Source of the DNA: Chryseobacterium sp. 6424 | Lineage (GTDB): Bacteria > Bacteroidota > Bacteroidia > Flavobacteriales > Weeksellaceae | Reading direction: 5' to 3' | Length of the DNA stretch: 64,000 nucleotides | Assembly: GCF_003692615.1 (NCBI RefSeq) | Contig: NZ_CP023540.1 | Span: forward strand, 1,798,001 to 1,862,000 | Shown here: positions 1 through 64,000 of the stretch, one piece after another | Layout: the number at the start of each line of letters is the position of its first letter | How positions within the stretch are numbered: position 1 is the first letter of the stretch | Made by a program: the position numbers and the translations under genes | Notes under the pieces: model-generated | Told to the model about the DNA's origin: nothing | Databases searched by the model: none | The model's input: the letters and a program-made list of their open reading frames with translations, nothing else

Positions 1-534
1 GGTGTAGAATTCGCCTTTGCCCTTTCCTTCCGCCAAAGCAAAATTGGAGAGGAAATATTCGTACACGCGACCTACCAAATCGTGCTCCTTATCCGCAATG
101 GTATTTATTTGATTAATGGTATCCAGCAATGCCGAAAGTTTACTCACATCCAGCCCCAGTCGGGAAAAATAATTATCAGGAAGTGCACCTTTCAGCGCAG
201 GATTGTTTTGCTCTATCGTAAAAAGCGCGGTATCTATTTTCAGGGCGATGTCGGATTGCTTCGCCTGCTGCATCATGTAGCTCCAACGCGCTTGCTCGGG
301 TAGATAGAAAACATTTTTCATGGTGTAGAATTCCACCATGTCGGTAAACTGTTCTTTGCCTTCGGCAATGAGTTCCTGTTTTCTTTCTTCGAAGGTATCT
401 CCTGCAAATTTCAGGAAGATGAGACTGAGGACAATGTGTTTATATTCAGCAGATTCCACAGAACCCCGCAATTTGTTTGCGGAATCCCAAAGTGTTTCTT
501 CAATGGATTTGGACTTGGTAATTTTTTTGGCCAT
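1..534 (-). CDS. hsdM: Type I restriction-modification DNA methylase HsdM, N-terminal part (runs off window)
   Basis: Reading leftwards from ATG at 534, an open frame of 178 codons continues past the window edge. The N-terminus (AKKITKSKSIEETLWDSANK) and the SAEYKHIVLSLIFLK and GDTFEERKQEL segments match the HsdM N-terminal helical domain. The visible end, LVGRVYEYFLSNFA followed by GKGKGEFYT, is the start of the N6-adenine methylase domain just before its SAM-binding region. HsdM methylates adenine within the HsdRMS complex and protects host DNA from the HsdR nuclease. hsdS and hsdR would be expected further left, outside the window. A TAnnTTTG-type -7 box lies at 554-561, between the gene and the IS end at 630, so the promoter seems intact. 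Confidence 0.9.
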   Translation of the reverse strand, partial: MAKKITKSKSIEETLWDSANKLRGSVESAEYKHIVLSLIFLKFAGDTFEERKQELIAEGKEQFTDMVEFYTMKNVFYLPEQARWSYMMQQAKQSDIALKIDTALFTIEQNNPALKGALPDNYFSRLGLDVSKLSALLDTINQINTIADKEHDLVGRVYEYFLSNFALAEGKGKGEFYT

Positions 535-553
535 TCAAATTATCGTTATTCTT

Positions 554-561
554 CAAAAATA
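554..561 (-). promoter_or_regulatory. Putative -7 promoter box of hsdM
   Basis: On the minus strand this reads TATTTTTG, fitting the Bacteroidota sigma-A -7 consensus TAnnTTTG, 20 bases upstream of the hsdM start codon. No convincing -33 TTG is seen. The IS starts about 70 bases further upstream. Confidence 0.45.
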
Positions 562-629
562 AGAAAAAATAACTTTACTATATTTTCTTTTAATTTGATT
601 CTCTGAACATCTCGGTTCTTTTTCTTCAG

Positions 630-2015
<1,386 letters not shown>

Positions 2016-2100
2016 TTAATGCTCTAAGATACAAATTCTTGCAATAAAAAACAAGCTATTCTAAACCCAAAATACTAATAATCAGTAAATTATAGGTGGT

Positions 2101-2137
2101 TTAAGGAGAGACTAGATAATATTAGCCAAGATTCTAC
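2101..2137. repeat. Right terminal inverted repeat of the IS
   Basis: On the minus strand it begins GTAGAATCTTGGCTAA and ends near CCTTAA. The first 16 positions match the left end with only two mismatches. Confidence 0.65.
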
Positions 2138-2449
2138 AATTTTTTCATTTTTCAAGTAAAACCTTCACTACCTATGATTTTTCGAGAATTTAAATTCCAA
2201 ATGCAGAATCCTCTAGCTCATAAAATTTTATGATGTTACCCCCTTAAATTGATAATATTTTTAATGCTTTTATAATAATGTTCTTATTTTTCACCTGCTT
2301 ATTAAAATCTTCATATGTGAAAACAAAATCTTTAGGCATAGTTTACTGTATTTAATATATAATCAGGCATCTACAAGGTTTTTAGCCTTGAAAATTTATA
2401 ATAAAATGTCCAGTTTTTTAATAAAAAAACTGGACAAACAACACTTGAT
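2138..2449. other. AT-rich non-coding stretch between the IS and the mobilization genes
   Basis: No supported gene. Very AT-rich, holding only the hairpin at 2407-2436 described separately. It separates the right IS end from the 3' end of the mob operon. Confidence 0.6.
2407..2436 (-). terminator. Rho-independent terminator of the mob operon
   Basis: Perfect 13-bp stem: TGTCCAGTTTTTT (2407-2419) pairs with AAAAAACTGGACA (2424-2436), loop AATA. It lies 14 bases past the stop of the minus-strand gene at 2450 and is followed on that strand by TTTTAT. Confidence 0.8.
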
Positions 2450-3034
2450 TCACCTACTCTCATACCCCTCCTTAAACTTCAAGAACTTTTCTGCGTCCTT
2501 TGGATTTTTCTGCATCCATTTGTTCATCAGCATGGTGTTATGTTCCAGCTGCTTTACTTGCGCTGTTTCATAAATCGCCTTGTTTTCATTCTTGATCTCC
2601 TTGAGGATTTCCTCTCGAACCTCGGTCTTGGTGCGGATGCTCTCTCGGTACCAAGTTTTTCCGAGATAAACAGTTGCTGATAAAATAAAAAATGTAACCA
2701 GCAATATAGCCAGGATTCCGAAAAACCAATATTTAACTGTATCTGATTTCTGATGGAATTTTTCCAGATGCTTTATAACGTCCGGAGATAATTCTGCGAT
2801 AATATTGTTGGGGATGGATTTAAGCAATTCCTGCCGTTTTAGATTTTCTTCATGTGCCAGTGCTTGGATTTTCTTCACATCCTCCTTGATGTCGCAGTAC
2901 ATGTGGAAAATCGCCTTCCCCGAAATTTCTACCGCCTTATTACTTTCTATGACGCGGTGCAAAAGTTCGATGCCTGCATCTTGTGAAGAATAATTTTCTG
3001 TATTCTCTTGGTTGTTAAATTCGTTGTTATTCAT
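2450..3034 (-). CDS. Small membrane protein of the mobilization module, 194 aa
   Basis: Last gene of the minus-strand mob cluster, 33 bases after the relaxase gene. Residues 1-100 are hydrophilic, with a helical stretch (CDIKEDVKKIQALAHEENLK). One strong membrane segment follows at about 102-126 (YWFFGILAILLVTFFILSAT), then a charged, probably coiled-coil tail (TKTEVREEILKEIKNENKAI). Its place directly after a relaxase gene suggests an accessory part in mobilization, perhaps tethering the relaxosome to the membrane, but I recognise no named family. Start ATG at 3034 follows an AT-rich spacer. Function is inference from context only. Confidence 0.7.
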   Translation of the reverse strand: MNNNEFNNQENTENYSSQDAGIELLHRVIESNKAVEISGKAIFHMYCDIKEDVKKIQALAHEENLKRQELLKSIPNNIIAELSPDVIKHLEKFHQKSDTVKYWFFGILAILLVTFFILSATVYLGKTWYRESIRTKTEVREEILKEIKNENKAIYETAQVKQLEHNTMLMNKWMQKNPKDAEKFLKFKEGYESR

Positions 3035-3067
3035 TTTCTTTTTTTTATTGATGTTTTTTTTAAAGAC

Positions 3068-3976
3068 CTATCGCCTCCTTTTTCTCTTCCTCAGCAATTC
3101 GTCGTCAGCCGCCGGTGTGTAGCTCGGTTTGAGCAGTTCCTTCACGGCATTCTCAATCTCCTTGAGGGCTGATTTTTCCGGATGCTTTATTTCGTTCGTT
3201 TGCGGATTACTCTGACTGAAAATCGCCGAATGGTGGTTTTCCGCATTCCGGTTTAGGATTTCTTTGATGTCCTTAATCTTCAGTTTACTGGTGATCTCCG
3301 AAAGTTTGTAACCGGGATGGTACTGCCTCTGGGTTTGGTCGTTTATGTCCTTTAATCTAACAATCCGCATCCCCGAAATACCGTCCTTCACATTCTGCGA
3401 GAGCGTCACTCTGTAACCACATCTCCGCATATAATCCACCAAGTCGTCAAAATTTCTTGAGACCTTCAGACAGTTTTGCAGAACTTTCAGCATCTGCTGC
3501 TTTTTCTCTTTCCCTATTTCCACATCTGTTTTCAGGTTCATCTCTTTGCAGACATTTCGAACCGATTCACCAAAGCGTTTCCCGATATTGGCAGATTTTA
3601 CCGTGCATTTACCATAAACATCTATGCGGTTCACGATGAAGTGGATATGTTTCTGCTTCGTGGAATGGTGGACATCCAAGACGATCTGGTTATTTTCTGT
3701 AAGTCCCACATCCTTCAATGATTTTAAAGCCAGTTCCTTCAACTCTTCGTTCGTCAGACTGTCGCCAATTTCCTTTGGTGGAGAAATGTAACCCGTCAAA
3801 GCCCATTTCTTTACATTCGGATTTCTCTCGGCGACAATCTTCATCTCTTCAAATCTTTCCTCCGGCATTGTTGAAAGCAGGTTGTTGGAATAAACACATT
3901 CCGCCGTGCCTTTGTCATTACCGTTGTATTCAATCGCAATCTTACTGATCCTCCTCGTCGTTGCCGAATTGTTCAT
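3068..3976 (-). CDS. Relaxase / mobilization nuclease, 302 aa
   Basis: The segment VHHSTKQKHIHFIVNRID (residues 102-119) carries the H...HxH metal-binding motif and the following N-R of relaxase motif III (candidate ligands H104, H110, H112). The N-terminus IAIEYNGNDKGTAECVY has candidate nucleophilic tyrosines Y17 and Y29. Such proteins nick oriT on one strand and lead the strand into the recipient. The C-terminal 80 residues are basic and end in KRKRRR. At about 300 aa it is a compact relaxase as found in Bacteroidota mobilizable elements. It overlaps the upstream MobC-like gene by 35 bases, indicating translational coupling. No coupling protein or type IV secretion genes are visible, so it would depend on a helper element. 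Confidence 0.88.
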   Translation of the reverse strand: MNNSATTRRISKIAIEYNGNDKGTAECVYSNNLLSTMPEERFEEMKIVAERNPNVKKWALTGYISPPKEIGDSLTNEELKELALKSLKDVGLTENNQIVLDVHHSTKQKHIHFIVNRIDVYGKCTVKSANIGKRFGESVRNVCKEMNLKTDVEIGKEKKQQMLKVLQNCLKVSRNFDDLVDYMRRCGYRVTLSQNVKDGISGMRIVRLKDINDQTQRQYHPGYKLSEITSKLKIKDIKEILNRNAENHHSAIFSQSNPQTNEIKHPEKSALKEIENAVKELLKPSYTPAADDELLRKRKRRR

Positions 3977-4418
3977 GCTTGATGATTTGTTGGTAGAGGT
4001 ATTCCCGGATCAACCTCGTTGTGGTTTGAATTTCCTCAAGAATCTCTTTCTTGTTTTCAAACTCATTCCATTCTCTGTTCCGGAGCAGATTGGATATCCT
4101 TATAAAATTGTTGCCGTAATTCAACAGAACCGCGTCGGTTTGAAACTCGTTTATTTTGAGTTCTTTTTCGGTTGAAACCAGTCTTAAATATTTTGATATT
4201 TTGAGTTTGTAGAAGTCAGCCTCCTTTTGAATTTTCTCAAACTCCTTTTCGGTAAAACGAACTGAGACTACCTTCGAAAATTGGTTCGCCGTCTTCTTTT
4301 TCAAACCTCCCTCTCTACCGATTTCGCGAAAGCGGTTCCTTCTTTTTTCTTCTGCAACCTTTGCAATTTGCTGCTCGGAAATCTGTCTTACAAACTGTTT
4401 TAAAAAGTCATTTTTCAT
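3942..4418 (-). CDS. MobC-like relaxosome accessory protein, 158 aa
   Basis: The middle contains SVRFTEKEFEKIQKEADFYK followed by LKISKYLRLV, which is the pattern of MobC/ribbon-helix-helix nicking accessory proteins. The C-terminal half (NYGNNFIRISNLLRN and following helices) matches the MobC domain that contacts the relaxase. Such proteins bind oriT and help the relaxase melt and nick DNA. The N-terminus is basic (EEKRRNRFREIGREGGLKKK). The gene precedes and overlaps the relaxase, and a 238-base non-coding region lies immediately upstream, the likely oriT. No frameshift or odd feature seen. Confidence 0.8.
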   Translation of the reverse strand: MKNDFLKQFVRQISEQQIAKVAEEKRRNRFREIGREGGLKKKTANQFSKVVSVRFTEKEFEKIQKEADFYKLKISKYLRLVSTEKELKINEFQTDAVLLNYGNNFIRISNLLRNREWNEFENKKEILEEIQTTTRLIREYLYQQIIKHEQFGNDEEDQ

Positions 4419-4656
4419 ATTGTGTTTATGTGGTGTTTAATTTTTTTATAATTTTAAACTATGGGCTTGAATCGTAGTTCCAGACATGCGTTTCCGACGA
4501 TAGGAGGAAACCAAAATGTTCCAATTTTACGATGAGCGGATACGCTTATTGTAAACATTGGGTACTTTTTGCACTAAGTACATGGCAAGTTTTTACCCAG
4601 CTTTTTTAGAGCATTCCACCTGTGCTTATTTTGCGCAGGCCGGCTTGTATGAATCT
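4419..4656. other. Candidate oriT region upstream of mobC
   Basis: Non-coding 238 bases between the primase-like gene and mobC, where oriT usually lies in such elements. It contains an inverted repeat GTACTT (4560s) ... AAGTAC, and GATGAGCG/CGCTTATT half-repeats around 4530-4555. No nick site can be assigned by eye. The role is inferred from position only. Confidence 0.35.
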
Positions 4657-5574
4657 TCATCTTTTTCTCCTGTAAATATTCCGGTTTCCCTCGGACTCGT
4701 GTATGGCTGTTTGATTTTTTTCAAGCTTATTTTCAAGTGTCTTTTCTTCCTGTGATATCAGGAAATCATTCAGATCTTGATGACGGAAATATTCATTCGA
4801 CCGGTCATCTGCCTCCGGGAATATTTTCAAAATTGAATCCCTGCACTGTTCGCCGGCGCGGTCGTTATCCAAGTACATTTCGACAGATTTATAATTTCCA
4901 AAAAGCCCGGATGCCTTGTGAACCATGGCGACAGAGTTCAGAATTAGATAGTCGGAAGGTGTCTTTTCTGGTTCTAAAATTTTATGGGAGAGGTAATCGG
5001 TAAAGCCCTCGAAAACCTTGAGGTTTTCAGAATTATTTTTTATCGTGGTGATATCCTTTTTTCCAAGACAGATTTTGGAAAAACTGCTGCGGATTTCGTA
5101 GCCTCCCGAATCGTTTTTAAAACCGAGCCCAAAATATCTCTTGTCGTTAATCCGGTAGTGGACTTCGCTCAATGCCGATTTTTGTGACTCGAGTTTTCTT
5201 GATTTCAAATAGTCTAACAATGCCGGGTGAATAACTTCCTTTACTTCGAGAATTTGATTTGTATTTTCAGTAGTAATTGCTTCCGTCACACTCGGCTTTT
5301 TATAAGAAAAATCGAAACGAGAAAGATATTCAAGAGCATCGGATACAGTGCATTGTTTGAGCTCCTGAACTATCGACACGACATCGTATTGTTTTCCAGT
5401 GCCAAAATCAAAGGCAATATTTTTCACATAATTCATTAATAAACTTGGCGTTCGTTCTTGTCGATTGATAGCATAATAATAGGCTGTTTTCGGATGTTCT
5501 TTGCTTGGGAATAGAGAAAAACTTTCCATTACTTCTTTGATGCTGATATTCTCGTTCGCTTGTTTGCAGTTCAT
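4657..5574 (-). CDS. Toprim-domain DNA primase-like protein, 305 aa
   Basis: The N-terminal 90 residues resemble the CHC2 region of DnaG-type primases (RTPSLLMNY, IAFDFGTGKQYDVVSIVQEL), but the zinc-binding cysteines and histidine are not recognisable. The Toprim domain follows: LKVFEGFTDYLSH with E189, then SVEMYLDNDRAGEQC with the acidic pair D236/D238. Mobilizable and conjugative elements of Bacteroidota often carry such a protein near the mobilization genes, probably to prime the complementary strand after transfer. It has no separate helicase domain; the VapE-like gene upstream could supply that. The C-terminus is charged (HESEGNRNIYRRKR). The start follows a long intergenic region with AGGTAA repeats. 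Confidence 0.82.
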   Translation of the reverse strand: MNCKQANENISIKEVMESFSLFPSKEHPKTAYYYAINRQERTPSLLMNYVKNIAFDFGTGKQYDVVSIVQELKQCTVSDALEYLSRFDFSYKKPSVTEAITTENTNQILEVKEVIHPALLDYLKSRKLESQKSALSEVHYRINDKRYFGLGFKNDSGGYEIRSSFSKICLGKKDITTIKNNSENLKVFEGFTDYLSHKILEPEKTPSDYLILNSVAMVHKASGLFGNYKSVEMYLDNDRAGEQCRDSILKIFPEADDRSNEYFRHQDLNDFLISQEEKTLENKLEKNQTAIHESEGNRNIYRRKR

Positions 5575-5634
5575 TTTTTGTGTTTTTTAAAGTTTATCTT
5601 TTTATATCCAGTTATGTTTTTACCGTTTTTCCAT

Positions 5635-5817
5635 ACCTGCCTACTTAAATATTGAATATCAGTTAGTTATATTAATTAATGACTTACCTTGTTGTTACCT
5701 GTTAATTGGATCCCTTCTTTAACTATGGTAGTTTTTAGGTAAAGTCTTATCTATTTGATTACCTTCATAAAAATTTGAAAATGAGTTCTGTAAGTCCACT
5801 TAGGTAAGTAGGTAGGA
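5635..5817. repeat. Cluster of AGGTAA/TTACCT motifs between replication genes
   Basis: Non-coding space between the helicase-like and primase-like genes has repeated short motifs in both orientations: CCTGCCTACTTAAA near 5637, TTACCT twice at 5684-5700, TTAGGTAAAG at 5735, TTACCTT at 5759, and TTAGGTAAGTAGGTAGGA at 5800-5817. The first and last copies form an inverted pair around the region. They may be binding sites for the element's own HTH or replication protein. This is a pattern seen by eye; function is inference. Confidence 0.45.
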
Positions 5818-5848
5818 TAAATTGAATGTCAAGGATTTAAACTTTCTT

Positions 5849-7036
5849 TCAGTCAATCTTTCTTCGGATCAGGTAGCCGTAAACCTGCAGTTTCGGATGC
5901 TTGATTCTTTCATACTTGAGCCTGGTGAGCGCCTTTCCGACCTTGATGTTGTTCAATCTTAAATTCAGGGCGTTGTTCATTGCCACAACGATGTCCGTCG
6001 CCGTAAGAAAATCCTTGATGTCCTTCGATTTCTCGAAGTGTGCGGAAACGATTTCCTGCTCAAGTGAAAGCTGGGAAAACTGCTCGTTCCTCAGCTCATT
6101 AGCCTCTATGTCCGAGAGCGTCATTTCCGGTTGGTAAATTTTTCTTTCAAAAGCATTGTGGTACGCCTGCGCCCATACCTTGTCTATGTCTATTTCCTTG
6201 GAATAATTGAAGTTAATGCTTAAAACTTCGAAAACCAGCCACCTTACGCTTCCTGTCTCGTCGGTAAGGAAATCTGTTCTGTTGGTGGAGGCAACAAAGG
6301 AACATATCCTATCCATGTTCTCCGGCTTCCGTCCGTAAGGCACCCTTACTTTTGCGCCGCCCATCGAGATGAAGGATTTCAGGGTGTTGACATCCGATTT
6401 GGACAGCACGGCCAGCTCGTCCGCATTGAGGATGAAATTTTTGCAGATGGCAATGATGCCGTCCTTGTCCACTGTGACATTTTCGGAATAATAATCCCTG
6501 AGCCCGTCCGGGATGAGGAACCGCAGGAAGGTGGTTTTGCCCGTGTTCTGTTTGGAGCTTGCCAGCACGAGGCACTGCTTGTTGACATAGTCTTTCTTCA
6601 GGGCGCAGAGCACGGCGCGGGTCAGCCACTTCTCGAGGTGGTAGCGGAACGCTTCGCTGTCGTTGGTCCGGACAAATCCCGCCAGCTTCCGGATATGGTC
6701 TTCGCCGTCCCAGCCCGCGAGTTTTTTAAAGTATTCCGCTATCGGGTTGTATCTCTTTATCAAGTGGCTCCGTACGAGGATCTCCAACTTCTGCATGGTG
6801 ATCTGCATCCCGGCCTGTACGAGTTCTATCAGCAGGGAGTTGATGTTTAGCTCCGTCCAGCTGTCCTTTCCCTTGAGCGATATTTCTATCTCCAGGGCGA
6901 TGGCGTTAAAGCGAAGGTCATACTTGCTTTCAAGATACTTCATCACCATATCGAAAATGGTAGTGGTCTCGGAAGCGGTTTGGTACAGAACAGGGATTTT
7001 TTGCTCCTCAGCCGGCTTGTTGGTTATTTCTTCCAT
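5849..7036 (-). CDS. VapE/VirE-like primase-associated ATPase (helicase), 395 aa
   Basis: Contains the virulence-associated E P-loop domain: Walker A KQNTGKTT (162-169), a Walker B-like FILNADELAV with D206/E207, and a polar sensor in SFVASTNRTDFL (N252), typical of superfamily 3-like helicases next to phage and element primases. The preceding motif YFKKLAGWDGEDHIRKLAG is also conserved in the family. It overlaps the upstream HTH gene by 13 bases. It probably unwinds element DNA during replication or after transfer, with the Toprim protein downstream. The coding stretch about 6300-6900 is GC-richer than the genes on either side, hinting at a separate origin of this segment. Confidence 0.85.
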   Translation of the reverse strand: MEEITNKPAEEQKIPVLYQTASETTTIFDMVMKYLESKYDLRFNAIALEIEISLKGKDSWTELNINSLLIELVQAGMQITMQKLEILVRSHLIKRYNPIAEYFKKLAGWDGEDHIRKLAGFVRTNDSEAFRYHLEKWLTRAVLCALKKDYVNKQCLVLASSKQNTGKTTFLRFLIPDGLRDYYSENVTVDKDGIIAICKNFILNADELAVLSKSDVNTLKSFISMGGAKVRVPYGRKPENMDRICSFVASTNRTDFLTDETGSVRWLVFEVLSINFNYSKEIDIDKVWAQAYHNAFERKIYQPEMTLSDIEANELRNEQFSQLSLEQEIVSAHFEKSKDIKDFLTATDIVVAMNNALNLRLNNIKVGKALTRLKYERIKHPKLQVYGYLIRRKID

Positions 7037-7401
7037 CGCTCCAGAATTTCCTGCTCGAATGCGTCATAGTCATCATTTTGTATTTCCTCCACATTATCCC
7101 CCAGAAGATAAGCTTCGAGGTCCTCTTTGCGAAAGTAGATTTTCTTTTGCCCCTTCTTTTTGTAGGCCTTCAATTTGCCGTGGTGTTTGAGTTGGTAGAG
7201 ATAGTCCGGATCCAGGTTGAGGAACAGCGCAGCCTCTTCCTTAGAATAGATGTTCTTGGTTCCGAGGGCGAGCATCTGTAGCGCCTTCGAGGTAAACTCT
7301 TTTTGCGAGTTTACCAAAGTGGACATTTGGCTTTCTAGCGCAGCTAGTCTTTCTTGGTCTTTCATTTCGTTGAATTTTGTTGAGGCCAAGATATTTCCCA
7401 A
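7024..7401 (-). CDS. Helix-turn-helix (excisionase-type) DNA-binding protein, 125 aa
   Basis: Residues about 52-100 (IYSKEEAALFLNLDPDYLYQ, then LKAYKKKGQKKIYFRKEDLE) match the winged HTH of the MerR/excisionase family widely used by mobile elements of Bacteroidota. The N-terminal 40 residues look like a short coiled coil (DQERLAALESQMSTLVNSQK). First gene of the minus-strand replication-mobilization cluster, overlapping the helicase-like gene. A role in excision or in regulating the cluster is likely; which of the two cannot be told from sequence alone. Confidence 0.78.
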   Translation of the reverse strand: MGNILASTKFNEMKDQERLAALESQMSTLVNSQKEFTSKALQMLALGTKNIYSKEEAALFLNLDPDYLYQLKHHGKLKAYKKKGQKKIYFRKEDLEAYLLGDNVEEIQNDDYDAFEQEILERWKK

Positions 7402-7621
7402 AGAAAAAGCCGCCTAAAAGCGACTTAAAAAGTTTTTTGTAAAATAAAACAACCTAAAGAAATGTGCATTTCGCAGGAGGTTTTGTTTTATAATATATTA
7501 TGAAATTTAATTTTAAAAACGATAAAAAATCGCATTTAAATAATTGATTTACAATAAAATGATTAATCTAAAATATTTATCTGACAAATTGAAAATACCC
7601 ATATTCCTACTAAAAAAGACA

Positions 7622-8533
7622 TCAAGAAAGATATTTCGACAAATTTTTAGAATTTATGGGCTGGTTTTCTAGTTCTCCCTTCCGTGTCAGGGCGGAAGCT
7701 GTTTCGTTTATGATTTCGGCAGTCTCCGCCTGAGAATATTTTTCCGCCTTACATTTTTCAATCAGGTCGGTATATCGGGAGAAGAAGTCAAGGATAGGTT
7801 GAATACTCACGCCGTTTCGTGGAATTTTTGTAAAAATAATCTTGCCATTCTTTCTTTTTCTTAGCAGAAAATCCTCTAGCGGCTGTCTAGATTCCTCACT
7901 TATAAAATACTCCGTCATAAGGTTAGATATATTCAAATTTGTCGTGTTCCTTAACTCAAATGGAAAGTCCGAGGTTTTCAGCAATCGGTTATTTTCGTCA
8001 GCCAATAAATGAATCTCGGTGCTGATATCCTTATGAATCTGTATCTCTCCTGCTAGGCTTTCCTTAGTATGCTGAATTTCTTTTTTCAATTCGGCAGCAT
8101 GATGGGTAACCGTATCGGCAGCATTTTGCTTCTCCAAGAAAACAAAGCGTTCGTCATATCTCTTCCTTTGAAATTCTCGAAACGCTTTCAGAGGTTTTCC
8201 GGGGTGATCCATTTTTGCCTCAAGCAATACCAAAATAATGATCTGTATAACGATATAGAAAAAGACTTCAACAAAGTCCGGCTCCATCTCCTGTATCTGC
8301 ATCAGTATCTTTACGCCCCAGAAAAATGAAAGTACAACGGATATGGCCAATCCCGACACCACTATTAAAAAACGGTCTGTGTTCCAACTGTTATACCAAC
8401 TGGCTTTCTCTGAACGATAATAATTGATAGCAAATGGGCTTACAGCGAACCAGATCCGGCCAAGAAGAAAGCTCGGAATGAGTATTGTGAAAATTAGTAT
8501 CGTGGTATAAGCGACAAGATATATACTATCCAT
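7622..8533 (-). CDS. Unknown membrane protein with coiled coil, 303 aa
   Basis: Three hydrophobic segments lie in the first 115 residues (about 3-32, 52-76 and 88-108), followed by a long helical, coiled-coil-like region (about 118-195) and a soluble C-terminal domain (about 196-303) with ISNLMTEYFISEESRQPLED and YSQAETAEIINETASALTRK. The gene sits next to the tRNA end of the element, where elements often keep cargo or control genes. I recognise no family. It is separated from the HTH gene by about 220 AT-rich bases and probably has its own promoter. It could be a defence, immunity or regulatory membrane protein, but nothing in the sequence decides this. Confidence 0.65.
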   Translation of the reverse strand: MDSIYLVAYTTILIFTILIPSFLLGRIWFAVSPFAINYYRSEKASWYNSWNTDRFLIVVSGLAISVVLSFFWGVKILMQIQEMEPDFVEVFFYIVIQIIILVLLEAKMDHPGKPLKAFREFQRKRYDERFVFLEKQNAADTVTHHAAELKKEIQHTKESLAGEIQIHKDISTEIHLLADENNRLLKTSDFPFELRNTTNLNISNLMTEYFISEESRQPLEDFLLRKRKNGKIIFTKIPRNGVSIQPILDFFSRYTDLIEKCKAEKYSQAETAEIINETASALTRKGELENQPINSKNLSKYLS

Positions 8534-8583
8534 TTAGTTTCTATACAAAATAACAGCACTAATATAGCAATAAAATAAATTTA

Positions 8584-8605
8584 AAATGTTCGTCAAATGT
8601 TCGTC
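8584..8605. repeat. Perfect 11-bp tandem repeat at the element-tRNA junction
   Basis: AAATGTTCGTC occurs twice in direct tandem (8584-8594 and 8595-8605), about 52 bases from the tRNA 3' end on the element side. Such repeats beside an attachment site could be integrase or excisionase arm sites. Confidence 0.5.
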
Positions 8606-8610
8606 AAAAA

Positions 8611-8645
8611 TAAAAAAAAGACACTTACAAAATTTCGTAAGTGTC
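8611..8645 (-). terminator. Rho-independent terminator of tRNA-Met
   Basis: GACACTTAC (8620-8628) pairs perfectly with GTAAGTGTC (8637-8645); read on the minus strand it is followed by a run of eight T (8612-8619 complement). It starts 12 bases past the tRNA 3' end. Confidence 0.85.
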
Positions 8646-8657
8646 TGATTTTTAGAG

Positions 8658-8731
8658 TGGCCCAGCTTGGGCTCGAACCAAGGACTTGCTGATTATGAGT
8701 CAGCTACTCTAACCAACTGAGTTACAAGGCC
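8658..8731 (-). tRNA. tRNA-Met (anticodon CAT)
   Basis: Cloverleaf seen on the minus strand: acceptor GGCCTTG/CTGGGCC (one T-T mismatch), D stem ACTC/GAGT with GTTGGTTA loop, anticodon stem GCTGA/TCAGC with loop CTCATAA giving anticodon CAT, variable loop AAGTC, T stem CTTGG/CCAAG with loop TTCGAGC, discriminator A. CCA is not encoded. The D arm and normal 5' pairing favour elongator Met; an Ile2 tRNA with lysidine-modified CAT cannot be fully excluded. Its 3' end borders the accessory region and is the probable attachment site. Confidence 0.93.
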
Positions 8732-8806
8732 AGAAAACAGATTCATGGCATTCCTCTGTTTTGCGAGTGTGCAAATGTAAAAATTTTTCCTATATCATGA
8801 AAATTT

Positions 8807-9205
8807 TTATGCTTTTTCCTGACATAATTCTACCAAAACCCCATTCGTAGATTTCGGATGCAGAAACACTACCAGTTTATTATCAGCGCCATCTTTGGGC
8901 TCTTCAGAGATAAATTCAAAACCTTCATTCTTCAGACGCGCGATTTCTTCCACGATATTTTCCACCCCAAAAGCTATATGATGGATGCCCTCCCCTTTTT
9001 TACCAAGAAAACGGGCAATCGGGCTGTCAGCATTGCTGGCTTCTAGCAGTTCTACCTTACTGTCGCCCACTTCATAAAAAGAGGTGGTAACGCCTTCGCG
9101 CGCTACCTTTTCCTGTTTATAGGATGATTTCCCTAAAAGTCTCTCAAAAAGCCGGTCGGAGGTTTCCAATGATTTCACGGCGATGCCTATATGTTCAATT
9201 TTCAT
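8807..9205 (-). CDS. mce: Methylmalonyl-CoA epimerase, 132 aa
   Basis: VOC/glyoxalase-fold protein of the normal family length. The N-terminus MKIEHIGIAVKSL, the segment GEGIHHIAFGVENI and the end GVLVELCQEK carry the expected metal ligands (H5, H75 or H76, E126). It interconverts R- and S-methylmalonyl-CoA in the propionyl-CoA to succinyl-CoA route, in the cytosol. Single gene, divergent from rbfA. ATG start at 9205. Confidence 0.9.
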   Translation of the reverse strand: MKIEHIGIAVKSLETSDRLFERLLGKSSYKQEKVAREGVTTSFYEVGDSKVELLEASNADSPIARFLGKKGEGIHHIAFGVENIVEEIARLKNEGFEFISEEPKDGADNKLVVFLHPKSTNGVLVELCQEKA

Positions 9206-9306
9206 GATTCACAAGTTTAAAAAAATCCAGTGACAGTAACAAATCATGCAGAACAAGCACTGCATTTCATCGATATTCCGTCTCTGAAAGTATCAAACAA
9301 AAATAC

Positions 9307-9314
9307 TAAATTTG
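9307..9314 (+). promoter_or_regulatory. -7 box immediately before rbfA (leaderless start)
   Basis: TAAATTTG fits TAnnTTTG. Only four bases separate it from the rbfA ATG at 9319, so transcription would begin at or next to the start codon. Confidence 0.55.
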
Positions 9315-9318
9315 CACT

Positions 9319-9681
9319 ATGAACGAAAGTAACAGACAAAGAAAAGTAGCACAGATTATACAGGAAGACCTGGCAGAACTCTTCCGTAAGCAAGCCTCGG
9401 AAAGCGCACAGAATTTTCTGGTGACCGTTTCTGATGTTAAAATAACAGCAGACCTTAGTATTGCCAAAGTGTACCTGAGCATCTTCCCGACTCATTTCCG
9501 CAAGCAGATTATGAAGGAGATTGAGGACAACAAATCTGCTTACCGAAACTTCATGGGTCAGAAAATGGGCAAGCAGGTAAGGATCATCCCTGACCTTCAT
9601 TTTTACCTCGACACCACGCTCGATGATGTGGAAAAAATAGAAAAAGAACTGAAAGGCGAAGGCGACAACCCTATTCTGTAA
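9319..9681 (+). CDS. rbfA: 30S ribosome-binding factor A, 120 aa
   Basis: N-terminus MNESNRQRKVAQIIQEDLAE and the KH-like core (VTVSDVKITADLSIAKVYLS, then VRIIPDLHFYLDTTLDDVEK) are diagnostic of RbfA. It binds 16S rRNA during late maturation of the small subunit, especially at low temperature. Followed 21 bases later by the LolC/E-type permease gene, probably as an operon, a common arrangement in Flavobacteriia. The start codon follows a -7 promoter box so closely that the mRNA may be leaderless. Confidence 0.93.
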   Translation: MNESNRQRKVAQIIQEDLAELFRKQASESAQNFLVTVSDVKITADLSIAKVYLSIFPTHFRKQIMKEIEDNKSAYRNFMGQKMGKQVRIIPDLHFYLDTTLDDVEKIEKELKGEGDNPIL

Positions 9682-9702
9682 CTCCTGATTTTGCTGTAGG
9701 TT

Positions 9703-10911
9703 TTGAAGAATACGCCGATTTACATTGCTACACGCTACCTTTTGGCCAAAAAAGGCAGCACCGCCGTTACGTTTATTACGTGGCTCGCGGCCATTGCCAT
9801 GATGGTGGCTGTTACGGCGATGTTTATCATTATCTCGGTATTCTCCGGTTTAGAAGATTTGAACAGAGATCTTATCGCCAATCTTCATGCAGACGTTACA
9901 GTGAAAAGCGCTTCGGGAAAGACGCTGCGCAACCTCGGCGAAACCGAGAAAATATTGCTTGCTGAACCCGAAATAGCACATTTCTCGAAAGTGATTGAAG
10001 AGAAAGTGTACCTCAATTTCCGAGGTAACGGTGATATTGCCAACCTGCGCGGCGTAGATTCGGCGTATATTTTTGTAAACCCCATCGATCAGAATATTTT
10101 TTACGGTTCTTATCCAAGTTTTAAATATTCTAACGAAGTATTGCTCGAAAACAAACTCGACAACCGCCTCAGGATCCCTGTTGGGGAGAGTTCGGAAGTC
10201 GCCAGCCTCATGATGCCCAAACGCGGTACCGGCATCATCAGCAAAGAGGAAGATATCTTTAATAAACGAGACATCTATGTTTCCGGTGTTTTCCCCGGGA
10301 ACGATCAGCTTGATAACACCATCATTTCTCCCATCGAACTTACCTGGGAACTTTTAGAACTTCCGAAGAAATCTGCCTACCAGATTGTCATCAAACTTAA
10401 AAATCCTGAAGCAGCGGATACGGTTAAAGCAAAACTGGCAAAAAAACTGGGCACAGACTATCTACTTACCACAAAATCTGAAGAGAATGCCGCCTTCTGG
10501 AAGATGATAAACACCGAGAAACTTTTTATCTATCTCATTTTCGCGCTGGTAATTTTCATCACCACCTTTAATCTGGCGGGGGCCATCATCATCCTTCAGC
10601 TTGATAAAAAGGAGCAGGCGAAATCGCTTATTTCCCTTGGGCTTAGTCTAAAATCGCTTCGTTACATATACTTTTATACCGGTATCTTAATCGTAATTTT
10701 CGGGTTGCTGAGCGGTTTGGTTTTAGGCACAACCATCAGTTATTTCCAGATTGAAACAGGTTTTTTTAAAGCCGGCGCGGGATCTGACCTGCCTTTCCCG
10801 GTACGGATCCGGGCCGTGAATTATTTGGTTGTCGCGGCTACCGCAGCAGTATTCGGACTTGTGGTCTCCTGGTTCTTTTCAAAAATCAACAGGGTTTATT
10901 TCACCAAATAA
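9703..10911 (+). CDS. LolC/LolE-type ABC transporter permease, 402 aa
   Basis: Typical MacB/FtsX-type permease: one N-terminal membrane helix (about 24-48), a large periplasmic domain (about 50-265), and three C-terminal helices (about 274-298, 320-345 and 366-393). N-terminus IYIATRYLLAKKGSTAVTFI is characteristic of lipoprotein-releasing system permeases in Bacteroidota. It would extract lipoproteins from the inner membrane together with an ABC ATPase encoded elsewhere. The frame opens with TTG at 9703; no in-frame ATG exists before the first membrane helix, so TTG is the likely start. Lies directly after rbfA. Confidence 0.83.
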   Translation: MKNTPIYIATRYLLAKKGSTAVTFITWLAAIAMMVAVTAMFIIISVFSGLEDLNRDLIANLHADVTVKSASGKTLRNLGETEKILLAEPEIAHFSKVIEEKVYLNFRGNGDIANLRGVDSAYIFVNPIDQNIFYGSYPSFKYSNEVLLENKLDNRLRIPVGESSEVASLMMPKRGTGIISKEEDIFNKRDIYVSGVFPGNDQLDNTIISPIELTWELLELPKKSAYQIVIKLKNPEAADTVKAKLAKKLGTDYLLTTKSEENAAFWKMINTEKLFIYLIFALVIFITTFNLAGAIIILQLDKKEQAKSLISLGLSLKSLRYIYFYTGILIVIFGLLSGLVLGTTISYFQIETGFFKAGAGSDLPFPVRIRAVNYLVVAATAAVFGLVVSWFFSKINRVYFTK

Positions 10912-10961
10912 ACTTCACCTTTCAGTAATTTTAATCTTTAATGAAAGTTGGTAAGATTTAT

Positions 10962-10969
10962 TAACTTTG
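10962..10969 (+). promoter_or_regulatory. -7 box of first endonuclease I gene
   Basis: TAACTTTG fits TAnnTTTG, 19 bases upstream of the ATG at 10989. Confidence 0.5.
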
Positions 10970-10988
10970 TTTCCTATATTGAACATCC

Positions 10989-12071
10989 ATGAAAAAAATC
11001 GCCTCATTTCTGCTGGCTTTCATCGTTTCCGCAGTTTTTGCACAGCCAGCGAACTATTATAATGGGACTGCCGGATTGACCGGTTATGCCCTGAAGACCA
11101 AACTTTTCGAAATTATCTCGAACGGGCACATTGACCGAGGCTATGGCAGCCTGTGGGATGGCTACAAAGTTGGTGATTTAGATAAATATTACGAAAATGA
11201 CAATTCGATCCTAGATATTTATTCTGAAAAACCTGCCGGTCCCGATGCGTATAGATATACCCCTGGCACCAACCAATGCGGTGGCACTACCCCATCATCA
11301 GAAGGTGGTTGCTATAACCGCGAACACCTTTTCCCGCAAGGATTTTTCAATGAAGGTGCTCCCATGAAAAACGACTACCACCATGTGAGGCCTACTGATA
11401 ACGTGGTAAATGGTAAGAGAAATAATTACCCTTTCGGCACGGTAGGTACAGCGAGTTGGACTTCTACCAACGGCTCGAAACTCGGTACCAGTAATTTCCC
11501 CGGCTATGGAGGGACGGTGTTTGAACCTATTGATGAGTTTAAAGGAGATGTGGCGCGCAGCCTGCTCTACTTCATTACCCGATATGAGGATAAGGTGCAG
11601 GGCTTCGATACCAGCAACGTGCACAACCCACAGGATGGGAGCAGAACCCGCGTTTTCGAGCAGTGGTACATTAATCTGTTGATCAGTTGGCATTTGAAAG
11701 ATCCTGTTTCGGCATTTGAAATCGCAAGAAATAATTATGCATACACCTTCCAGGGAAACCGGAACCCTTATGTGGACCGTCCTGAATTCGTAACGATGAT
11801 CTGGACTTCTACACTCTCCACCACCGAAACATCCGAAGCGGTAAGCACCCTGCGAATTATCCAAAATCCGATAAGCAATGGAGAACTGAGGGTTGAGGGG
11901 AAAAACCTTTCAAAGATACCTTCAGCACAAATCATCTCTGCCACCGGACAGGTTGTTCAGCAAATTCCCCAACCTTTCAAGAACGGGAATAGTATCAAGC
12001 TTCAGCACAGAAACAAAGGCGTTTATTTCCTGAAGATACAGCAAAGGACTTTTAAATTTATCATTCCATAG
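10989..12071 (+). CDS. Secreted endonuclease I with T9SS sorting domain, 360 aa
   Basis: A signal peptide (MKKIASFLLAFIVSAVFA) is followed by the endonuclease I domain. The catalytic region reads CYNREHLFPQGFF (H113) and NDYHHVRPTDNVVNGKRNN (H131/H132), the beta-beta-alpha metal motif of the Bsn/EndA family, which cuts DNA and RNA non-specifically outside the cell. Residues about 283-360 form a T9SS type A C-terminal signal (IIQNPISNGELRV, ISATGQVV, KGVYFLKI). Likely provides nucleotides or phosphate from extracellular DNA. Upstream paralogue of the next gene; each has its own -7 box and terminator. Confidence 0.9.
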   Translation: MKKIASFLLAFIVSAVFAQPANYYNGTAGLTGYALKTKLFEIISNGHIDRGYGSLWDGYKVGDLDKYYENDNSILDIYSEKPAGPDAYRYTPGTNQCGGTTPSSEGGCYNREHLFPQGFFNEGAPMKNDYHHVRPTDNVVNGKRNNYPFGTVGTASWTSTNGSKLGTSNFPGYGGTVFEPIDEFKGDVARSLLYFITRYEDKVQGFDTSNVHNPQDGSRTRVFEQWYINLLISWHLKDPVSAFEIARNNYAYTFQGNRNPYVDRPEFVTMIWTSTLSTTETSEAVSTLRIIQNPISNGELRVEGKNLSKIPSAQIISATGQVVQQIPQPFKNGNSIKLQHRNKGVYFLKIQQRTFKFIIP

Positions 12072-12082
12072 AATACTTTGAG

Positions 12083-12103
12083 CCGACTAAAAGTCGGTTT
12101 TTT
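12083..12103 (+). terminator. Terminator after first endonuclease I gene
   Basis: CCGACT (12083-12088) pairs with AGTCGG (12092-12097), followed by TTTTTT. Confidence 0.75.
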
Positions 12104-12167
12104 CATGTTTAACAGAATCATGGTTAAATATCATTATATATAGCATTCACTACAATAATTGTTTGTG

Positions 12168-12175
12168 TAACTTTG
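12168..12175 (+). promoter_or_regulatory. -7 box of second endonuclease I gene
   Basis: TAACTTTG, identical to the box of the upstream paralogue, 19 bases before ATG 12195, the same spacing as in the first copy. Confidence 0.5.
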
Positions 12176-12194
12176 TGCTCCAATTTATTTTAAA

Positions 12195-14237
12195 ATGAAG
12201 AAACTAACTATTCTTTTCCTGAGTTTCGTATTTTCGATAACACTGGCACAGGCACCAGCAAATTATTACACCGGAACTGATGGCCTTACCGGCGCACAAT
12301 TAAAAACCAGACTCTACCAGATTATTTCTTCCGGTGCTTCGGACATGGGCTATGATGGCCTTTATAGCGCTTACCCAAGTACTGATACAGATAAATATTA
12401 CGAAAATGACGGTAGTGTATTGGACATTTATTCTGAAAAACCTACCGGTACAGACCCTTATACATACCGCCACGGACAGAAAAAATGCGGAAACTACGGT
12501 GCAGAAGGCGACTGCTATAACCGCGAACACATTGTGCCACAGAGTCTTTTTAATTCTAAGCGTCCAATGGTTTCGGACCTTCATCATGTAAGGCCAACGG
12601 ATGGTAAAGTGAATGGCATGCGCAGCAACTACCCGTTCGGTATGGTAAACAATCCGTCTTTCACTTCAAAGAACGGTACCAAGGTAGGCCCCAGTGCCTC
12701 ACCCGGATACAGCGGCACAGTTTGTGAACCCATTGATGAGTTTAAAGGAGATGTGGCCCGGATGATACTCTATTTTGTCACAAGATACGAAACACAACTA
12801 AGCAGTTTCTCTACTGGTAATATTCTTGGAGGATCGGCTTATCCAGGATTACAGACCTGGGAACGCGATGTCTTGCTGGCGTGGCATGCACAAGATCCGG
12901 TTTCACCATTAGAAATCGACCGGAATAACGCAACGTTTGCTATCCAGAAAAACAGAAATCCCTTTATTGACAGACCAGATTGGGTACAGCAGATTTGGGG
13001 AGGAACACCCATTATTGACAATCAGGCCCCAACAGCTCCTTCAAATCTTCAGGTAACCAGTACAAGTACTGCGTTTGCAACCCTATCCTGGAGTGCCTCT
13101 ACAGACAATGTAGCGGTGACTTACTACAAAATTTATGTGAACGGAGTCTTTCACAGCAATTCAGTTAATACAACGGCTACAGTATCCGGTTTATCCCAGG
13201 GGACGACCTATAGCTTCTACGTCACCGCCGTGGATGCCGCTGGCAATACATCTGCAGCGAGTAATACGGTAACTACAACTACACTTACGGATAATCAGGC
13301 ACCTACAGCGCCAACCAATCTCGCCGTAACCTCTGTAGGAAGTAACAGTATTTCTATACAATGGAGTGCCGCAACAGATAATTACGAAGTGACTTCCTAT
13401 GATATTTATGTAAACGGGGAACTTCAGGGTTCCACCAATACAACAAGCACCAACGTTTCTAACCTTAATCCCGCTACCACTTATACTATATATGTTTTAG
13501 CAAAAGATGCAGCAGGTAATGTATCACCTGCAAGTAACACCATCACGGCGACTACCAATGCTATCGGTATTAACTGTGGTGATGAAAACTTCGATAACAT
13601 ACCCGCAGCTTCCTCTAACTACTCCACTTATAACTGGACCAGCAAAGGAATCTCTTGGACTTCAGAAGACTCGCGCACCGACCAAACGATAAACGGACCT
13701 GCAATTACGATCCGCAACGGCTTCCTCACCGCACTTTCAGTTCCCAATGGAATCGGTAATCTAACGGTGACAACACAACTTAAATATTCTGGCTCCCCAG
13801 GCACGCTAAAAATCTTAGTGAATGGTGAAGATACAGGCAAAACAGTTCCTTATTCTAGTCAAGTGACAACAACCACAGTAACAGGCATTAACATCTCCGG
13901 CACCGTCGAAATCACGCTACAGAATACCAGCACAGACAACCGCGTAGCCATTGATGATATGAAGTGGACCTGCTATGCAACCGCTAGCGTGAAAGAAAAT
14001 GGTGACTCAACAACATTTACCATATATCCGAACCCAGTAAAAAATGGCGAACTGTATGTACGTGGCGCCAGACTTGCCGATATGGAATCTGCACAGATTT
14101 TCGACTTCAGTGGCAAAATGGTTCAGTCGGTTTCAAAACCTTTCAAAAACGGTTCGGTTATCAAACTCAATAACTTACCGAAAGGCATTTACATCCTGAA
14201 AGTTGGGCAGCAAAACGCTAAATTTATCGTACAGTAA
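12195..14237 (+). CDS. Secreted multidomain endonuclease I with two FN3 domains, 680 aa
   Basis: Signal peptide (MKKLTILFLSFVFSITLA), then an endonuclease I domain with CYNREHIVPQSLF (H112) and SDLHHVRPTDGKVNGMRSN. Two fibronectin type III repeats follow (about 276-362 and 366-456; both begin DNQAPTAPxNL and contain AxDAAGNxSxASNT). Residues about 458-595 form a beta-rich domain with ENFDNIPAASSNYSTYNW and VAIDDMKWTC. A T9SS type A signal closes the protein (about 605-680; KGIYILKVGQQNAKFIV). It is a paralogue of the preceding gene, extended by adhesion-type domains that may hold it at the surface or on a polymer. No frame defect. Confidence 0.9.
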   Translation: MKKLTILFLSFVFSITLAQAPANYYTGTDGLTGAQLKTRLYQIISSGASDMGYDGLYSAYPSTDTDKYYENDGSVLDIYSEKPTGTDPYTYRHGQKKCGNYGAEGDCYNREHIVPQSLFNSKRPMVSDLHHVRPTDGKVNGMRSNYPFGMVNNPSFTSKNGTKVGPSASPGYSGTVCEPIDEFKGDVARMILYFVTRYETQLSSFSTGNILGGSAYPGLQTWERDVLLAWHAQDPVSPLEIDRNNATFAIQKNRNPFIDRPDWVQQIWGGTPIIDNQAPTAPSNLQVTSTSTAFATLSWSASTDNVAVTYYKIYVNGVFHSNSVNTTATVSGLSQGTTYSFYVTAVDAAGNTSAASNTVTTTTLTDNQAPTAPTNLAVTSVGSNSISIQWSAATDNYEVTSYDIYVNGELQGSTNTTSTNVSNLNPATTYTIYVLAKDAAGNVSPASNTITATTNAIGINCGDENFDNIPAASSNYSTYNWTSKGISWTSEDSRTDQTINGPAITIRNGFLTALSVPNGIGNLTVTTQLKYSGSPGTLKILVNGEDTGKTVPYSSQVTTTTVTGINISGTVEITLQNTSTDNRVAIDDMKWTCYATASVKENGDSTTFTIYPNPVKNGELYVRGARLADMESAQIFDFSGKMVQSVSKPFKNGSVIKLNNLPKGIYILKVGQQNAKFIVQ

Positions 14238-14254
14238 TCCACCTTTTGATTACA

Positions 14255-14286
14255 AAAAAAACCGGTTCCAAGAGCCGGTTTTTTCA
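14255..14286 (+). terminator. Terminator after second endonuclease I gene
   Basis: AAAACCGG pairs with CCGGTTTT around loop TTCCAAGAG, followed by further T. Confidence 0.75.
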
Positions 14287-14351
14287 TGCAAAATTTTTAA
14301 AGTAGCATGAAATATTCACGTTAAAACTGCCTGCATTCACGCCGTAATTGC

Positions 14352-14359
14352 TAATTTTG
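14352..14359 (+). promoter_or_regulatory. -7 box directly before aroE (leaderless start)
   Basis: TAATTTTG fits TAnnTTTG; four bases separate it from ATG 14364. Confidence 0.5.
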
Positions 14360-14363
14360 AATC

Positions 14364-15098
14364 ATGGAACACACCAAGCTAGGCCTTATTGGCCGAAATA
14401 TCTCCTACTCTTTTTCAAAAAAATATTTCGAGAACAAATTCCGGCAACTGATGCTGCAAGACTTTGATTATCATATCTATGATTGTGAAGACCTTGCACA
14501 GGCCCAAACGTTGCTGAATAATTCGCAGATCTTAGGATTAAATGTAACCATTCCGTACAAAGAAAAAATCCTCCCTTACCTTGATGAACTCAGTGAGGAA
14601 GCGCGCGAGACTGGCGCGGTAAACTGTATTTTACTGAAAGATGGTTTAAAAAAAGGCTTCAATACCGATGTGTATGGCTTCGAAAAGACGCTCGCACTTC
14701 ATCGGAAAGCGCATCACCAAAGCGCCATCATCCTCGGTGATGGCGGCGCGGCGAAAGCCGTGCAGTATGTATGTAGAAAGTTACAGATTCCATTCAGCAC
14801 CTATTCGCGGCGCGGCGATTTGCGACTTCAGGATCTTGATGCACACTCTGTAGCGTCCCACGAGATCATCATCCAATGTACGCCGGTAGGCACTTTCCCA
14901 AATGTGGATGACTGCCTGGAGTTTGCGTTCGATGCGCTTACCTGTAACCATCTGGTTATTGACCTGATCTATAACCCCAGCGAAACAAAATTCCTACGGA
15001 AAGCAGCCGAAAAAGGCGCTAAAACCGTAAACGGACTGTATATGCTAGAGCAGCAGGCAGAAAAAGCCTGGGAAATTTGGAATTTTCAAAAAAAATAA
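14364..15098 (+). CDS. aroE: Shikimate dehydrogenase, 244 aa
   Basis: The shikimate-binding motif LGLNVTIPYKEKILPYLDEL carries the catalytic lysine; TGAVNCILL and GFNTDVYGF are conserved, and the NADP loop is ILGDGGAAKAVQYV (GDGGAA in place of the usual GAGGAA). It reduces 3-dehydroshikimate to shikimate in aromatic amino-acid synthesis. At 244 aa it is slightly shorter than E. coli AroE (272 aa), as is usual in Flavobacteriia. The final QQAEKAWEIW is the family's C-terminal helix. Followed by the DUF349 gene after 66 bases. Confidence 0.92.
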   Translation: MEHTKLGLIGRNISYSFSKKYFENKFRQLMLQDFDYHIYDCEDLAQAQTLLNNSQILGLNVTIPYKEKILPYLDELSEEARETGAVNCILLKDGLKKGFNTDVYGFEKTLALHRKAHHQSAIILGDGGAAKAVQYVCRKLQIPFSTYSRRGDLRLQDLDAHSVASHEIIIQCTPVGTFPNVDDCLEFAFDALTCNHLVIDLIYNPSETKFLRKAAEKGAKTVNGLYMLEQQAEKAWEIWNFQKK

Positions 15099-15164
15099 AT
15101 TAAATTAGTGCGCTATAAACACACTTGATAAAAAAAATGGCCATTAATCTAATAAAAGTTTGCT

Positions 15165-17153
15165 ATGATTACAGAAGATCCAATCTCTGACCAGAATGGG
15201 GAGAAACCACTAGAAAAAGTTTCGCACAATCCCGCAGAAAACACCCAAAGTTCCGCTGAAGCCGCTTTCGACGGGCAAGGCGCCTATACTACCGGCAACG
15301 AACCAACAGAAACTGATGCGCAGGACAACGGAAATACAGGTCCTGATACTTCAGAAAGTACTGAGAGTAATTCAGTTGAAGTAAACGATACCGCCACAGA
15401 AGAACAACTGCCGACGGAAGACTTTGCAGTAATAGATCAGCACGAGGACACACCGGAACACGAAGACGATGCTTCTGATAAAATAGCCACACTTACCCTC
15501 CCGGAACTGCTGAACGAGATGGAAGACATCAGCCGGAAAGATGATGCCGGCAGCTTTCAAAAACGTTTTTCCCAACTCAAGGAGCAAGCCACGAAACTCA
15601 TTCACGCGGATACTGAAGAGCAGAAAAGCAAATTTTTAGCAGAAGGAAATGCTGCTGAAGACTTCAGTTACCAGCATCCGGAACAAGCCAGATTTTCGAC
15701 AACATCCAACCTCTTCCGCGAAAAAAACGAGGCCTATACCAAAAAACAGGAAGAAATTCAGCAGAAAAACCTCGAAGAGCGACAAAACATCATTGAAAGA
15801 CTTAAGAACCTCTATACAAATACCGAAGCCGGCACCAATCTTTTCAAAGCCATCCGCGAGATAAAAGAAGCCTGGAAAAATGCGGGACAGGTGGCAAAAT
15901 CTGAATTCAAGTTGTTAAACAACAACTATTTTCATCACCTGAACCAGTTCTATCAAATGCTCGACATGAACAAAGAGTACATGGAGCAGGAATATGCACA
16001 CAATCTGGAAAAACGCCAGCATATTATCGAACGCGCCAAAGAACTTGAAACCGAGCCGGCCGTACAAAAGGCATTGAATGAACTTCAATACCTCCATAAA
16101 CTCTGGAAAGAAGAAGCCGAGCCTGTGGCAGAAGAATTCCGTGAGAAAACCTGGGAAGAATTCAAGGAAATCTCTAACAGAATACATGACAGAAAAGCAG
16201 AGCTTTCCGCACAGATTGATGTAGAACAGCAGGAAAACCTCGAAAAGAAAAATAAAATCATCGAGGAAATCAAAAAAATTGCTGCGCCTGAAAAAGAGGC
16301 CAACCATTCTTACTGGCAAAACGCCATCCGCCGCATCGAAGAACTCAGAAGTGATTTCCTGAAAATCGGCAGCGTCCCACGTCGTGTCTCTAACCAGAAC
16401 TGGAATGATTTTAAACTGCATCTAAAGAACTTCAATACCGCTAAAAACGAATTTTATAAAAGTTTAAAGAATTCTCAGCAGGCCAATTTAGAGCAAAAAC
16501 TAAAACTCATACAAACCGCGAAAGACAACAGCACTTCCGAAGACTGGGATGTTACAGTGCCACTCTTTAAAAAACTACAGGAAGACTGGAAGAAAGTTGG
16601 CCACGTACCAAAGAACATGACCAACAGGGTGTGGGATGAGTTTCGGGATGCCTGCAATACGTTTTTCAACAACTACCGCGAAAAAAACAATACCAGTGGC
16701 GATAACTGGAAAGAAAACTACAAGCAGAAAAAAGCGCTGCTTGATGAACTTAAAGAAATCACCAACGAAGAAGGCAGCGTAGAACGCATCGAACAGATCA
16801 AAAACAACTGGAACAGCATCGGGAAAGTACCGCGCGAAAAACTCAGCATCAATACTGAGTTCAACAAAACGCTCCGTGAAAAACTGAAGCTGAACAAAAT
16901 CCATGAATACGACCTGAAAGAAGAAGGCCTCTCTGAAAATCAGCTTACCGATAAAGCAAGGAAGATCAAAAACCAGATTGCGGATATCGAAGCAGAAATC
17001 GTAAAAATGGAGAACAACCTCGGCTTCTTCACCAATCCTACCCGCGAAAACCCACTGTTGAAGGAGACTTACGAAAAAATAGACGAGAAGAAGGCACAGC
17101 TTGAAAGTATGAGGCAGAGTCTGCACAACATACTGGTTGGCGAAAACCAGTAG
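15165..17153 (+). CDS. DUF349-repeat protein, 662 aa
   Basis: The first 110 residues are acidic, low-complexity and probably disordered. From about 130 on the protein is almost wholly alpha-helical with several DUF349 repeats, each marked by W-K-x-x-G-x-V/x-x-P (for example EAWKNAGQVAKSEFKLLNNN, QEDWKKVGHVPKNMTNRVWD, KNNWNSIGKVPREKLSINTE). A C-terminal coiled coil covers about 590-655. DUF349 proteins are widespread in Bacteroidota and their function is unsettled. Cytosolic; no signal peptide or membrane segment. It lies between aroE and ribD, with a terminator after it. Confidence 0.85.
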   Translation: MITEDPISDQNGEKPLEKVSHNPAENTQSSAEAAFDGQGAYTTGNEPTETDAQDNGNTGPDTSESTESNSVEVNDTATEEQLPTEDFAVIDQHEDTPEHEDDASDKIATLTLPELLNEMEDISRKDDAGSFQKRFSQLKEQATKLIHADTEEQKSKFLAEGNAAEDFSYQHPEQARFSTTSNLFREKNEAYTKKQEEIQQKNLEERQNIIERLKNLYTNTEAGTNLFKAIREIKEAWKNAGQVAKSEFKLLNNNYFHHLNQFYQMLDMNKEYMEQEYAHNLEKRQHIIERAKELETEPAVQKALNELQYLHKLWKEEAEPVAEEFREKTWEEFKEISNRIHDRKAELSAQIDVEQQENLEKKNKIIEEIKKIAAPEKEANHSYWQNAIRRIEELRSDFLKIGSVPRRVSNQNWNDFKLHLKNFNTAKNEFYKSLKNSQQANLEQKLKLIQTAKDNSTSEDWDVTVPLFKKLQEDWKKVGHVPKNMTNRVWDEFRDACNTFFNNYREKNNTSGDNWKENYKQKKALLDELKEITNEEGSVERIEQIKNNWNSIGKVPREKLSINTEFNKTLREKLKLNKIHEYDLKEEGLSENQLTDKARKIKNQIADIEAEIVKMENNLGFFTNPTRENPLLKETYEKIDEKKAQLESMRQSLHNILVGENQ

Positions 17154-17180
17154 TCACATACCGGTATCCCGGAAAAACCA

Positions 17181-17210
17181 AAACACCCGGCAGCAGTTGG
17201 GTGTTTTTAT
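17181..17210 (+). terminator. Terminator after the DUF349 gene
   Basis: AAACACCC (17181-17188) pairs with GGGTGTTT (17199-17206), followed by TTATTTT. Confidence 0.75.
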
Positions 17211-17231
17211 TTTAAATGAAGCTATACGAAA

Positions 17232-18254
17232 ATGACAGACGAATTATACATGACACGCTGCCTGGAACTGGCAAAAATGGCACATGGCAATTGCTATCCC
17301 AATCCCATGGTGGGCAGTATTATTGTACACAACGGAATCATCATCGGTGAAGGATACCACCAAAAAGCAGGATGTGGCCACGCAGAAATCAATGCCATAA
17401 ATTCAGTTGAAAACCCAGCGCTTTTACCCGAATCTACCATGTATGTCACTTTAGAGCCGTGCGCACATTACGGCAAAACCCCGCCATGCGCTGAAAAACT
17501 CGCGGAGATTGGTTTCAAAAAAGTAGTGATTGGCGCTATGGATAGTCACGAAAAAGTGAATGGTAAAGGAAAACAGATCCTCGAGAACGCAGGCATCGAA
17601 GTCAAGACTGGCGTGCTAGAAACCGCGTGCCGCGAGATCAATAAAAGATTTTTCACGTTCCACCAAAAGAAAAGGCCCTATATTATCTTAAAATGGGCAC
17701 AGTCGGCAGATGGTTTCATGGATCAGGACTACAAACCTGTGCAGATAGGCAACGAACTCACCAAACAATTCGTCCACCAACTCCGCTGCCAAGAACACGC
17801 TATCTTGGTCGGCGCAAACACAGCCCTGCACGACAACCCAAGCCTTACTACACGCGAAATCGAAGGGCGCAATCCCATCAGAATCCTAATTGATCCGGGA
17901 CTTAAAGTGCCCGATGACTTTAAAATTTACAATGACGAAGCACCAACCCTGGTACTCAATACGAAAACAGAAGCAGAAGTGAGCGGAAATAAATTTCTGA
18001 AGGTCTGCAAAGAACATTTATTGGAAGACTGCATGAAAATCCTGCATGCGCAACAAATACAGTCGGTGCTAGTGGAAGGAGGCAGTTTTACGCTGCAAAA
18101 CTTCATTAACGCGGGCCTGTGGGATGAAGCCTACATAATTAAAAATGAAAACCTTTTGCTTCACAACGGTACCAAGGCTCCGGTTTCTCAGGCGGCACCT
18201 TCTGAAACCGCTGTATTTCGCGATAATATCATTGAATATTACAAAAATACCTGA
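17232..18254 (+). CDS. ribD: Bifunctional riboflavin deaminase/reductase RibD, 340 aa
   Basis: The N-terminal deaminase domain has YPNPMVGSIIV, the zinc motif GCGHAEINAI and EPCAHYGKTPPC. The C-terminal reductase domain begins near residue 145 with RPYIILKWAQSADGFM and continues to VLVEGGSFTLQNFI. It converts the pyrimidine released by GTP cyclohydrolase II to the ribityl precursor of riboflavin. Length and domain order are standard. Followed 2 bases later by a yigZ-like gene starting with TTG. Confidence 0.93.
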   Translation: MTDELYMTRCLELAKMAHGNCYPNPMVGSIIVHNGIIIGEGYHQKAGCGHAEINAINSVENPALLPESTMYVTLEPCAHYGKTPPCAEKLAEIGFKKVVIGAMDSHEKVNGKGKQILENAGIEVKTGVLETACREINKRFFTFHQKKRPYIILKWAQSADGFMDQDYKPVQIGNELTKQFVHQLRCQEHAILVGANTALHDNPSLTTREIEGRNPIRILIDPGLKVPDDFKIYNDEAPTLVLNTKTEAEVSGNKFLKVCKEHLLEDCMKILHAQQIQSVLVEGGSFTLQNFINAGLWDEAYIIKNENLLLHNGTKAPVSQAAPSETAVFRDNIIEYYKNT

Positions 18255-18256
18255 GT

Positions 18257-18862
18257 TTGGACTTTTCATTCAAAACCATAAAATCCTCTGTAGAAAATGT
18301 ACTGCTTCGTGAAAAAGGCAGTAAGTTTATAGGATTTGTATTTCCTGTTCGTGATGAGGGTGAGATAAAATCAGCCCTTCAGAAAATACATGCCGAACAT
18401 CCGAAAGCCACTCATCACTGTTATGCTTTCCGCCTAGGACTGCGCGGCGAGCAGTATCGCGCAAACGATGACGGCGAACCAACCGGCAGCGCAGGACTGC
18501 CAATCTATAATCAACTTCTCGCACATGACATCACCAATATCCTCCTTATTGTCGTAAGATATTACGGTGGTACAAAACTGGGGGTTTCAGGATTGGTGAA
18601 AACTTATAAGGAAACCGCAAAGCTAACTTTAGAAGCCTCCGAAATTATCATAAAAGAACTTGAAAGTCAACTTGAAATCAGTTTCAGTTTTGAAAAGCAA
18701 AACCAAATATTCACTCTGTTAAATAAATTTGACGCGAAAATCAGCGATTTCATCAGTCACGACCAATGTACCATAACCGCTTCTGTAAAAACAGCGTTAA
18801 AAGAAAACATCTCGGAACAATTGTCCGAGATGCAAAATATTGAATATTCCTTTTCTGATTAA
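18257..18862 (+). CDS. yigZ: YigZ/IMPACT family protein, 201 aa
   Basis: Motifs EKGSKFIGFVFPV, ATHHCYAFRLG, NDDGEPTGSAGLPI and VRYYGGTKLGVSGLV define the UPF0029/IMPACT N-terminal domain; residues about 135-200 match the YigZ C-terminal domain. The biochemical role is not established; family members bind nucleic acids or ribosomes. The start is TTG at 18257, two bases after the ribD stop; translation from there gives the conserved beginning DFSFKTIKS. It runs into the convergent metalloprotease gene, overlapping its end by four bases. Confidence 0.88.
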   Translation: MDFSFKTIKSSVENVLLREKGSKFIGFVFPVRDEGEIKSALQKIHAEHPKATHHCYAFRLGLRGEQYRANDDGEPTGSAGLPIYNQLLAHDITNILLIVVRYYGGTKLGVSGLVKTYKETAKLTLEASEIIIKELESQLEISFSFEKQNQIFTLLNKFDAKISDFISHDQCTITASVKTALKENISEQLSEMQNIEYSFSD

Positions 18863-19566
18863 TCTCTGCGTCCCATTAGCATGGATGCCCAGTAAAGCAA
18901 TTGTGCCAGAGAGCCCAATGCTGCCACTAAATAAGTTCTTGCGGCCCATTTCAGACTATCCTGCACGCCTACATATTCTTCTGCGGTCACCGTCCCGGTT
19001 TCCTTCAGCCATTTCATGGCGCGGTTACTGGCGTCATACTCCACCGGCAATGTCACGAAGGCAAAAAGTGTTGTAACAGCAAACATCAGTACGCCTACCC
19101 CAAGCACGGTGGTATTACCATTTGGGTTTTCGATGGTTTGTGTCGCAGCCATCAGCATGATCCCCGCGATCAGTACGAATTGCATTAAATTTGAACTGAT
19201 GTTTACAAGCGGTACAAGTTTCGAACGAAGTTGCAGCATTGAATATCCCACCGCATGTTGCACAGCATGTCCACATTCATGCGCGGCCACTGCCGCCGCC
19301 GCTGCGTTACGCTGCATATAAACTCCCTCGGAAAGATTCACCGTCTTATCCATAGGATTATAGTGATCGGTCAACTGCCCGGGGACTGAAATTACTTTTA
19401 CATCATGAATATTGTTGTCGCGTAGCATTTTTTCTGCCACCTCTTTGCCAGACATCCCGTTTCTGAGGTGAACTTGTGAATAATATTCGAATTTCGATTT
19501 CAATCTTGATGAAACAAGCCAGCTCACCAGCATCGAGATCCCAATAATTACATAATAACCTGTCAT
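18859..19566 (-). CDS. Zinc metallopeptidase, YugP type, 235 aa
   Basis: An N-terminal membrane helix (YYVIIGISMLVSWLVSSRLK) is followed by the metal site AAHECGHAVQHA (HExxH) with upstream SEGVYMQRNAAAAAVAA. Further membrane segments lie at about 130-150 and 160-185. It matches the YugP/neutral zinc metallopeptidase family, an inner-membrane protease of unknown target. Convergent with yigZ; its own promoter lies in the divergent region shared with the gene at 19675. Confidence 0.87.
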   Translation of the reverse strand: MTGYYVIIGISMLVSWLVSSRLKSKFEYYSQVHLRNGMSGKEVAEKMLRDNNIHDVKVISVPGQLTDHYNPMDKTVNLSEGVYMQRNAAAAAVAAHECGHAVQHAVGYSMLQLRSKLVPLVNISSNLMQFVLIAGIMLMAATQTIENPNGNTTVLGVGVLMFAVTTLFAFVTLPVEYDASNRAMKWLKETGTVTAEEYVGVQDSLKWAARTYLVAALGSLAQLLYWASMLMGRRD

Positions 19567-19648
19567 TTTATCTTACTTTTATATTTAAAATTACCATCAC
19601 TTAAGTTGTAAAAAACATGCCAAACTTTTAAAATCTGTTTTAATCATC

Positions 19649-19656
19649 TATCTTTG
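19649..19656 (+). promoter_or_regulatory. -7 box of the GNAT-like gene
   Basis: TATCTTTG fits TAnnTTTG, 18 bases before ATG 19675. Confidence 0.5.
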
Positions 19657-19674
19657 TTTCATTAAATAAAAACC

Positions 19675-20799
19675 ATGTCGGAAGTTACAGTAATTGAGGT
19701 AAAAACCAAAGACGATCTACAGCGTTTCATCCGTTTTCCGATGGAACTTTACAAAAATAACAAAAATTATGTTCCGGCCTTAATCAACGAAGAAAAAAAC
19801 ACGTGGGATCCTAAGGAAAACCCGGCGCTGGACTACTCAGAAGCCAAACAGTATCTGGCCCTTAAAAAGGGTAAAGTGGCGGGCAGAATCGCCGTCATCA
19901 TCAACCATAAGGAAGCTCAGGAACTGGGGATCAACAAAGTACGTTTCGGTTGGCTCGACTTCATTGATGATATAGAAGTTTCAAAGATGCTTATCAATAC
20001 CGCGGTGGCCTTCGCAAAACAAAATAACATCAAAAAAATTGAAGGTCCGATGGGTTTTACCAACCTCGACAAAAGTGGCATGCTGACCATGGGGTTTGAC
20101 AAATTGGCCACGATGATCGGGCTTTACAATCACGCCTATTATCCGCAACACCTCGAACGGCTGGGCCTTGTAAAGGAAAAGGAATGGGTAGAGTTCGAGA
20201 TGGAATTCCCCACGGTTCTGCCGGAAAAAGTGGACCGTTTCAGCAACCTGATCGCAGAGAAATACAAACTGCGCGTCATTCATTTCAAAAGTAAGAAAGA
20301 AATCTTGCCGCTGGTGGAACCGATGTTTAAACTGCTTGACCAAACCTACAGCGCACTCTCTACTTACACCCCAATCTCCGATGAACAGATAAAAACCTAC
20401 CGAGAAAAGTATTTTCCGTACATCGATAAAAATTATGTGATTTGTGTGGAAGATGAAAACCATGAGCTTATTGCTTTTGCTGTTACCATGCCTTCCTACT
20501 CGCACGCTTTGCAAAAAGCCAAAGGCAAGCTGTGGCCCTTTGGTTGGTGGCATTTCCTACAGGCCGGCCGCCGGAATGAGCGTGCCAACTTCTACCTAAT
20601 TGGTATTCACCCAGAATATCAGCGGCGCGGCGTTACCGCCATCATCTTTAAGGAGATTTTCATCAGGTTCAGAAAAATGGGTATAAAATTTGCCGAAACC
20701 AACCCGGAGCTGGAAGAGAACAAGAGCGTACAACTGCTGTGGCAGGACTACAATCCTGTCAACCATAAACGTCGCCGTACCTATTCACTGGAAGTCTAA
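19675..20799 (+). CDS. GNAT-fold N-acetyltransferase-like protein (YghO-like), 374 aa
   Basis: Residues about 6-75 (RFIRFPMELYKNNKNYVPAL) and the segment NKVRFGWLDFIDDIEVSKML, then KIEGPMGFTNLDKSGMLTMG, resemble the conserved YghO-like family found beside lipid and fatty-acid genes. The C-terminal part has NFYLIGIHPEYQRRGVTAII, a GNAT acyl-CoA motif (Q/R-x-x-G). The substrate is unknown. Cytosolic, no membrane segment. Followed 11 bases downstream by a short membrane protein gene. Confidence 0.75.
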   Translation: MSEVTVIEVKTKDDLQRFIRFPMELYKNNKNYVPALINEEKNTWDPKENPALDYSEAKQYLALKKGKVAGRIAVIINHKEAQELGINKVRFGWLDFIDDIEVSKMLINTAVAFAKQNNIKKIEGPMGFTNLDKSGMLTMGFDKLATMIGLYNHAYYPQHLERLGLVKEKEWVEFEMEFPTVLPEKVDRFSNLIAEKYKLRVIHFKSKKEILPLVEPMFKLLDQTYSALSTYTPISDEQIKTYREKYFPYIDKNYVICVEDENHELIAFAVTMPSYSHALQKAKGKLWPFGWWHFLQAGRRNERANFYLIGIHPEYQRRGVTAIIFKEIFIRFRKMGIKFAETNPELEENKSVQLLWQDYNPVNHKRRRTYSLEV

Positions 20800-20810
20800 A
20801 GAACCGGATT

Positions 20811-20993
20811 ATGAAAAAACAATTGTACATTTACATGGGTATGGTGCTGGCATTCATCATTTACAACCAGTTTTTCCAGCTGCCGGATGAACGTTTGAAC
20901 GCCTTGATCAATATACTTTTTGCCAGCTTCCTGTTCCTATATATCGGTTATATGGCGTTCTTGGTCCTTAAAAGACTAAAGCGGAACCGGTAA
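20811..20993 (+). CDS. Small two-helix membrane protein, 60 aa
   Basis: MKKQLYIYMGMVLAFIIYNQ begins one hydrophobic helix; a second follows at about 32-53 (INILFASFLFLYIGYMAFLV) and the end is basic (KRLKRNR). It follows the GNAT-like gene after 11 bases and is likely co-transcribed. No recognisable family; the regular codon pattern and two clear membrane helices support a real gene. Confidence 0.6.
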   Translation: MKKQLYIYMGMVLAFIIYNQFFQLPDERLNALINILFASFLFLYIGYMAFLVLKRLKRNR

Positions 20994-21079
20994 TCATTTA
21001 GATTCATTCTAAATACCATTTTAGCCAGATTTGTAACGGATTTCAGCGGCTATTTTTTTTCTCTGTCGCACATATTCCG

Positions 21080-21087
21080 TAAATTTG
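21080..21087 (+). promoter_or_regulatory. -7 box of the nuo operon
   Basis: TAAATTTG fits TAnnTTTG and lies 24 bases upstream of the chosen nuoA ATG (21112). A TTG at 21085 lies within this box, which argues against using it as the start codon. Confidence 0.55.
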
Positions 21088-21111
21088 TTGATTCAAAAAA
21101 TCGATGTAGAT

Positions 21112-21483
21112 ATGAATATTCCAGAAAATTATATCCCAATACTTATTCAAATCGCCGTAGGCTTTGGTTTCGTGCTTCTTTGTATTTTGGGTACACACTT
21201 CCTGGGTCCGCGCCAACGAGAAGATTCCGTTAAAAAGAATGAAAACTTCGAATGTGGCATTGATGTAGAAGGTAACGCCAGAACGCCGTTTTCGGTAAAA
21301 TACTTCCTTACTGCCGTACTGTTCGTTCTGTTCGATATTGAGATTGTGTTCTTCTATCCTTACGCTGTAAACCTGCGTGAATTTGGGGTAGAAGGTTTTC
21401 TAGCCGTGCTTACTTTTATTTCTGTGTTTTTCATTGCGTTCATTTACGTATGGAAGCGCGGTGCCCTCAATTGGGATAAGTAA
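21112..21483 (+). CDS. nuoA: NADH-quinone oxidoreductase subunit A
   Basis: Three membrane helices; the conserved loop VKKNENFECGIDVEGNARTP and helix FLTAVLFVLFDIEIVFFYPY are diagnostic of NuoA/ND3. The loop carries the cysteine that switches in the active/deactive transition of complex I. I start it at MNIPENYIP (123 aa), not at an upstream in-frame TTG that lies inside the promoter box. First gene of the 14-gene operon; nuoB follows after 32 bases. Confidence 0.93.
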   Translation: MNIPENYIPILIQIAVGFGFVLLCILGTHFLGPRQREDSVKKNENFECGIDVEGNARTPFSVKYFLTAVLFVLFDIEIVFFYPYAVNLREFGVEGFLAVLTFISVFFIAFIYVWKRGALNWDK

Positions 21484-21515
21484 GTGCTATTATTAACTTT
21501 TTAAAGAAACTAAAC

Positions 21516-22073
21516 ATGTCAGATACTAAACCAGTAATCAGAATGGATGCCGAACCTCCTGAGGGGTTCGAGGGCGAAGGATTCTTCGCTACCAAGCTCA
21601 GCAGTGTGATAGGTATGGCCCGAAAATATTCTTTATGGCCGCTGCCGTTTGCCACCTCTTGTTGTGGTATTGAGTTTATGGCGGTACTGAACCCTACTTA
21701 CGACGCCTCACGTTTCGGTATGGAACGGAACTCGTTTTCACCACGTCAGGCAGACATGCTGATGGTATGTGGTACCATATCAAAAAAATTAGGCCCTGTG
21801 CTTAAGCAGGTGTACACCCAAATGGCAGAGCCACGTTGGGTAGTGGCCGTAGGTGCTTGCGCCACCAGTGGCGGGATCTTCGATACCTATTCCGTACTGC
21901 AGGGGATTGATAAAATCATCCCAGTAGACGTATATGTACCGGGCTGCCCACCAAGACCAGAGCAAATCATTGAAGGGGTGATGCAGGTGCAGGCGCTTTG
22001 CGAAAGCGAAAGCATCCGCCGCAGAGATATGCCCGAATACAAACATTTATTGGAATCCTACGGAATAAAATAA
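21516..22073 (+). CDS. nuoB: NADH-quinone oxidoreductase subunit B
   Basis: 185 aa with the N2 [4Fe-4S] ligands: tandem C49-C50 in FATSCCGIEFMA, C115 in VAVGACATSGG and C144 in VYVPGCPPRPEQ. N2 is the last cluster, passing electrons to quinone at the junction with NuoD. Full length. nuoC begins five bases after the stop. Confidence 0.96.
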   Translation: MSDTKPVIRMDAEPPEGFEGEGFFATKLSSVIGMARKYSLWPLPFATSCCGIEFMAVLNPTYDASRFGMERNSFSPRQADMLMVCGTISKKLGPVLKQVYTQMAEPRWVVAVGACATSGGIFDTYSVLQGIDKIIPVDVYVPGCPPRPEQIIEGVMQVQALCESESIRRRDMPEYKHLLESYGIK

Positions 22074-22078
22074 GAAAG

Positions 22079-22573
22079 ATGACCAACGAATTTGTATTAG
22101 AAGCCATCAGCCGGGAGTTTCCGGATTCTGTGATTTCACACGCCGAACCTTACGATTTTTTAACCCTCGAAATCAAAAAAGAAGACATCAAAAAGGTAAT
22201 TCATTACCTGCGGGATTCTTCGCTACAGATAAACTTCCTGACCGATATTTGCGGCATCCACTATCCGAACGATCCTGCAAAAGAAATCGGTGTCATCTAT
22301 CATTTACATAACATGATGACGAATTTCCGTATTCGCCTCAAAGCCTTCATGCCCCGTGAAAATGCAGAAGTTGATACCCTTACCGACCTGTATGCAGGTG
22401 CCAACTGGATGGAGCGCGAAACGTTTGAATTCTTTGGGATTAAATTTAAAGGTCACCCGGATCTGCGTGTGATTCTTAATATGGAAGATATCGGCTATCA
22501 CCCGCTTCTGAAGGAATACCGCTTAGAAGACGGCACCCGTACCGATAAAGATGATAAAATGTTCGGAAGATAA
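22079..22573 (+). CDS. nuoC: NADH-quinone oxidoreductase subunit C
   Basis: 164 aa; conserved NFRIRLKAFMPRENAEVDTL, ANWMERETFEFFGIKFKGHP and the end PLLKEYRLEDGTR. Hydrophilic connecting subunit next to the quinone site. I start at ATG 22079 (MTNEFVLEAIS); the frame is open further upstream into nuoB but that extension has no family match. Separate from NuoD, not fused as in E. coli. Confidence 0.94.
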   Translation: MTNEFVLEAISREFPDSVISHAEPYDFLTLEIKKEDIKKVIHYLRDSSLQINFLTDICGIHYPNDPAKEIGVIYHLHNMMTNFRIRLKAFMPRENAEVDTLTDLYAGANWMERETFEFFGIKFKGHPDLRVILNMEDIGYHPLLKEYRLEDGTRTDKDDKMFGR

Positions 22574-22582
22574 AACAGCAAC

Positions 22583-22606
22583 AGTATCCTGGTTTGCCAG
22601 GATGCT
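22583..22606 (+). other. Hairpin in the nuoC-nuoD gap
   Basis: AGTATCCTGG pairs with CCAGGATGCT (one G-T) around loop TTTG. No T run follows, so it looks like an mRNA processing or stability element, not a full terminator. Confidence 0.5.
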
Positions 22607-22621
22607 TAAAGCCATCTCAAT

Positions 22622-23845
22622 ATGAAAGACAACGCGTTATCAAATATACTGAACCAGCACGAAGCCAAAGAACAGATCGATGGACAACTGTACACCCTCA
22701 ATCTAGGGCCTACACACCCTGCTACCCACGGGATCTTCCAGAATGTTCTTACGATGGATGGGGAGCGTATTTTACACTCTGAGCAAACCATTGGCTACAT
22801 ACACCGTGCTTACGAAAAAATCTGTGAGCGTAGAAACTTCGCTCAGATCACCACCCTTACCGACCGTATGAACTATTGCTCAGCGCCTATCAACAACATT
22901 GGCTGGCACCTGACAGTAGAGAAACTCATCGGTTGTGAAGTTCCGAAACGTGTAGATTATATGCGCGTGATCATGATGGAACTTGCCCGTATCGCCGACC
23001 ATATGGTTTGCAATGGCGTTATCGCGATGGATGCCGGGGCTATTACCGGTCTTACCTATCTCTTCCAGGAAAGAGAAAAGATCTACGAACTTTATGAACA
23101 GGTTTGTGGCGCCAGAATGACAACCAATATGGGACGGATTGGCGGCTTTGAAAGAGATTTCAGCCCTAAATTCCATGAACTGTTACAAACCTGGCTGAAG
23201 AATTTCCCAAAAATCTGGGGCGAATTCTGTACCCTGAACGAGAGAAACCGAATCTTTATGGACCGTACCATCAATGTAGGTCCTATTTCTGCTGAACGTG
23301 CGCTTAGCTATGGCTTTACCGGGCCTAACCTGCGTGCGACCGGTGTAGATTATGATGTACGGGTGGCCGATCCATATTCCTCTTATAACGATTTCGATTT
23401 CATCATCCCTGTAGGTACCAGCGGCGATACTTATGATCGTTTCATGGTGCGCCAGCAGGAAGTTTGGGAAAGTTTAAAAATCATTGAACAAGCCTACAAA
23501 AACCTGCCGGAAGGTAATTTCCATGCAGATGTACCTGAATTTTATCTGCCGGAAAAAGCAGATGTGTACAACAACATGGAAGCCCTCATCTATCACTTCA
23601 AAATTGTAATGGGCGAAACCGATGTCCCTAAAGGAGAAGTGTATAATTGTGTAGAAGGAGGTAACGGCGAATTAGGTTTCTATCTCGTGAGCGATGGTGG
23701 CCGAAGCCCTTACCGTCTGCATTTCCGCCGTCCATGTTTCATCTATTACCAGGCCTATCCTGAGATGATCAAAGGTGGCATGATCTCCGACGCGGTGGTT
23801 ACCATGTGTTCGATGAACGTAATTGCCGGTGAATTAGACGCTTAG
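22622..23845 (+). CDS. nuoD: NADH-quinone oxidoreductase subunit D
   Basis: 407 aa, 49-kDa subunit family: LNLGPTHPATHGIFQ near the N-terminus, IGYIHRAYEKICERRNF, RVIMMELARIADHMV, RMTTNMGRIGGFERDF and GELGFYLVSDGGRSPYRLHF. It forms the quinone pocket with NuoB. Length is standard. A 128-base gap, long for this operon, follows before nuoE. Confidence 0.96.
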   Translation: MKDNALSNILNQHEAKEQIDGQLYTLNLGPTHPATHGIFQNVLTMDGERILHSEQTIGYIHRAYEKICERRNFAQITTLTDRMNYCSAPINNIGWHLTVEKLIGCEVPKRVDYMRVIMMELARIADHMVCNGVIAMDAGAITGLTYLFQEREKIYELYEQVCGARMTTNMGRIGGFERDFSPKFHELLQTWLKNFPKIWGEFCTLNERNRIFMDRTINVGPISAERALSYGFTGPNLRATGVDYDVRVADPYSSYNDFDFIIPVGTSGDTYDRFMVRQQEVWESLKIIEQAYKNLPEGNFHADVPEFYLPEKADVYNNMEALIYHFKIVMGETDVPKGEVYNCVEGGNGELGFYLVSDGGRSPYRLHFRRPCFIYYQAYPEMIKGGMISDAVVTMCSMNVIAGELDA

Positions 23846-23973
23846 CAGAATTATAAAATTTAGATTATTATTAGATTAATCTAACTATCAAACAAAAAAA
23901 ATTAGATCAGCGATAAGATTTTCAGGATGCGATTTCGTGTAAAATCTACAATCTAAAATCTAAAATCTTTAAT
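23846..23973. other. Repetitive AT-rich spacer between nuoD and nuoE
   Basis: 128 bases rich in ATCTA/TAGAT words, including TAGATTAATCTA and a run of three near-identical units (AATCTACAATCTAAAATCTA). No gene. A related word pattern (AATCTCAAATCTAAATT) occurs before nuoN. Confidence 0.5.
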
Positions 23974-24483
23974 ATGAGCGAAACCATAGCTTTTCAGCCT
24001 GAAACCTTGAAGCAGGTACAAAAAATTATCGCCAGATATCCGGAAGGCCGACAAAAATCTGCACTCATCCCGGTACTCCATCTAGCACAGAAAGAATTTG
24101 GTGGCTGGCTAGATGTTCCCGTGATGGATTATGTGGCCGGCATCCTGAATATCAAACCTATTGAAGTGTATGAAGTTGCTACTTTCTACACCATGTTCAA
24201 TATGCAGCCGGTAGGCAAATACGTACTCGAAGTCTGCCAAACAGGCCCTTGTATGGTAAGGGGCAGCGATCAGATCCTAAGCCATATCCGTGAAAAACTA
24301 AACATTAAGAATGGTGAAACTACTGCCGACGGTCTATTTACATTAAAACCAGCGGAATGTCTCGGCGCTTGTGGATACGCACCCATGATGCAGCTTGGCA
24401 AATTTTACCACGAAAATCTAACCATAGAAAAAGTAGATGAAATCCTTGAACTTTGCAGACAGGGAGCCATTGCTTTAGACTAA
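23974..24483 (+). CDS. nuoE: NADH-quinone oxidoreductase subunit E
   Basis: 169 aa; thioredoxin-like [2Fe-2S] protein with ligands C88, C93 (LEVCQTGPCMVRG) and C129, C133 (ECLGACGYAPMMQ). Part of the NADH-oxidising module with NuoF and NuoG. Its presence shows that the complex can use NADH directly, unlike the 11-subunit forms that lack NuoEFG. nuoF starts 11 bases later. Confidence 0.96.
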   Translation: MSETIAFQPETLKQVQKIIARYPEGRQKSALIPVLHLAQKEFGGWLDVPVMDYVAGILNIKPIEVYEVATFYTMFNMQPVGKYVLEVCQTGPCMVRGSDQILSHIREKLNIKNGETTADGLFTLKPAECLGACGYAPMMQLGKFYHENLTIEKVDEILELCRQGAIALD

Positions 24484-24494
24484 CTTTATAAGAA

Positions 24495-25844
24495 ATGAGT
24501 AAAAAACTTTTACTTAAAGACGCACATATCGAAGGCATACGTTTTTTCGACGTATACCGGAAGCAGGGTGGCTACGAAGCGGCAGAAAAAGCGCTAAAAA
24601 TGACTCCCGATGCCATCGTGGAAGAAGTGAAAACCTCTGGCCTCAGAGGTCGTGGTGGCGCAGGATTTCCTACCGGGATGAAATGGAGCTTCCTCGCAAA
24701 GCCAGAAGGCATCCCACGGTATCTGGTAGTAAATGCCGATGAATCCGAGCCAGGTACTTTCAAAGACCGCTATCTGATGGAGTTTATTCCACATCTGCTG
24801 ATTGAGGGGATGCTGATCTCTTCATTCGCGCTAGGTGCAAACACCGCTTACATCTACATCCGTGGTGAATACTCCTGGATACCGGACATTCTTGAACAGG
24901 CGATTGATGAAGCCAAAACAGCCGGTTTCCTAGGTAAAAACATTCTAGGAACAGGCTATGACCTTGAAATATACGTGCACCGCGGAGCTGGCGCCTATAT
25001 CTGTGGTGAAGAAACCGCTTTGTTAGAGTCACTCGAAGGTAAACGTGGTAATCCGAGACTGAAACCGCCGTTCCCGGCTGTGAAAGGTCTTTGGGAATCC
25101 CCAACGGTGGTGAACAACGTGGAAACCATTGCCGCAGTTGTTCCTATCATCGATATCACTGGTGCCGAATATGCGAAGATTGGTGTAGGACGCTCGACAG
25201 GTACAAAATTAATCTCTGCTTGCGGAAACATCAACAAACCTGGCGTGTATGAGATTGACATGACCATCACGGTAGAAGAATTCATTTATTCAGATGAATA
25301 TTGCGGAGGCATACCAAACGGCAAAAGATTGAAAGCCTGTATCCCTGGCGGAAGCTCGGTACCCGTTGTGCCAGCGAATCTGCTGTTGAAAACCATCAAT
25401 GGCGAACCCAGATACATGAACTACGAATCATTGGCTGACGGTGGTTTTGCAACCGGTACCATGATGGGTTCCGGTGGCTTTATTGTTTTGGATGAAGACC
25501 AGTGTATCGTAAAACATACCATGACACTTGCGCACTTCTACGCACATGAAAGTTGTGGACAATGTACACCATGCCGCGAAGGCACACCGTGGATGTACAG
25601 AATTCTTAAAAAAATTGAAAACGGTGAAGGAACAATGGCAGATATTGATCTGCTTTGGGATATCCAGCGAAAGATTGAAGGGAACACCATCTGTCCGCTT
25701 GGCGATGCAGCCGCGTGGCCTGTTGCAGCAGCAATCAGACATTTCCGGGATGAATTCGAGTGGCACATCAACAATCCGGAAGCTTTGACCCGAAACTACG
25801 GCCTGGCACATTACGCAGACCCTATACCTGTACCGGCAAACTAA
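24495..25844 (+). CDS. nuoF: NADH-quinone oxidoreductase subunit F
   Basis: 449 aa, NADH-binding 51-kDa subunit. The glycine-rich GLRGRGGAGFPTGMKW and VNADESEPGTFKDR bind NADH and FMN; the N3 [4Fe-4S] ligands are in ESCGQCTPCREG and the later CPLGDAAAW. Full length and intact. nuoG follows after 57 bases. Confidence 0.96.
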   Translation: MSKKLLLKDAHIEGIRFFDVYRKQGGYEAAEKALKMTPDAIVEEVKTSGLRGRGGAGFPTGMKWSFLAKPEGIPRYLVVNADESEPGTFKDRYLMEFIPHLLIEGMLISSFALGANTAYIYIRGEYSWIPDILEQAIDEAKTAGFLGKNILGTGYDLEIYVHRGAGAYICGEETALLESLEGKRGNPRLKPPFPAVKGLWESPTVVNNVETIAAVVPIIDITGAEYAKIGVGRSTGTKLISACGNINKPGVYEIDMTITVEEFIYSDEYCGGIPNGKRLKACIPGGSSVPVVPANLLLKTINGEPRYMNYESLADGGFATGTMMGSGGFIVLDEDQCIVKHTMTLAHFYAHESCGQCTPCREGTPWMYRILKKIENGEGTMADIDLLWDIQRKIEGNTICPLGDAAAWPVAAAIRHFRDEFEWHINNPEALTRNYGLAHYADPIPVPAN

Positions 25845-25901
25845 TAAATCCCGAAAGGGGCGGTTTAACAAGGCAATTTAACACTGCCAAAAGCGATCAT
25901 T

Positions 25902-26903
25902 ATGAGCGAAGAAACTAAAAAATTTAAAATTACCATCGACGGGCAAACCACCGAAGTATTGCCGGGCACTTCTATCCTTGAAGCCGCCCGCCAGATCGGC
26001 GGCCGCTCTGTACCACCCGCGATGTGCTACTATAAACCACTTGAAAACAGCGGAGGCCGATGCCGCACCTGTCTGGTAGAAGTATCAAAGGGATCTGAAG
26101 CAGATCCCCGACCTATGCCTAAACTTGTGGCAAGTTGCCGAACCGGTGTAATGGACGGGATGGAAGTAAAAAACCTTACCTCCGAAAAAACACAGGAGGC
26201 ACGCCATGCAGTTACCGAGTTTTTACTCATCAATCACCCATTGGATTGCCCTGTGTGTGACCAGGCTGGGGAATGCCACCTACAAGATTTGGGTTACGAA
26301 CACGGTTTAGAGCGTACCCGTACCGAATTCGACCGCAGAACGTTCGATTCTGAAGACATCGGGCCTTATATAAAATTACACATGAACCGCTGCATCCTGT
26401 GTGCACGATGTGTACTTACCGCAAATCAACTTACCGAGGAGCGCGAGCACGGAATCCTTTTCCGTGGTGAAAAAGCAGAAATCTCTACTTATCTGAACAA
26501 AGCCCTGGATAATGATTTCATAGGAAATGTGATTGATGTTTGCCCTGTTGGCGCCTTGACTGACAGAACTGCACGATTCGCACAGCGTGTATGGTTTACC
26601 AAACCTGTAAATGCGTCTTGCAGCTGCGAAAAATGTTCCGGTAAAGTGGTATTGTGGATGAAAGGAGAAGAGATCATCCGTGTAACTGCCAGAAAGGACC
26701 AGTACGATGAAGTAGAGGAATGGATCTGTAACGAATGCCGGTTTGAGCGCAAAGACCTTAAATATTGGTCTATCGAAGGGCCAAGAAACATCGACCGTCA
26801 TTCGGTGATCTCACTCAACCATTACGAAAAGCCTAAGAACATGATTAATTTGCTGAACAATGCAGACGCAAAGGAAATCAGTGTAAAAGACGAAAATAAA
26901 TAA
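25902..26903 (+). CDS. nuoG: NADH-quinone oxidoreductase subunit G, short form, 333 aa
   Basis: N-terminal [2Fe-2S] domain with C42, C54, C57 and C79; a [4Fe-4S] site with H112, C116, C119 and C125 (NHPLDCPVCDQAGECHLQ); and a further [4Fe-4S] site with C164, C167, C170 and C214 (NRCILCARC, VCPVGAL). An extra cysteine set C242, C245, C276 and C279 near the end resembles the N7-type site. The large molybdopterin-like C-terminal domain of E. coli NuoG (about 900 aa) is absent. The frame ends cleanly and the next gene starts normally, so this is a natural short form as known in Flavobacteriia, not a truncation. Confidence 0.9.
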   Translation: MSEETKKFKITIDGQTTEVLPGTSILEAARQIGGRSVPPAMCYYKPLENSGGRCRTCLVEVSKGSEADPRPMPKLVASCRTGVMDGMEVKNLTSEKTQEARHAVTEFLLINHPLDCPVCDQAGECHLQDLGYEHGLERTRTEFDRRTFDSEDIGPYIKLHMNRCILCARCVLTANQLTEEREHGILFRGEKAEISTYLNKALDNDFIGNVIDVCPVGALTDRTARFAQRVWFTKPVNASCSCEKCSGKVVLWMKGEEIIRVTARKDQYDEVEEWICNECRFERKDLKYWSIEGPRNIDRHSVISLNHYEKPKNMINLLNNADAKEISVKDENK

Positions 26904-26951
26904 TTTAGTTATCATATAACCCTTGCGTTATCATAGCAAAGAAGAGATATT

Positions 26952-28013
26952 ATGGATTTAATTACCTTTAAGATCATTTTGGTGGTTTCACTTTTCGCAC
27001 TCTCCATGGGAGTTGCCGCCTACTCTACTTGGGGCGAAAGAAAAGTGGCAGCCGCACTTCAGGACAGGATCGGACCAAACCGTGCAGGGCCATTCGGTAT
27101 CTTGCAACCATTGGCTGATGGCGGAAAACTGTTCTTTAAAGAGGGTTTTATTCCTCAGAATGCCGACCGTTTTCTATTCTACCTCGGGCCGGCGATTACG
27201 ATGTTTGTTTCACTTATTACCGGCGCGGTAATCCCATGGGGTAAAAGTCTGAATATCGGCGGGACTTCGTTTGATATTCAGGTAGCCAATATTGATATTG
27301 GTGTACTGTATCTTATCGGGATGGTATCCATCGGTGTTTACGGAATGATGATTGGTGGCTGGGCTTCCAACAACAAGTATTCATTAATCGGCGCGATCCG
27401 TGCTTCTTCGCAGATGATTTCTTATGAACTGGCGATGGGACTTTCACTGTTATCCATCATTCTGATGGCGGGCAGTTTAGACCTTTACGCGATTACATCT
27501 TCCCAAGGGGAAGGCAAAATCTGGGGTTTGATACCAATCGATGGCATGAACTGGAACATCTTCTATCAACCATTGGCTTTTATCATTTTCCTTGTAGCGG
27601 CACTTGCGGAAACCAACCGTCACCCATTCGATTTGCCCGAATGTGAATCGGAGCTTGTAAATGGTTATATGACAGAATATTCATCCATGAACTTCGGGCA
27701 ATATATGTTTGGGGAATATGTGAACATGTTTATTTCTAACGCTTTAATCGCTACGCTGTTCTTCGGTGGCTTCAATTATCCAGGTATCAACTGGGTATCT
27801 GAAAACTGGGGCGAAAATACCGCGGGTATCCTGAGTATTCTGGCGATGCTGTTTAAAGTGATCATTGGAATCCTGATCTTTATGTGGATCCGATGGACGA
27901 TCCCGAGATTCCGTTACGACCAGTTGATGCATTTAGGATGGAAAAGTTTGATCCCGCTTGCCCTGCTGAACTTAATTGTAACTGCCGCGGTCATCATCTT
28001 TTTTGCACAATAA
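26952..28013 (+). CDS. nuoH: NADH-quinone oxidoreductase subunit H
   Basis: 353 aa, about eight membrane helices. Conserved WGERKVAAALQDRIGPNRAG, QPLADGGKLFFKEGFIP and ETNRHPFDLPECESELVNGY line the quinone channel. It joins the peripheral arm to the membrane arm. nuoI follows after 52 bases. Confidence 0.96.
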   Translation: MDLITFKIILVVSLFALSMGVAAYSTWGERKVAAALQDRIGPNRAGPFGILQPLADGGKLFFKEGFIPQNADRFLFYLGPAITMFVSLITGAVIPWGKSLNIGGTSFDIQVANIDIGVLYLIGMVSIGVYGMMIGGWASNNKYSLIGAIRASSQMISYELAMGLSLLSIILMAGSLDLYAITSSQGEGKIWGLIPIDGMNWNIFYQPLAFIIFLVAALAETNRHPFDLPECESELVNGYMTEYSSMNFGQYMFGEYVNMFISNALIATLFFGGFNYPGINWVSENWGENTAGILSILAMLFKVIIGILIFMWIRWTIPRFRYDQLMHLGWKSLIPLALLNLIVTAAVIIFFAQ

Positions 28014-28065
28014 AAAAATAAAGTTTTCTTGCTAAAGTAAAGTTTTAGCTTAAAACCAGAAAAAT

Positions 28066-28614
28066 ATGAAACTTACCAACCGATCTAAAGTAGTCTCGAA
28101 CAAAGAGATGACTTTTATGGAAAAAATATACCTCCCAGGAATTATAAAAGGGATGGGCATTACGCTGAAACATGCCTTGCAAGGCTCTAAAGGAAAAGTG
28201 TATTCTTATCCTGAAGTACAAAAGCCACGCGCTAAGGTATGGCGCGGCCTGCATGTACTGAAACGTGATGAGGAAGGTCGCGAGCGTTGTACGGCCTGCG
28301 GACTTTGTGCCGTGGTATGTCCTGCTGAAGCCATTACGATGACTGCTGCAGAACGTACGAAAGAGGAAAAGCACCTTTATCGCGAAGAAAAATACGCTTC
28401 TGTATATGAAATTAATATGCTGCGCTGTATTTTCTGTGGTCTTTGTGAAGAAGCTTGCCCGAAATCTGCGGTTTACCTTACCGATCGTTTGGTAGATGTG
28501 GAACTGAACCGTGGCAGCTTTGTGTACGGCAAAGATAAACTTGTGGAAAAAATCAACGCGCGGATTGATGTATCAGACCGCCAAAGCGAAAGACAAAAAA
28601 AAGCAGTTAAATAG
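28066..28614 (+). CDS. nuoI: NADH-quinone oxidoreductase subunit I
   Basis: 182 aa with two ferredoxin-type [4Fe-4S] motifs: C75, C78, C81, C85 (CTACGLCAVVCP) and C121, C124, C127, C131 (CIFCGLCEEACP), clusters N6a and N6b. It passes electrons from NuoG to NuoB. Its stop is directly followed by the nuoJ ATG. Confidence 0.96.
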   Translation: MKLTNRSKVVSNKEMTFMEKIYLPGIIKGMGITLKHALQGSKGKVYSYPEVQKPRAKVWRGLHVLKRDEEGRERCTACGLCAVVCPAEAITMTAAERTKEEKHLYREEKYASVYEINMLRCIFCGLCEEACPKSAVYLTDRLVDVELNRGSFVYGKDKLVEKINARIDVSDRQSERQKKAVK

Positions 28615-29109
28615 ATGGAACAGATTATATTTTTCCTTGTAGCATTGTTGGCTGTTGCCAGCGCATTCTATTTTGTTTTCGCACGTAATCCGCTGTATGC
28701 TATTTTATCGTTAATCGTTACGTTTTTCTCGATTGCGGCCATGTATATTCTGCTGAACGCCCAGTTCCTCGGGATTGTACAGATTATCGTGTATGCCGGT
28801 GCCATCATGGTGCTCTTCCTTTACATCCTGATGATGCTGAACCTGAATAAAGCTGACGAAAGCAAAAAGCAAAACATCAGCAAGTTTATCGGTGTATTTG
28901 CGGCGGGGATTCTCCTAATCGGGATTTTAGGGGCTTTCAAAGGTCTTAACGCCACTACATATGGTGCAGATGCGCATACATCTGTAGGTTTAACCAAAGA
29001 TCTGGGTCGTTTGTTATTCAACGAATATGTGTTGCCGTTTGAACTGGCCTCTATCCTCATTCTGGCAGGTATCGTAGGCTCTGTTCTTATCGGTAAAAAA
29101 GATCTGTAA
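28615..29109 (+). CDS. nuoJ: NADH-quinone oxidoreductase subunit J
   Basis: 164 aa, five membrane helices; AQFLGIVQIIVYAGAIMVLF is the conserved TM3 with its pi-bulge region. Membrane subunit at the junction with the quinone arm. Starts immediately after the nuoI stop, so translation is probably coupled. Confidence 0.94.
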   Translation: MEQIIFFLVALLAVASAFYFVFARNPLYAILSLIVTFFSIAAMYILLNAQFLGIVQIIVYAGAIMVLFLYILMMLNLNKADESKKQNISKFIGVFAAGILLIGILGAFKGLNATTYGADAHTSVGLTKDLGRLLFNEYVLPFELASILILAGIVGSVLIGKKDL

Positions 29110-29157
29110 AACATTATTCCTAAAATTTAGTAAAAATCTTAGGTCATAAAAAATATT

Positions 29158-29487
29158 ATGGGAGAAGTAAATTCATTTATACAGGCTGTGCCGCTGGAGT
29201 ATTTTATAATTCTCAGCGCACTACTTTTCTGCCTGGGCGTTTTGGGCGTGTTAATCCGCAAGAACGCAATCATCATTCTGGGTTGTGTGGAACTGATGCT
29301 GAACTCTGTCAACCTGATGCTGGCCGCATTCTCCAGCTATAAAGGAGATGGTAACGGGCAGATCCTCGTGTTTTTCATTATGGTAGTGGCGGCTGCCGAA
29401 GTGGCCATTGGCCTGGCCATTATCGCTATGATGTACCGCAACACCAAATCTGTGGACATCAGTATTTTTAATAAATTAAGAGGATAA
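29158..29487 (+). CDS. nuoK: NADH-quinone oxidoreductase subunit K
   Basis: 109 aa with three membrane helices and the buried glutamates needed for proton transfer in GCVELMLNSVNLMLAAFS and VVAAAEVAIGLAII. Next gene nuoL begins seven bases later. Confidence 0.95.
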   Translation: MGEVNSFIQAVPLEYFIILSALLFCLGVLGVLIRKNAIIILGCVELMLNSVNLMLAAFSSYKGDGNGQILVFFIMVVAAAEVAIGLAIIAMMYRNTKSVDISIFNKLRG

Positions 29488-29494
29488 GGAGAGT

Positions 29495-31390
29495 ATGGAA
29501 AATTTAATTTACGCATTAATACTTTTGCCACTTGCCGGGTTTCTTGTGAACGGACTTTTCGGGAAGAAGATGCCAAAAATGGTGGTCGGCACTATCGCGA
29601 CACTGGTGGTATTCGCAGCTTTTTGTATCGCTGTAAGCCTTTTCGCCCAGTTTGAAGCAGATTCTCAGCCTGTTATTGTACGTGCTTTCGAATGGTTTCG
29701 GGTAAATGGTGTACAAGTGAACTTCAGTTTTCAGGTTGACCAGCTATCACTGATGATGACGATGATTATTACGGGCATCGGTTCGCTTATCCATCTTTAT
29801 TCTATCGGTTATATGAGCCATGACAAAGGTTTTTATAAATTCTTTGCTTATCTTAACTTATTCATCTTCTCGATGTTACTGCTTGTACTTGGCAGCAACT
29901 ATCTTATTTTATTCATCGGTTGGGAAGGGGTTGGCTTATGCTCTTACCTGTTAATTGGTTTCTGGTACACTAACCAAGAATATGGCGCGGCCGCCAGAAA
30001 GGCTTTTATCATGAACCGAATTGGTGATCTTGGGATGATTATGGGTATTCTGATGATTGCCTACCAAACCAACGCGGTAGATTTCCTTTCTGTAGCACAG
30101 AATTCATCAAAATTTGAGCTTGACTCACCGATCATTATCTTCATTACCATCAGTTTATTTATCGGTGCGGTAGGTAAATCCGCCCAGGTTCCTTTATTCA
30201 CGTGGCTTCCAGATGCGATGGCTGGCCCAACACCGGTGTCTGCATTAATTCACGCGGCAACAATGGTGACCGCCGGTATTTATTTGGTGGTACGTTCCAA
30301 CTTTTTATTCTCGCTGGCGCCATCCACTATGGAGGTGATCCTTTTCATCGGGTTGTTAACGGCTTTAGTAGCGGCATTTATCGGTCTTCGACAGAATGAT
30401 ATTAAGAAAGTGCTGGCCTACTCTACTGTTTCGCAGCTTGGCTTCATGTTCGTGGCATTGGGTGTTGGCGCTTATACTACTGCCATGTTCCATCTGATGA
30501 CGCATGCTTTCTTCAAGGCATTGCTGTTCCTTGGTTCCGGCTCGGTGATCCATGCCATGAGTGGTGAACAGGATATGCGTTTCATGGGAGGTTTAAAAAA
30601 GATTATTCCTGTAACTCATATTACCTTCCTTATCGGTACGTTGGCGATTTCGGGCTTCCCGTTCCTTTCGGGGATGATCTCAAAAGATGAAATCTTAACC
30701 AGCGTGTATGGCAACAACCCCTTGCTTTGGGGTGTACTGTTCATCGTAGCTACTTTAACGGCTATCTATATGTTCCGTGCGTACTACCTTACTTTCCATG
30801 GGGAATTTCGCGGTACTGAAGCGCAGAAAGCTCACCTGCATGAAAGTCCTAAAACCATGACAATCCCGCTCATCATTCTTGCAGCCTTGTCAATCATCGG
30901 TGGTTTCATCAACCTTCCACATTTCATTGGCCATGGTGAATATGCCTTCCTTGGTGAATGGCTGAACAATATTTATGTGTACGATACAGATTTGCCTACT
31001 GTACCTTTCGGAACAGAGATGATTTTGCTGAGCCTTACCGTCATCATGTTCTTTACGGTTTGGTTTGTGGTGAAAAACATCTATGTGAATAAGAAAAAAA
31101 TGGCTTTGCCTGATGAAAAATATACCGGCTGGGAAAGACTCTCGAACCGAAAACTATATCTTGATGAATTGAATAACGCGATCATCGTGCGTTTTATTGA
31201 AGGATTGGGTGTTGGTGGCAACATGTTCGACAAAGGTGTCCTAAACAGATTTGTTGATTTCATCGGTAGTGGTGCCGAAGATTCCGGGCGAGCGGCGAAA
31301 CGTCTTCAGAACGGAAATGTAGAGAACTATGTGCTCATCATGTCTCTGGCTATCGGAATTATCTTAATTGTTAACTTTTTATTACAATAG
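29495..31390 (+). CDS. nuoL: NADH-quinone oxidoreductase subunit L
   Basis: 631 aa antiporter-like subunit with about 16 membrane helices. LILFIGWEGVGLCSYLLIGF carries the key glutamate and GKSAQVPLFTWLPDAMAGPT the TM7 lysine region; TPVSALIHAATMVTAGIYLV is also conserved. The long C-terminal amphipathic helix that runs along the membrane arm lies at about 535-600. nuoM follows three bases later. Confidence 0.96.
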   Translation: MENLIYALILLPLAGFLVNGLFGKKMPKMVVGTIATLVVFAAFCIAVSLFAQFEADSQPVIVRAFEWFRVNGVQVNFSFQVDQLSLMMTMIITGIGSLIHLYSIGYMSHDKGFYKFFAYLNLFIFSMLLLVLGSNYLILFIGWEGVGLCSYLLIGFWYTNQEYGAAARKAFIMNRIGDLGMIMGILMIAYQTNAVDFLSVAQNSSKFELDSPIIIFITISLFIGAVGKSAQVPLFTWLPDAMAGPTPVSALIHAATMVTAGIYLVVRSNFLFSLAPSTMEVILFIGLLTALVAAFIGLRQNDIKKVLAYSTVSQLGFMFVALGVGAYTTAMFHLMTHAFFKALLFLGSGSVIHAMSGEQDMRFMGGLKKIIPVTHITFLIGTLAISGFPFLSGMISKDEILTSVYGNNPLLWGVLFIVATLTAIYMFRAYYLTFHGEFRGTEAQKAHLHESPKTMTIPLIILAALSIIGGFINLPHFIGHGEYAFLGEWLNNIYVYDTDLPTVPFGTEMILLSLTVIMFFTVWFVVKNIYVNKKKMALPDEKYTGWERLSNRKLYLDELNNAIIVRFIEGLGVGGNMFDKGVLNRFVDFIGSGAEDSGRAAKRLQNGNVENYVLIMSLAIGIILIVNFLLQ

Positions 31391-31393
31391 TAA

Positions 31394-32887
31394 ATGTCGT
31401 ATCTCTTATTAACATTCCTTCTATTGCCTCTGGTAGGTTCTGCAGTAGTGTTCGCGTGGAAGAATCCCGCAAGTAAACTGGTGGCGCTGGGATTTGCATT
31501 TGCACAAATGTTCCTCACCTTTTATATGCTTTCCGGGTTTGATTTTAAGCCTACTGTAGATGGTGTTCTTCAGTATGAGATTAATTACCCGTGGTCTCAG
31601 TTTATAAAAAGTAACCTGCATTTCGGTATTGATGGCATGAGTATGGTGCTTTTGCTGCTTACGAACATCCTTACCCCATTAATCATTTTGTCTTCATTTA
31701 ATGAGAAGCCTGGGTACAGAAACACGTTTTATGGTCTTATCCTGCTGATGCAGTTTGGCCTTATCGGAGTTTTCACTGCGTTGGATGGGCTTCTATTCTA
31801 TATCTTCTGGGAAGTAACGCTGATACCGATTTGGTTAATCGCCGGAATTTGGGGGCAGGAGAATAAAAAAATACAGTTTACCACGAAGTTCTTCGTCTAC
31901 ACCTTTGTAGGGTCGCTGTTTATGTTGTTGGGTTTTATCTACGTTTACACCAACTCCGCCTCGTTTGCACTTACAGATATGTACAATGCTGAGTTGAACG
32001 CTACCGAACAGACGGTTGTTTTCTGGTTTATCTTCTTTGCGTTTGCTGTTAAACTCCCGATTTTCCCATTCCACTCCTGGCAGTCCGATACATATACTTA
32101 CTCGCCGACACAAGGTACGATGCTCTTATCGGGTATCATGCTGAAGATGGCAGTATATGGCGTCTTAAGATATTTGCTTCCGGTGGCACCAGAACCTGTG
32201 TTGGGCATTTCAGGTAAAATCGTCCTCGTACTTGCGATTGTAGGGATTGTACACGGTGCGCTGATTGCCATCGCACAAAACGATTCCAAACGAATCCTCG
32301 CTTATTCTTCGCTCTCCCACGTAGGATTGATGGTGGCAGGTATTATGGCTTCCGCAATCCTTACCATGGAAGGTACACTAATGATTGAAGGGGGCGAAGG
32401 CGCTTTGATACAGGCATTTGCCCACGGTATCAATGTGACGGGACTTTTCTACTGTGCCGATATTCTATATAAAAGATTTAAAACCCGCGACATCCGTCAG
32501 ATGGGTGGTTTAGCGAAAGTAGCTCCTAAATTTGCGGTACTTTTCATGATTATATTGCTGGGTTCGGTTGGTTTACCTTTAACAAATGGTTTCATTGGAG
32601 AATTTATCCTTATTAAATCCATTTTTGATCTTAACAAACTAGCCGCTGTCATCGCAGGTTTAACCATGATTTTCTCGGCGGTGTATCTGTTCCGTTTCTA
32701 TGGCAAAGCCATGTTTGGGGAAGGTGACGAGCGCGTGTTGGCTTCCGCTGAAGACCTTTCTGCGGTAGAATTTTCGGTGCTTGCCTCTTTAGCGGTATTC
32801 GTTATTCTGCTGGGACTTTTCCCACAGCCGGTGATCGAAATGGTGGGCAGCCCACTGAAGTTTATTTTTACTTCTATGCTGAATTAA
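31394..32887 (+). CDS. nuoM: NADH-quinone oxidoreductase subunit M
   Basis: 497 aa antiporter-like subunit, about 14 membrane helices; IFWEVTLIPIWLIAGIWG holds the conserved glutamate, and FAVKLPIFPFHSWQSDTYTY the lysine and histidine region. Spaced three bases from nuoL and 79 bases from nuoN. Confidence 0.96.
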   Translation: MSYLLLTFLLLPLVGSAVVFAWKNPASKLVALGFAFAQMFLTFYMLSGFDFKPTVDGVLQYEINYPWSQFIKSNLHFGIDGMSMVLLLLTNILTPLIILSSFNEKPGYRNTFYGLILLMQFGLIGVFTALDGLLFYIFWEVTLIPIWLIAGIWGQENKKIQFTTKFFVYTFVGSLFMLLGFIYVYTNSASFALTDMYNAELNATEQTVVFWFIFFAFAVKLPIFPFHSWQSDTYTYSPTQGTMLLSGIMLKMAVYGVLRYLLPVAPEPVLGISGKIVLVLAIVGIVHGALIAIAQNDSKRILAYSSLSHVGLMVAGIMASAILTMEGTLMIEGGEGALIQAFAHGINVTGLFYCADILYKRFKTRDIRQMGGLAKVAPKFAVLFMIILLGSVGLPLTNGFIGEFILIKSIFDLNKLAAVIAGLTMIFSAVYLFRFYGKAMFGEGDERVLASAEDLSAVEFSVLASLAVFVILLGLFPQPVIEMVGSPLKFIFTSMLN

Positions 32888-32966
32888 AAAATTAAATAAT
32901 TAAGAAAAACAAAGCTCGGGACTTCATGTAATTGACTTTTCGGCTTAAATCTCAAATCTAAATTAA

Positions 32967-34346
32967 ATGAGCGTTCTAATAATTATATTCCTTACCGCAG
33001 TGGCAGCGCTTTTTGCTGGGGTGTATGAACAAGGAAGATTCTCTAGATACATCAGCATCCTGGGACTTTTAGTGGCATTCTATGTAAGTTTCTTACCAGA
33101 GGCTGATTTTTTTGCCCAGTACAAATCGATGTTTGAATATACTGCCAACGCAGCCCTTTTCACGAAAGTTGCATTGGTGGTAACATTGCTGATTTTTTTC
33201 CTGGGCGGCTTTGCGTTCAGTAATCACCGCAGCCATCAGTCGGAACTGTATGCACTGATGCTTTTCGCTTTGTGCGGAGGGATTGTACTGTTTGGTTTTC
33301 AAAATTTGGTGACGTTATTTCTTGGTGTAGAAATTCTTTCTATCCCGTTATATGTACTGGCAGGAAGTAACAAGACCGACCTGCGTTCCAATGAAGCCTC
33401 CATCAAATATTTTCTGATGGGCGCGTTTGCAACAGGATTCCTGCTTTTTGGTATCGCGTTGGTTTATGGAAGCTCCAGCAGTTTTGATCTGTACCAAATC
33501 CATGAATATTCGGTAAATAACCCTAAAGATTTCATTTTTGCCGCGGGTGCAGTGCTGATGTTGGCTGCCTTGGCGTTTAAAGTTTCGATGGCGCCGTTCC
33601 ATATGTGGAGCCCGGATGTTTACCAGGGGTCACCTTCATTAATCACCACTTTCATGATGTCTGTGGTAAAGATTTCCGCGTTCTTTGCTTTCTTTAAAGT
33701 GATGACAATAGGATTTTCAGGCATTACCAGTGCTTGGGTTAATATTATCGGGGTATTGATTATTATTACGTTATTCCTAGCGAATACCATGGGACTTGCC
33801 CAAAGTAACGCTAAAAGAATGCTGGCTTACTCCTCTGTATCACACGTAGGTTATCTTGCGCTTATTTTCTTCGGTCTCAACAGCCTTTCTGCCTATAATT
33901 TAGCATTCTACCTATTTGCTTATTCATTGGCAACTATTGGTGTCATGATGTGCCTGATTTGGGTGGAAAAACTAAAGCGCGAAACCTCATTCAACGCGTT
34001 CCGGGGTCTTGCTCAGACAGAACCTTTATTGGCGGTAACCGCAGCCATAGGCATGCTATCGATGGCCGGTATTCCATTGACAGCAGGTTTTATGGGTAAG
34101 TTCGCGATCTTTGCGCAGGCGATCAAGTCGACACCATTCCTGGTGCTTATTGCGATCTTAGGCTCTGCGATTTCAATCGCTTACTACCTGCGGCTGATTA
34201 TGGCGATGTTCTTCCCGAAAGAAAGCAGTTTTAAGACGTCTGAAAGAGTGCCGTTAACTTATAATATTGTAGCAGTATTTATCATTATAGCTTTGGTAGC
34301 GTTCGGGATTTTCCCAGATCTTTTCGCCCGCCAGTTCGGACTTTGA
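32967..34346 (+). CDS. nuoN: NADH-quinone oxidoreductase subunit N
   Basis: 459 aa, third antiporter-like subunit with about 14 helices; FLGVEILSIPLYVLAGSNKT and LAFKVSMAPFHMWSPDVYQG are diagnostic. Last gene of the operon; a strong hairpin follows 22 bases after its stop. The 79-base gap upstream is long enough to hold an internal promoter but I see no clear TAnnTTTG there. Confidence 0.95.
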   Translation: MSVLIIIFLTAVAALFAGVYEQGRFSRYISILGLLVAFYVSFLPEADFFAQYKSMFEYTANAALFTKVALVVTLLIFFLGGFAFSNHRSHQSELYALMLFALCGGIVLFGFQNLVTLFLGVEILSIPLYVLAGSNKTDLRSNEASIKYFLMGAFATGFLLFGIALVYGSSSSFDLYQIHEYSVNNPKDFIFAAGAVLMLAALAFKVSMAPFHMWSPDVYQGSPSLITTFMMSVVKISAFFAFFKVMTIGFSGITSAWVNIIGVLIIITLFLANTMGLAQSNAKRMLAYSSVSHVGYLALIFFGLNSLSAYNLAFYLFAYSLATIGVMMCLIWVEKLKRETSFNAFRGLAQTEPLLAVTAAIGMLSMAGIPLTAGFMGKFAIFAQAIKSTPFLVLIAILGSAISIAYYLRLIMAMFFPKESSFKTSERVPLTYNIVAVFIIIALVAFGIFPDLFARQFGL

Positions 34347-34368
34347 TATTTATTCGCTTAAAGATAAA

Positions 34369-34408
34369 GACGCCGCGCATCACTTTGTGATGCGCGGCGT
34401 CTCTTTAA
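34369..34408 (+). terminator. Strong terminator of the nuo operon
   Basis: Perfect 15-bp GC-rich stem: GACGCCGCGCATCAC (34369-34383) pairs with GTGATGCGCGGCGTC (34387-34401), loop TTT, followed by TCTTTAAT. It lies between the convergent nuoN and FUSC genes and may work in both directions. Confidence 0.85.
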
Positions 34409-34425
34409 TATTGACCACATAAAAT

Positions 34426-35502
34426 CTAAATCTTCTTCAACAATATCTTGGTACCTCTGAATTTCTTTTCCAGGAAAGCAATTACATCTTTGTTGTGAAG
34501 GAATAGACCCGCTGCAAAACCTATCATGCTACCGATAATGGTATCCACCAAGCGCGAATACATCAGCGTGTCGATATCCAGATATTGCACACCTGCTGTT
34601 TCGGCCAGAATGATCGTCATCGGCGTAATAAAGATGGCTGCCAGCAGATAATTTCTTACGATCATCATTTCTGTAAGGAACTGCAGAGAAGCCAGGATAA
34701 ATATCAATGCCAATGCTGTAGGTTGGGTACTGAAGATAAACCAGGTAAGCCCAAGCCCTAAAAAAGTGCCGAAGATCCGGTGCAAATTCCGCTGTGATGT
34801 GTGTGTAAGGTCCTTCCCCTGCAATACGGCCAGCGCAGAGACGGGTATCCAGTAAGGGCTGCCTTCGTCCACGGCATAACCTACCAGCAATGCCGCACCC
34901 AGCGCAACCGCAAGAATAATACTTTCGACGGTTTTTGTGTAACGTGATTTCCGGGGTGTCATTCGTGGGATATCCACCACATGCTTTGCGATATATACGG
35001 AATATAAAAACGCCAAAACTACAGCGAGTATGGAGCCCATCGCGAAAAGCCCAACGTGCGTGGGCAACAGACCAAGATTATGGTCAATATTAGTCGCAAC
35101 GGCGCAAGCCATGATAAAAAAGAAATTCCGCGGCGGCGGAATATCAAAATAAGAGGTGATTAGATGTGCCTGAAAAGCCACAAATGCCAGTGAAAGGGCA
35201 CTGAACCACGGGTTAAAACTGAACAGAAGCCCAATGATGAAAGATAGCGTCATCCCAAACGCACAAAATATTAAATGTGTAATCCGTTTTTCAAGTGAAG
35301 CGTGTGTAAAATACAGAATGGTAAGTGCGCCCATGCAGGCAATATTCCCGAAATAAGGTTTACCCACAAGCCAGCCAGTGAACACACAAAGCCCTACGCA
35401 AATCCCCGCTAAAAGCGGGAAATGCCATCTGCGTTCCGTCTGCTTGATTTCGACAAACGATCTTGCATACTCTCGGAAGGTATGCCGAAACCTCCTTTTC
35501 AT
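34426..35502 (-). CDS. FUSC-family inner-membrane protein, 358 aa
   Basis: Ten or so hydrophobic helices in two blocks (about 20-150 and 180-340), with SPYWIPVSALAVLQGKDLTH and RNLHRIFGTFLGLGLTWF, the fusaric-acid-resistance/aromatic acid exporter pattern. Substrate unknown. I choose ATG 35502 (MKRRFRHTFREYA), two bases past the mazG stop; the frame is open to 35535 but that would overlap mazG. Likely co-transcribed with mazG. Confidence 0.82.
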   Translation of the reverse strand: MKRRFRHTFREYARSFVEIKQTERRWHFPLLAGICVGLCVFTGWLVGKPYFGNIACMGALTILYFTHASLEKRITHLIFCAFGMTLSFIIGLLFSFNPWFSALSLAFVAFQAHLITSYFDIPPPRNFFFIMACAVATNIDHNLGLLPTHVGLFAMGSILAVVLAFLYSVYIAKHVVDIPRMTPRKSRYTKTVESIILAVALGAALLVGYAVDEGSPYWIPVSALAVLQGKDLTHTSQRNLHRIFGTFLGLGLTWFIFSTQPTALALIFILASLQFLTEMMIVRNYLLAAIFITPMTIILAETAGVQYLDIDTLMYSRLVDTIIGSMIGFAAGLFLHNKDVIAFLEKKFRGTKILLKKI

Positions 35503-35504
35503 GA

Positions 35505-36275
35505 TTACAACACGTCTTTCTTTGCTTTTTCCCATAATTCATCCATTTGGGTGAGTGACATATCCGACAGTTCGCGTTTTTCTTCTTTTGCGAGCTGCTC
35601 CATTTTCTGAAAACGTTTAATGAATTTCAGGTTGGTACGTTCCAAAGCAGAATCTGGATTGATGCCGGTGAGTCTGGCGTAATTGATCAATGAGAAAAAA
35701 AGGTCGCCAAGTTCTCCTTCTTTCTTCTGAGGATCTTTTTCGGTATGAAATTCTTGCAGTTCTTCCTCAACTTTTTTCCAGGCTTCCTCGGCATCCGGAA
35801 ACTCGAAACCGATGCCTTTTACTTTCTCCTGTATGCGATAGGCTTTTACGATACTCGGTGTACCTTTGCTGACACCGGAAAGTACGGAGCGGTTACCTTC
35901 TTTAAGTTTCAGTTTCTCCCAATTCTGTTTCACTTCTTCCTCATCTTTTACATGGGTATCGCCATAGATGTGCGGATGCCGGAATATAAGTTTTTCGTTA
36001 AGGGAATTTATAACATCCGCGATATCGAAACTCTCTTTCTCAGAACCAATTTTTGCGTAAAACACCAGATGCAGCAGCACATCGCCGAGTTCTTTTTTAA
36101 TTTCGGGCAGGTCTTCCTGTAGTAAAGCGTCTGAAAGTTCATAGACTTCCTCCAGCGTTAGATGGCGCAGCGATTGCAGGGTTTGCTTTTTATCCCAAGG
36201 GCATTTTTCGCGCAAGTCATCCATGATATCAAGCAAGCGCGAGAAGGCTTCAAGTTTCTGTTCTTTGGTATTCAT
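35505..36275 (-). CDS. mazG: Nucleoside triphosphate pyrophosphohydrolase MazG, 256 aa
   Basis: Two MazG domains: KCPWDKKQTLQSLRHLTLEE with EEVYELSDALL and KELGDVLLHLVFYAKIG near the N-terminus, and VEEELQEFHTEKD with GELGDLFFSLINYAR in the C-terminal half. It hydrolyses NTPs to NMP and pyrophosphate, cleaning nucleotide pools and moderating stress responses. Family length is standard. Overlaps nothing; FUSC starts two bases downstream. Confidence 0.94.
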   Translation of the reverse strand: MNTKEQKLEAFSRLLDIMDDLREKCPWDKKQTLQSLRHLTLEEVYELSDALLQEDLPEIKKELGDVLLHLVFYAKIGSEKESFDIADVINSLNEKLIFRHPHIYGDTHVKDEEEVKQNWEKLKLKEGNRSVLSGVSKGTPSIVKAYRIQEKVKGIGFEFPDAEEAWKKVEEELQEFHTEKDPQKKEGELGDLFFSLINYARLTGINPDSALERTNLKFIKRFQKMEQLAKEEKRELSDMSLTQMDELWEKAKKDVL

Positions 36276-36310
36276 TGCAAATATATATGTGTTTTTTGGG
36301 CATTCGGGAA

Positions 36311-36347
36311 TAAAAAAACCTTGCCAAGGTCGGGACCTGACAAGGTT
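36311..36347 (-). terminator. Terminator of the ruvX-def-DUF5606 run
   Basis: AACCTTG (36317-36323) pairs with CAAGGTT (36341-36347), with an inner AGGTC/GACCT stem; the minus strand continues into TTTTTTTATT. Confidence 0.75.
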
Positions 36348-36377
36348 AGTGCCTTGTGTGTACAGACACCAATTTTA

Positions 36378-36932
36378 TTAACCCATCTTGCGTGGAGTGC
36401 TTTTAGGTGCTGCTTTGGCTGCAGTAGCTTTTACTTTTGGCGTGGCAGCTTTTTCAGTTTTGGGAGCGGCTTTCTTAGTTTCCTTTTTTTCAGTGGCTAT
36501 AGGCTCTTCCTGTTTCTCTTCGGTAGTTTCTTCAGCTTTTACGAAACTTTCTGGTGTAATGTAGCCAGCTTTGCTCAAGATGTTATACCACTGCGCCAGT
36601 TTTTTGATATCTGAAACATAGACACGGTCTGTATCATAATCCGGGAGTGCGGTAAGCATGAAAGCACGGAGTTCGGCATCAGAGGATTTGTGCGAAATGG
36701 TTTCTTTATACTCGTAATTCTTAGCGATATTCTCGAAAACATCAAACAGTGGGACTTCTTTATCAAAAGTGAACATGGCGATATTATCAAGTAGGCTGAC
36801 CTGTGAGGTATTCCCAATGCTGAGTTTTTTCTTCGTTAAAACATCTTCAACGATAAAGCCGTTTTTCAACTGCGAAATTAATTTGTATAATCCCGGTTTG
36901 CCAGAGATTGAAATTATTTTTTCTAACTGCAT
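36378..36932 (-). CDS. DUF5606 protein with lysine/alanine-rich tail, 184 aa
   Basis: The N-terminal 140 residues (MQLEKIISISGKPGLYKLIS, MLTALPDYDTDRVYVSDIKK) match the DUF5606 family common in Flavobacteriia, whose function is unknown. Residues 141-184 are low-complexity, rich in K, A, E and P (ATEKKETKKAAPKTEKAATP) and likely disordered. Cytosolic. Lies 55 bases after def in the same direction. Confidence 0.82.
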   Translation of the reverse strand: MQLEKIISISGKPGLYKLISQLKNGFIVEDVLTKKKLSIGNTSQVSLLDNIAMFTFDKEVPLFDVFENIAKNYEYKETISHKSSDAELRAFMLTALPDYDTDRVYVSDIKKLAQWYNILSKAGYITPESFVKAEETTEEKQEEPIATEKKETKKAAPKTEKAATPKVKATAAKAAPKSTPRKMG

Positions 36933-36987
36933 TTTTTTATTTTTTTTAGTTTAGTTATCTGTTTTTTTGTCGGTTTAATGCTTAATT

Positions 36988-37560
36988 CTATTTCGGGAAC
37001 CTCATCTTATAGTTTACGGCCACATCGCCTTGGGTAATTTTCATCAGGCGCCCTTTCACCAGTTTTTTCTTCAGCGAACTGAGATGATCGGTAAACAAAA
37101 TCCCCTCTATATGGTCGTATTCGTGTTGTATTACACGGGCACGCATGTCGGAGAATGTATCGGTATGCTTTACGAAATCTTCGTCATAATATTCAATAAC
37201 GATGGTTTCTTTTCGCTTCACATCCTCGCGTACATTGGGGATTGAGAGGCAGCCTTCGTTAAACTTCCACTCCTGGCCGGATTCTTCTAGGATGCGTGCG
37301 TTAATGAATACTTTTTTAAAATCTTTCAGTTCGTGCGCAATATCTGCGTAATCCTCATCATCGGCAAGTGGCGAAAGATCGGCTATGAAAAGGCGGATAT
37401 CCAGGCCTACCTGCGGGGCTGCGAGCCCGATGCCGTGGGCAGCGTTCATGGTATCGAACATATTCTCAATCAGTTCTTTCAGGTCCGGGTAATCTTTACT
37501 GATTTCCTGGCATTGTTTGCGTAGTACTGCGTCGCCAAAAGCGCGTATTGGTAAAATCAT
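36988..37560 (-). CDS. def: Peptide deformylase, 190 aa
   Basis: All three deformylase motifs are present: GIGLAAPQVGL, EGCLSIP and QHEYDHIEG (metal ligands Cys and two His). It removes the formyl group from new N-termini. The start codon overlaps the ruvX stop (ATGA), so translation is coupled. Confidence 0.96.
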   Translation of the reverse strand: MILPIRAFGDAVLRKQCQEISKDYPDLKELIENMFDTMNAAHGIGLAAPQVGLDIRLFIADLSPLADDEDYADIAHELKDFKKVFINARILEESGQEWKFNEGCLSIPNVREDVKRKETIVIEYYDEDFVKHTDTFSDMRARVIQHEYDHIEGILFTDHLSSLKKKLVKGRLMKITQGDVAVNYKMRFPK

Positions 37561-37970
37561 TTCTTCTGTTCTAAAAAATTCTGTAAAATAATGGTGGCGC
37601 TTATTTTATCTATTAATCCTTTCTCCTCTCTTTTCTTCTTGGTTTTTCCGCTTTGCGAAATATAAAATGAAGCCATTTTAGAGGTAAACCTTTCATCAAA
37701 CCGGTACACGGGTACCGTGGGGAACATGGTTTTAAATTTTTCTATAAAGCCAAGGATTTCCTGCTCTATCTCGGAAAGCTGGCCTTTCAGGTCGGTGGGA
37801 AGTCCTACCACAATAGCCTCTACCGTGTGTATTTTCAGATAGTTCTGTAGGTAATCCAGGATTTTTGGGGTCGCCACAGTCTCCAATCCCGAAGCGATTA
37901 GCTGAAGATCGTCTGTAGCTGCCAGTCCGCATCTTGCCTTTCCGTAATCTATCGCGAGGATTTGTCCCAT
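37557..37970 (-). CDS. ruvX: Holliday junction resolvase-like RuvX (YqgF), 137 aa
   Basis: MGQILAIDYGKARCGLAATD, VVGLPTDLKGQLSEIEQEI and VYRFDERFTSKMA are the RNase H-fold motifs with catalytic aspartates. In bacteria the family acts in pre-16S rRNA 5' processing and possibly recombination. I start at MGQIL (37970) because homologues begin there; an ATG nine bases upstream is also possible. Overlaps def by four bases. Confidence 0.92.
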   Translation of the reverse strand: MGQILAIDYGKARCGLAATDDLQLIASGLETVATPKILDYLQNYLKIHTVEAIVVGLPTDLKGQLSEIEQEILGFIEKFKTMFPTVPVYRFDERFTSKMASFYISQSGKTKKKREEKGLIDKISATIILQNFLEQKK

Positions 37971-38080
37971 AGGTTGCAAATTTAATAAATTTTACGCAAC
38001 CCGATTTCATCCGTCAGATATAAATAGGAGCGGTATATTTCAAAATATTTTATAAATTTAATTCATTAAAAAAATGAACG

Positions 38081-38557
38081 ATGAAAACACTGATCCTGAT
38101 TCGCCATGCCAAAAGCGACTGGCCTGAGGACACCGAGGATTTTGACCGGCCCCTGGCCGAAACAGGAGTTGAAAATGCCCTGAAAATGGCGCGTCACCTA
38201 ATAGATAATCACATACAGATTGATAAGTTTATCACCAGCCCCGCCCTTCGTACGCTGAATACGTGTAAGATCTTCAACCAGTGCTACCTGATTGATATGG
38301 AGACCAATAAGAAACTCTACAACCCCAATGAAAGCAACTTCGAATCGGTGATCTATGACCTGCCAGATGATGTAACATCGGTAGCGCTGTTTTCACATAA
38401 TAATGGCATCTCGAATTTTGCCAATACAATGAGCGATCAGGTACTTTCGTTACCCACCTGTGGTGTTGCCGGTTTCACGCTGAACTGTGATTCGTGGAGC
38501 GAGTTCGATCAGGCCTCCAAAAAACTTTCATTCTATTTCGAACCCAAAAATCTTTAA
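38081..38557 (+). CDS. SixA-like histidine phosphatase, 158 aa
   Basis: Begins MKTLILIRHAKSDWPEDTED with the RHG/RHA phosphohistidine motif, and has DKFITSPALRTLNT and VALFSHNNGISNFA, the second His of the histidine phosphatase superfamily. Size fits SixA-type phosphohistidine phosphatases. Divergent from ruvX, convergent with the serine hydrolase gene. Confidence 0.88.
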   Translation: MKTLILIRHAKSDWPEDTEDFDRPLAETGVENALKMARHLIDNHIQIDKFITSPALRTLNTCKIFNQCYLIDMETNKKLYNPNESNFESVIYDLPDDVTSVALFSHNNGISNFANTMSDQVLSLPTCGVAGFTLNCDSWSEFDQASKKLSFYFEPKNL

Positions 38558-38570
38558 AAAAGGAATTAAA

Positions 38571-38600
38571 AAAACCCTTCCGGAGCAGCGGAAGGGTAAT
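38571..38600 (-). terminator. Terminator between sixA-like and serine hydrolase genes
   Basis: ACCCTTCCG (38574-38582) pairs with CGGAAGGGT (38589-38597); on the minus strand it runs into TTTTTTTAATTCC, so it mainly serves the serine hydrolase gene. Confidence 0.75.
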
Positions 38601-38611
38601 AAATATCCTGA

Positions 38612-40162
38612 CTAAGGCTGTCTTTGCAGATCCAGATCCTCGAAATCGAAACTGAAGTCCGTAATATCCGAGATAGGTTTCATCTTGGCACTTTGGGCTT
38701 TGCCGTTTTCATCATAACTGAAGATCACGAAAGCGTCTGCATCATAGCTTCGGTCATCCCACTTTGCGATAAAGGTATTTTGGGAATAAGGCAGTAACTC
38801 GCCTTTCAATCGTGGTGAGTTTTTGCAGAAGATGCGGTAAGTATTCCCTTCCTGCGTAATGGTTACATCGCCAAACCAGGCATCGCGGTAGGTACCAGTG
38901 AACTGTTTTGCTGTAGGCTGCAGGTTTTTCTCTTTCTTAAAGGCAGCCGACTTGGCGAACACCTCTTTTTTACCTTTTTCGTAATCTGAGTTCATTTTAG
39001 CCATTCGGTCAGCGAGGGTTTTCAGCCAGTTGCGGTCCTCAATCCCTAAATAAGCATCTTTAATAGTATTGGTAATGGCAGTGAAAGCGGCGCCGCTTTG
39101 TTGGTTGGTTAGGACGATGATACCGAGTTTCAGATCAGGGATGAGGGTAAACTGTGTAACGGTACCGATGAGTCCGCCCGTGTGATACACCTGCTGATAT
39201 CCCTTCACGTCGGTTAAAAACCAACCGAGGCCGTACCCCGCAAAGTTAGAGTCGTAGGTGTTTTTTATCGCGACAGGCGTATTGATGTGCAGATTCCACA
39301 GTTGTTGTATTTGTTTGTCAGAAACCAGCTTCTTACCGTCTTTGGTGGTAAAACCATTCATCAGAAAGTCTGCCCACAGCGTCATATCGGTAATATTACT
39401 GATGATGCCACCCGCTGCATCCGCGGTCTCGTTCCAGTCATGTGGTACGGCTACCGCCTTGCCGTTTACAGGCGCATGAGCGTCAATAATGTTGGTGACG
39501 CCGGCTGCTTTTGCACGATTGTAATTACCGAAACTGGCAGCCATTCCCACCGGTTTCATGATGCGCTGTTCAATAAATTCTGCCCAAGTAAGTCCTGAAA
39601 CCCTGCGGATGACCTCGCCGGCAACAATGAACATGATGTTGTTATAATCAAGTGTAGCGCGGAAAGAATGTTCTGGCTTCAGGTAACGTATATTGTGTAT
39701 GATGTCATTTACTGTCAGTGGCCCGCCTTCCGGGAAAAACATCAGGTCGCCCTGTCCTAGCCCGAGACCGGCGCGGTGAGTGATAAGATCCTTGATGGTG
39801 ACTTCTTGCGTTACATAGGGATCATACATCCTGAATTCGGGGATATATTTTATCACTTTATCATCAAAACTCAGTTTGCCCTCATCAGCAAGAATGGCCA
39901 GCGCGGTACCGGTAAACCCTTTGGAGTTAGAGGCTATGCCTACCAGCGTATTTTCATCCATTTTCTGTTGGGTAAGCAGCGAGCGTTGCCCGAAACCTTT
40001 AGCATACACCGTTTTGCCGTCTTTTATAATACCGACAGAAATACCCGGTACATCAAAGGTCTTTAAAGTCTGTTGAATAAGTTCATCAATCTTTTTCTCA
40101 TCGGCCTGTGCAAAGACCATAACAGAGAACAATACAAATAATAAAGTGAATCTGCGTGACAT
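38612..40162 (-). CDS. Secreted serine hydrolase (beta-lactamase class C fold), 516 aa
   Basis: Signal peptide (MSRRFTLLFVLFSVMVFAQA), then a class C/esterase domain with the SxxK motif in GIASNSKGFTGTALAIL, the Tyr motif DYNNIMF and HTGGLIG near 330. Residues about 410-505 form a DUF3471 domain (FTGTYRDAWFGDVTITQEGN), often C-terminal to such hydrolases. Probably periplasmic; substrate (peptide, ester or beta-lactam) unknown. The C-terminus lacks a T9SS signal. Confidence 0.88.
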   Translation of the reverse strand: MSRRFTLLFVLFSVMVFAQADEKKIDELIQQTLKTFDVPGISVGIIKDGKTVYAKGFGQRSLLTQQKMDENTLVGIASNSKGFTGTALAILADEGKLSFDDKVIKYIPEFRMYDPYVTQEVTIKDLITHRAGLGLGQGDLMFFPEGGPLTVNDIIHNIRYLKPEHSFRATLDYNNIMFIVAGEVIRRVSGLTWAEFIEQRIMKPVGMAASFGNYNRAKAAGVTNIIDAHAPVNGKAVAVPHDWNETADAAGGIISNITDMTLWADFLMNGFTTKDGKKLVSDKQIQQLWNLHINTPVAIKNTYDSNFAGYGLGWFLTDVKGYQQVYHTGGLIGTVTQFTLIPDLKLGIIVLTNQQSGAAFTAITNTIKDAYLGIEDRNWLKTLADRMAKMNSDYEKGKKEVFAKSAAFKKEKNLQPTAKQFTGTYRDAWFGDVTITQEGNTYRIFCKNSPRLKGELLPYSQNTFIAKWDDRSYDADAFVIFSYDENGKAQSAKMKPISDITDFSFDFEDLDLQRQP

Positions 40163-40296
40163 AAATATTTTTGGTTTGTACGAAGATAAAGATTTTTAAC
40201 CAAGATCGCCACGCACACACGCTGGTGGTCTGCAAATTGTACTCGTCAGGCAACTACAATCGCTTGTGGCATTCCTCACATTCTATCCGAAAATCC

Positions 40297-40304
40297 TACA
40301 TTTG
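40297..40304 (+). promoter_or_regulatory. -7 box of pyrEF
   Basis: TACATTTG fits TAnnTTTG, 19 bases before the ATG at 40324; supports that start over the longer open frame from 40171. Confidence 0.5.
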
Positions 40305-40323
40305 TAATAAAGTAAAAAGTAAA

Positions 40324-41682
40324 ATGACCAGTAAAAAAGATTTTTTTCTTGAATGCTACCAGCTTGGTATCATCAAATTTGGGCGCTTCACCCTTAAAAG
40401 TGGTATTGAAAGTCCGTTTTATGTAGACTTGCGTCCACTCTCCTCTGACCCGAAAATCCTCAAGCGACTCGCCAATTATCTGCTCGATATGTTACCGCTG
40501 GATAATTTCGATCTTATCTGTGGCGTGCCATATGCCGCGTTGCCGATGGCGACGGCCATGTCGCTGGAGAGCTATCTGCCACTCATCATTAAGAGAAAGG
40601 AGGCCAAAGACTACGGTACGAAAAAACTTATTGAGGGTATCTATACCAAAGGGCAAAACTGTTTGCTGGTGGAAGACGTTATTACCTCCGGGAAATCCCT
40701 GCTCGAAACGATTCCGGAGATTGAAAATGAAGGTATCAGCGTATCTGATATCGTCGTAGTTCTCGACCGCCAGCAGGGTGGCAAGGAACTGCTGGAAAGC
40801 CGCGGTTACCGCGTACACACTTTGTTCACCATTTCAGAAGTGTGTACCATGTTGCAGGAAGAAGGTCATTTATGTGATGATGAAGTCATGCGGATACAGC
40901 AGTTTCTAAACGGCAACCAAGTGACTTTTGAAGATAAAAAAAGACTTAGCTACGAACAGAAACTGGAAGCCGCAGATCATTCTGTCACCAAAAAGCTGCT
41001 CGAAATTGCCATATCGAAGAAAACAAACCTTATTGCCTCTGCTGATGTGCTGACGACTAATGAACTGCTCGACCTTGCCGACCGCATCGGGCCTCACATC
41101 GTCGCCCTAAAGACCCACATCGACATCATTACCGATTTCGATCCTGATACCACCATTCTCCCACTGAAAGACCTGGCGACAAAACACAACTTCCTGCTGA
41201 TGGAAGACCGTAAATTCGCGGATATTGGCAATACGCAGGAACTTCAGTTTTCTTATGGGATGTACAAAATATCAAACTGGGCAGATTTCGTTACCTCACA
41301 TGTCATTGGTGGCTACAATTCTTTAGATTGCTTCCTGAATGTTGGCGTAGTAGCCATATTAGGGATGTCTTCTACAGGTACGCTCACCGACCGCAATTAT
41401 CATACAGAAGCACTTAAGGTCGCCCAGGCACATCCAAATGTCATTGGCGGTGTATCTCAACAACAGCTACCTGATGAGTTATTACTGTTCACACCCGGCA
41501 TCAGCCTTGCTGAAACTGGTGACACCAAAGGGCAGCAATACCATACACCGGAACATGCATTCAGAAACCTGCATACAGATTTCATCATCGTAGGTCGCGG
41601 CATTTACAAAGCGGAAGATGCGGAAAGCGCAGCGCTGCAATACAAGATAGCAGGCTGGAATGCTTACCAAGAAACACTATAG
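40324..41682 (+). CDS. pyrEF: Bifunctional orotate phosphoribosyltransferase / OMP decarboxylase, 452 aa
   Basis: Residues about 1-205 are OPRTase (KFGRFTLKSGIESPFYVDLR, VPYAALPMATAMS and the PRPP loop LLVEDVITSGKSLLETIPEI). Residues about 220-452 are OMP decarboxylase with ALKTHIDIITDF, the catalytic LMEDRKFADIGNT and FIIVGRGIYKAEDAE. The fused order PyrE-PyrF and the EDRKFADIGNT motif resemble eukaryotic UMP synthase more than E. coli PyrF. It carries out the last two steps of UMP synthesis. I start at MTSKKDFF (40324); the upstream 51 codons have no homology and contain the promoter. Confidence 0.93.
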   Translation: MTSKKDFFLECYQLGIIKFGRFTLKSGIESPFYVDLRPLSSDPKILKRLANYLLDMLPLDNFDLICGVPYAALPMATAMSLESYLPLIIKRKEAKDYGTKKLIEGIYTKGQNCLLVEDVITSGKSLLETIPEIENEGISVSDIVVVLDRQQGGKELLESRGYRVHTLFTISEVCTMLQEEGHLCDDEVMRIQQFLNGNQVTFEDKKRLSYEQKLEAADHSVTKKLLEIAISKKTNLIASADVLTTNELLDLADRIGPHIVALKTHIDIITDFDPDTTILPLKDLATKHNFLLMEDRKFADIGNTQELQFSYGMYKISNWADFVTSHVIGGYNSLDCFLNVGVVAILGMSSTGTLTDRNYHTEALKVAQAHPNVIGGVSQQQLPDELLLFTPGISLAETGDTKGQQYHTPEHAFRNLHTDFIIVGRGIYKAEDAESAALQYKIAGWNAYQETL

Positions 41683-41702
41683 AAACCTTCGTCAAAGTCA
41701 TA

Positions 41703-41731
41703 AAGTCACCAACAGTTGGTGACTTTTTCAT
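41703..41731 (+). terminator. Terminator of pyrEF
   Basis: AAGTCACCAA (41703-41712) pairs with TTGGTGACTT (41716-41725), followed by TTTC. Confidence 0.8.
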
Positions 41732-41782
41732 TATCCATTAAAGTGCCTTGCTGGCGATTATTTAATTATGCTTTAAAAAACG

Positions 41783-41790
41783 TAATTTTG
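41783..41790 (+). promoter_or_regulatory. -7 box of the rsmB-like gene
   Basis: TAATTTTG fits TAnnTTTG, 45 bases before ATG 41836. Confidence 0.45.
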
Positions 41791-41835
41791 CAGCTGCGGG
41801 GAAATCTCCGTTTTCTTTACAATAAATTTACCTTA

Positions 41836-43041
41836 ATGGAACTTATACACCGAAACTTACTGATAGGAATACACGATGCCCTGCACGAAACTTTCTTTGA
41901 AGACCGCAAATATGCCGACAAAGTAATCGAGCGGCTGCTGAAAGCCAACCGCAAATGGGGCAGCGAAGACCGAAAGGTAGTTTCGCAGATTTTCTACGAC
42001 ATCATCCGCTGGAAAAAACGCCTCGAATATTACATGGGCGAAGGCGCAAAGCCCAACAATATTTACAAGATGATACTCGCCTATTGCCTGTGGACCAAAA
42101 CCCATTACAAGAAATTCGAGGAATTTGACGGAATAAAGATTGCCGATATTTTAAATAAACTCAAGAAGAACACGGTTCCTACAAAAGCCATCGAACATTC
42201 CGTTCCCGAATGGCTTGCCAGTACGCTCGAAAAAGAACTTGGCCCTACTTGGGAGCGCGAGATGATTGCCCTCAATGAGCAGGCACCCACCATTCTGCGT
42301 GCAAATACTTTAAAAACTACCGCAAAAGAGTTGATTTCGGATTTGAAAGATGAAAACGTAGAAAGTTTTGCCATCCCAAATTATCCTGACGCCGTACAGC
42401 TCGAAGAGAAAAAGAATGTCTTTCTTACCTCAGCCTTCAAAGATGGTCTTTTTGAGGTGCAGGACGCGTCATCACAAAAAATTGGCGAATTGCTGGATGT
42501 ACATGAAGGTATGCGTGTGGTAGACGCCTGCGCGGGAGCCGGTGGAAAAACCCTGCATTTGGCAGCGCTGATGGGAAATAAAGGGCAAATCATCGCTTTG
42601 GACATTTTCAACTGGAAACTTGCCGAACTAAAAAGACGCGCAAAGCGCGCTGGCGCTCACAATATCGAAGCCCGACTGATTGATGATAACAAAGTCATCA
42701 AAAGGCTTCATGGCAAAGCCGACCGTGTGCTCATCGACGCACCATGCTCAGGTCTTGGCGTGCTGAAAAGAAATCCTGACTCTAAATGGAAGATCGATCA
42801 AGATTTTATCGACAGAATAAAGGAAGAACAACAGCAAATTCTGCAAGATTATAGTAAGATGCTTAAAGTAGGCGGGAAAATGGTGTACGCCACCTGCTCA
42901 ATCCTACCAAGCGAGAATAATGAACAGGTAGAAACTTTCCTTCAGAACAATCCCCAATATAAGTTATTGCGTGAAGAGCGTATTATGCCAAGTGAAGGCT
43001 TTGATGGGTTTTATATGGCACTCCTCGAACGGAAATCTTAA
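41836..43041 (+). CDS. RsmB/NOP-family RNA m5C methyltransferase, 401 aa
   Basis: The N-terminal NusB-like part is followed by the methyltransferase core with SAM motif DACAGAGGKTLHLAALMG, then RVLIDAPCSGLGVLKRNPDS (catalytic Cys) and the second Cys in MVYATCSILPSENNEQV. It methylates cytosine-5 in rRNA, probably 16S. I start at MELIHRNLL (41836) because the open frame upstream runs into the promoter and the pyrEF terminator. Confidence 0.9.
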   Translation: MELIHRNLLIGIHDALHETFFEDRKYADKVIERLLKANRKWGSEDRKVVSQIFYDIIRWKKRLEYYMGEGAKPNNIYKMILAYCLWTKTHYKKFEEFDGIKIADILNKLKKNTVPTKAIEHSVPEWLASTLEKELGPTWEREMIALNEQAPTILRANTLKTTAKELISDLKDENVESFAIPNYPDAVQLEEKKNVFLTSAFKDGLFEVQDASSQKIGELLDVHEGMRVVDACAGAGGKTLHLAALMGNKGQIIALDIFNWKLAELKRRAKRAGAHNIEARLIDDNKVIKRLHGKADRVLIDAPCSGLGVLKRNPDSKWKIDQDFIDRIKEEQQQILQDYSKMLKVGGKMVYATCSILPSENNEQVETFLQNNPQYKLLREERIMPSEGFDGFYMALLERKS

Positions 43042-43063
43042 TACCGGTAACGTAAACATGCAA

Positions 43064-43090
43064 GGCAGCCTAAAGGTTGCTTTTTTTTTG
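43064..43090 (+). terminator. Terminator of the rsmB-like gene
   Basis: GCAGCC pairs with GGTTGC around TAAA, followed by nine T. Confidence 0.7.
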
Positions 43091-43213
43091 AAAATTTTAA
43101 AGGAGACACACTATTTCTTACACATTAGATAAATATTATTTATAAAATCAAGCTGATAAAAGAATAAATTTAACTTAAATGTGATTTTTATTTTTATTTT
43201 TAAAGTTTAATGA

Positions 43214-43221
43214 TATGTTTG
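43214..43221 (+). promoter_or_regulatory. -7 box of asnB
   Basis: TATGTTTG fits TAnnTTTG in a very AT-rich region, 49 bases before ATG 43271. Confidence 0.5.
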
Positions 43222-43270
43222 CATTAGAATTTTAATTAAAAACTAATAACTGCTTATATAAATTAATCTT

Positions 43271-44941
43271 ATGTGTGGAATTGTATGCTTATTTGATGCC
43301 CGACAGAATACTGAGACGCTGCGGCCGCAGATACTCGAAATGTCGAAAAAAATCCGCCACCGCGGCCCGGACTGGAGTGGGATATACCAGGATAAAAATG
43401 TAATCTTTTCGCACGAGCGCCTGGCTATCGTAGATCCCACATCGGGCAAACAGCCTCTTTACACGAAAGATGGCAAAGTGGTACTCGCTGTAAACGGCGA
43501 AATCTATAACCATCAGGAAATCCGTAAAGAATTTCCCGATTACGAGTTCCTTACCCAATCCGATTGCGAAGTAATACTCGCATTATACCGCCGCGATGGT
43601 AAAAATTTCCTAGAAAAACTGAACGGTATCTTTGCTTTTGCATTATACGATTCCGAAAACGGCGTTTACCTCGTAGGCAGAGACCACATGGGGATTTGCC
43701 CGCTGTACCACGGTTGGGACCGCAGCGGCAACTATTATGTAGCGTCAGAACTTAAAGCTCTGGAAGGTGTCTGTAAAACAATCGAAACTTTTCTGCCAGG
43801 ACATTTTCTGTACAGCGAAGATGGATATGATCTACAGAAATGGTATCACCGTGACTGGGAAGATTTTGAGAACGTAAAAGGTAACACGACCGATATTTCA
43901 GCCATTCGCGAAAGCTTGGAAGCGGCAGTGCACCGCCAGTTGATGAGCGATGTCCCTTATGGCGTACTGCTTTCCGGCGGTTTGGACTCTTCGATAATCG
44001 CGGCTGTAACCGCAAAATATGCCCGTAACAGGATTGAGAGCGGCGACACGCAGGAAGCCTGGTACCCGCGCCTGCACAGTTTTGCCGTAGGCTTAGAAGG
44101 CAGCCCCGATCTGGAAGCGGCAAGAAAAGCGGCAGATCATATAGGATCTATCCATCATGAAGTACATTTTACCGTTCAGGAGGGACTGGATGCGGTGCGC
44201 GATGTCATTTATCATCTGGAGACTTATGATGTAACCACTGTCCGGGCCTCTACACCCATGTATCTCTTAGCACGGGTCATCAAATCCATGGGTATCAAGA
44301 TGGTACTTTCGGGCGAAGGCAGTGACGAACTGTTTGGTGGTTATCTTTATTTCCATAAAGCACCCAACGCCCGCGAATTTCATGAAGAAACGGTAAGAAA
44401 ACTCAGCAAACTCCATTTATATGATTGCCTGCGAGCCAACAAAGCCCTGATGAGTTGGGGAATTGAGGGGCGTGTACCTTTTCTTGACAAAGAATTTATA
44501 GACACCGCCATGTCTGTAAATCCTAAAGACAAAATGATTGATAAGACCAAAGGCAAAATGGAGAAATGGGTGCTTAGAAAAGCCTTCGAAGATCTTTTGC
44601 CAGAATCTATCGCGTGGCGGCAAAAAGAACAGTTCTCTGACGGTGTGGGTTACTCATGGATTGATTCGTTAAAAGAATGTGCTGAAAAAGAAGTAAGTAA
44701 TGAGATGATGGCTAACGCAAAATTCCGTTTCCCGCTCAATACACCACAGAATAAGGAGGAATACCGCTATCGCACCATCTTCGAGGAACATTTCCCAAGT
44801 GAGACTGCCGCAGCCACAGTACCATCAGTACCGTCTGTTGCTTGTTCAACACCCATCGCCCTGGAATGGGATGAAGCCTTCAAGAAAATGAATGACCCCA
44901 GTGGGCGGGCGGTTATCAGTGTACATGAAGACAGTTATTAG
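43271..44941 (+). CDS. asnB: Asparagine synthase B (glutamine-hydrolysing), 556 aa
   Basis: C2 after the initiator Met (MCGIVCLFD) is the glutaminase nucleophile. The glutaminase domain (1-200) has RHRGPDWSG, SHERLAIVDPTSGKQPL and NGEIYNH. The synthetase domain has the PP-loop VLLSGGLDSSIIAA and KMVLSGEGSDELFGGYLYFH. It makes asparagine from aspartate, glutamine and ATP. Length and C-terminal DPSGRAVISVHEDSY are normal for the bacterial AsnB family. Confidence 0.95.
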   Translation: MCGIVCLFDARQNTETLRPQILEMSKKIRHRGPDWSGIYQDKNVIFSHERLAIVDPTSGKQPLYTKDGKVVLAVNGEIYNHQEIRKEFPDYEFLTQSDCEVILALYRRDGKNFLEKLNGIFAFALYDSENGVYLVGRDHMGICPLYHGWDRSGNYYVASELKALEGVCKTIETFLPGHFLYSEDGYDLQKWYHRDWEDFENVKGNTTDISAIRESLEAAVHRQLMSDVPYGVLLSGGLDSSIIAAVTAKYARNRIESGDTQEAWYPRLHSFAVGLEGSPDLEAARKAADHIGSIHHEVHFTVQEGLDAVRDVIYHLETYDVTTVRASTPMYLLARVIKSMGIKMVLSGEGSDELFGGYLYFHKAPNAREFHEETVRKLSKLHLYDCLRANKALMSWGIEGRVPFLDKEFIDTAMSVNPKDKMIDKTKGKMEKWVLRKAFEDLLPESIAWRQKEQFSDGVGYSWIDSLKECAEKEVSNEMMANAKFRFPLNTPQNKEEYRYRTIFEEHFPSETAAATVPSVPSVACSTPIALEWDEAFKKMNDPSGRAVISVHEDSY

Positions 44942-45028
44942 ACTTACAATATTCCGTTGTTACGACCTGCATTCTTTTCACCGGATGCAGGTTTTGTTTA
45001 TAGGTGCGGTTTTTGATGTGACGTTTGT

Positions 45029-46432
45029 ATGTCAAAGGAACAGACCTTCAATTCTCCCACGAAAAAAATACTCCCCTTCATCCTTGCTACTGCTATCTTT
45101 ATGCAAATGCTGGATTCTACGATTCTCAACACCTCGTTACCTTCCATCGCCAAAGATCTGAACGAGTCACCACTGGATATGCAGAACGCGATCATCAGTT
45201 ATGTGCTTACGCTGGCTGTTTTCATGCCGGTAAGTGGCTTTCTGGCAGATAAATTTGGCACCAAAAAGGTTTTTATTTTCGCAGTCGCAATATTCAGTTT
45301 GGGCTCGCTGTTTTGTGCTGCATCTATGAATCTTACACAATTAGCACTTTCGCGTGTGATGCAGGGTATTGGCGGCAGCCTGATGACGCCTGTGGGCAGA
45401 CTGGCGTTGATGAGGACTTTTGATAAGAATGAACTGTTACCCGCCATGAACTATGCGATTGTACCGGCATTGATAGGTCCCGTACTCGGTCCTGTAGTAG
45501 GCGGTTATATGGTTGATTACCTGTCGTGGCACTGGATTTTCCTGATTAACTTACCGATAGGTTTGGCGGGTATCTTGCTCAGCATTCGATATATGCCCAA
45601 TTATCAGTCAGAGAAAATCAATTTCGACCTGAAGGGTTTTTTAATCTTCGCATCTGCTTCGCTGCTTCTGTCAGTCTCACTTGAACTTTTTGGCACTTCG
45701 TCTCACACAACACCCATCCTGTTTATTTTCGTACTCGGATTCTTAATGGTCTTTTACTATTTCTGGCATGCAAGCCGTACCGAAAACCCTATTTTTCCGC
45801 TCAATCTTTTCCAGGTGCGTACATTTCGGGTGGGTATCTTGGGTAATCTGGCGACACGGCTTGGGATTAGTTCCATACCGTTGTTGTTACCTTTGATGAT
45901 ACAAATTGCTTACGGAGAAAGTGCGGTAGTTTCCGGCTGGATAGTGGCACCGATGGCACTTACGGCGATGGCAGGAAAATCTACCGTCATTAAAATATTG
46001 AATAAAATTGGCTATCGTAAAACATTGATGACCAATACGTTTATTATTGGGATCTTGATCTGCGTTTTGGGTATTCCCGGAATCGATAGTTCGATTTGGT
46101 GGTTCGTACCGATTATCGCTGTCATGGGTTTCTTCAACTCCATACAGTTCACTTCTATGAATACCATTGCGATTGCCGACCTTCGCAACAGCCACACGAG
46201 CAGTGGAAATTCGCTGCTGGCCGTCAATCAGCAATTGGCCATCGGCTTTGGGATCGCATTCGGACTTATCGTGCTGAAGTTATTTGAAAATAACACCCAA
46301 TTAATGCATGGCAACCCCCATATGGCTTTCCGATACACCTTCATCGTTGTAGGGTTACTGACGATTCTGTCAGGCTTTGTTTTCAGAAGACTGCATTACC
46401 GGGACGGCGAAAACATGCGTTCGGAAGCGTAA
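45029..46432 (+). CDS. MFS drug/proton antiporter (EmrB/QacA-like, DHA2), 467 aa
   Basis: Fourteen predicted hydrophobic helices. N-terminal MQMLDSTILNTSLPSIAKDL and the loop SGFLADKFGTKKVFIFAV (MFS motif A), plus ALIGPVLGPVVGGYMVDYLS (motif C of antiporters), mark the DHA2 class. It likely exports toxic compounds. It is followed by a flavin oxidoreductase, a pirin and a catalase gene in the same direction, with separate gaps of 179, 40 and about 90 bases, which may form a stress-related group; no shared promoter is obvious. Confidence 0.88.
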   Translation: MSKEQTFNSPTKKILPFILATAIFMQMLDSTILNTSLPSIAKDLNESPLDMQNAIISYVLTLAVFMPVSGFLADKFGTKKVFIFAVAIFSLGSLFCAASMNLTQLALSRVMQGIGGSLMTPVGRLALMRTFDKNELLPAMNYAIVPALIGPVLGPVVGGYMVDYLSWHWIFLINLPIGLAGILLSIRYMPNYQSEKINFDLKGFLIFASASLLLSVSLELFGTSSHTTPILFIFVLGFLMVFYYFWHASRTENPIFPLNLFQVRTFRVGILGNLATRLGISSIPLLLPLMIQIAYGESAVVSGWIVAPMALTAMAGKSTVIKILNKIGYRKTLMTNTFIIGILICVLGIPGIDSSIWWFVPIIAVMGFFNSIQFTSMNTIAIADLRNSHTSSGNSLLAVNQQLAIGFGIAFGLIVLKLFENNTQLMHGNPHMAFRYTFIVVGLLTILSGFVFRRLHYRDGENMRSEA

Positions 46433-46611
46433 TATCACAAATTATCCTACATCAAGCGTATTATAGCGAACATGCGATAACTTTACCTATTGATATATTT
46501 CCGCAAAGTATTAACATCGCATGTACAATTATTAAAAGTTATTACGTATCATTAATCATTCGCTGTAGGATTCTGCTTTGCCTAAAAACCATTTTATTAA
46601 ACAGAACGCTT

Positions 46612-47661
46612 ATGAAAAAAATAGAATTCGGACTGATGACTTTCGCTGACATGTCCCCAGAACCCAATCCAGGGAAAGGTACCAACGCTCATCAAAGGAT
46701 ACAGCACCTTCTCGAAGAAATAAAACTCGCAGACAAGCTGGGTGTAGATGTTTTCGGTATTGGCGAGCATCACCGGGACGATTATGCGGTATCATCCCCT
46801 GCCACAGTTTTGGCCGCAGCCGCAGCCGTGACGCAGCAAATCAAACTTACGAGCGCGGTTACGGTATTGAGTTCGGATGACCCGGTGCGCATATATCAGC
46901 AGTTTGCGACTGTAGACGCCATTTCTGGTGGCAGAGCCGAAATTATGGCAGGCCGAGGCTCCTTCATAGAATCTTTTCCGCTGTTCGGTTACGATTTAAA
47001 TGATTACGATGAACTCTTTGAAGAAAAACTTGCACTCCTCTTGCAGATAAACAAAGCGGAAAAAGTGACTTGGAGCGGCAATCTTCGGGCACCGTTACAT
47101 CAGGCAGGCATTTATCCGCGTGCTGTAGATGGTGAATTACCCATCTGGTTAGCTGCCGGTGGTACCCCGGCCTCTGCCTTACGCGCTGCCAAATTAAATT
47201 TACCACTGATGCTCGCCATCATCGGGGGTGTTCCGCGGCAGTTTGTACCTTTCATTAATCTTTATAAAAATTCTGCGCTCGAAGCCGGAATACCAGCAGA
47301 AAAGTTGCAGATTGGCATTAACAATCACCTTTTTATCGGCGAGGACGGCGATAAAGTAGCTGATGATTTTTTCCCTTATTATGCACAGATGATGGACCGT
47401 GTAGGGCGCAGCCGCGGCTGGCAACCCATGTCTCGCGCGCAGTTTGATTATATGCGCTCGGCGGAAGGATCGCTGATGGTAGGCAGCGTAGCGCAAGTGG
47501 TAGAAAAAATCGTGTATGAACACAAACTTTTTGGGTTTACAAGGTTTTTCGCGCAAGCCAGCATGAGCTTCGTTCCGCACGAACTTACGATGAAGTCCAT
47601 TGAGCTTTTTGCGACACAGGTAATACCAGAGGTGAAAAAACGCTTGGCAATATCGTCTTAA
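46612..47661 (+). CDS. LLM-class flavin-dependent oxidoreductase, 349 aa
   Basis: Luciferase-like TIM-barrel: FGLMTFADMSPEPNPGKGTN, DVFGIGEHHRDDYAVSSPAT, TLEDP-type loop VLSSDDPVRIYQQFATVDAI and GRAEIMAGRGSFIESFPLFG bind FMN. The substrate is unknown. The ATG at 46612 follows a 179-base non-coding gap after the MFS gene. The pirin gene starts 40 bases later. Confidence 0.87.
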   Translation: MKKIEFGLMTFADMSPEPNPGKGTNAHQRIQHLLEEIKLADKLGVDVFGIGEHHRDDYAVSSPATVLAAAAAVTQQIKLTSAVTVLSSDDPVRIYQQFATVDAISGGRAEIMAGRGSFIESFPLFGYDLNDYDELFEEKLALLLQINKAEKVTWSGNLRAPLHQAGIYPRAVDGELPIWLAAGGTPASALRAAKLNLPLMLAIIGGVPRQFVPFINLYKNSALEAGIPAEKLQIGINNHLFIGEDGDKVADDFFPYYAQMMDRVGRSRGWQPMSRAQFDYMRSAEGSLMVGSVAQVVEKIVYEHKLFGFTRFFAQASMSFVPHELTMKSIELFATQVIPEVKKRLAISS

Positions 47662-47701
47662 GTTACATAACTTTATAAATACTAAAAACACATAGCCTAT
47701 C

Positions 47702-48609
47702 ATGTCGAACATCGGGTTAATTATCGAAGAAAAAGCTGCCGACATTGGCAATTTCCTGGTGGGCAGGTTATTACCTTTCCGGGAGAAACGTGCGGTAGGT
47801 CCATTTGTATTTATCGATCACATGGGTCCTGCAGCATTGAAGGATTACCAGAATCTTGATGTACCGCCACACCCGCACATTGGGTTATCCACCCTCACAT
47901 ATTTGCTGGAAGGTTCAATTCAGCATAAGGATTCTCTTGGAAGTGACATCGAAATCAAACCAGGCGCTGTAAACTGGATGACCGCCGGGAAAGGCGTTGT
48001 ACACTCTGAACGTACACCTGCATATCTGCGCGGAACCGATAAAAACCTGCATGGCTTCCAGATTTGGGTAGGCTTACCTAAAGCGTTGGAACAAAGCGAA
48101 CCCACATTCCATCATACCGAAACAAAAGACATCCCACAATGGACAGAAGGAAACTTGCAATATAAACTTATCGCCGGTGAACTTTTCGGTCGCAAATCCC
48201 CGGTGCCGGTACACAGCCGTTTATTCTTCCTTGAAATAAAAAGCAGTGCCCGCACAGAGGTGAACATAGGGGAAAACCTTTTCGGTGAAGTAGGGATGTA
48301 CGTGCTGGAAGGCAGCACCATGATCGAAGGGAATACCTACAGTGTAAAACAGTTACTTATTGCTAAAGATACGAAACTATGCACGTTCGAGATGGCAAAA
48401 AACACCACACTTTACCTTTTCGGAGGAGAGCCTTTCCCCGAAGAACGCTATATCTTCTGGAACTTTGTGAACTCTGACAAAACCATTATTGAACAGGCAA
48501 AATCAACTGGCACACGCAAAACCACCATGCCTTCCTGAAAGTACCGGGTGATGAAGAGGACTTTGTGCCACTTCCACGCGCCATACTTCAGAGTCGGCTG
48601 TCTCTTTAG
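47702..48609 (+). pseudogene. Pirin-family protein with apparent 1-base frameshift near its C-terminus
   Basis: Cupin-fold pirin: GRLLPFREKRAVGPFVFIDH, PPHPHIGLSTLTYLLEGSIQ and TAGKGVVHSERTP carry the iron-binding His set. The open frame ends at 48538 after the unconserved QAKSTGTRKTTMPS. In the next frame, directly after the AAAA run at 48499-48502, the sequence reads NWHTQNHHAFLKVPGDEEDF then VPLPRAIL and stops at 48609; LKVPGDE-DF-PLP is the usual pirin C-terminus. One missing A would restore about 302 aa. Either a real mutation or a homopolymer sequencing error. As read, translation gives 278 aa with the metal site intact. Confidence 0.82.
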
Positions 48610-48697
48610 TCATCATCAATTCCTTCGGATTTAAAATTCCTCAATAAACCAATAATTCTGAAAGTTTCTGTAATTTCATTCACTAAAAATATTAATC

Positions 48698-50212
48698 ATG
48701 GACGACAAAAAACGACTTACCCGACAAACTGGCGCACCGGTGCCAGACAACCAAAATGTACAGACCGCCGGGCCACGCGGCCCACTCCTGATGCAAGATT
48801 TCTGGTTTTTGGAGAAAATGGCCAACTTCGACCGCGAAGTAATCCCCGAAAGAAGAATGCACGCCAAAGGTTCGGGCGCTTTCGGAACCTTTACAGTAAC
48901 GCACGATATTACCCAATATACTAAAGCCTACATCTTCAGTGAGATTGGCAAGAAAACCGAAATGTTCGCCCGTTTTTCTACCGTTGCCGGTGAACGCGGA
49001 GCGGCAGATGCGGAAAGAGACATCAGGGGATTTGCACTGAAATTTTATACCGATGAAGGCATTTGGGATCTGGTTGGTAATAATACACCGGTATTCTTCT
49101 TCCGCGACCCAATGAAGTTTCCGGATCTTAACCATGCGGTAAAACGCGACCCGCGCACCAATATACGCAGTGCCAATAATAACTGGGATTTCTGGACATT
49201 GTTGCCTGAAGCATTACACCAAATAACCATTGTAATGAGCGACCGTGGCATCCCAAAAGGCTACCGCCACATGCACGGGTTCGGCAGCCATACTTACAGT
49301 TTTATTAATAAAGATAATGTACGGCATTGGGTAAAGTTCCATTTTAGAACGCAGCAGGGCATTGAAAACCTGTCTGAAGAAGAAGCGATTGAAGTGATCG
49401 GCCGCGACCGTGAATCTTCACAAAGAGATCTGTATGATAACATCGAGAAAGGGAATTTCCCGAAATGGACCATGTTTGTACAGATCATGACCGAAGAACA
49501 GGCCAAGCACTACCGTTTCCACCCGTTTGATTTAACAAAAGTTTGGTCTAAAAAAGATTTCCCGCTGATTGAAGTAGGCGAATTTGAATTGAATAAAAAT
49601 CCGGACAACTATTTTCAGGATGTGGAGCAAGCCGCATTCAATCCTACGAATATTGTTCCGGGAATTGGTTTCTCACCAGATAAAATGCTGCAAGGCAGAT
49701 TATTCTCTTACGGGGACGCACAGCGTTATCGTCTGGGGGTAAATCATTTCCAGATTCCAGTAAACAAGCCAAGATGCCCCTACCATGCTTTCCACCGCGA
49801 TGGGCAGATGCGTGTAGATGGCAACTACGGCTCCACAAAACACTATGAACCTAACAGTTACGGCGAATGGCAGGAGCAGCCAGAAGCCAAAGAACCGCCG
49901 CTGGAACTGTATGGTGATGCTTATACGCACAACTTCCGGGATGATGATGAGGATTATTACACACAACCCGGCGACCTTTTCCGCATTATAAAAGCAGATG
50001 GTAAAGCTGAAGCTTTATTTAAAAATACAGCGATACATTTGGGCGGGGCTGAAAAATTCATCCAGATCCGACACATCCGAAACTGCTACAAAGCCGACCC
50101 AGAATATGGCGAAGGAGTAGCCTACACACTTGGTATTGATATGGATGAGGTGATGAATTTCGATATGTCACCCTACGACCGTTGGGCACCTAAAAAAACA
50201 CATCAGCCATAA
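48698..50212 (+). CDS. katA: Catalase (small-subunit haem type), 504 aa
   Basis: Catalytic His55 lies in [32 protein letters not shown] is the catalase signature; the active-site Asn lies in [20 protein letters not shown]; the haem-ligand Tyr lies in [17 protein letters not shown]. It decomposes hydrogen peroxide. Full length for a clade 3 catalase. Own terminator follows. Confidence 0.94.
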
Positions 50213-50217
50213 TGATG

Positions 50218-50248
50218 AAAAGTGGAAGATCAGGTCTTCCACTTTTTT
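50218..50248 (+). terminator. Terminator of the catalase gene
   Basis: AAAAGTGGAAGA (50218-50229) pairs perfectly with TCTTCCACTTTT (50235-50246), loop TCAGG. Confidence 0.85.
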
Positions 50249-50344
50249 GCCCTAGAGAAATCTTTTTTTGCACATCTGGGCACAAATATGGCAACAAAAT
50301 CGCTGAGCAAAGCTCAGAGATAAAATCTTCAAACATTAAATATT

Positions 50345-50629
50345 ATGATAGATATCAAACACCTAAATCATGGGCAAAAAGGCTCATTTGATCTTTATTA
50401 TGAAGGCACCAAGGCCGGAAACATGACTTACACATCCGCAGGCAAAGACAAAATAATCATCGACCATACGGAAGTTTCCCCGGAATATGGCGGAAAAGGT
50501 CTGGCGAAGGAGCTTGTTTTTGCCGGCGCTGCCTACGCCAGAGAAAATGGGAAGAAGATAATTCCGCTTTGTACGTATGCGAAATCGACATTCGAGAAGC
50601 ATCGAGAACTACATGATGTCCTCGCCTGA
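50345..50629 (+). CDS. Small GNAT-type N-acetyltransferase (YjdJ-like), 94 aa
   Basis: Residues VSPEYGGKGLAKELVFAGAA form the acetyl-CoA loop, and GKKIIPLCTYAKSTFEKH the end of the fold, as in the short GCN5-related family (about 95 aa) that lacks the N-terminal strands. Substrate unknown. Independent gene between two terminators. Confidence 0.82.
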   Translation: MIDIKHLNHGQKGSFDLYYEGTKAGNMTYTSAGKDKIIIDHTEVSPEYGGKGLAKELVFAGAAYARENGKKIIPLCTYAKSTFEKHRELHDVLA

Positions 50630-50645
50630 TCTAATGACACAGCAG

Positions 50646-50677
50646 CCGCTACTGTAAATCAGTAGCGGTTTTTTTTG
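50646..50677 (+). terminator. Terminator of the small GNAT gene
   Basis: CCGCTACTG pairs with CAGTAGCGG around TAAAT, followed by eight T. Confidence 0.85.
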
Positions 50678-50766
50678 CTTATTGATTGTCACCAACCCTA
50701 CTTTATAATAGATGATTTGAAATATAAACTGCGCCGCGCCCCGGATTGAACGGCCTGTCTGAGCTC

Positions 50767-50806
50767 TTTCCCTTATCGCGCCGCCTGCGGCGCGCGATAA
50801 GGGAAA
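50767..50806. repeat. 40-base GC-rich palindrome in an intergenic region
   Basis: TTTCCCTTATCGCG (50767-50780) pairs perfectly with CGCGATAAGGGAAA (50793-50806); the centre CCGCCTGCGGCG adds a CCGC/GCGG stem. The surrounding 50730-50845 is far richer in G and C than neighbouring intergenic DNA and has no gene or T run. It looks like a dispersed REP-type intergenic element; only one copy is seen in this window. Confidence 0.6.
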
Positions 50807-50891
50807 AGCGAGTAGTGAAAGCCGGAAATGGCGCCCAAGATAAATAAAAGATTTTAACAACCTCATCGTCTTCTACAACTGTCAAAAAAAC

Positions 50892-50899
50892 TATATTTG
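50892..50899 (+). promoter_or_regulatory. -7 box of the symporter gene
   Basis: TATATTTG fits TAnnTTTG, 21 bases before ATG 50921. Confidence 0.5.
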
Positions 50900-50920
50900 C
50901 CCATTAATTTTTGACATATA

Positions 50921-52498
50921 ATGAATTCTGCCACTATTCTGTTACTTTTCGTATTCGCGTATTTTATCGGCCTTTTGGTGATTTCTTACTTTACCAGCCG
51001 GAACGCGGATAACCAGTCCTTCTTCATTGGGAATAAAAAAAGTAAGTGGTGGCTGGTGGCTTTCGGGATGATTGGCACCAGCCTCAGTGGTGTAACTTTT
51101 ATCTCGGTGCCTGGCACTGTGGGGAAAATGACTGCGGGCGACTATCCTTTTGGCGGTTTCGAGTATTATATGATGGTCATCGGGTTTTTTCTCGGATATT
51201 TTATTGTCGCCGCTATTTTGTTGCCGCTGTATTACCGCATGAATCTCACGTCAATCTACACTTACCTTGGCAGGCGGTTTAATGTGGAGGCGCATAAGAT
51301 TGGGTCTTTGTTTTTTATTATCTCGCGTTCGATTGGTGCGACTGCACGGCTGTATTTGGTAGTGAATGTGCTTCAGATCTTCCTGTTGCAGGGCCTTGGT
51401 ATTCCGTTTTGGGTTACGGCGGCGGTGATTTTGCTGATGGTGTTGCTCTATACTTTTGAGGGCGGTGTGAAAACCATTGTGATTACCGACACGCTGCAGA
51501 CTTCGTTCATGATCCTGAGTTTATTGGCCTGTATCGGATTTATTCTTTCCAACCTTAACATGAGTGCGGGCGAGGCTTATACAGTATTGGCGGAAAAGGA
51601 TTATACGCATTTTATAAACTTTGATGTAAACTCGAAGACATTTTTCCTGAAAACAATTCTCGGAGGTATGTTCATTACGATTGCGATGACTGGCCTTGAT
51701 CAAGAGATGATGCAGAAGAACATTTCGGTAGATAACCTGAAAAACTCTAAAAAGAATATGCTTACGTTTGCCGTTACGCTGCTTTTTGTGAACCTCGCCT
51801 TTCTTTTCCTTGGGGGCTTGCTGTATCTTTTTGCGATGGAAAATGGCGCACAATACGCCCAATTGACTGAAGTGATAAACGGTAAGGAAAGCATCACGAA
51901 TGTATTTGGTTTTAAAGATTCCGCCGGCAACATTAGCAATATCATGGGGGACGATCTGTTCCCTGCCCTGTCACTACAAGGGTATTTTCCGCTTTTTATC
52001 TCGGTGATTTTCATCATCGGGCTGATTTCGGCGCTGTTTCCTTCGGCTGACGGCGCGTTGACAGCGGTTACCAGTTCTTACTGTGTGGACTTACTGGGTA
52101 TTAATGAAGATAAAACTAAAACAGAGCAACAGAAGAAAAAATTAAGGATGCAGATCCACCTGATTTTTACGGTGCTGTTCTTTGCACTGATCATGATTTT
52201 TAAAGCCATTGATGATAAATCTATTGTATATCTTATTATGGAAGTGGCCGGTTATACGTATGGGCCGCTGTTAGGGCTGTTTGCGTTCGGTATCTTTACG
52301 AAACATCAGATCATCCGGAAGTATGCCATCGTTGCAGTAACACTTATCGCCCCTGTGGCTACGTATTTGCTGAATCATCTGGTATCACAGCACACGGATT
52401 ACCGAATTGGGGTGGAACTTATCATCATCAACGGATTCCTTACATTTATTGGTCTTTGGCTGATACGCGACCGCAGCCAAAATCGCGTGATAGCGTAA
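50921..52498 (+). CDS. Sodium:solute symporter (SSS family), 525 aa
   Basis: About 13 membrane helices. FGMIGTSLSGVTFISVPGTV resembles the TM1 sodium-site region, and LISALFPSADGALTAVTSSY the conserved TM8 sodium-site segment of the SSS family. Substrate (sugar, proline, pantothenate or other) cannot be told from sequence alone. A bidirectional terminator follows. Confidence 0.88.
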   Translation: MNSATILLLFVFAYFIGLLVISYFTSRNADNQSFFIGNKKSKWWLVAFGMIGTSLSGVTFISVPGTVGKMTAGDYPFGGFEYYMMVIGFFLGYFIVAAILLPLYYRMNLTSIYTYLGRRFNVEAHKIGSLFFIISRSIGATARLYLVVNVLQIFLLQGLGIPFWVTAAVILLMVLLYTFEGGVKTIVITDTLQTSFMILSLLACIGFILSNLNMSAGEAYTVLAEKDYTHFINFDVNSKTFFLKTILGGMFITIAMTGLDQEMMQKNISVDNLKNSKKNMLTFAVTLLFVNLAFLFLGGLLYLFAMENGAQYAQLTEVINGKESITNVFGFKDSAGNISNIMGDDLFPALSLQGYFPLFISVIFIIGLISALFPSADGALTAVTSSYCVDLLGINEDKTKTEQQKKKLRMQIHLIFTVLFFALIMIFKAIDDKSIVYLIMEVAGYTYGPLLGLFAFGIFTKHQIIRKYAIVAVTLIAPVATYLLNHLVSQHTDYRIGVELIIINGFLTFIGLWLIRDRSQNRVIA

Positions 52499-52502
52499 AC
52501 AT

Positions 52503-52537
52503 AAAAAAACCTGTCTCTTCTTAAGACAGGTTTTTTT
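52503..52537. terminator. Bidirectional terminator between symporter and yceI-like gene
   Basis: AAAAAAACCTGTCT (52503-52516) pairs perfectly with AGACAGGTTTTTTT (52524-52537); T runs exist on both strands and the flanking genes converge. Confidence 0.85.
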
Positions 52538-52554
52538 ACGCTAAGAAAACGTGT

Positions 52555-53214
52555 TTATTTACGTTCCATCCCTTTGATGAAGATCTGAATGTTGACTTCA
52601 TTTTTAATCACGCCATTGGTGACCGGCATCTGAAATTTCACACCGAAATCTTCCCGGTCGATGTCTTTAGGTTCGGTGGCAATATTCACTTCCCCGTTAT
52701 TCAGGGATACATTGGCGTTAAAACTCACCGGCTTGGTAATTCCTTTGATGGTAAGGTTACCGTCGATTAGCGTATTATAGTCGCCGCCCTGGTTGGGCGT
52801 CACTTTTGTAATCTCAAAAGAAGAAGTAGGAAACTTTGCTACGCCAAAAAAATCATCGTCTTTCAGGTGACCTACCAGTTTATCATGCTGTTCGGCATCG
52901 CCTTTAAGGTCTATTGAATTAATAGAATTCATATCAGCCACAAATTTTCCGCTTTCGAGTTTTCCTTCCTTTACGGTAACTTCCCCACTTTCAAATTTAA
53001 TGGTTCCGAAATGGCTCATATTGTCGGATTTTATTACCTTAAAACCCTTCCACTCTACCCGGCTGTTCAGCGTATCAAGCTCGTATACGTTACCTTCGCG
53101 GGTAGTCGCTACTTCTGTTGTTTCACTGGTTAGCGGTTTATCTTTTCCGCAGGAAATGGCAGTAGTGGCAACGGCTGCAGAAATGGCGAGTATGTTCAAT
53201 AGTTTGCTCTTCAT
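52555..53214 (-). CDS. YceI-family lipoprotein, 219 aa
   Basis: A lipoprotein signal with lipobox TTAISC (Cys22) is followed by a YceI-like lipocalin-type beta barrel: DTLNSRVEWKGFKVIKSDNM, NSINSIDLKGDAEQHDKLVG and DREDFGVKFQMPV. YceI proteins bind isoprenoid-like lipids; the role here is unknown. Divergent from the ABC ATPase gene, sharing a short promoter region. Confidence 0.9.
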   Translation of the reverse strand: MKSKLLNILAISAAVATTAISCGKDKPLTSETTEVATTREGNVYELDTLNSRVEWKGFKVIKSDNMSHFGTIKFESGEVTVKEGKLESGKFVADMNSINSIDLKGDAEQHDKLVGHLKDDDFFGVAKFPTSSFEITKVTPNQGGDYNTLIDGNLTIKGITKPVSFNANVSLNNGEVNIATEPKDIDREDFGVKFQMPVTNGVIKNEVNIQIFIKGMERK

Positions 53215-53279
53215 GACCTGATATTTATTTGTTTTGTGCTAAAATAGCCAAATTTATTAAGTTTAGGAGTAAAAAAACT

Positions 53280-53287
53280 TATTTTTG
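53280..53287 (+). promoter_or_regulatory. -7 box directly before the ABC ATPase gene
   Basis: TATTTTTG fits TAnnTTTG, five bases before the ATG at 53293; supports that start and a leaderless mRNA. Confidence 0.5.
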
Positions 53288-53292
53288 TACCT

Positions 53293-54233
53293 ATGCTGTT
53301 AGAGATTCAACATTTGTCTTTTTCATATTTGCCCGGGCAAAACTTTTCTGTGACCTTAATTTAACGGTTGAAAAAGGGAAGACCGTAGCATTGGCTGGCG
53401 AAAGCGGTTGTGGCAAATCTACACTGCTTAGTTTGATGTATGGCTTACTGGACTGGGAAAAAGGAGAGATCTTCTTTGATGGGAAACCGGTGTACGGACC
53501 GCGAAAAAACATTGTACCTGGCGAAAGCGAGATGAAGTTTGTAGCACAGCATTACGACCTGATGCCTTATGCGACTGTGGCCGATAATGTCGGCAAATTC
53601 ATCTCGAACATTAACTTAAAAGAAAAGAAAGATCGTGTAAATGAACTGCTGGAAGTCGTGGGACTTACGGCATACGCACACGTACTGCCAAAATTCTTGA
53701 GTGGCGGGCAGCAGCAACGCGTGGCCATTGCGCGGGCACTGTCGGTTTTACCGAAATTGCTTTTGCTGGATGAACCTTTCAGCAACCTGGATTTTCCCAG
53801 GAAAATAAAACTGCGCGAAAGGCTTTTCAACTACGTGAAGCAACACGGCATCTCAATGATTATTTCTACGCACGAAATTCAGGAGATCATGCCTTGGCTC
53901 GACCAGATTGTGGTATTGAAAGGCGGGCAAATAGTACAAGCGGGTAGCCCAGAAGTAATGTATAAAAATCCTTCCAACGAATACGTAGCCGGACTTTTCG
54001 GCGAGATAAACACTTTTACAGAAGCGGAAGCGGCAGCATTGGGCCTGCATAAAACCCTCTATTACCCGTACGAAATTGTGATGTCCGACGAAGGTATTGC
54101 TGCTACTGTTTTGGAAAGCAGATTTGCCGGCAATTATTATTGGACAAAGATTGTCGTTAACGCCAAGGAAATCCTGATGTATACTGCCGTAAGAATTGAA
54201 GGAGCAGTTACGGTCTCTTTCAGTAAAGAATAG
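53293..54233 (+). pseudogene. ABC transporter ATP-binding protein with apparent 1-base frameshift after codon 18
   Basis: From ATG 53293 the frame gives MLLEIQHLSFSYLPGQN, a typical ABC ATPase N-terminus, but stops at 53364. The rest (DLNLTVEKGKTVALAGESGC, Walker A GESGCGKST, signature LSGGQQQRVAIARAL, Walker B LLLLDEPFSNLD, H-loop ISTHE) continues one frame over to 54233. One extra T in the TTTT run near 53345 would join them as GQNFFCDLNL, 313 aa. A longer open frame beginning with TTG at 53229 exists but its N-terminus is unlike the family and covers the promoter. Substrate unknown; a TOBE-like tail occupies about 240-313. Confidence 0.8.
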
Positions 54234-54428
54234 CTATAAATGATGATAATATCGCCTAAAAACTACTGTATTTTGGCACTATCTTTGGATTTTTTTGTGT
54301 ATCTTTACTCTACAGACTAAGGAAATTTTTGGTTAATTCTCTTTCTGCCTTTTAAGCGAAGATTAGTGTTGTTCCACAGCCAATCCAGCTTTTAGAAACG
54401 GAACCCTGTCCAAATTTTTCCTTTTTTT

Positions 54429-54761
54429 TTATGCCTTCTTTACAAATTCAGATTTCAGCGCCATAGCGCCAAATCCATCAATTTTACAGTCGATATTATG
54501 GTCGCTGTCTGGTCGCAGGCGGATGTTCTTTACTTTTGTACCTGCTTTTACAGGTTTCGGTGCGCCTTTTACAGGCAAATCCTTCATCACGATTACTGAG
54601 TCGCCGTTCTGTAACTCGTTTCCGTTGATATCCAAAATCTTATCCGACAGCTCGCCTTCCGCTGGGTCCCACTCGTAGAAACATTGTGAACATACCATGA
54701 GGTCATCTTGGGCATAAGTAAATTCTGACTCACATTTCGGGCAGTGCATTGTATCGCTCAT
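54429..54761 (-). CDS. PhnA/YjdM-type zinc-ribbon protein, 110 aa
   Basis: The N-terminal zinc ribbon [20 protein letters not shown] with CSQCFYEW is followed by the PhnA domain ([34 protein letters not shown]). The old name alkylphosphonate utilisation protein is misleading; the function is unsettled. Single gene. Between 54234 and 54428 no gene is seen. Confidence 0.9.
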
Positions 54762-54804
54762 AATTTTTACTTTCTAAAAGTTAATAATTTAATTCTCAAA
54801 AAAA

Positions 54805-54833
54805 CAAAAGCCACCTGCATTTGCAGATGGCTT
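54805..54833 (-). terminator. Terminator of tRNA-Ala
   Basis: On the minus strand AGCCATCTGCA pairs with TGCAGGTGGCT around AA, then TTTGTTTTTTTG. Confidence 0.8.
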
Positions 54834-54834
54834 G

Positions 54835-54908
54835 TGGAGGATATCGGGATCGAACCGACCACCTTTAGACTGCCAGTCTAACGCTCTAGCCAGATGAGCT
54901 AATCCCCC
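54835..54908 (-). tRNA. tRNA-Ala (anticodon GGC)
   Basis: Cloverleaf on the minus strand: acceptor GGGGGAT/ATCCTCC with the G3-U70 wobble that identifies alanine tRNAs; D arm GCTC/GAGC; anticodon stem TTAGA/TCTAA with loop CTGGCAG, anticodon GGC; T arm TCGG/CCGA with TTCGATC loop; discriminator A. CCA is not encoded. Confidence 0.94.
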
Positions 54909-54996
54909 GTATGGTATCAAATCTGAATTTGAGATTGCAATAATACGAATTTTTCAAATTAAATACCACATATTTTTTTAAGTTTTGCCAAACCTT

Positions 54997-56364
54997 TTAA
55001 CCAGCGTGTGCAGTTTCCCGCAAGAAATCACCCAAAGAGAAGCTTCGCTGTTCACCGTTTAAGAGGTTTTTCACTGTAATGGTTCCGTCTGCGATTTCCT
55101 GTTCGCCGAAGAATATCAAATTAGGAATCCCCTTCTTCTCGGCGTAGGTAAACTGTTTTTTCAGTTTGGCCGCTTCAGGATATAGTTCGGTAGAAACCCC
55201 GGAGTTGCGCAGTTTCATAATGATTTTTGAGGCTTCCAACGATTCTTTTTCTCCATAGTTTGCAAAAAGATACTGTACCGAACCCGAAGCTTGCTCAGCA
55301 AAAAGACCAAGTTCTTCCATCACCAGATATATACGGTCTAGCCCAAAAGAAATCCCGATGCCCGGTATATTTTTCACGCCGAATACTTCGGTAAGGTTAT
55401 CATAACGGCCGCCACCACCAATGGATCCCATGGCTACACCGCGGGCTTTTACTTCGAAGATGGCGCCGGTGTAATAATCTAACCCACGAGCCAGGGTAAT
55501 ATCAAACTTCAGGTTTTCTGCGGAGATGCCTAACTGGAGGCATTGTGTTAGCACAAATTCAAGTTCTGTAACACCTTGTGTGCCTGTTTCGCTGTCTTTA
55601 AATTTTTCTTTAAGTTGTAATACATTTTCAAGCGCATCCGTACGCTGGCTGAAAAGGAAATCAAGCTTATCGATGGATTGCTGGGAGATGTTTTTCTCGA
55701 GCAACTCTTTTATCACGCCTTCTTTCCCAATTTTATCAAGTTTATCAAGTGCGACCGTGAAATCAATTAACTGATCCGAAATTCCCGCATATTCCGCGAG
55801 TCCTGAAAGAATTTTACGGTTATTGATGTGAATGGTCACCGGTATCTGCAATTCGTTGAAAGATTTTAGGTAAAGCTGCACCAGTTCTACTTCCTGCCAC
55901 AGACTCACACTTCCTACAACATCGGCATCGCATTGGTAAAACTCACGAAAACGGCCTTTCTGCGGACGGTCGGCACGCCAAACCGGCTGAATCTGATAGC
56001 GTTTGAAAGGGAAAACCATTTGCCCGTGATTCATCGCTACGAAACGTGCAAAAGGCACCGTAAGGTCATAGCGTAAAGCTTTTTCAGAGATCTGGGCGAT
56101 GAGTTTCTGCGAATTTTTGCCCTCCCAGTCTTCGGATACTGTTTTAGCGGCGAAGTCACCTGAATTCAGGATTTTAAAGATCAGCCGGTCGCCTTCTTCA
56201 CCATATTTACCGGTAAGTGTCGAAAGGTTTTCAAAACTGGGCGTTTCAAGCGGCTGAAAACCGAAGAGTTCAAAATTTTTCTGCAATACATTGATGATTG
56301 CTCTTCTGTTCATAACTTCTGTGGCGGTAAAATCGCGGGTCCCTTTGGCTAGGCTTGGCTTCAT
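54997..56364 (-). CDS. hisS: Histidyl-tRNA synthetase, 455 aa
   Basis: Class II synthetase motifs: motif 2 [16 protein letters not shown]-type ([15 protein letters not shown]), histidine-A motif [15 protein letters not shown] and motif 3 [11 protein letters not shown]. The C-terminal anticodon-binding domain spans about 360-450 ([20 protein letters not shown]). It charges tRNA-His. Length is usual for Bacteroidota HisS. Promoter box at 56408-56415. Confidence 0.95.
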
Positions 56365-56407
56365 GCGTATCTGATATTTTTTTGGTAGCTGATGTTCTAA
56401 TTACTGC

Positions 56408-56415
56408 AAAAATAA
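56408..56415 (-). promoter_or_regulatory. -7 box of hisS
   Basis: Minus strand TATTTTTG fits TAnnTTTG, 43 bases before the hisS ATG. Confidence 0.45.
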
Positions 56416-56442
56416 GGAAATGCCAGTATCTAACGCTAAAAA

Positions 56443-56467
56443 GGGACCGAAAGTGTTTCGGTCCCTA
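56443..56467 (-). terminator. Terminator of the HRDC gene
   Basis: AGGGACCGAAA (56443-56453) pairs perfectly with TTTCGGTCCCT (56457-56467); the minus strand continues TTTTTAGCG. Confidence 0.8.
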
Positions 56468-56498
56468 CAGAAATGAGCTCATGGTTATGGCTTAATAT

Positions 56499-56834
56499 TT
56501 AGATGGAATCCAGGATATCAATGATTTCTTCGCCATAATTTTCTATTTTATGTTTTCCGAAACCTTTGATGTCAAGCAGTTCTTCTTTTTTTGCCGGCCG
56601 GTAACGTGCAATGGAAAGCAGTTCCTTATTGGTGGCAATAAAGTAGGCGGGCAGCTTCTGGTCTTTGGCTTTTTCGCTGCGCCAATATTTCAGGGATTCC
56701 AGAATTTTTAATTCATCCGCGTTTAGTTCTTCCTCGGTTTCGGTAATATATGTTGAGGAATCTGTTTCGTTTACTGTAGGTTTATTTTCTTCATAGTACA
56801 GGATCACCGACCAATTATAATCGCGAAAATCAAA
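56499..56834 (-). pseudogene. HRDC-domain protein, 3' remnant cut by prophage
   Basis: The last 111 codons encode FDFRDYNWSVILYYEEN, an acidic linker and an HRDC domain (LNADELKILESLKYWRSEKA, KELLDIKGFGKHKIENYGEE). HRDC domains bind nucleic acid in RecQ and RNase D relatives. Flavobacterial homologues that I know carry about 40 more N-terminal residues before the WSV-YE motif; here the frame upstream of 56834 turns into low-complexity sequence overlapping the phage end. I infer that insertion removed the 5' part, which would lie beyond the other prophage end. An open frame from ATG 56900 exists, but its first residues would be phage-derived. Confidence 0.7.
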
Positions 56835-56868
56835 TGTCAAAAAAAATAAAACCAAATGTCCAAAAAAA
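56832..56868. repeat. Direct repeats at the prophage end
   Basis: AAATGTCAAAAAAAA (56832-56846) and AAATGTCCAAAAAAA (56854-56868) lie 22 bases apart, two helical turns. TG at 56835 could be the terminal dinucleotide. They resemble transposase-binding end repeats of transposable phages. Confidence 0.5.
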
Positions 56869-56886
56869 CCGCTATACAGCGGTTTT
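56865..56886 (-). terminator. Terminator overlapping the stop of the formyltransferase gene
   Basis: AAAACCGCT (56865-56873) pairs with AGCGGTTTT (56878-56886), loop ATAC; the minus strand continues TTTGG. It ends phage transcription only about 30 bases from the prophage end. Confidence 0.7.
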
Positions 56887-57531
56887 CTTGTTATAATCAA
56901 TCATTAACAAATCGGGTCGGTAAATGTCCTTTACGTTAGTATCCGGCTCAAAAGTGCTGTACTTATGATCCTGAGGTACTCGTTTTATCACACCATTTAA
57001 AAGATCTTTCAATGCCGTTTCAAGCAACTTTAAACCCATTGGACACAGTTCATCACGCCACAGCTTTCCGGCGGATTCTTGGGGCGAAAGATAATACTCT
57101 GGAGGAATCCAGCACCAGTCTTGGTATGCAATATCGCCGCGGTCTATTCCGGAGTTCAACCAGAACACCGTCCCGCCGGTAATTGATTCCTTCATCCGTA
57201 TTGCCCACTCAATAGATGATCGGCCTCGATGCCGCGGTAAAAGTGAAGGATGGTAACCAAGCCAGCCATGGCGCGGAATATACCGCGTTTTCTTTCCAAT
57301 ATAGTCAAAGGAGTGTGCTGTTATTCCAAGATCACACGCCGGCATCTTGTCAGCCGTTAACGTTCCAGCAGGCACAATAGGCACACCAAACCGCCGGGCC
57401 GCTGCGCCTATATATTTATCATCCAATGGGCAACAAACGCCGACCACTTCAATCTCTAATCTCCTGCAAAGGTGGAAAACCTCCTCCGCAAAATACTTCT
57501 GTCCTGATATAAAAACTTTATAACTATTCAT
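56872..57531 (-). CDS. Formyltransferase-family protein at the prophage end, 219 aa
   Basis: Rossmann-type start (YKVFISGQKYFAEEVFHLCR) and the formyltransferase signature GYHPSLLPRHRGRSSIEWAI with catalytic-type His, followed by TGGTVFWLNSGIDRGDIAYQ whose Asp fits the catalytic Asp of 10-formyl-THF transferases. The usual Asn two residues before the His (N-x-H) is Gly here (GYH), so the chemistry may differ. Too short to carry the C-terminal tRNA-binding domain of Fmt, so not a housekeeping methionyl-tRNA formyltransferase. It overlaps the GNAT frame by eight bases. Context suggests it acts with the ATPase-GNAT protein, possibly supplying or attaching a one-carbon group; that is inference. 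Confidence 0.8.
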   Translation of the reverse strand: MNSYKVFISGQKYFAEEVFHLCRRLEIEVVGVCCPLDDKYIGAAARRFGVPIVPAGTLTADKMPACDLGITAHSFDYIGKKTRYIPRHGWLGYHPSLLPRHRGRSSIEWAIRMKESITGGTVFWLNSGIDRGDIAYQDWCWIPPEYYLSPQESAGKLWRDELCPMGLKLLETALKDLLNGVIKRVPQDHKYSTFEPDTNVKDIYRPDLLMIDYNKKTAV

Positions 57532-58066
57532 TTCCTAAATATTTAAATCCTTGTATTGCTCTGAAATGCCCGCCATATCCTCCGCTGTTTGCCTTTTTAA
57601 CACCACCCTTAATTTCGCCGGGAAAGCCCTTTGATGTCCGGTTAATAGATGCGTTACTCCGCGCCTTATTACTGCCGTGAAGTTTCGCACTATTTTGAAC
57701 CCACTTTTTAGAATTTCTCAGATAGCCGCAAAGCTGCGGGTGGGAAGTGTGAAAAAAGGTTCCATACTTATGTCCACGCCTGCCGTTGCCATCAAGGTGG
57801 TGCTGCATAATTGCGTTTAGAAAGGTAGTTCCAACACCTGCTCCTTGCCACTCTGGCATTACAACCAGGCGAGTTGCGCGGTAGGCTTTAGCCGTGAACA
57901 TTGGGCAGACGGCAACGTGGCAGACTAACTCTCCATTAACGGTGCCTACAAAGTATTCAGCGCACGGCGGGTGCTTCAGGTCTAAATAATAATGCTCCTT
58001 AAAAAATCGCCAGTAACTTCCGTTGACCTTCCAAATGTCGAGCTGGATATCTGGCCGCCTTCGGGC
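57524..58066 (-). CDS. GNAT acyltransferase domain in the -1 frame behind the ATPase
   Basis: In the frame -1 to the ATPase an open stretch of 180 codons runs from 58066: RRRPDIQLDIWKVNGSYWRF, FKEHYYLDL, EYFVGTVNGELVCHVAVCP, then the acyl-CoA loop RLVVMPEWQGAGVGTTFLNA (QxxGxG) and the end GGHFRAIQGFKYLG. An ATG-started version exists only from 57901 (125 aa), which would delete the first strands of the fold. Phage proteins with an ABC ATPase fused to such a GNAT domain are known (COG2401 type), so I believe this is the second half of one protein, made by frameshifting or split by a one-base deletion. Likely an acyl-group transferase to DNA or nucleotides, by analogy with Mu Mom; substrate not proven. 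Confidence 0.75.
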   Translation of the reverse strand, partial: ARRRPDIQLDIWKVNGSYWRFFKEHYYLDLKHPPCAEYFVGTVNGELVCHVAVCPMFTAKAYRATRLVVMPEWQGAGVGTTFLNAIMQHHLDGNGRRGHKYGTFFHTSHPQLCGYLRNSKKWVQNSAKLHGSNKARSNASINRTSKGFPGEIKGGVKKANSGGYGGHFRAIQGFKYLGNE

Positions 58067-58671
58067 TTTTTTTTTACTTCCGATACTCGCGTATCATAAA
58101 CCCAGTCTGGCTGTAGCCAGTCGATTACATCATAGTGGCAGGAGAGTAGCACAATCTGCTTTCCTGTCTTGCGCCAACTCTTTGCAAAGGCTGCGGCACC
58201 GATTTTGGCAATCTGACGGTCAACTACCGAAGTGAACTCATCAACCACTACTTTATCGGGTGCGTCGCAAATCAACCGCGCCAAGCCTGCGCGGAACTGC
58301 TCACCGTTAGATAGCACCTTGAACGGTCGTAACCACGCCGGAACATCACCAAGCCCGACCGCGGAAAGCGCGCCGGTCACCACGTTCATGTTTTCCGCAT
58401 TGGGCGCGATATCTTCAATAATAGGCAGGTTTGCATCCCAGCCATGTGAAAGTTCAACTATACCGGCGTCAGGCCAAATCTGCTTACCTATGGAAGTTTT
58501 ACCGGAACCGGACGGTCCTACGATGAGACCGATCCGCCAGCCATCTTCCTCGATGGGGATTTCAGCAACATGCTCCCAATTATGGCCGCTTTCTGCATTA
58601 AAGAGGCTCTTTACTTTTTCGCTTCTGAAACCTGTGAAATTATCGCAGGTGTGTTTTACATGAATTTTCAT
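57982..58671 (-). CDS. Compact ABC-type ATPase of the prophage-end cassette, 229 aa in the 0 frame
   Basis: Walker A GPSGSGKT (52-59), signature LSNGEQ (120-125), Walker B VVVDEFTS (141-148) with Glu145 and H-loop His179 in LLSCHYDVIDW. No membrane helices and no permease gene nearby, so it is a soluble ABC ATPase, not a transporter subunit. After K202 the 0 frame adds 27 unconserved residues and stops at 57982, while the -1 frame gives the GNAT domain; the joined product would have 382 aa. The start ATG overlaps the stop of the 42-aa ORF (ATGA). It may use ATP to load the acyltransferase on DNA. Confidence 0.82.
   Translation of the reverse strand: MKIHVKHTCDNFTGFRSEKVKSLFNAESGHNWEHVAEIPIEEDGWRIGLIVGPSGSGKTSIGKQIWPDAGIVELSHGWDANLPIIEDIAPNAENMNVVTGALSAVGLGDVPAWLRPFKVLSNGEQFRAGLARLICDAPDKVVVDEFTSVVDRQIAKIGAAAFAKSWRKTGKQIVLLSCHYDVIDWLQPDWVYDTRVSEVKKKPEGGQISSSTFGRSTEVTGDFLRSIII
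58066..58076 (-). other. A9 run with A AAA AAG slippery heptamer at the ATPase-GNAT junction
   Basis: Minus strand reads GTA AAA AAA AAG CCC in the ATPase frame. A AAA AAG is the same heptamer used for -1 frameshifting in E. coli dnaX. A slip there gives the 382-aa ATPase-GNAT fusion. The same result would follow from one more A, so phase variation or a homopolymer read error are equally possible. Confidence 0.6.
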
Positions 58672-58796
58672 ACTGATACTACTTTTAAATTTTTAAATCC
58701 CATTTTTTTCAGCTTTTCAAAAAGCTCTTTCTGTTCTTTTTCCGTGTCTGTCTTAATGATCACGGCGTGTTGTTCTTTGTACTTAAAGTTTGACAT
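58668..58796 (-). CDS. Small phage ORF, 42 aa, leading the cassette
   Basis: ATG at 58796 gives MSNFKYKEQHAVIIKTDTEK and ends FKNLKVVSV. Its TGA overlaps the ATPase ATG, so it is probably translated and couples ribosomes into the ATPase gene. Charged, with an alpha-helical middle (EKEQKELFEKLKKMG). No family recognised; it might play a leader or Com-like control role. Confidence 0.55.
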   Translation of the reverse strand: MSNFKYKEQHAVIIKTDTEKEQKELFEKLKKMGFKNLKVVSV

Positions 58797-58821
58797 TTAT
58801 ATTTATTTTAGTTTATCTTTG

Positions 58822-58927
58822 CCGCTCTGACCACTATACACAACGAAACCCGCTAAAGAGGACTTTTCGTCCTCCGTAGCGGGTTTCCGTGTGTTTTTAA
58901 AAGTGGTCAGAGATTTTTAAAAAGCGG
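58822..58927 (-). promoter_or_regulatory. Large nested hairpin upstream of the modification-type cassette
   Basis: Three perfect helices are stacked: outer CTCTGACCACT (58825-58835) with AGTGGTCAGAG (58902-58912); middle GAAACCCGCTA (58845-58855) with TAGCGGGTTTC (58877-58887); inner GAGGAC (58858-58863) with GTCCTC (58869-58874), loop TTTTC. It is transcribed from the minus strand about 30-115 bases before the 42-aa ORF. No T run directly follows the structure on that strand. It could be a leader control element or a structured RNA. Confidence 0.6.
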
Positions 58928-58953
58928 AGGGCGTTTTTTTATTTCCCGCCTCC
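58915..58953 (-). terminator. Terminator at the end of the tail-gene operon
   Basis: GGAGG (58926-58930) and following CG pair with CGCCTCC (58947-58953); the minus strand continues GCTTTTTAAAAATC. It lies just after the stop of the 133-aa gene. Confidence 0.55.
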
Positions 58954-58961
58954 TGGGGAAA

Positions 58962-59363
58962 TTACTTTAGTTCAAACACTTCAAAATGCTTCCTGTCCAA
59001 AAGTTCAATGCCTCGATAGATCAGCAGCCCCGGCGGTCGCAGTGTTCCTGATTGCCGATTCATCCATAAAACAAACGAGATTGTTTCGTTTACGTTTCCG
59101 AAGCGGTAACCGGATTTTTGTTTAAACAAAAACCATAACCAGTTGAAGATCGTGACGTTTCCCAACACATCGAGCGTGTAGGTTACGCCGCGAAAATCCG
59201 CCGCGAATTCGTCTAACGCGGTTCCGATTTTCGACCTGAAGAACTTAGAGAACACACCGATCACGAACGCGACCGGGATTACATACTTCAGAACGTAAAA
59301 CGCGAACAGCATAAGGCCGATCCACATGAGTACAACCAGTACCCGGTTTACAGCTGCCTTCAT
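58962..59363 (-). CDS. Phage late membrane protein, 133 aa
   Basis: One long N-terminal hydrophobic stretch (about 6-42: VLVVLMWIGLMLFAFYVLKY onwards) followed by a soluble domain (FNWLWFLFKQKSGYRFGNVN, LRPPGLLIYRGIELLDRKHF). Its ATG overlaps the stop of the upstream 148-aa gene by one base. Last gene of the tail block. It could be a holin-like or host-takeover membrane protein; no family recognised. Confidence 0.6.
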   Translation of the reverse strand: MKAAVNRVLVVLMWIGLMLFAFYVLKYVIPVAFVIGVFSKFFRSKIGTALDEFAADFRGVTYTLDVLGNVTIFNWLWFLFKQKSGYRFGNVNETISFVLWMNRQSGTLRPPGLLIYRGIELLDRKHFEVFELK

Positions 59364-59809
59364 CAGTCGAACAGGGCTTTTTGGTCATTAGAATCAATAA
59401 AGAGATCGAGCAAAGGCTTATTCAGCTGAATGGAAAGCCTCTTGAACTGTTCATAGCTGTCTGTCAACATGTATGGATAGTTGGCAGGCGAAACGGGTAG
59501 TTCATCATTAAAATCAGGATTAGGAACCGGTTGGATATCATCATCGATCTCGATGGTTTGATCGCCTTTTACGATGTCCCACGGCTTTTGTTCTACCATT
59601 GTAGGTTGTGAGAAAACCACAATCTTTAATACGGGATCAATAAAATGCGTTGTTGATTTGATGCTGATAATGTCGATGTCAAACATAAATTCTGCTCTGT
59701 TGATTTCAATTACTCTAACCAGCTTATTGACAGGGTGGTCAGAGATTTGGTACAGTGGGTTATTTTTACCGCTAAATTGATACTCTGTTAATTCTATTGG
59801 TGTTTTCAT
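59363..59809 (-). CDS. Phage protein of unknown function, 148 aa
   Basis: Soluble, mixed alpha/beta composition (ELTEYQFSGKNNPLYQISDH, IDIISIKSTTHFIDPVLKIV), acidic in the middle (IEIDDDIQPVPNPDFNDELP). Starts one base after the stop of the large fibre gene and overlaps the next gene by one base. Likely a late structural or fibre-associated protein by position; nothing more can be said. Confidence 0.6.
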   Translation of the reverse strand: MKTPIELTEYQFSGKNNPLYQISDHPVNKLVRVIEINRAEFMFDIDIISIKSTTHFIDPVLKIVVFSQPTMVEQKPWDIVKGDQTIEIDDDIQPVPNPDFNDELPVSPANYPYMLTDSYEQFKRLSIQLNKPLLDLFIDSNDQKALFD

Positions 59810-59810
59810 A

Positions 59811-61343
59811 TTAGTTGAACTTAAAAGCTTTTGTTACTTGTCCTTGTATTGTATGATTGGCGAAATCCCTCCCCACTATTTGGGCAAATATTGCGTAGCC
59901 TGAATTATTACTAAATGTTTGAGTGACACTTGAACTGCCAACAATCGTTCTAAAGAGATTCCCTGTTTTAATAAAGACTATAAGTATATCAGTAGGTGTT
60001 GACGAAGAGAAAGCTACATTATTGTTATTATAATGTTGAAGAGCCTCGGCATGAAGTGAGGAATAACCATGTTTTGCGAGTGATGACCTATTTAAACTAT
60101 TAGCAGAATTATAGTAGCCTAACCCAATATCAGATATAGCAGAATCAGGTGTACCATATCCTGCATGCTTTGCCCCAAATGATACTTTTAGTTCTATGTA
60201 GAAATCATCACCTTCTGCGAAAATCTCGCTACTCTTTAAAGATAGCTTTGGAACCGAACCTGTACCACTTGGAGTAACTATTGTAAAATTTCCACCTACA
60301 GCGTTGTTCAAAGGTGATGGAGTTATAGCACTGTCATAAACAAAATCCCAAGTGATAGCACTGGTATTAATGTTTTCTATCTCTTGTACAATCTTTATAT
60401 TCAGTTCGGTAATATGTTGCTTCACACCACTCGTAATACGCACATAGTAAGTACCAATTGGAAAATTATGAAAGTTATAATAAAACACCAATTCCTGTCC
60501 ATTTAATGAAGTTTGTATTTGGTTGTCGGGGATGGTTAGAACCACGGTTGTTTTATCAGCTGCTAAGATTTCAATCTTTCTACCTACCGCACTTAGGTTT
60601 AGATTAACACCTCGCAGCAATATATATTCAACAGAATTAAATCTGTTCTGTATGATTGGTGGTGAAATATTGTTAACACTCATTGGCCCATCCGAGCCTA
60701 TACCACCGTTCAGCAGATAAGAGATGTTCGTAGCTTGCTGCGCGGTAAGACCTGTCAGACCTTTATACAGGATATTGTACATATTGGTTACCATAGCCTC
60801 TTGTCCCGCTGCATTCTGTACTTTTACGCGGTCAAATGTAGCATCGGCACTCTTATCAGGCAATCCTGTAATCGTCATCGGCTGACCGCCCGTGTCAATT
60901 CCCCAAGGTGCGCCTAAAACGAGTCCCGCCCCCGGAACTGAGGTGGGTTTACTGTTTGCCACATTTTTACCCAGATCGCCGACTTCCAAAACAGTTCCGT
61001 CTTTCATCATCACATACCCCGTCTTGGTATAATCATAGGTCGCAATGTTTTCAGGCAGTTCGCCAATGTTCAGTCTTGCTTTCCAGGCATTTGCATCCGA
61101 TTCACTTAAATTAGAGGCATTACGCCGGGCAAGGTGTGCGTGCGCATTAAGATCATTCAAGTGGGCGTTAAATACCTGCATGTTCAGGGTGCTTTCAAAC
61201 ATCTCAGCAAGCCCCTGAATGCTGCCAACGGGTATAGCTTCATCCCGATGCCAAAAGCTGGAAAAGGTCGCCTGGAACTGCTGTTCTGTAGGGAAATCGC
61301 CGGTCTGAAACCAGCTGAATATCGTATTAAGTGGTGTTGCCAT
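59811..61343 (-). CDS. Large phage tail fibre / receptor-binding protein, 510 aa
   Basis: N-terminal part (NTIFSWFQTGDFPTEQQFQA, SFWHRDEAIPVGSIQGLAEM) is the usual attachment region of fibre proteins in Bacteroidota phages. The centre has AKDGT-like repeats (TKTGYVMMKDGTVLEVGDLG) and the C-terminal half is beta-rich (about 215-510). It probably binds the host surface. Its ATG overlaps the TAA of the collar-fibre frame (TAATG). Confidence 0.75.
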   Translation of the reverse strand: MATPLNTIFSWFQTGDFPTEQQFQATFSSFWHRDEAIPVGSIQGLAEMFESTLNMQVFNAHLNDLNAHAHLARRNASNLSESDANAWKARLNIGELPENIATYDYTKTGYVMMKDGTVLEVGDLGKNVANSKPTSVPGAGLVLGAPWGIDTGGQPMTITGLPDKSADATFDRVKVQNAAGQEAMVTNMYNILYKGLTGLTAQQATNISYLLNGGIGSDGPMSVNNISPPIIQNRFNSVEYILLRGVNLNLSAVGRKIEILAADKTTVVLTIPDNQIQTSLNGQELVFYYNFHNFPIGTYYVRITSGVKQHITELNIKIVQEIENINTSAITWDFVYDSAITPSPLNNAVGGNFTIVTPSGTGSVPKLSLKSSEIFAEGDDFYIELKVSFGAKHAGYGTPDSAISDIGLGYYNSANSLNRSSLAKHGYSSLHAEALQHYNNNNVAFSSSTPTDILIVFIKTGNLFRTIVGSSSVTQTFSNNSGYAIFAQIVGRDFANHTIQGQVTKAFKFN

Positions 61344-62184
61344 TATTGAAAGTTTGGTTCTATAAAGTTGACGATCCGCGAAGGTTGGATGTTATTGTGC
61401 GCCGCGCCTCCGCCTGTTTTTGAAGTGTTTTGGTTGCGGTAAGAGTTGTTACCGCCAGATTCGTAAGTTCTTCTCGCTACGAAGGTGCCGCCACCGTGGT
61501 CGTTGTATAAAGCCTCCGAACCCGATTGGTGGTCGTGCGCGGGGATTTCATTAATTGTCAGGGTGTGCGTCTTTGTACCAATGGTATTACCAAGATTGGC
61601 AAAATCGTTGTCATTAGGGTCGCGACGACAATGGTTTTTCCGCGGAAATCAACACACTCTTTCCAACCCACTGGGATTTCGCTGGCAGGCCTGCGGAACG
61701 GGAATACCACACCGCCGTTGATGATCGGCGCAGTTTTCAGTTTAAGCAGGTTCACTTCTTCAACCAGCGAATCAAAGGCGGTTTGGCTTACTTTTCCCGC
61801 CAGCTTGTTCATCAGCGCACGAATGTTATCCAGCTTTACAAAATCCGCCCAGTTATAGGTGTTTACCGAGTTCCCGAACTTCACGGTCTTTTTTACGATC
61901 AGGACTTTTTCGCTCTGGTCCTCGAACGTTTTTTTGATGTCTTCAGAATGTATGTAAACGGTGTTGGAGGCAAGGCCGCCTTCAAAATAGTACAGCTGGC
62001 CTTCGATAGCCACGATGCCCGGCGCCACATTGGAACCCACGGTTTCGCACCCTTTCAGGATCGTAAGGTTTCCAGCAAGATCGCCCAATACTTCAAAGAT
62101 GCTGTACGCCTCTTCAATCAGCGACATCAGGTCTGCGGTAAGTGGTACACCGCCGGTCTGGAGGAATTGGAAGTTGTATTTCAT
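61343..62184 (-). pseudogene. Phage tail collar fibre with apparent 1-base frameshift, 280 aa if restored
   Basis: From ATG 62184 the frame runs to GWKECVDFRGKTIVVATLMT and stops at 61558. The tail collar domain normally continues GKTIV-GRDPND: in the neighbouring frame the sequence goes on RDPNDNDFANLGNTIGTKTH, TLTINEIPAHDHQSG and ends NFIEPNFQ with TAA at 61343. One missing G near 61625 would join both parts. Residues 1-200 carry coiled-coil and stalk sequence. The loss is either recent mutation or a read error; if real, the phage may have a defective adhesin. Confidence 0.78.
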
Positions 62185-62666
62185 ATATATTCGATTCTGT
62201 AATTTTTGCTTTGCAGCATATAATATTCAATCTCAGCACGCAACTGAAGTTCATTTATCCCTGCCGGGGCTTTTACTATGAAATCATAGTCACTATTTAA
62301 CTCAGCTTCTGTGTATAAGTAGATCGGGTTACTGTTAATGTACAGGAACTGCGTTTTAGTCCTCAATTGGTCATCTTCACCCTCAGTGTACAGATAAACG
62401 CCGTCGTACAAAACCGCCTTTACGATTTTAATTCTGCGTTCTACCGGGTCAAAATAATCATTCAACCTTTTTTGTAGACTGAACTTCTGGCAGGTCGTAT
62501 TCATGCGGATCAGGTTCTGCTTCCGATCCTTCAGAAACGCTATGTAGAACTCTTCGAGCGGCACAATTACAACCAATATAAATGAGAGCAATAACGGCGT
62601 TCTTAAAAAAGTCGGCAGCCATTCAATGGCAAGCTTTTTAAAATCTATATCAAATACCCTATCCAT
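62181..62666 (-). CDS. Phage tail protein of unknown family, 161 aa
   Basis: Begins MDRVFDIDFKKLAIEWLPTF, has PLLLSFILVVIVPLEEFYIA, a hydrophobic stretch at about 24-46, and a beta-rich remainder (VLYDGVYLYTEGEDDQLRTK). Sits between the baseplate J-like gene and the collar fibre, overlapping both by a few bases, as for the tail assembly gene I/gp48-type position of contractile-tailed phages. Family not recognised. Confidence 0.6.
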   Translation of the reverse strand: MDRVFDIDFKKLAIEWLPTFLRTPLLLSFILVVIVPLEEFYIAFLKDRKQNLIRMNTTCQKFSLQKRLNDYFDPVERRIKIVKAVLYDGVYLYTEGEDDQLRTKTQFLYINSNPIYLYTEAELNSDYDFIVKAPAGINELQLRAEIEYYMLQSKNYRIEYI

Positions 62667-63529
62667 TACGCCTCGTATTTCAGACCGGTGAAGTCCTCTA
62701 TTTTAAATCTTCCTGAAGCCGGAATGACGGACATATTAACTGGCTGATAAAGGCCGTATCCGTTAAGCGCCGGATCTATCCATTTACTTTGAATTTGCAA
62801 TGTTTGCAAGTCTTCCACACCATCTACCGCTAATATGGCCGCCTCCAATCTCTGTATGGATAACTCGCCGTTGAACGGAAGGTTTTTAAGGAAGTTCTCA
62901 ATGGCGATCTGTACCGGGAATTGAGCCGTTAAAATGTTCATGCCGTTAGACTGTAGGACCATCGGATCATACTTTATCTTAAAGGAAAATTTTAAAACAT
63001 CCGGCAGATAGTTGATGATGGTTACGTGATCCCCTGCGGGTGAAACTTCTTCGATGTACTTTGCAAACGCGGTCATCACCGGTGTTGGGAAAATCTCATC
63101 CAGGTTTTCTGGCGCAATTTTCAGAACGATCTTTGCGCGGCCATTATCAATCACGCGGTTACAGGCCGTATATTTTATGAGTTTTGAGTTTTCAATCTGT
63201 TCCGGTGTGGCCACGACATCTACGCCGTTATCATTGTAGGTTGGCTTGAACTGGTCGCTGTCGGTGATCAAGTCAAAACCGTATTGGAAACGCAAAGCTT
63301 CCGACCGGTACCGGCGAAGGTTAAAAACCTTCTGGTTGGCAATCATGTCTTTGATCTCCTGAAGGTGCAGATTGGCGGCATTTTGAAAATTGAAGATCAC
63401 CCAGGCCACGACTTCAAGAATTTGTCCCCAAATAGAAGTTTTCGATGCAGTTGTTAGACCCGTAAGTTGTGTCTTTGTTTCTTTGGCCGCTAATAGTTGC
63501 GCGAATATTTCTGCAAATGTTTTGTTCAT
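62666..63529 (-). CDS. Baseplate J-like protein, 287 aa
   Basis: The N-terminal TFAEIFAQLLAAKETKTQLT then WGQILEVVAWVIFNFQNAAN, the beta region (about 85-210) and the C-terminal AAILAVDGVEDLQTLQIQSK, with IDPALNGYGLYQPVNMSVIP, fit the baseplate J/gp47 family of contractile tails. It joins the tail tube to the fibres. The stop overlaps the start of the 161-aa gene. Confidence 0.72.
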   Translation of the reverse strand: MNKTFAEIFAQLLAAKETKTQLTGLTTASKTSIWGQILEVVAWVIFNFQNAANLHLQEIKDMIANQKVFNLRRYRSEALRFQYGFDLITDSDQFKPTYNDNGVDVVATPEQIENSKLIKYTACNRVIDNGRAKIVLKIAPENLDEIFPTPVMTAFAKYIEEVSPAGDHVTIINYLPDVLKFSFKIKYDPMVLQSNGMNILTAQFPVQIAIENFLKNLPFNGELSIQRLEAAILAVDGVEDLQTLQIQSKWIDPALNGYGLYQPVNMSVIPASGRFKIEDFTGLKYEA

Positions 63530-63530
63530 A

Positions 63531-63824
63531 TCAGCTTACTTTGAATGTTTTTTCAATCTGCATCCAGCCAATTCCGTGATGCTGTTCGATCTTTTCGGTT
63601 TGTGTGAAGGCTGTGGCGGGTTGTATTTTTTTTGCTTTATAATAATTTAGGATGTCTGTGTTTTTTGCGATGTTATCCGGCAGCTGTAGTACACCGCCAG
63701 CTTCCAGAACATCAGACACGGAAAGCCCGTTTGCAGCCGAAATGGCAAAAGCATTCATCACACTTCCGGTGTGCTGGATGGCGATGTCTAAAAGTGACTG
63801 GTTATGCAGTACAGTGATTTCCAT
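63531..63824 (-). CDS. LysM-like phage tail protein (tail X type), 97 aa
   Basis: MEITVLHNQSLLDIAIQHTG, LSVSDVLEAGGVLQLPD is a LysM-like repeat as found in tail protein X (gpX) of P2/Mu-like contractile tails. It is followed by an unconserved tail (TQTEKIEQHHGIGW). ATG directly follows the TAA of the upstream coiled-coil gene. Confidence 0.72.
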   Translation of the reverse strand: MEITVLHNQSLLDIAIQHTGSVMNAFAISAANGLSVSDVLEAGGVLQLPDNIAKNTDILNYYKAKKIQPATAFTQTEKIEQHHGIGWMQIEKTFKVS

Positions 63825-64000
63825 TTATGCGATTTTGCCGTTCAGCTGTTTGTACTTTTTCAGTTCCTCGGTAAGTAAGTCGATGCGCTCTTCAAGTTCC
63901 CGGATGGTTTGCTCAGCCTCGTTAAACTTCTTGATCGCAGACTCCAGCCTGGTACCTAAATCATCCACAAGATTTTTGTAATAGCCCAGAAGCTTTTCCG
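63825..64000 (-). CDS. Phage coiled-coil protein, C-terminal part (runs off window)
   Basis: 57 codons plus stop are visible: LGYYKNLVDDLGTRLESAIK, then EQTIRELEERIDLLTEELKK and KYKQLNGKIA. Heptad-like, typical of tail or scaffold-associated small phage proteins. The stop TAA is directly followed by the LysM gene ATG. Confidence 0.6.
   Translation of the reverse strand, partial: EKLLGYYKNLVDDLGTRLESAIKKFNEAEQTIRELEERIDLLTEELKKYKQLNGKIA

Follow-up and report, generated by a model that had tools for sequence, protein, structure and literature searches.

Genes of the cassette

The window, a 64,000-nucleotide stretch of the Chryseobacterium sp. 6424 genome, contains a Mu-like prophage, recognized by its portal (PF06074) and Mu F (PF04233) proteins, the phrog_310 transposase and the phrog_296 transposition protein. 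An earlier note on this DNA had located a four-ORF cassette at a prophage end, in the place that mom occupies in phage Mu, and the cassette was indeed found to comprise the last genes of the prophage, close to a candidate right end (Table 1). This candidate, a 15-nt inverted match consisting mostly of an A-run, lies approximately 37 nt from the cassette end; no target-site duplication was recognized there, therefore the exact end of the prophage is not proven. Among 100 genomes (the window's own and 99 relatives, 35 of the same genus) the cassette occurred only in the window's own, and matches in the other genomes reached at most 32.6 bits, mostly over the general ABC stretch.

Table 1. Features of the cassette and its surroundings (positions refer to the window)
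Feature	Position	Strand	Remark
42-aa ORF	58668..58796	-	predicted stand-alone ParB-like C-terminal domain (phrog_28816)
ABC ATPase ORF, 229 aa	57982..58671	-	PF00005 above cut-off
Putative frameshift site, nine A then G	58066..58075	-	A-run 58075-58067 inside the ABC ORF
GNAT domain, -1 frame	57524..58075	-	phrog_11143 positions 197-351
Formyltransferase-like ORF, 219 aa	56872..57531	-	PF00551, E 2.9e-16
Terminator-like hairpin, 3' end of cassette	56865..56886	+ (scan); by eye fits - too	consensus match only
Candidate right end, Mu-like prophage	56832..56846	.	inverted copy at L198 7666-7680
Intergenic stretch with long inverted repeat	58797..58961	-	between cassette and tail genes

The four ORFs had been described as overlapping. 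This holds for the 42-aa ORF with the ABC ORF and for the GNAT ORF with the formyltransferase-like ORF, but not for the middle pair, since the ABC ORF and the GNAT ORF as defined by its ATG (57901-57524) do not overlap. The cassette may be a separate transcription unit; a weak promoter-like match was seen at 58833-58805, in a region with two such matches against 4.0 expected by chance.

The ABC ORF aligns to positions 1-194 of phrog_11143, and the Walker A, signature, Walker B and H-loop motifs could all be read in the alignment, in agreement with the full motif set claimed before. Its zero-frame product is an ABC domain of about 200 aa followed by a short out-of-frame tail. The GNAT assignment was likewise confirmed, by the phrog_11143 alignment, by an acyl-CoA motif (QGAGVG in the window) and by an AlphaFold model with a GNAT fold (pLDDT 82.9); the CoA motif Q75-G76-x-G78 is unchanged across 74 rows. 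Because the fold matches best to acetyltransferases acting on proteins or polyamines, SpeG and RimI among them, it is no demonstration of DNA as substrate. In a PADLOC search the GNAT, formyltransferase-like and 42-aa ORFs had no match, and the weak matches of the ABC ORF (mad3, AbiLi and mad8) are taken as general ATPase similarity.

The acyltransferase part lies in the -1 frame

phrog_11143 (357 aa) spans the ABC and GNAT parts as a single protein. In the window the GNAT frame is open upstream of its ATG as far as a run of nine As within the ABC ORF, with no ATG, GTG or TTG in between, and this start-less part encodes the first third of the domain, which is missing from the ATG-defined ORF. 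The first ATG, GTG or TTG of the GNAT frame is residue 57 of the P0001 stretch. Thus, the C-terminal GNAT domain with its acyl-CoA motif is present, but it forms one protein with the ABC domain only if the reading frame is switched by -1. The A-run contains the heptamers A AAA AAA and A AAA AAG, both in the phase of the ABC frame. The expression logic suggested earlier, four translationally coupled ORFs, does not fit a GNAT part that is in the -1 frame and, in the window, lacks a separate start.

Such a break could be an assembly error or a sign of a decaying pseudogene in this prophage alone, all the more as it falls within a nine-A homopolymer. This explanation was favoured at first, because the first two scans for related loci, with the best 80 retained in each, gave an unbroken ABC-GNAT match in 166 of 169 loci; the other three were the window, L025 (contig end) and L009 (two-gene phage). 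Those scans, however, were biased to unbroken proteins, and the explanation was dropped when the GNAT part of the window itself was used as query and revealed that the closest relatives, with ABC domains differing by up to 44 percent, break to the -1 frame at the same run. Moreover, the dN/dS of the GNAT part in the -1 frame was 0.02-0.07 in four of five comparisons (the fifth gave no value), which shows selection on the GNAT frame. Together these results make an error or pseudogene very improbable.

The scans retained the best 80 of 578, 275, 347 and 357 confirmed relatives. Removal of duplicates reduced 331 junctions to 246 (the unclassified L173, L262 and L280 were left out), of which 171 had one ORF, 73 a -1 and two a +1 arrangement (L224 is one in the +1 frame); since each scan retained only its best 80, 171 versus 73 describes a sample and not a frequency. 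After exclusion of the two-gene Firmicutes phages L009 and L174, 71 loci with a -1 split remained. A run of six to eleven As was found in 70 of these 71 genes, as opposed to three of the 171 one-ORF loci of the same best-80-per-scan sample; 68 of the 70 runs were located by script and two (L231 and L286), which lay outside the script's search region, by eye. In L275 the break is at another place. Of 63 split relatives analysed (the 64th, L262, was skipped), 62 had their GNAT part in the -1 frame, and an in-phase A AAA AAN heptamer was present in all 62 runs checked, which included the window and one +1 locus. Even the short runs (A6/A7) of the frameshift loci were in slip phase in 14 of 14 cases (15 with L174). 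On the ABC tree the split label required four changes, compared with 49 in shuffles.

Starts internal to the GNAT frame were also counted. With L009, L174 and L275 left out, three of the remaining 70 loci had no HYY motif; no ATG, GTG or TTG preceded this motif in 40 of the other 67, and a possible start codon did so in 27, in six of them an ATG. In the branch of the window the ABC and GNAT halves are probably joined only by the ribosome slipping back one base.

Run length varies among related phages, and one-ORF loci with six, ten and eleven As exist (n = 3), as would be expected if the A-run were a phase-variable switch, with mutations in run length enabling or disabling the acyltransferase. 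Phase variation would, however, scatter the frames, and the script-found runs of at least six As comprised 69 in the -1 arrangement (including the two-gene L174), one in the +1 arrangement and three in one ORF. We regard phase variation as quite unlikely.

Taken together, the junction pattern looks like conserved programmed -1 frameshifting, and we are confident, on the grounds of the comparisons above, that the frame switch is conserved and functional. Annotation would take this widely conserved switch for a broken gene. No published account of frameshifting in ABC-GNAT genes was found in a literature search that was thin on subscription papers.

A hairpin follows ten of the short runs

Slippage could take place during transcription instead of translation. 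A polymerase can slip on runs as long as nine to eleven As, and no marked hairpin accompanies the long runs: structure downstream of long-run junctions was weak (mean z -0.74), none was marked at the window's own junction (z 0.10), and no hairpin shared by all junctions was found in 56 unique stretches (mean z -0.43). The short runs speak for the ribosome. Ten of the 14 short-run loci, all with A7, have a common stem starting at the sixth base after the run, in which 93 of 100 cells are paired and three pairs have changes on both sides. Covariation of this stem was 0.396 against 0.274 ± 0.031, a value reached in 0 of 500 shuffles, although the ten sequences are related to each other and two of five measures were not above shuffles (double-change pairs, 123/500; further pair types, 207/500). 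The other four short-run loci, for which different structures were predicted, were not included in this alignment (z-scores: L208, -0.51; L335, -1.69; L345, -0.46; L349, -1.08). With all A6/A7 runs in slip phase and ten of them followed, at the usual distance, by a hairpin that covaries, these junctions resemble ribosomal -1 sites. Transcriptional slippage thus appears rather unlikely, and a ribosomal switch likely.

The ABC-GNAT gene has two regular partners

The 42-aa ORF, which had been thought to be a leader, matches phrog_28816 (E 1.8e-8), and in Yago84, Jace and EastWest the ParB-like proteins end in the same domain. By these similarities the ORF encodes, as a separate unit, the domain with which phage ParB-like proteins terminate, an identity that rules out the leader peptide reading. 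Of 239 junctions (seven of the 246 sampled were left out), 234 have the small ParB-type domain next to the ABC gene. A ParB domain is also the suggested identity of a small ORF of P. gingivalis phages that carries the annotation 'acr candidate'.

The downstream enzyme belongs to the formyltransferase family and has Gly in place of the catalytic Asn (LGYHPSLLP), exactly as the earlier note had it. Among 207 of 213 unique ORFs that fit the search motif, of which His is a part (six without the motif were left out), Ser was conserved in 207, Asp at H+36 in 205 and Asn in none. The closest PDB sequences of the window enzyme are 2bw0/1s3i, and a three-sequence profile matched 10-formyl-THF dehydrogenase (FDH; 4.3e-34) ahead of Fmt (9.4e-24) in the PDB, so the enzyme is predicted to be of the 10-formyl-THF-dehydrogenase type. 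Among NCBIfam models Fmt (TIGR00460) scored best, but with 58.8 bits it stayed under the cut-off of 201.5, and identity with methionyl-tRNA formyltransferase is not supported on this basis; PHROGs labels the family, phrog_9240, as phosphoribosylglycinamide formyltransferase.

Fmt, PurN and ArnA, which share this fold, formylate amines directly. The enzyme might likewise act, without CoA, on DNA itself or on a group placed by the GNAT domain in a two-step tailoring. Amine-formylating members of the fold generally keep the Asn, though, and its absence from all 207 sequences is as in FDH, which has a thiol acceptor, so we consider direct or two-step tailoring doubtful and prefer an FDH-type reaction. 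FDH uses His106/Ser108/Asp142 to hand formyl on to phosphopantetheine, and formyl transfer to CoA has been proposed for HypX (PMC6802093, with PMC8748788 on the phosphopantetheine arm).

A formyltransferase-like gene was present in 186 of 206 junctions and absent from 20, counted at the same locus and strand with strict adjacency not required; 40 of the 246 were left out because they had no 700 nt downstream or no GNAT end. It was on the same strand in 131 of 144 loci, mostly overlapping the ABC-GNAT frame, and in L138 and L051 it was 327 and 613 nt away. Since the loci were fetched by ABC-GNAT queries only, ParB-type domains at 234 of 239 junctions and formyltransferase-like genes at 186 of 206 represent a linkage far beyond chance, and the survey of co-occurrence proposed in the earlier note shows a linked unit in many phages. 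In Jace, which has no formyltransferase-like gene, genes for an aspartate decarboxylase and a CoA-transferase III follow ABC-GNAT; 11 loci without the gene, read by eye, had no obvious substitute.

Proposed function

The cassette probably puts a small acyl group, perhaps formyl, on phage DNA. The DNA-engaging part would consist of the ABC ATPase together with the ParB-type domain, the GNAT domain would move an acyl group from acyl-CoA onto a base amino group in the DNA, and the formyltransferase-like enzyme would make this acyl-CoA. The likeliest donor is formyl-CoA, because the enzyme is of the FDH type, whose relatives give formyl to the thiol of phosphopantetheine, but the choice is tentative, at somewhat under even odds. 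The mark might be an N-formyl base that would shield phage DNA from restriction. By default the ribosome would make the ABC protein alone, and slipping back by one base on the A-run would give ABC-GNAT; translation would therefore set the ratio of ATPase to ATPase-acyltransferase.

The target could instead be RNA, a small molecule or a protein of the host or the phage, as the similarity of the GNAT fold to SpeG, RimI and further enzymes that acetylate proteins or polyamines might suggest. The almost constant pairing with a ParB-type domain (234/239), the apparent swap with ParB plus Mom-like genes in Arthrobacter phages and the location at the end of a Mu-like phage point to DNA, and we consider a non-DNA target rather unlikely. 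DNA modification, the role suggested earlier, remains the best prediction, and base modification is the probable function.

For the reading as a whole, that of a phage DNA-base acylation cassette with FDH-type acyl-CoA supply and a frame switch, we estimate a probability of roughly 0.6. Its most specific form, in which a folate enzyme charges CoA, a ParB-recruited ABC-GNAT writes N-formylated bases and -1 ribosomal frameshifting fixes the writer-to-motor ratio, is speculative and on balance unlikely. We know of no precedent for formyl-CoA as a DNA-modifying donor or for a frameshift within a DNA-modification enzyme; if the proposal is true, both would be new. The bare prediction of DNA modification by ABC-GNAT proteins thereby becomes a pathway open to testing, for which a candidate donor enzyme is named and cultured phages such as Gordonia phage Yago84 are available.

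Comparison with known systems

Base modification by ABC-coupled GNAT proteins was predicted earlier in Iyer et al. (PMC7824862, section 19), and thus the pairing that the earlier note regarded as a known family has this idea in print. The ABC-GNAT proteins of that section (phrog_11143) agree with the two parts in the window in domains, domain order, phages and predicted base acylation; its description includes no formyltransferase-like gene, ParB C-terminal domain or frameshift. No link of a formyltransferase, formyl-CoA or a ParB domain to ABC-GNAT was found in a search thin on subscription papers, and no paper was found on COG2401, which we take to be the ABC ATPase-coupled GNAT family.

Like the cassette, Mom of phage Mu is of the GNAT superfamily (as published) and has its gene where the genome of a transposable phage ends on the right, and the Mom-like loci of Appa and Timinator also have a ParB-like partner. 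By gene order, ParB plus ABC-GNAT of Arthrobacter phage EastWest and ParB plus Mom-like of Timinator occupy the same place. Mom, however, has no ABC ATPase and a different partner domain. No ORF for a zinc-finger regulator of the Com type is present upstream in the cassette, where the 42-aa ORF, predicted to be a ParB C-terminal domain, has no cysteine. Profile comparison by hhalign (probability 0.09 and 0.24 percent, with small Mom profiles of seven and eight rows) gave no similarity, and none of the 50 listed viral fold matches bears the name Mom. Mom membership is not supported, and the kinship suggested before was not detected beyond the GNAT superfamily.

In fusions of a ParB-CTPase fold with an acetyltransferase, one of which, from a bacterium, bound GTP according to a passage of PMC12704722, an acetyltransferase is coupled to a ParB-type domain as in the cassette; that passage mentions no soluble ABC ATPase partner, and in the window the ParB C-terminal domain stands alone in its own ORF.

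The hydrolase domain of FDH (ALDH1L1) is like the window enzyme in its YHPSLLPRHRG motif, His-Ser-Asp triad and replaced Asn. The N-terminal domain of HypX is of the same type by its authors' account. Unlike FDH and HypX, the window enzyme is a single 219-aa domain, with no carrier, dehydrogenase or enoyl-CoA-hydratase-like domain.

The -1 sites of dnaX and of insertion sequences consist of an A AAA AAN heptamer and a downstream hairpin, and give two products sharing their N-terminus. The junctions of the cassette have the same in-phase heptamer and, at ten short-run sites, a downstream hairpin, and they would likewise give two products with a common N-terminus. They differ in that long runs have no evident hairpin, in that the domains are plainly fused in 171 of 246 sampled junctions, and in that the switch would decide whether the ATPase bears an acyltransferase domain.

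Organization of the cassette at the prophage end

The gene set that the earlier note had placed at a prophage end was borne out: its genes come last in a prophage that extends past the window boundary and is Mu-like by its transposase (phrog_310) and transposition protein (phrog_296) as well as by portal and F proteins of the Mu type. At the candidate prophage end no duplication of target DNA was recognised. Among 100 genomes (the strain's own and 99 relatives) the cassette was carried only by the window's own.

Positions of the cassette and of the candidate prophage end in the window
Feature	Position	Strand	Remarks
Cassette: 42-aa ORF, ABC ATPase ORF, GNAT domain, formyltransferase-like ORF	58796 to 56872	minus	
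Candidate right end of prophage	about 56835		~37 nt past last stop codon; 15-nt inverted match, mostly A-run

The proposed four-ORF layout held for the genes, but not for GNAT as an ORF starting with ATG. Defined in that way the GNAT ORF begins at 57901, within the domain. Upstream of 57901 the same frame continues with neither stop nor start codon as far as a run of nine As (58075-58067) inside the ABC ORF, and this stretch encodes the first third of the GNAT domain, absent from the ATG-defined ORF. The PHROGs family phrog_11143 (fused ABC-GNAT proteins) covers the ABC and the GNAT part alike. A single ABC-GNAT protein of 373-409 aa is encoded by the phages examined from P. gingivalis, Pseudomonas, Gordonia and the gut.

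Conservation of the frame switch

A −1 frame switch between ABC and GNAT is conserved among relatives of the cassette. The query of the initial scans was an alignment of intact ABC-GNAT proteins, and because 166 of the 169 loci collected were unbroken, the window seemed to be a lone error. This impression was overturned when the GNAT part of the window itself served as query and retrieved its closest relatives: most of the best 80 matches were split, and in 62 of the 63 split relatives analysed GNAT was in the −1 frame (+1 in the remaining one). In total, 331 of 334 loci could be classified, and removal of duplicates left 246 unique junctions, of which 171 have one ORF, 73 are in −1 and two in +1. 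These are sample counts because each scan kept the best 80 matches.

Leaving aside two two-gene Firmicutes phages (L009 and L174), a run of six to eleven As was present at the junction in 70 of 71 −1 loci (68 found by script, those of L231 and L286 by eye in the sequence), as opposed to 3 of 171 one-ORF loci. Every run checked (61 relatives, including one +1 locus, and the window) had the A AAA AAN heptamer in the ABC phase, and among frameshift loci the short runs (six or seven As) were in this slip phase in 14/14 cases (15 with L174). For 11 of 65 loci the open GNAT frame reaches no further upstream than the A-run. Translation of the GNAT part from its own start codon, with no frame switch, is conceivable for 27 of 67 loci, where a possible start codon precedes the HYY motif (ATG in six), but it is not a general way out, as the other 40 have no ATG, GTG or TTG ahead of the motif.

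A FastTree phylogeny of 215 ABC domains requires four changes between split and unsplit states versus 49 in shuffles, near-identical copies among the sequences favouring such clustering; well-supported branches force at least three changes. ABC domains of the split set diverge by up to 44 percent with the A-run retained. Selection acts on the GNAT part in the −1 frame: dN/dS was 0.02-0.07 in four of five comparisons (the fifth gave no value), figures that are rough because changes at synonymous sites are close to saturation or beyond it.

Two metagenomic phages (L021 and L218) have very similar junctions yet differ in A-run length and frame; closely related phages may thus vary in run length. 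In phage pT24 (L173, 3995-5167) a 254-aa ABC ORF is accompanied by a distinct ORF of 113 aa that matches no Pfam family; the two could be another split ABC-GNAT gene.

RNA structure downstream of the A-run

Downstream folding was stronger at short-run junctions (mean z −1.95, n=15, L174 included) than at long-run junctions (−0.74, n=54; p 0.0013, uncorrected for kinship of the sequences). A common stem, starting at the sixth base after the A-run, was found in 10 of 14 short-run loci; the other four have different predicted folds and were left out of the alignment. In the ten, 93 of 100 cells were paired and three pairs were altered on both sides. Covariation was 0.396 versus 0.274 ± 0.031 in shuffles (reached by 0 of 500) and exceeded that of slid versions (0.111 at most), with two of five measures not above shuffles. 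The nine-A junction of the window had no marked downstream hairpin (z 0.10). This pattern would be expected if long A-runs slip unaided and short ones need help.

The formyltransferase-like enzyme and the proposed acyl donor

A formyltransferase-like gene was found in 186 of 206 junctions with enough room. Its closest PDB sequences are 10-formyl-THF dehydrogenases (FDH; 2bw0, 4.3e-34 with a three-sequence profile and 2.2e-21 with a single sequence), with Fmt and PurN ranking behind; the family labels speak against this assignment, being PurN-like in PHROGs and, far below cut-off, Fmt as best NCBIfam model. Catalytic residues were counted in 207 unique ORFs; six more of the 213 lack the motif and were left out. 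Replacement of the catalytic Asn, claimed before for the window protein, extends to all of them: two positions ahead of the catalytic His, 157 have Gly, 39 Ile, 8 Val, 3 Ala and none Asn. The catalytic Ser is retained in 207/207, and Asp 36 after His in 205/207.

According to two articles (PMC6802093, PMC8748788), the His-Ser-Asp triad of FDH hands formyl on to the thiol of phosphopantetheine, and the structure of HypX led to the proposal that formyl is transferred to CoA there. The CoA motif of GNAT is invariant across aligned relatives, and its AlphaFold model (pLDDT 82.9) has a GNAT fold, with SpeG, CBU0801 and RimI as top PDB matches and the GNAT of Leptospira phage LE4 as top viral match. 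In phage Jace (L008, 4089-5200), which lacks the formyltransferase-like gene, ABC-GNAT is followed by genes for an aspartate decarboxylase (PF02261) and a CoA-transferase III, the latter assigned by a PF02515 match to the first 92 residues. Because of the FDH-type triad, the CoA motif and fold of GNAT and the genes that follow ABC-GNAT in Jace, we read the downstream gene as a putative supplier of acyl-CoA to GNAT. Against this, 20 of 206 junctions are without it, and no obvious substitute was seen by eye in 11 such loci.

A 70-73 aa ORF occupies its place in L007 and L024, cassettes lacking the gene. A viral protein named aspartate 1-decarboxylase ranked 19 among the GNAT fold matches.

The 42-aa ORF and ParB-like partners

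In PHROGs the 42-aa protein matches phrog_28816, and ParB-like proteins of Yago84, Jace and EastWest carry a homologous domain at their C-terminus. Among 239 junctions with sufficient upstream sequence, 234 have such a ParB-type small domain next to ABC; 149 are preceded by <100 aa in open frame and 85 end a longer frame. By gene order in Arthrobacter phages, ParB and ABC-GNAT of EastWest take the same place as ParB and the Mom-like gene of Timinator, and ParB is paired with a Mom-like gene in Microbacterium phage Appa too.

In the ParB-like proteins preceding the Mom-like genes of Appa and Timinator (L390/L394), a tail with CxxC replaces the 42-aa domain. The small ORF for the ParB C-terminal domain goes under the label 'acr candidate' in P. 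gingivalis phages (BK068090.1, L002 2876-3004, and relatives); its position next to ABC-GNAT suggests that the label is mistaken.

Proposed mechanism and relation to known systems

We propose that the ParB-type domain and the ABC ATPase would engage phage DNA, the GNAT domain being borne only by molecules produced through slipping. GNAT may then move an acyl group, perhaps formyl, onto a DNA base, and this mark would shield phage DNA against restriction. What the data establish is the linkage of the genes, the frame switch, the selection and the catalytic residues, whereas substrate, donor and protection are inferred from them.

In the literature covered, which included few subscription papers, no link of ABC-GNAT to a formyltransferase, this ParB domain or frameshifting was found; in the accessible part of a frameshifting review 'ABC transporter' is absent and 'acetyltransferase' occurs in other contexts only. 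Acylation of a DNA base by an ABC-coupled GNAT is a prediction of Iyer and colleagues, who named phage pT24 (PMC7824862), and a fusion of an acetyltransferase to a ParB-fold protein bound GTP (PMC12704722).
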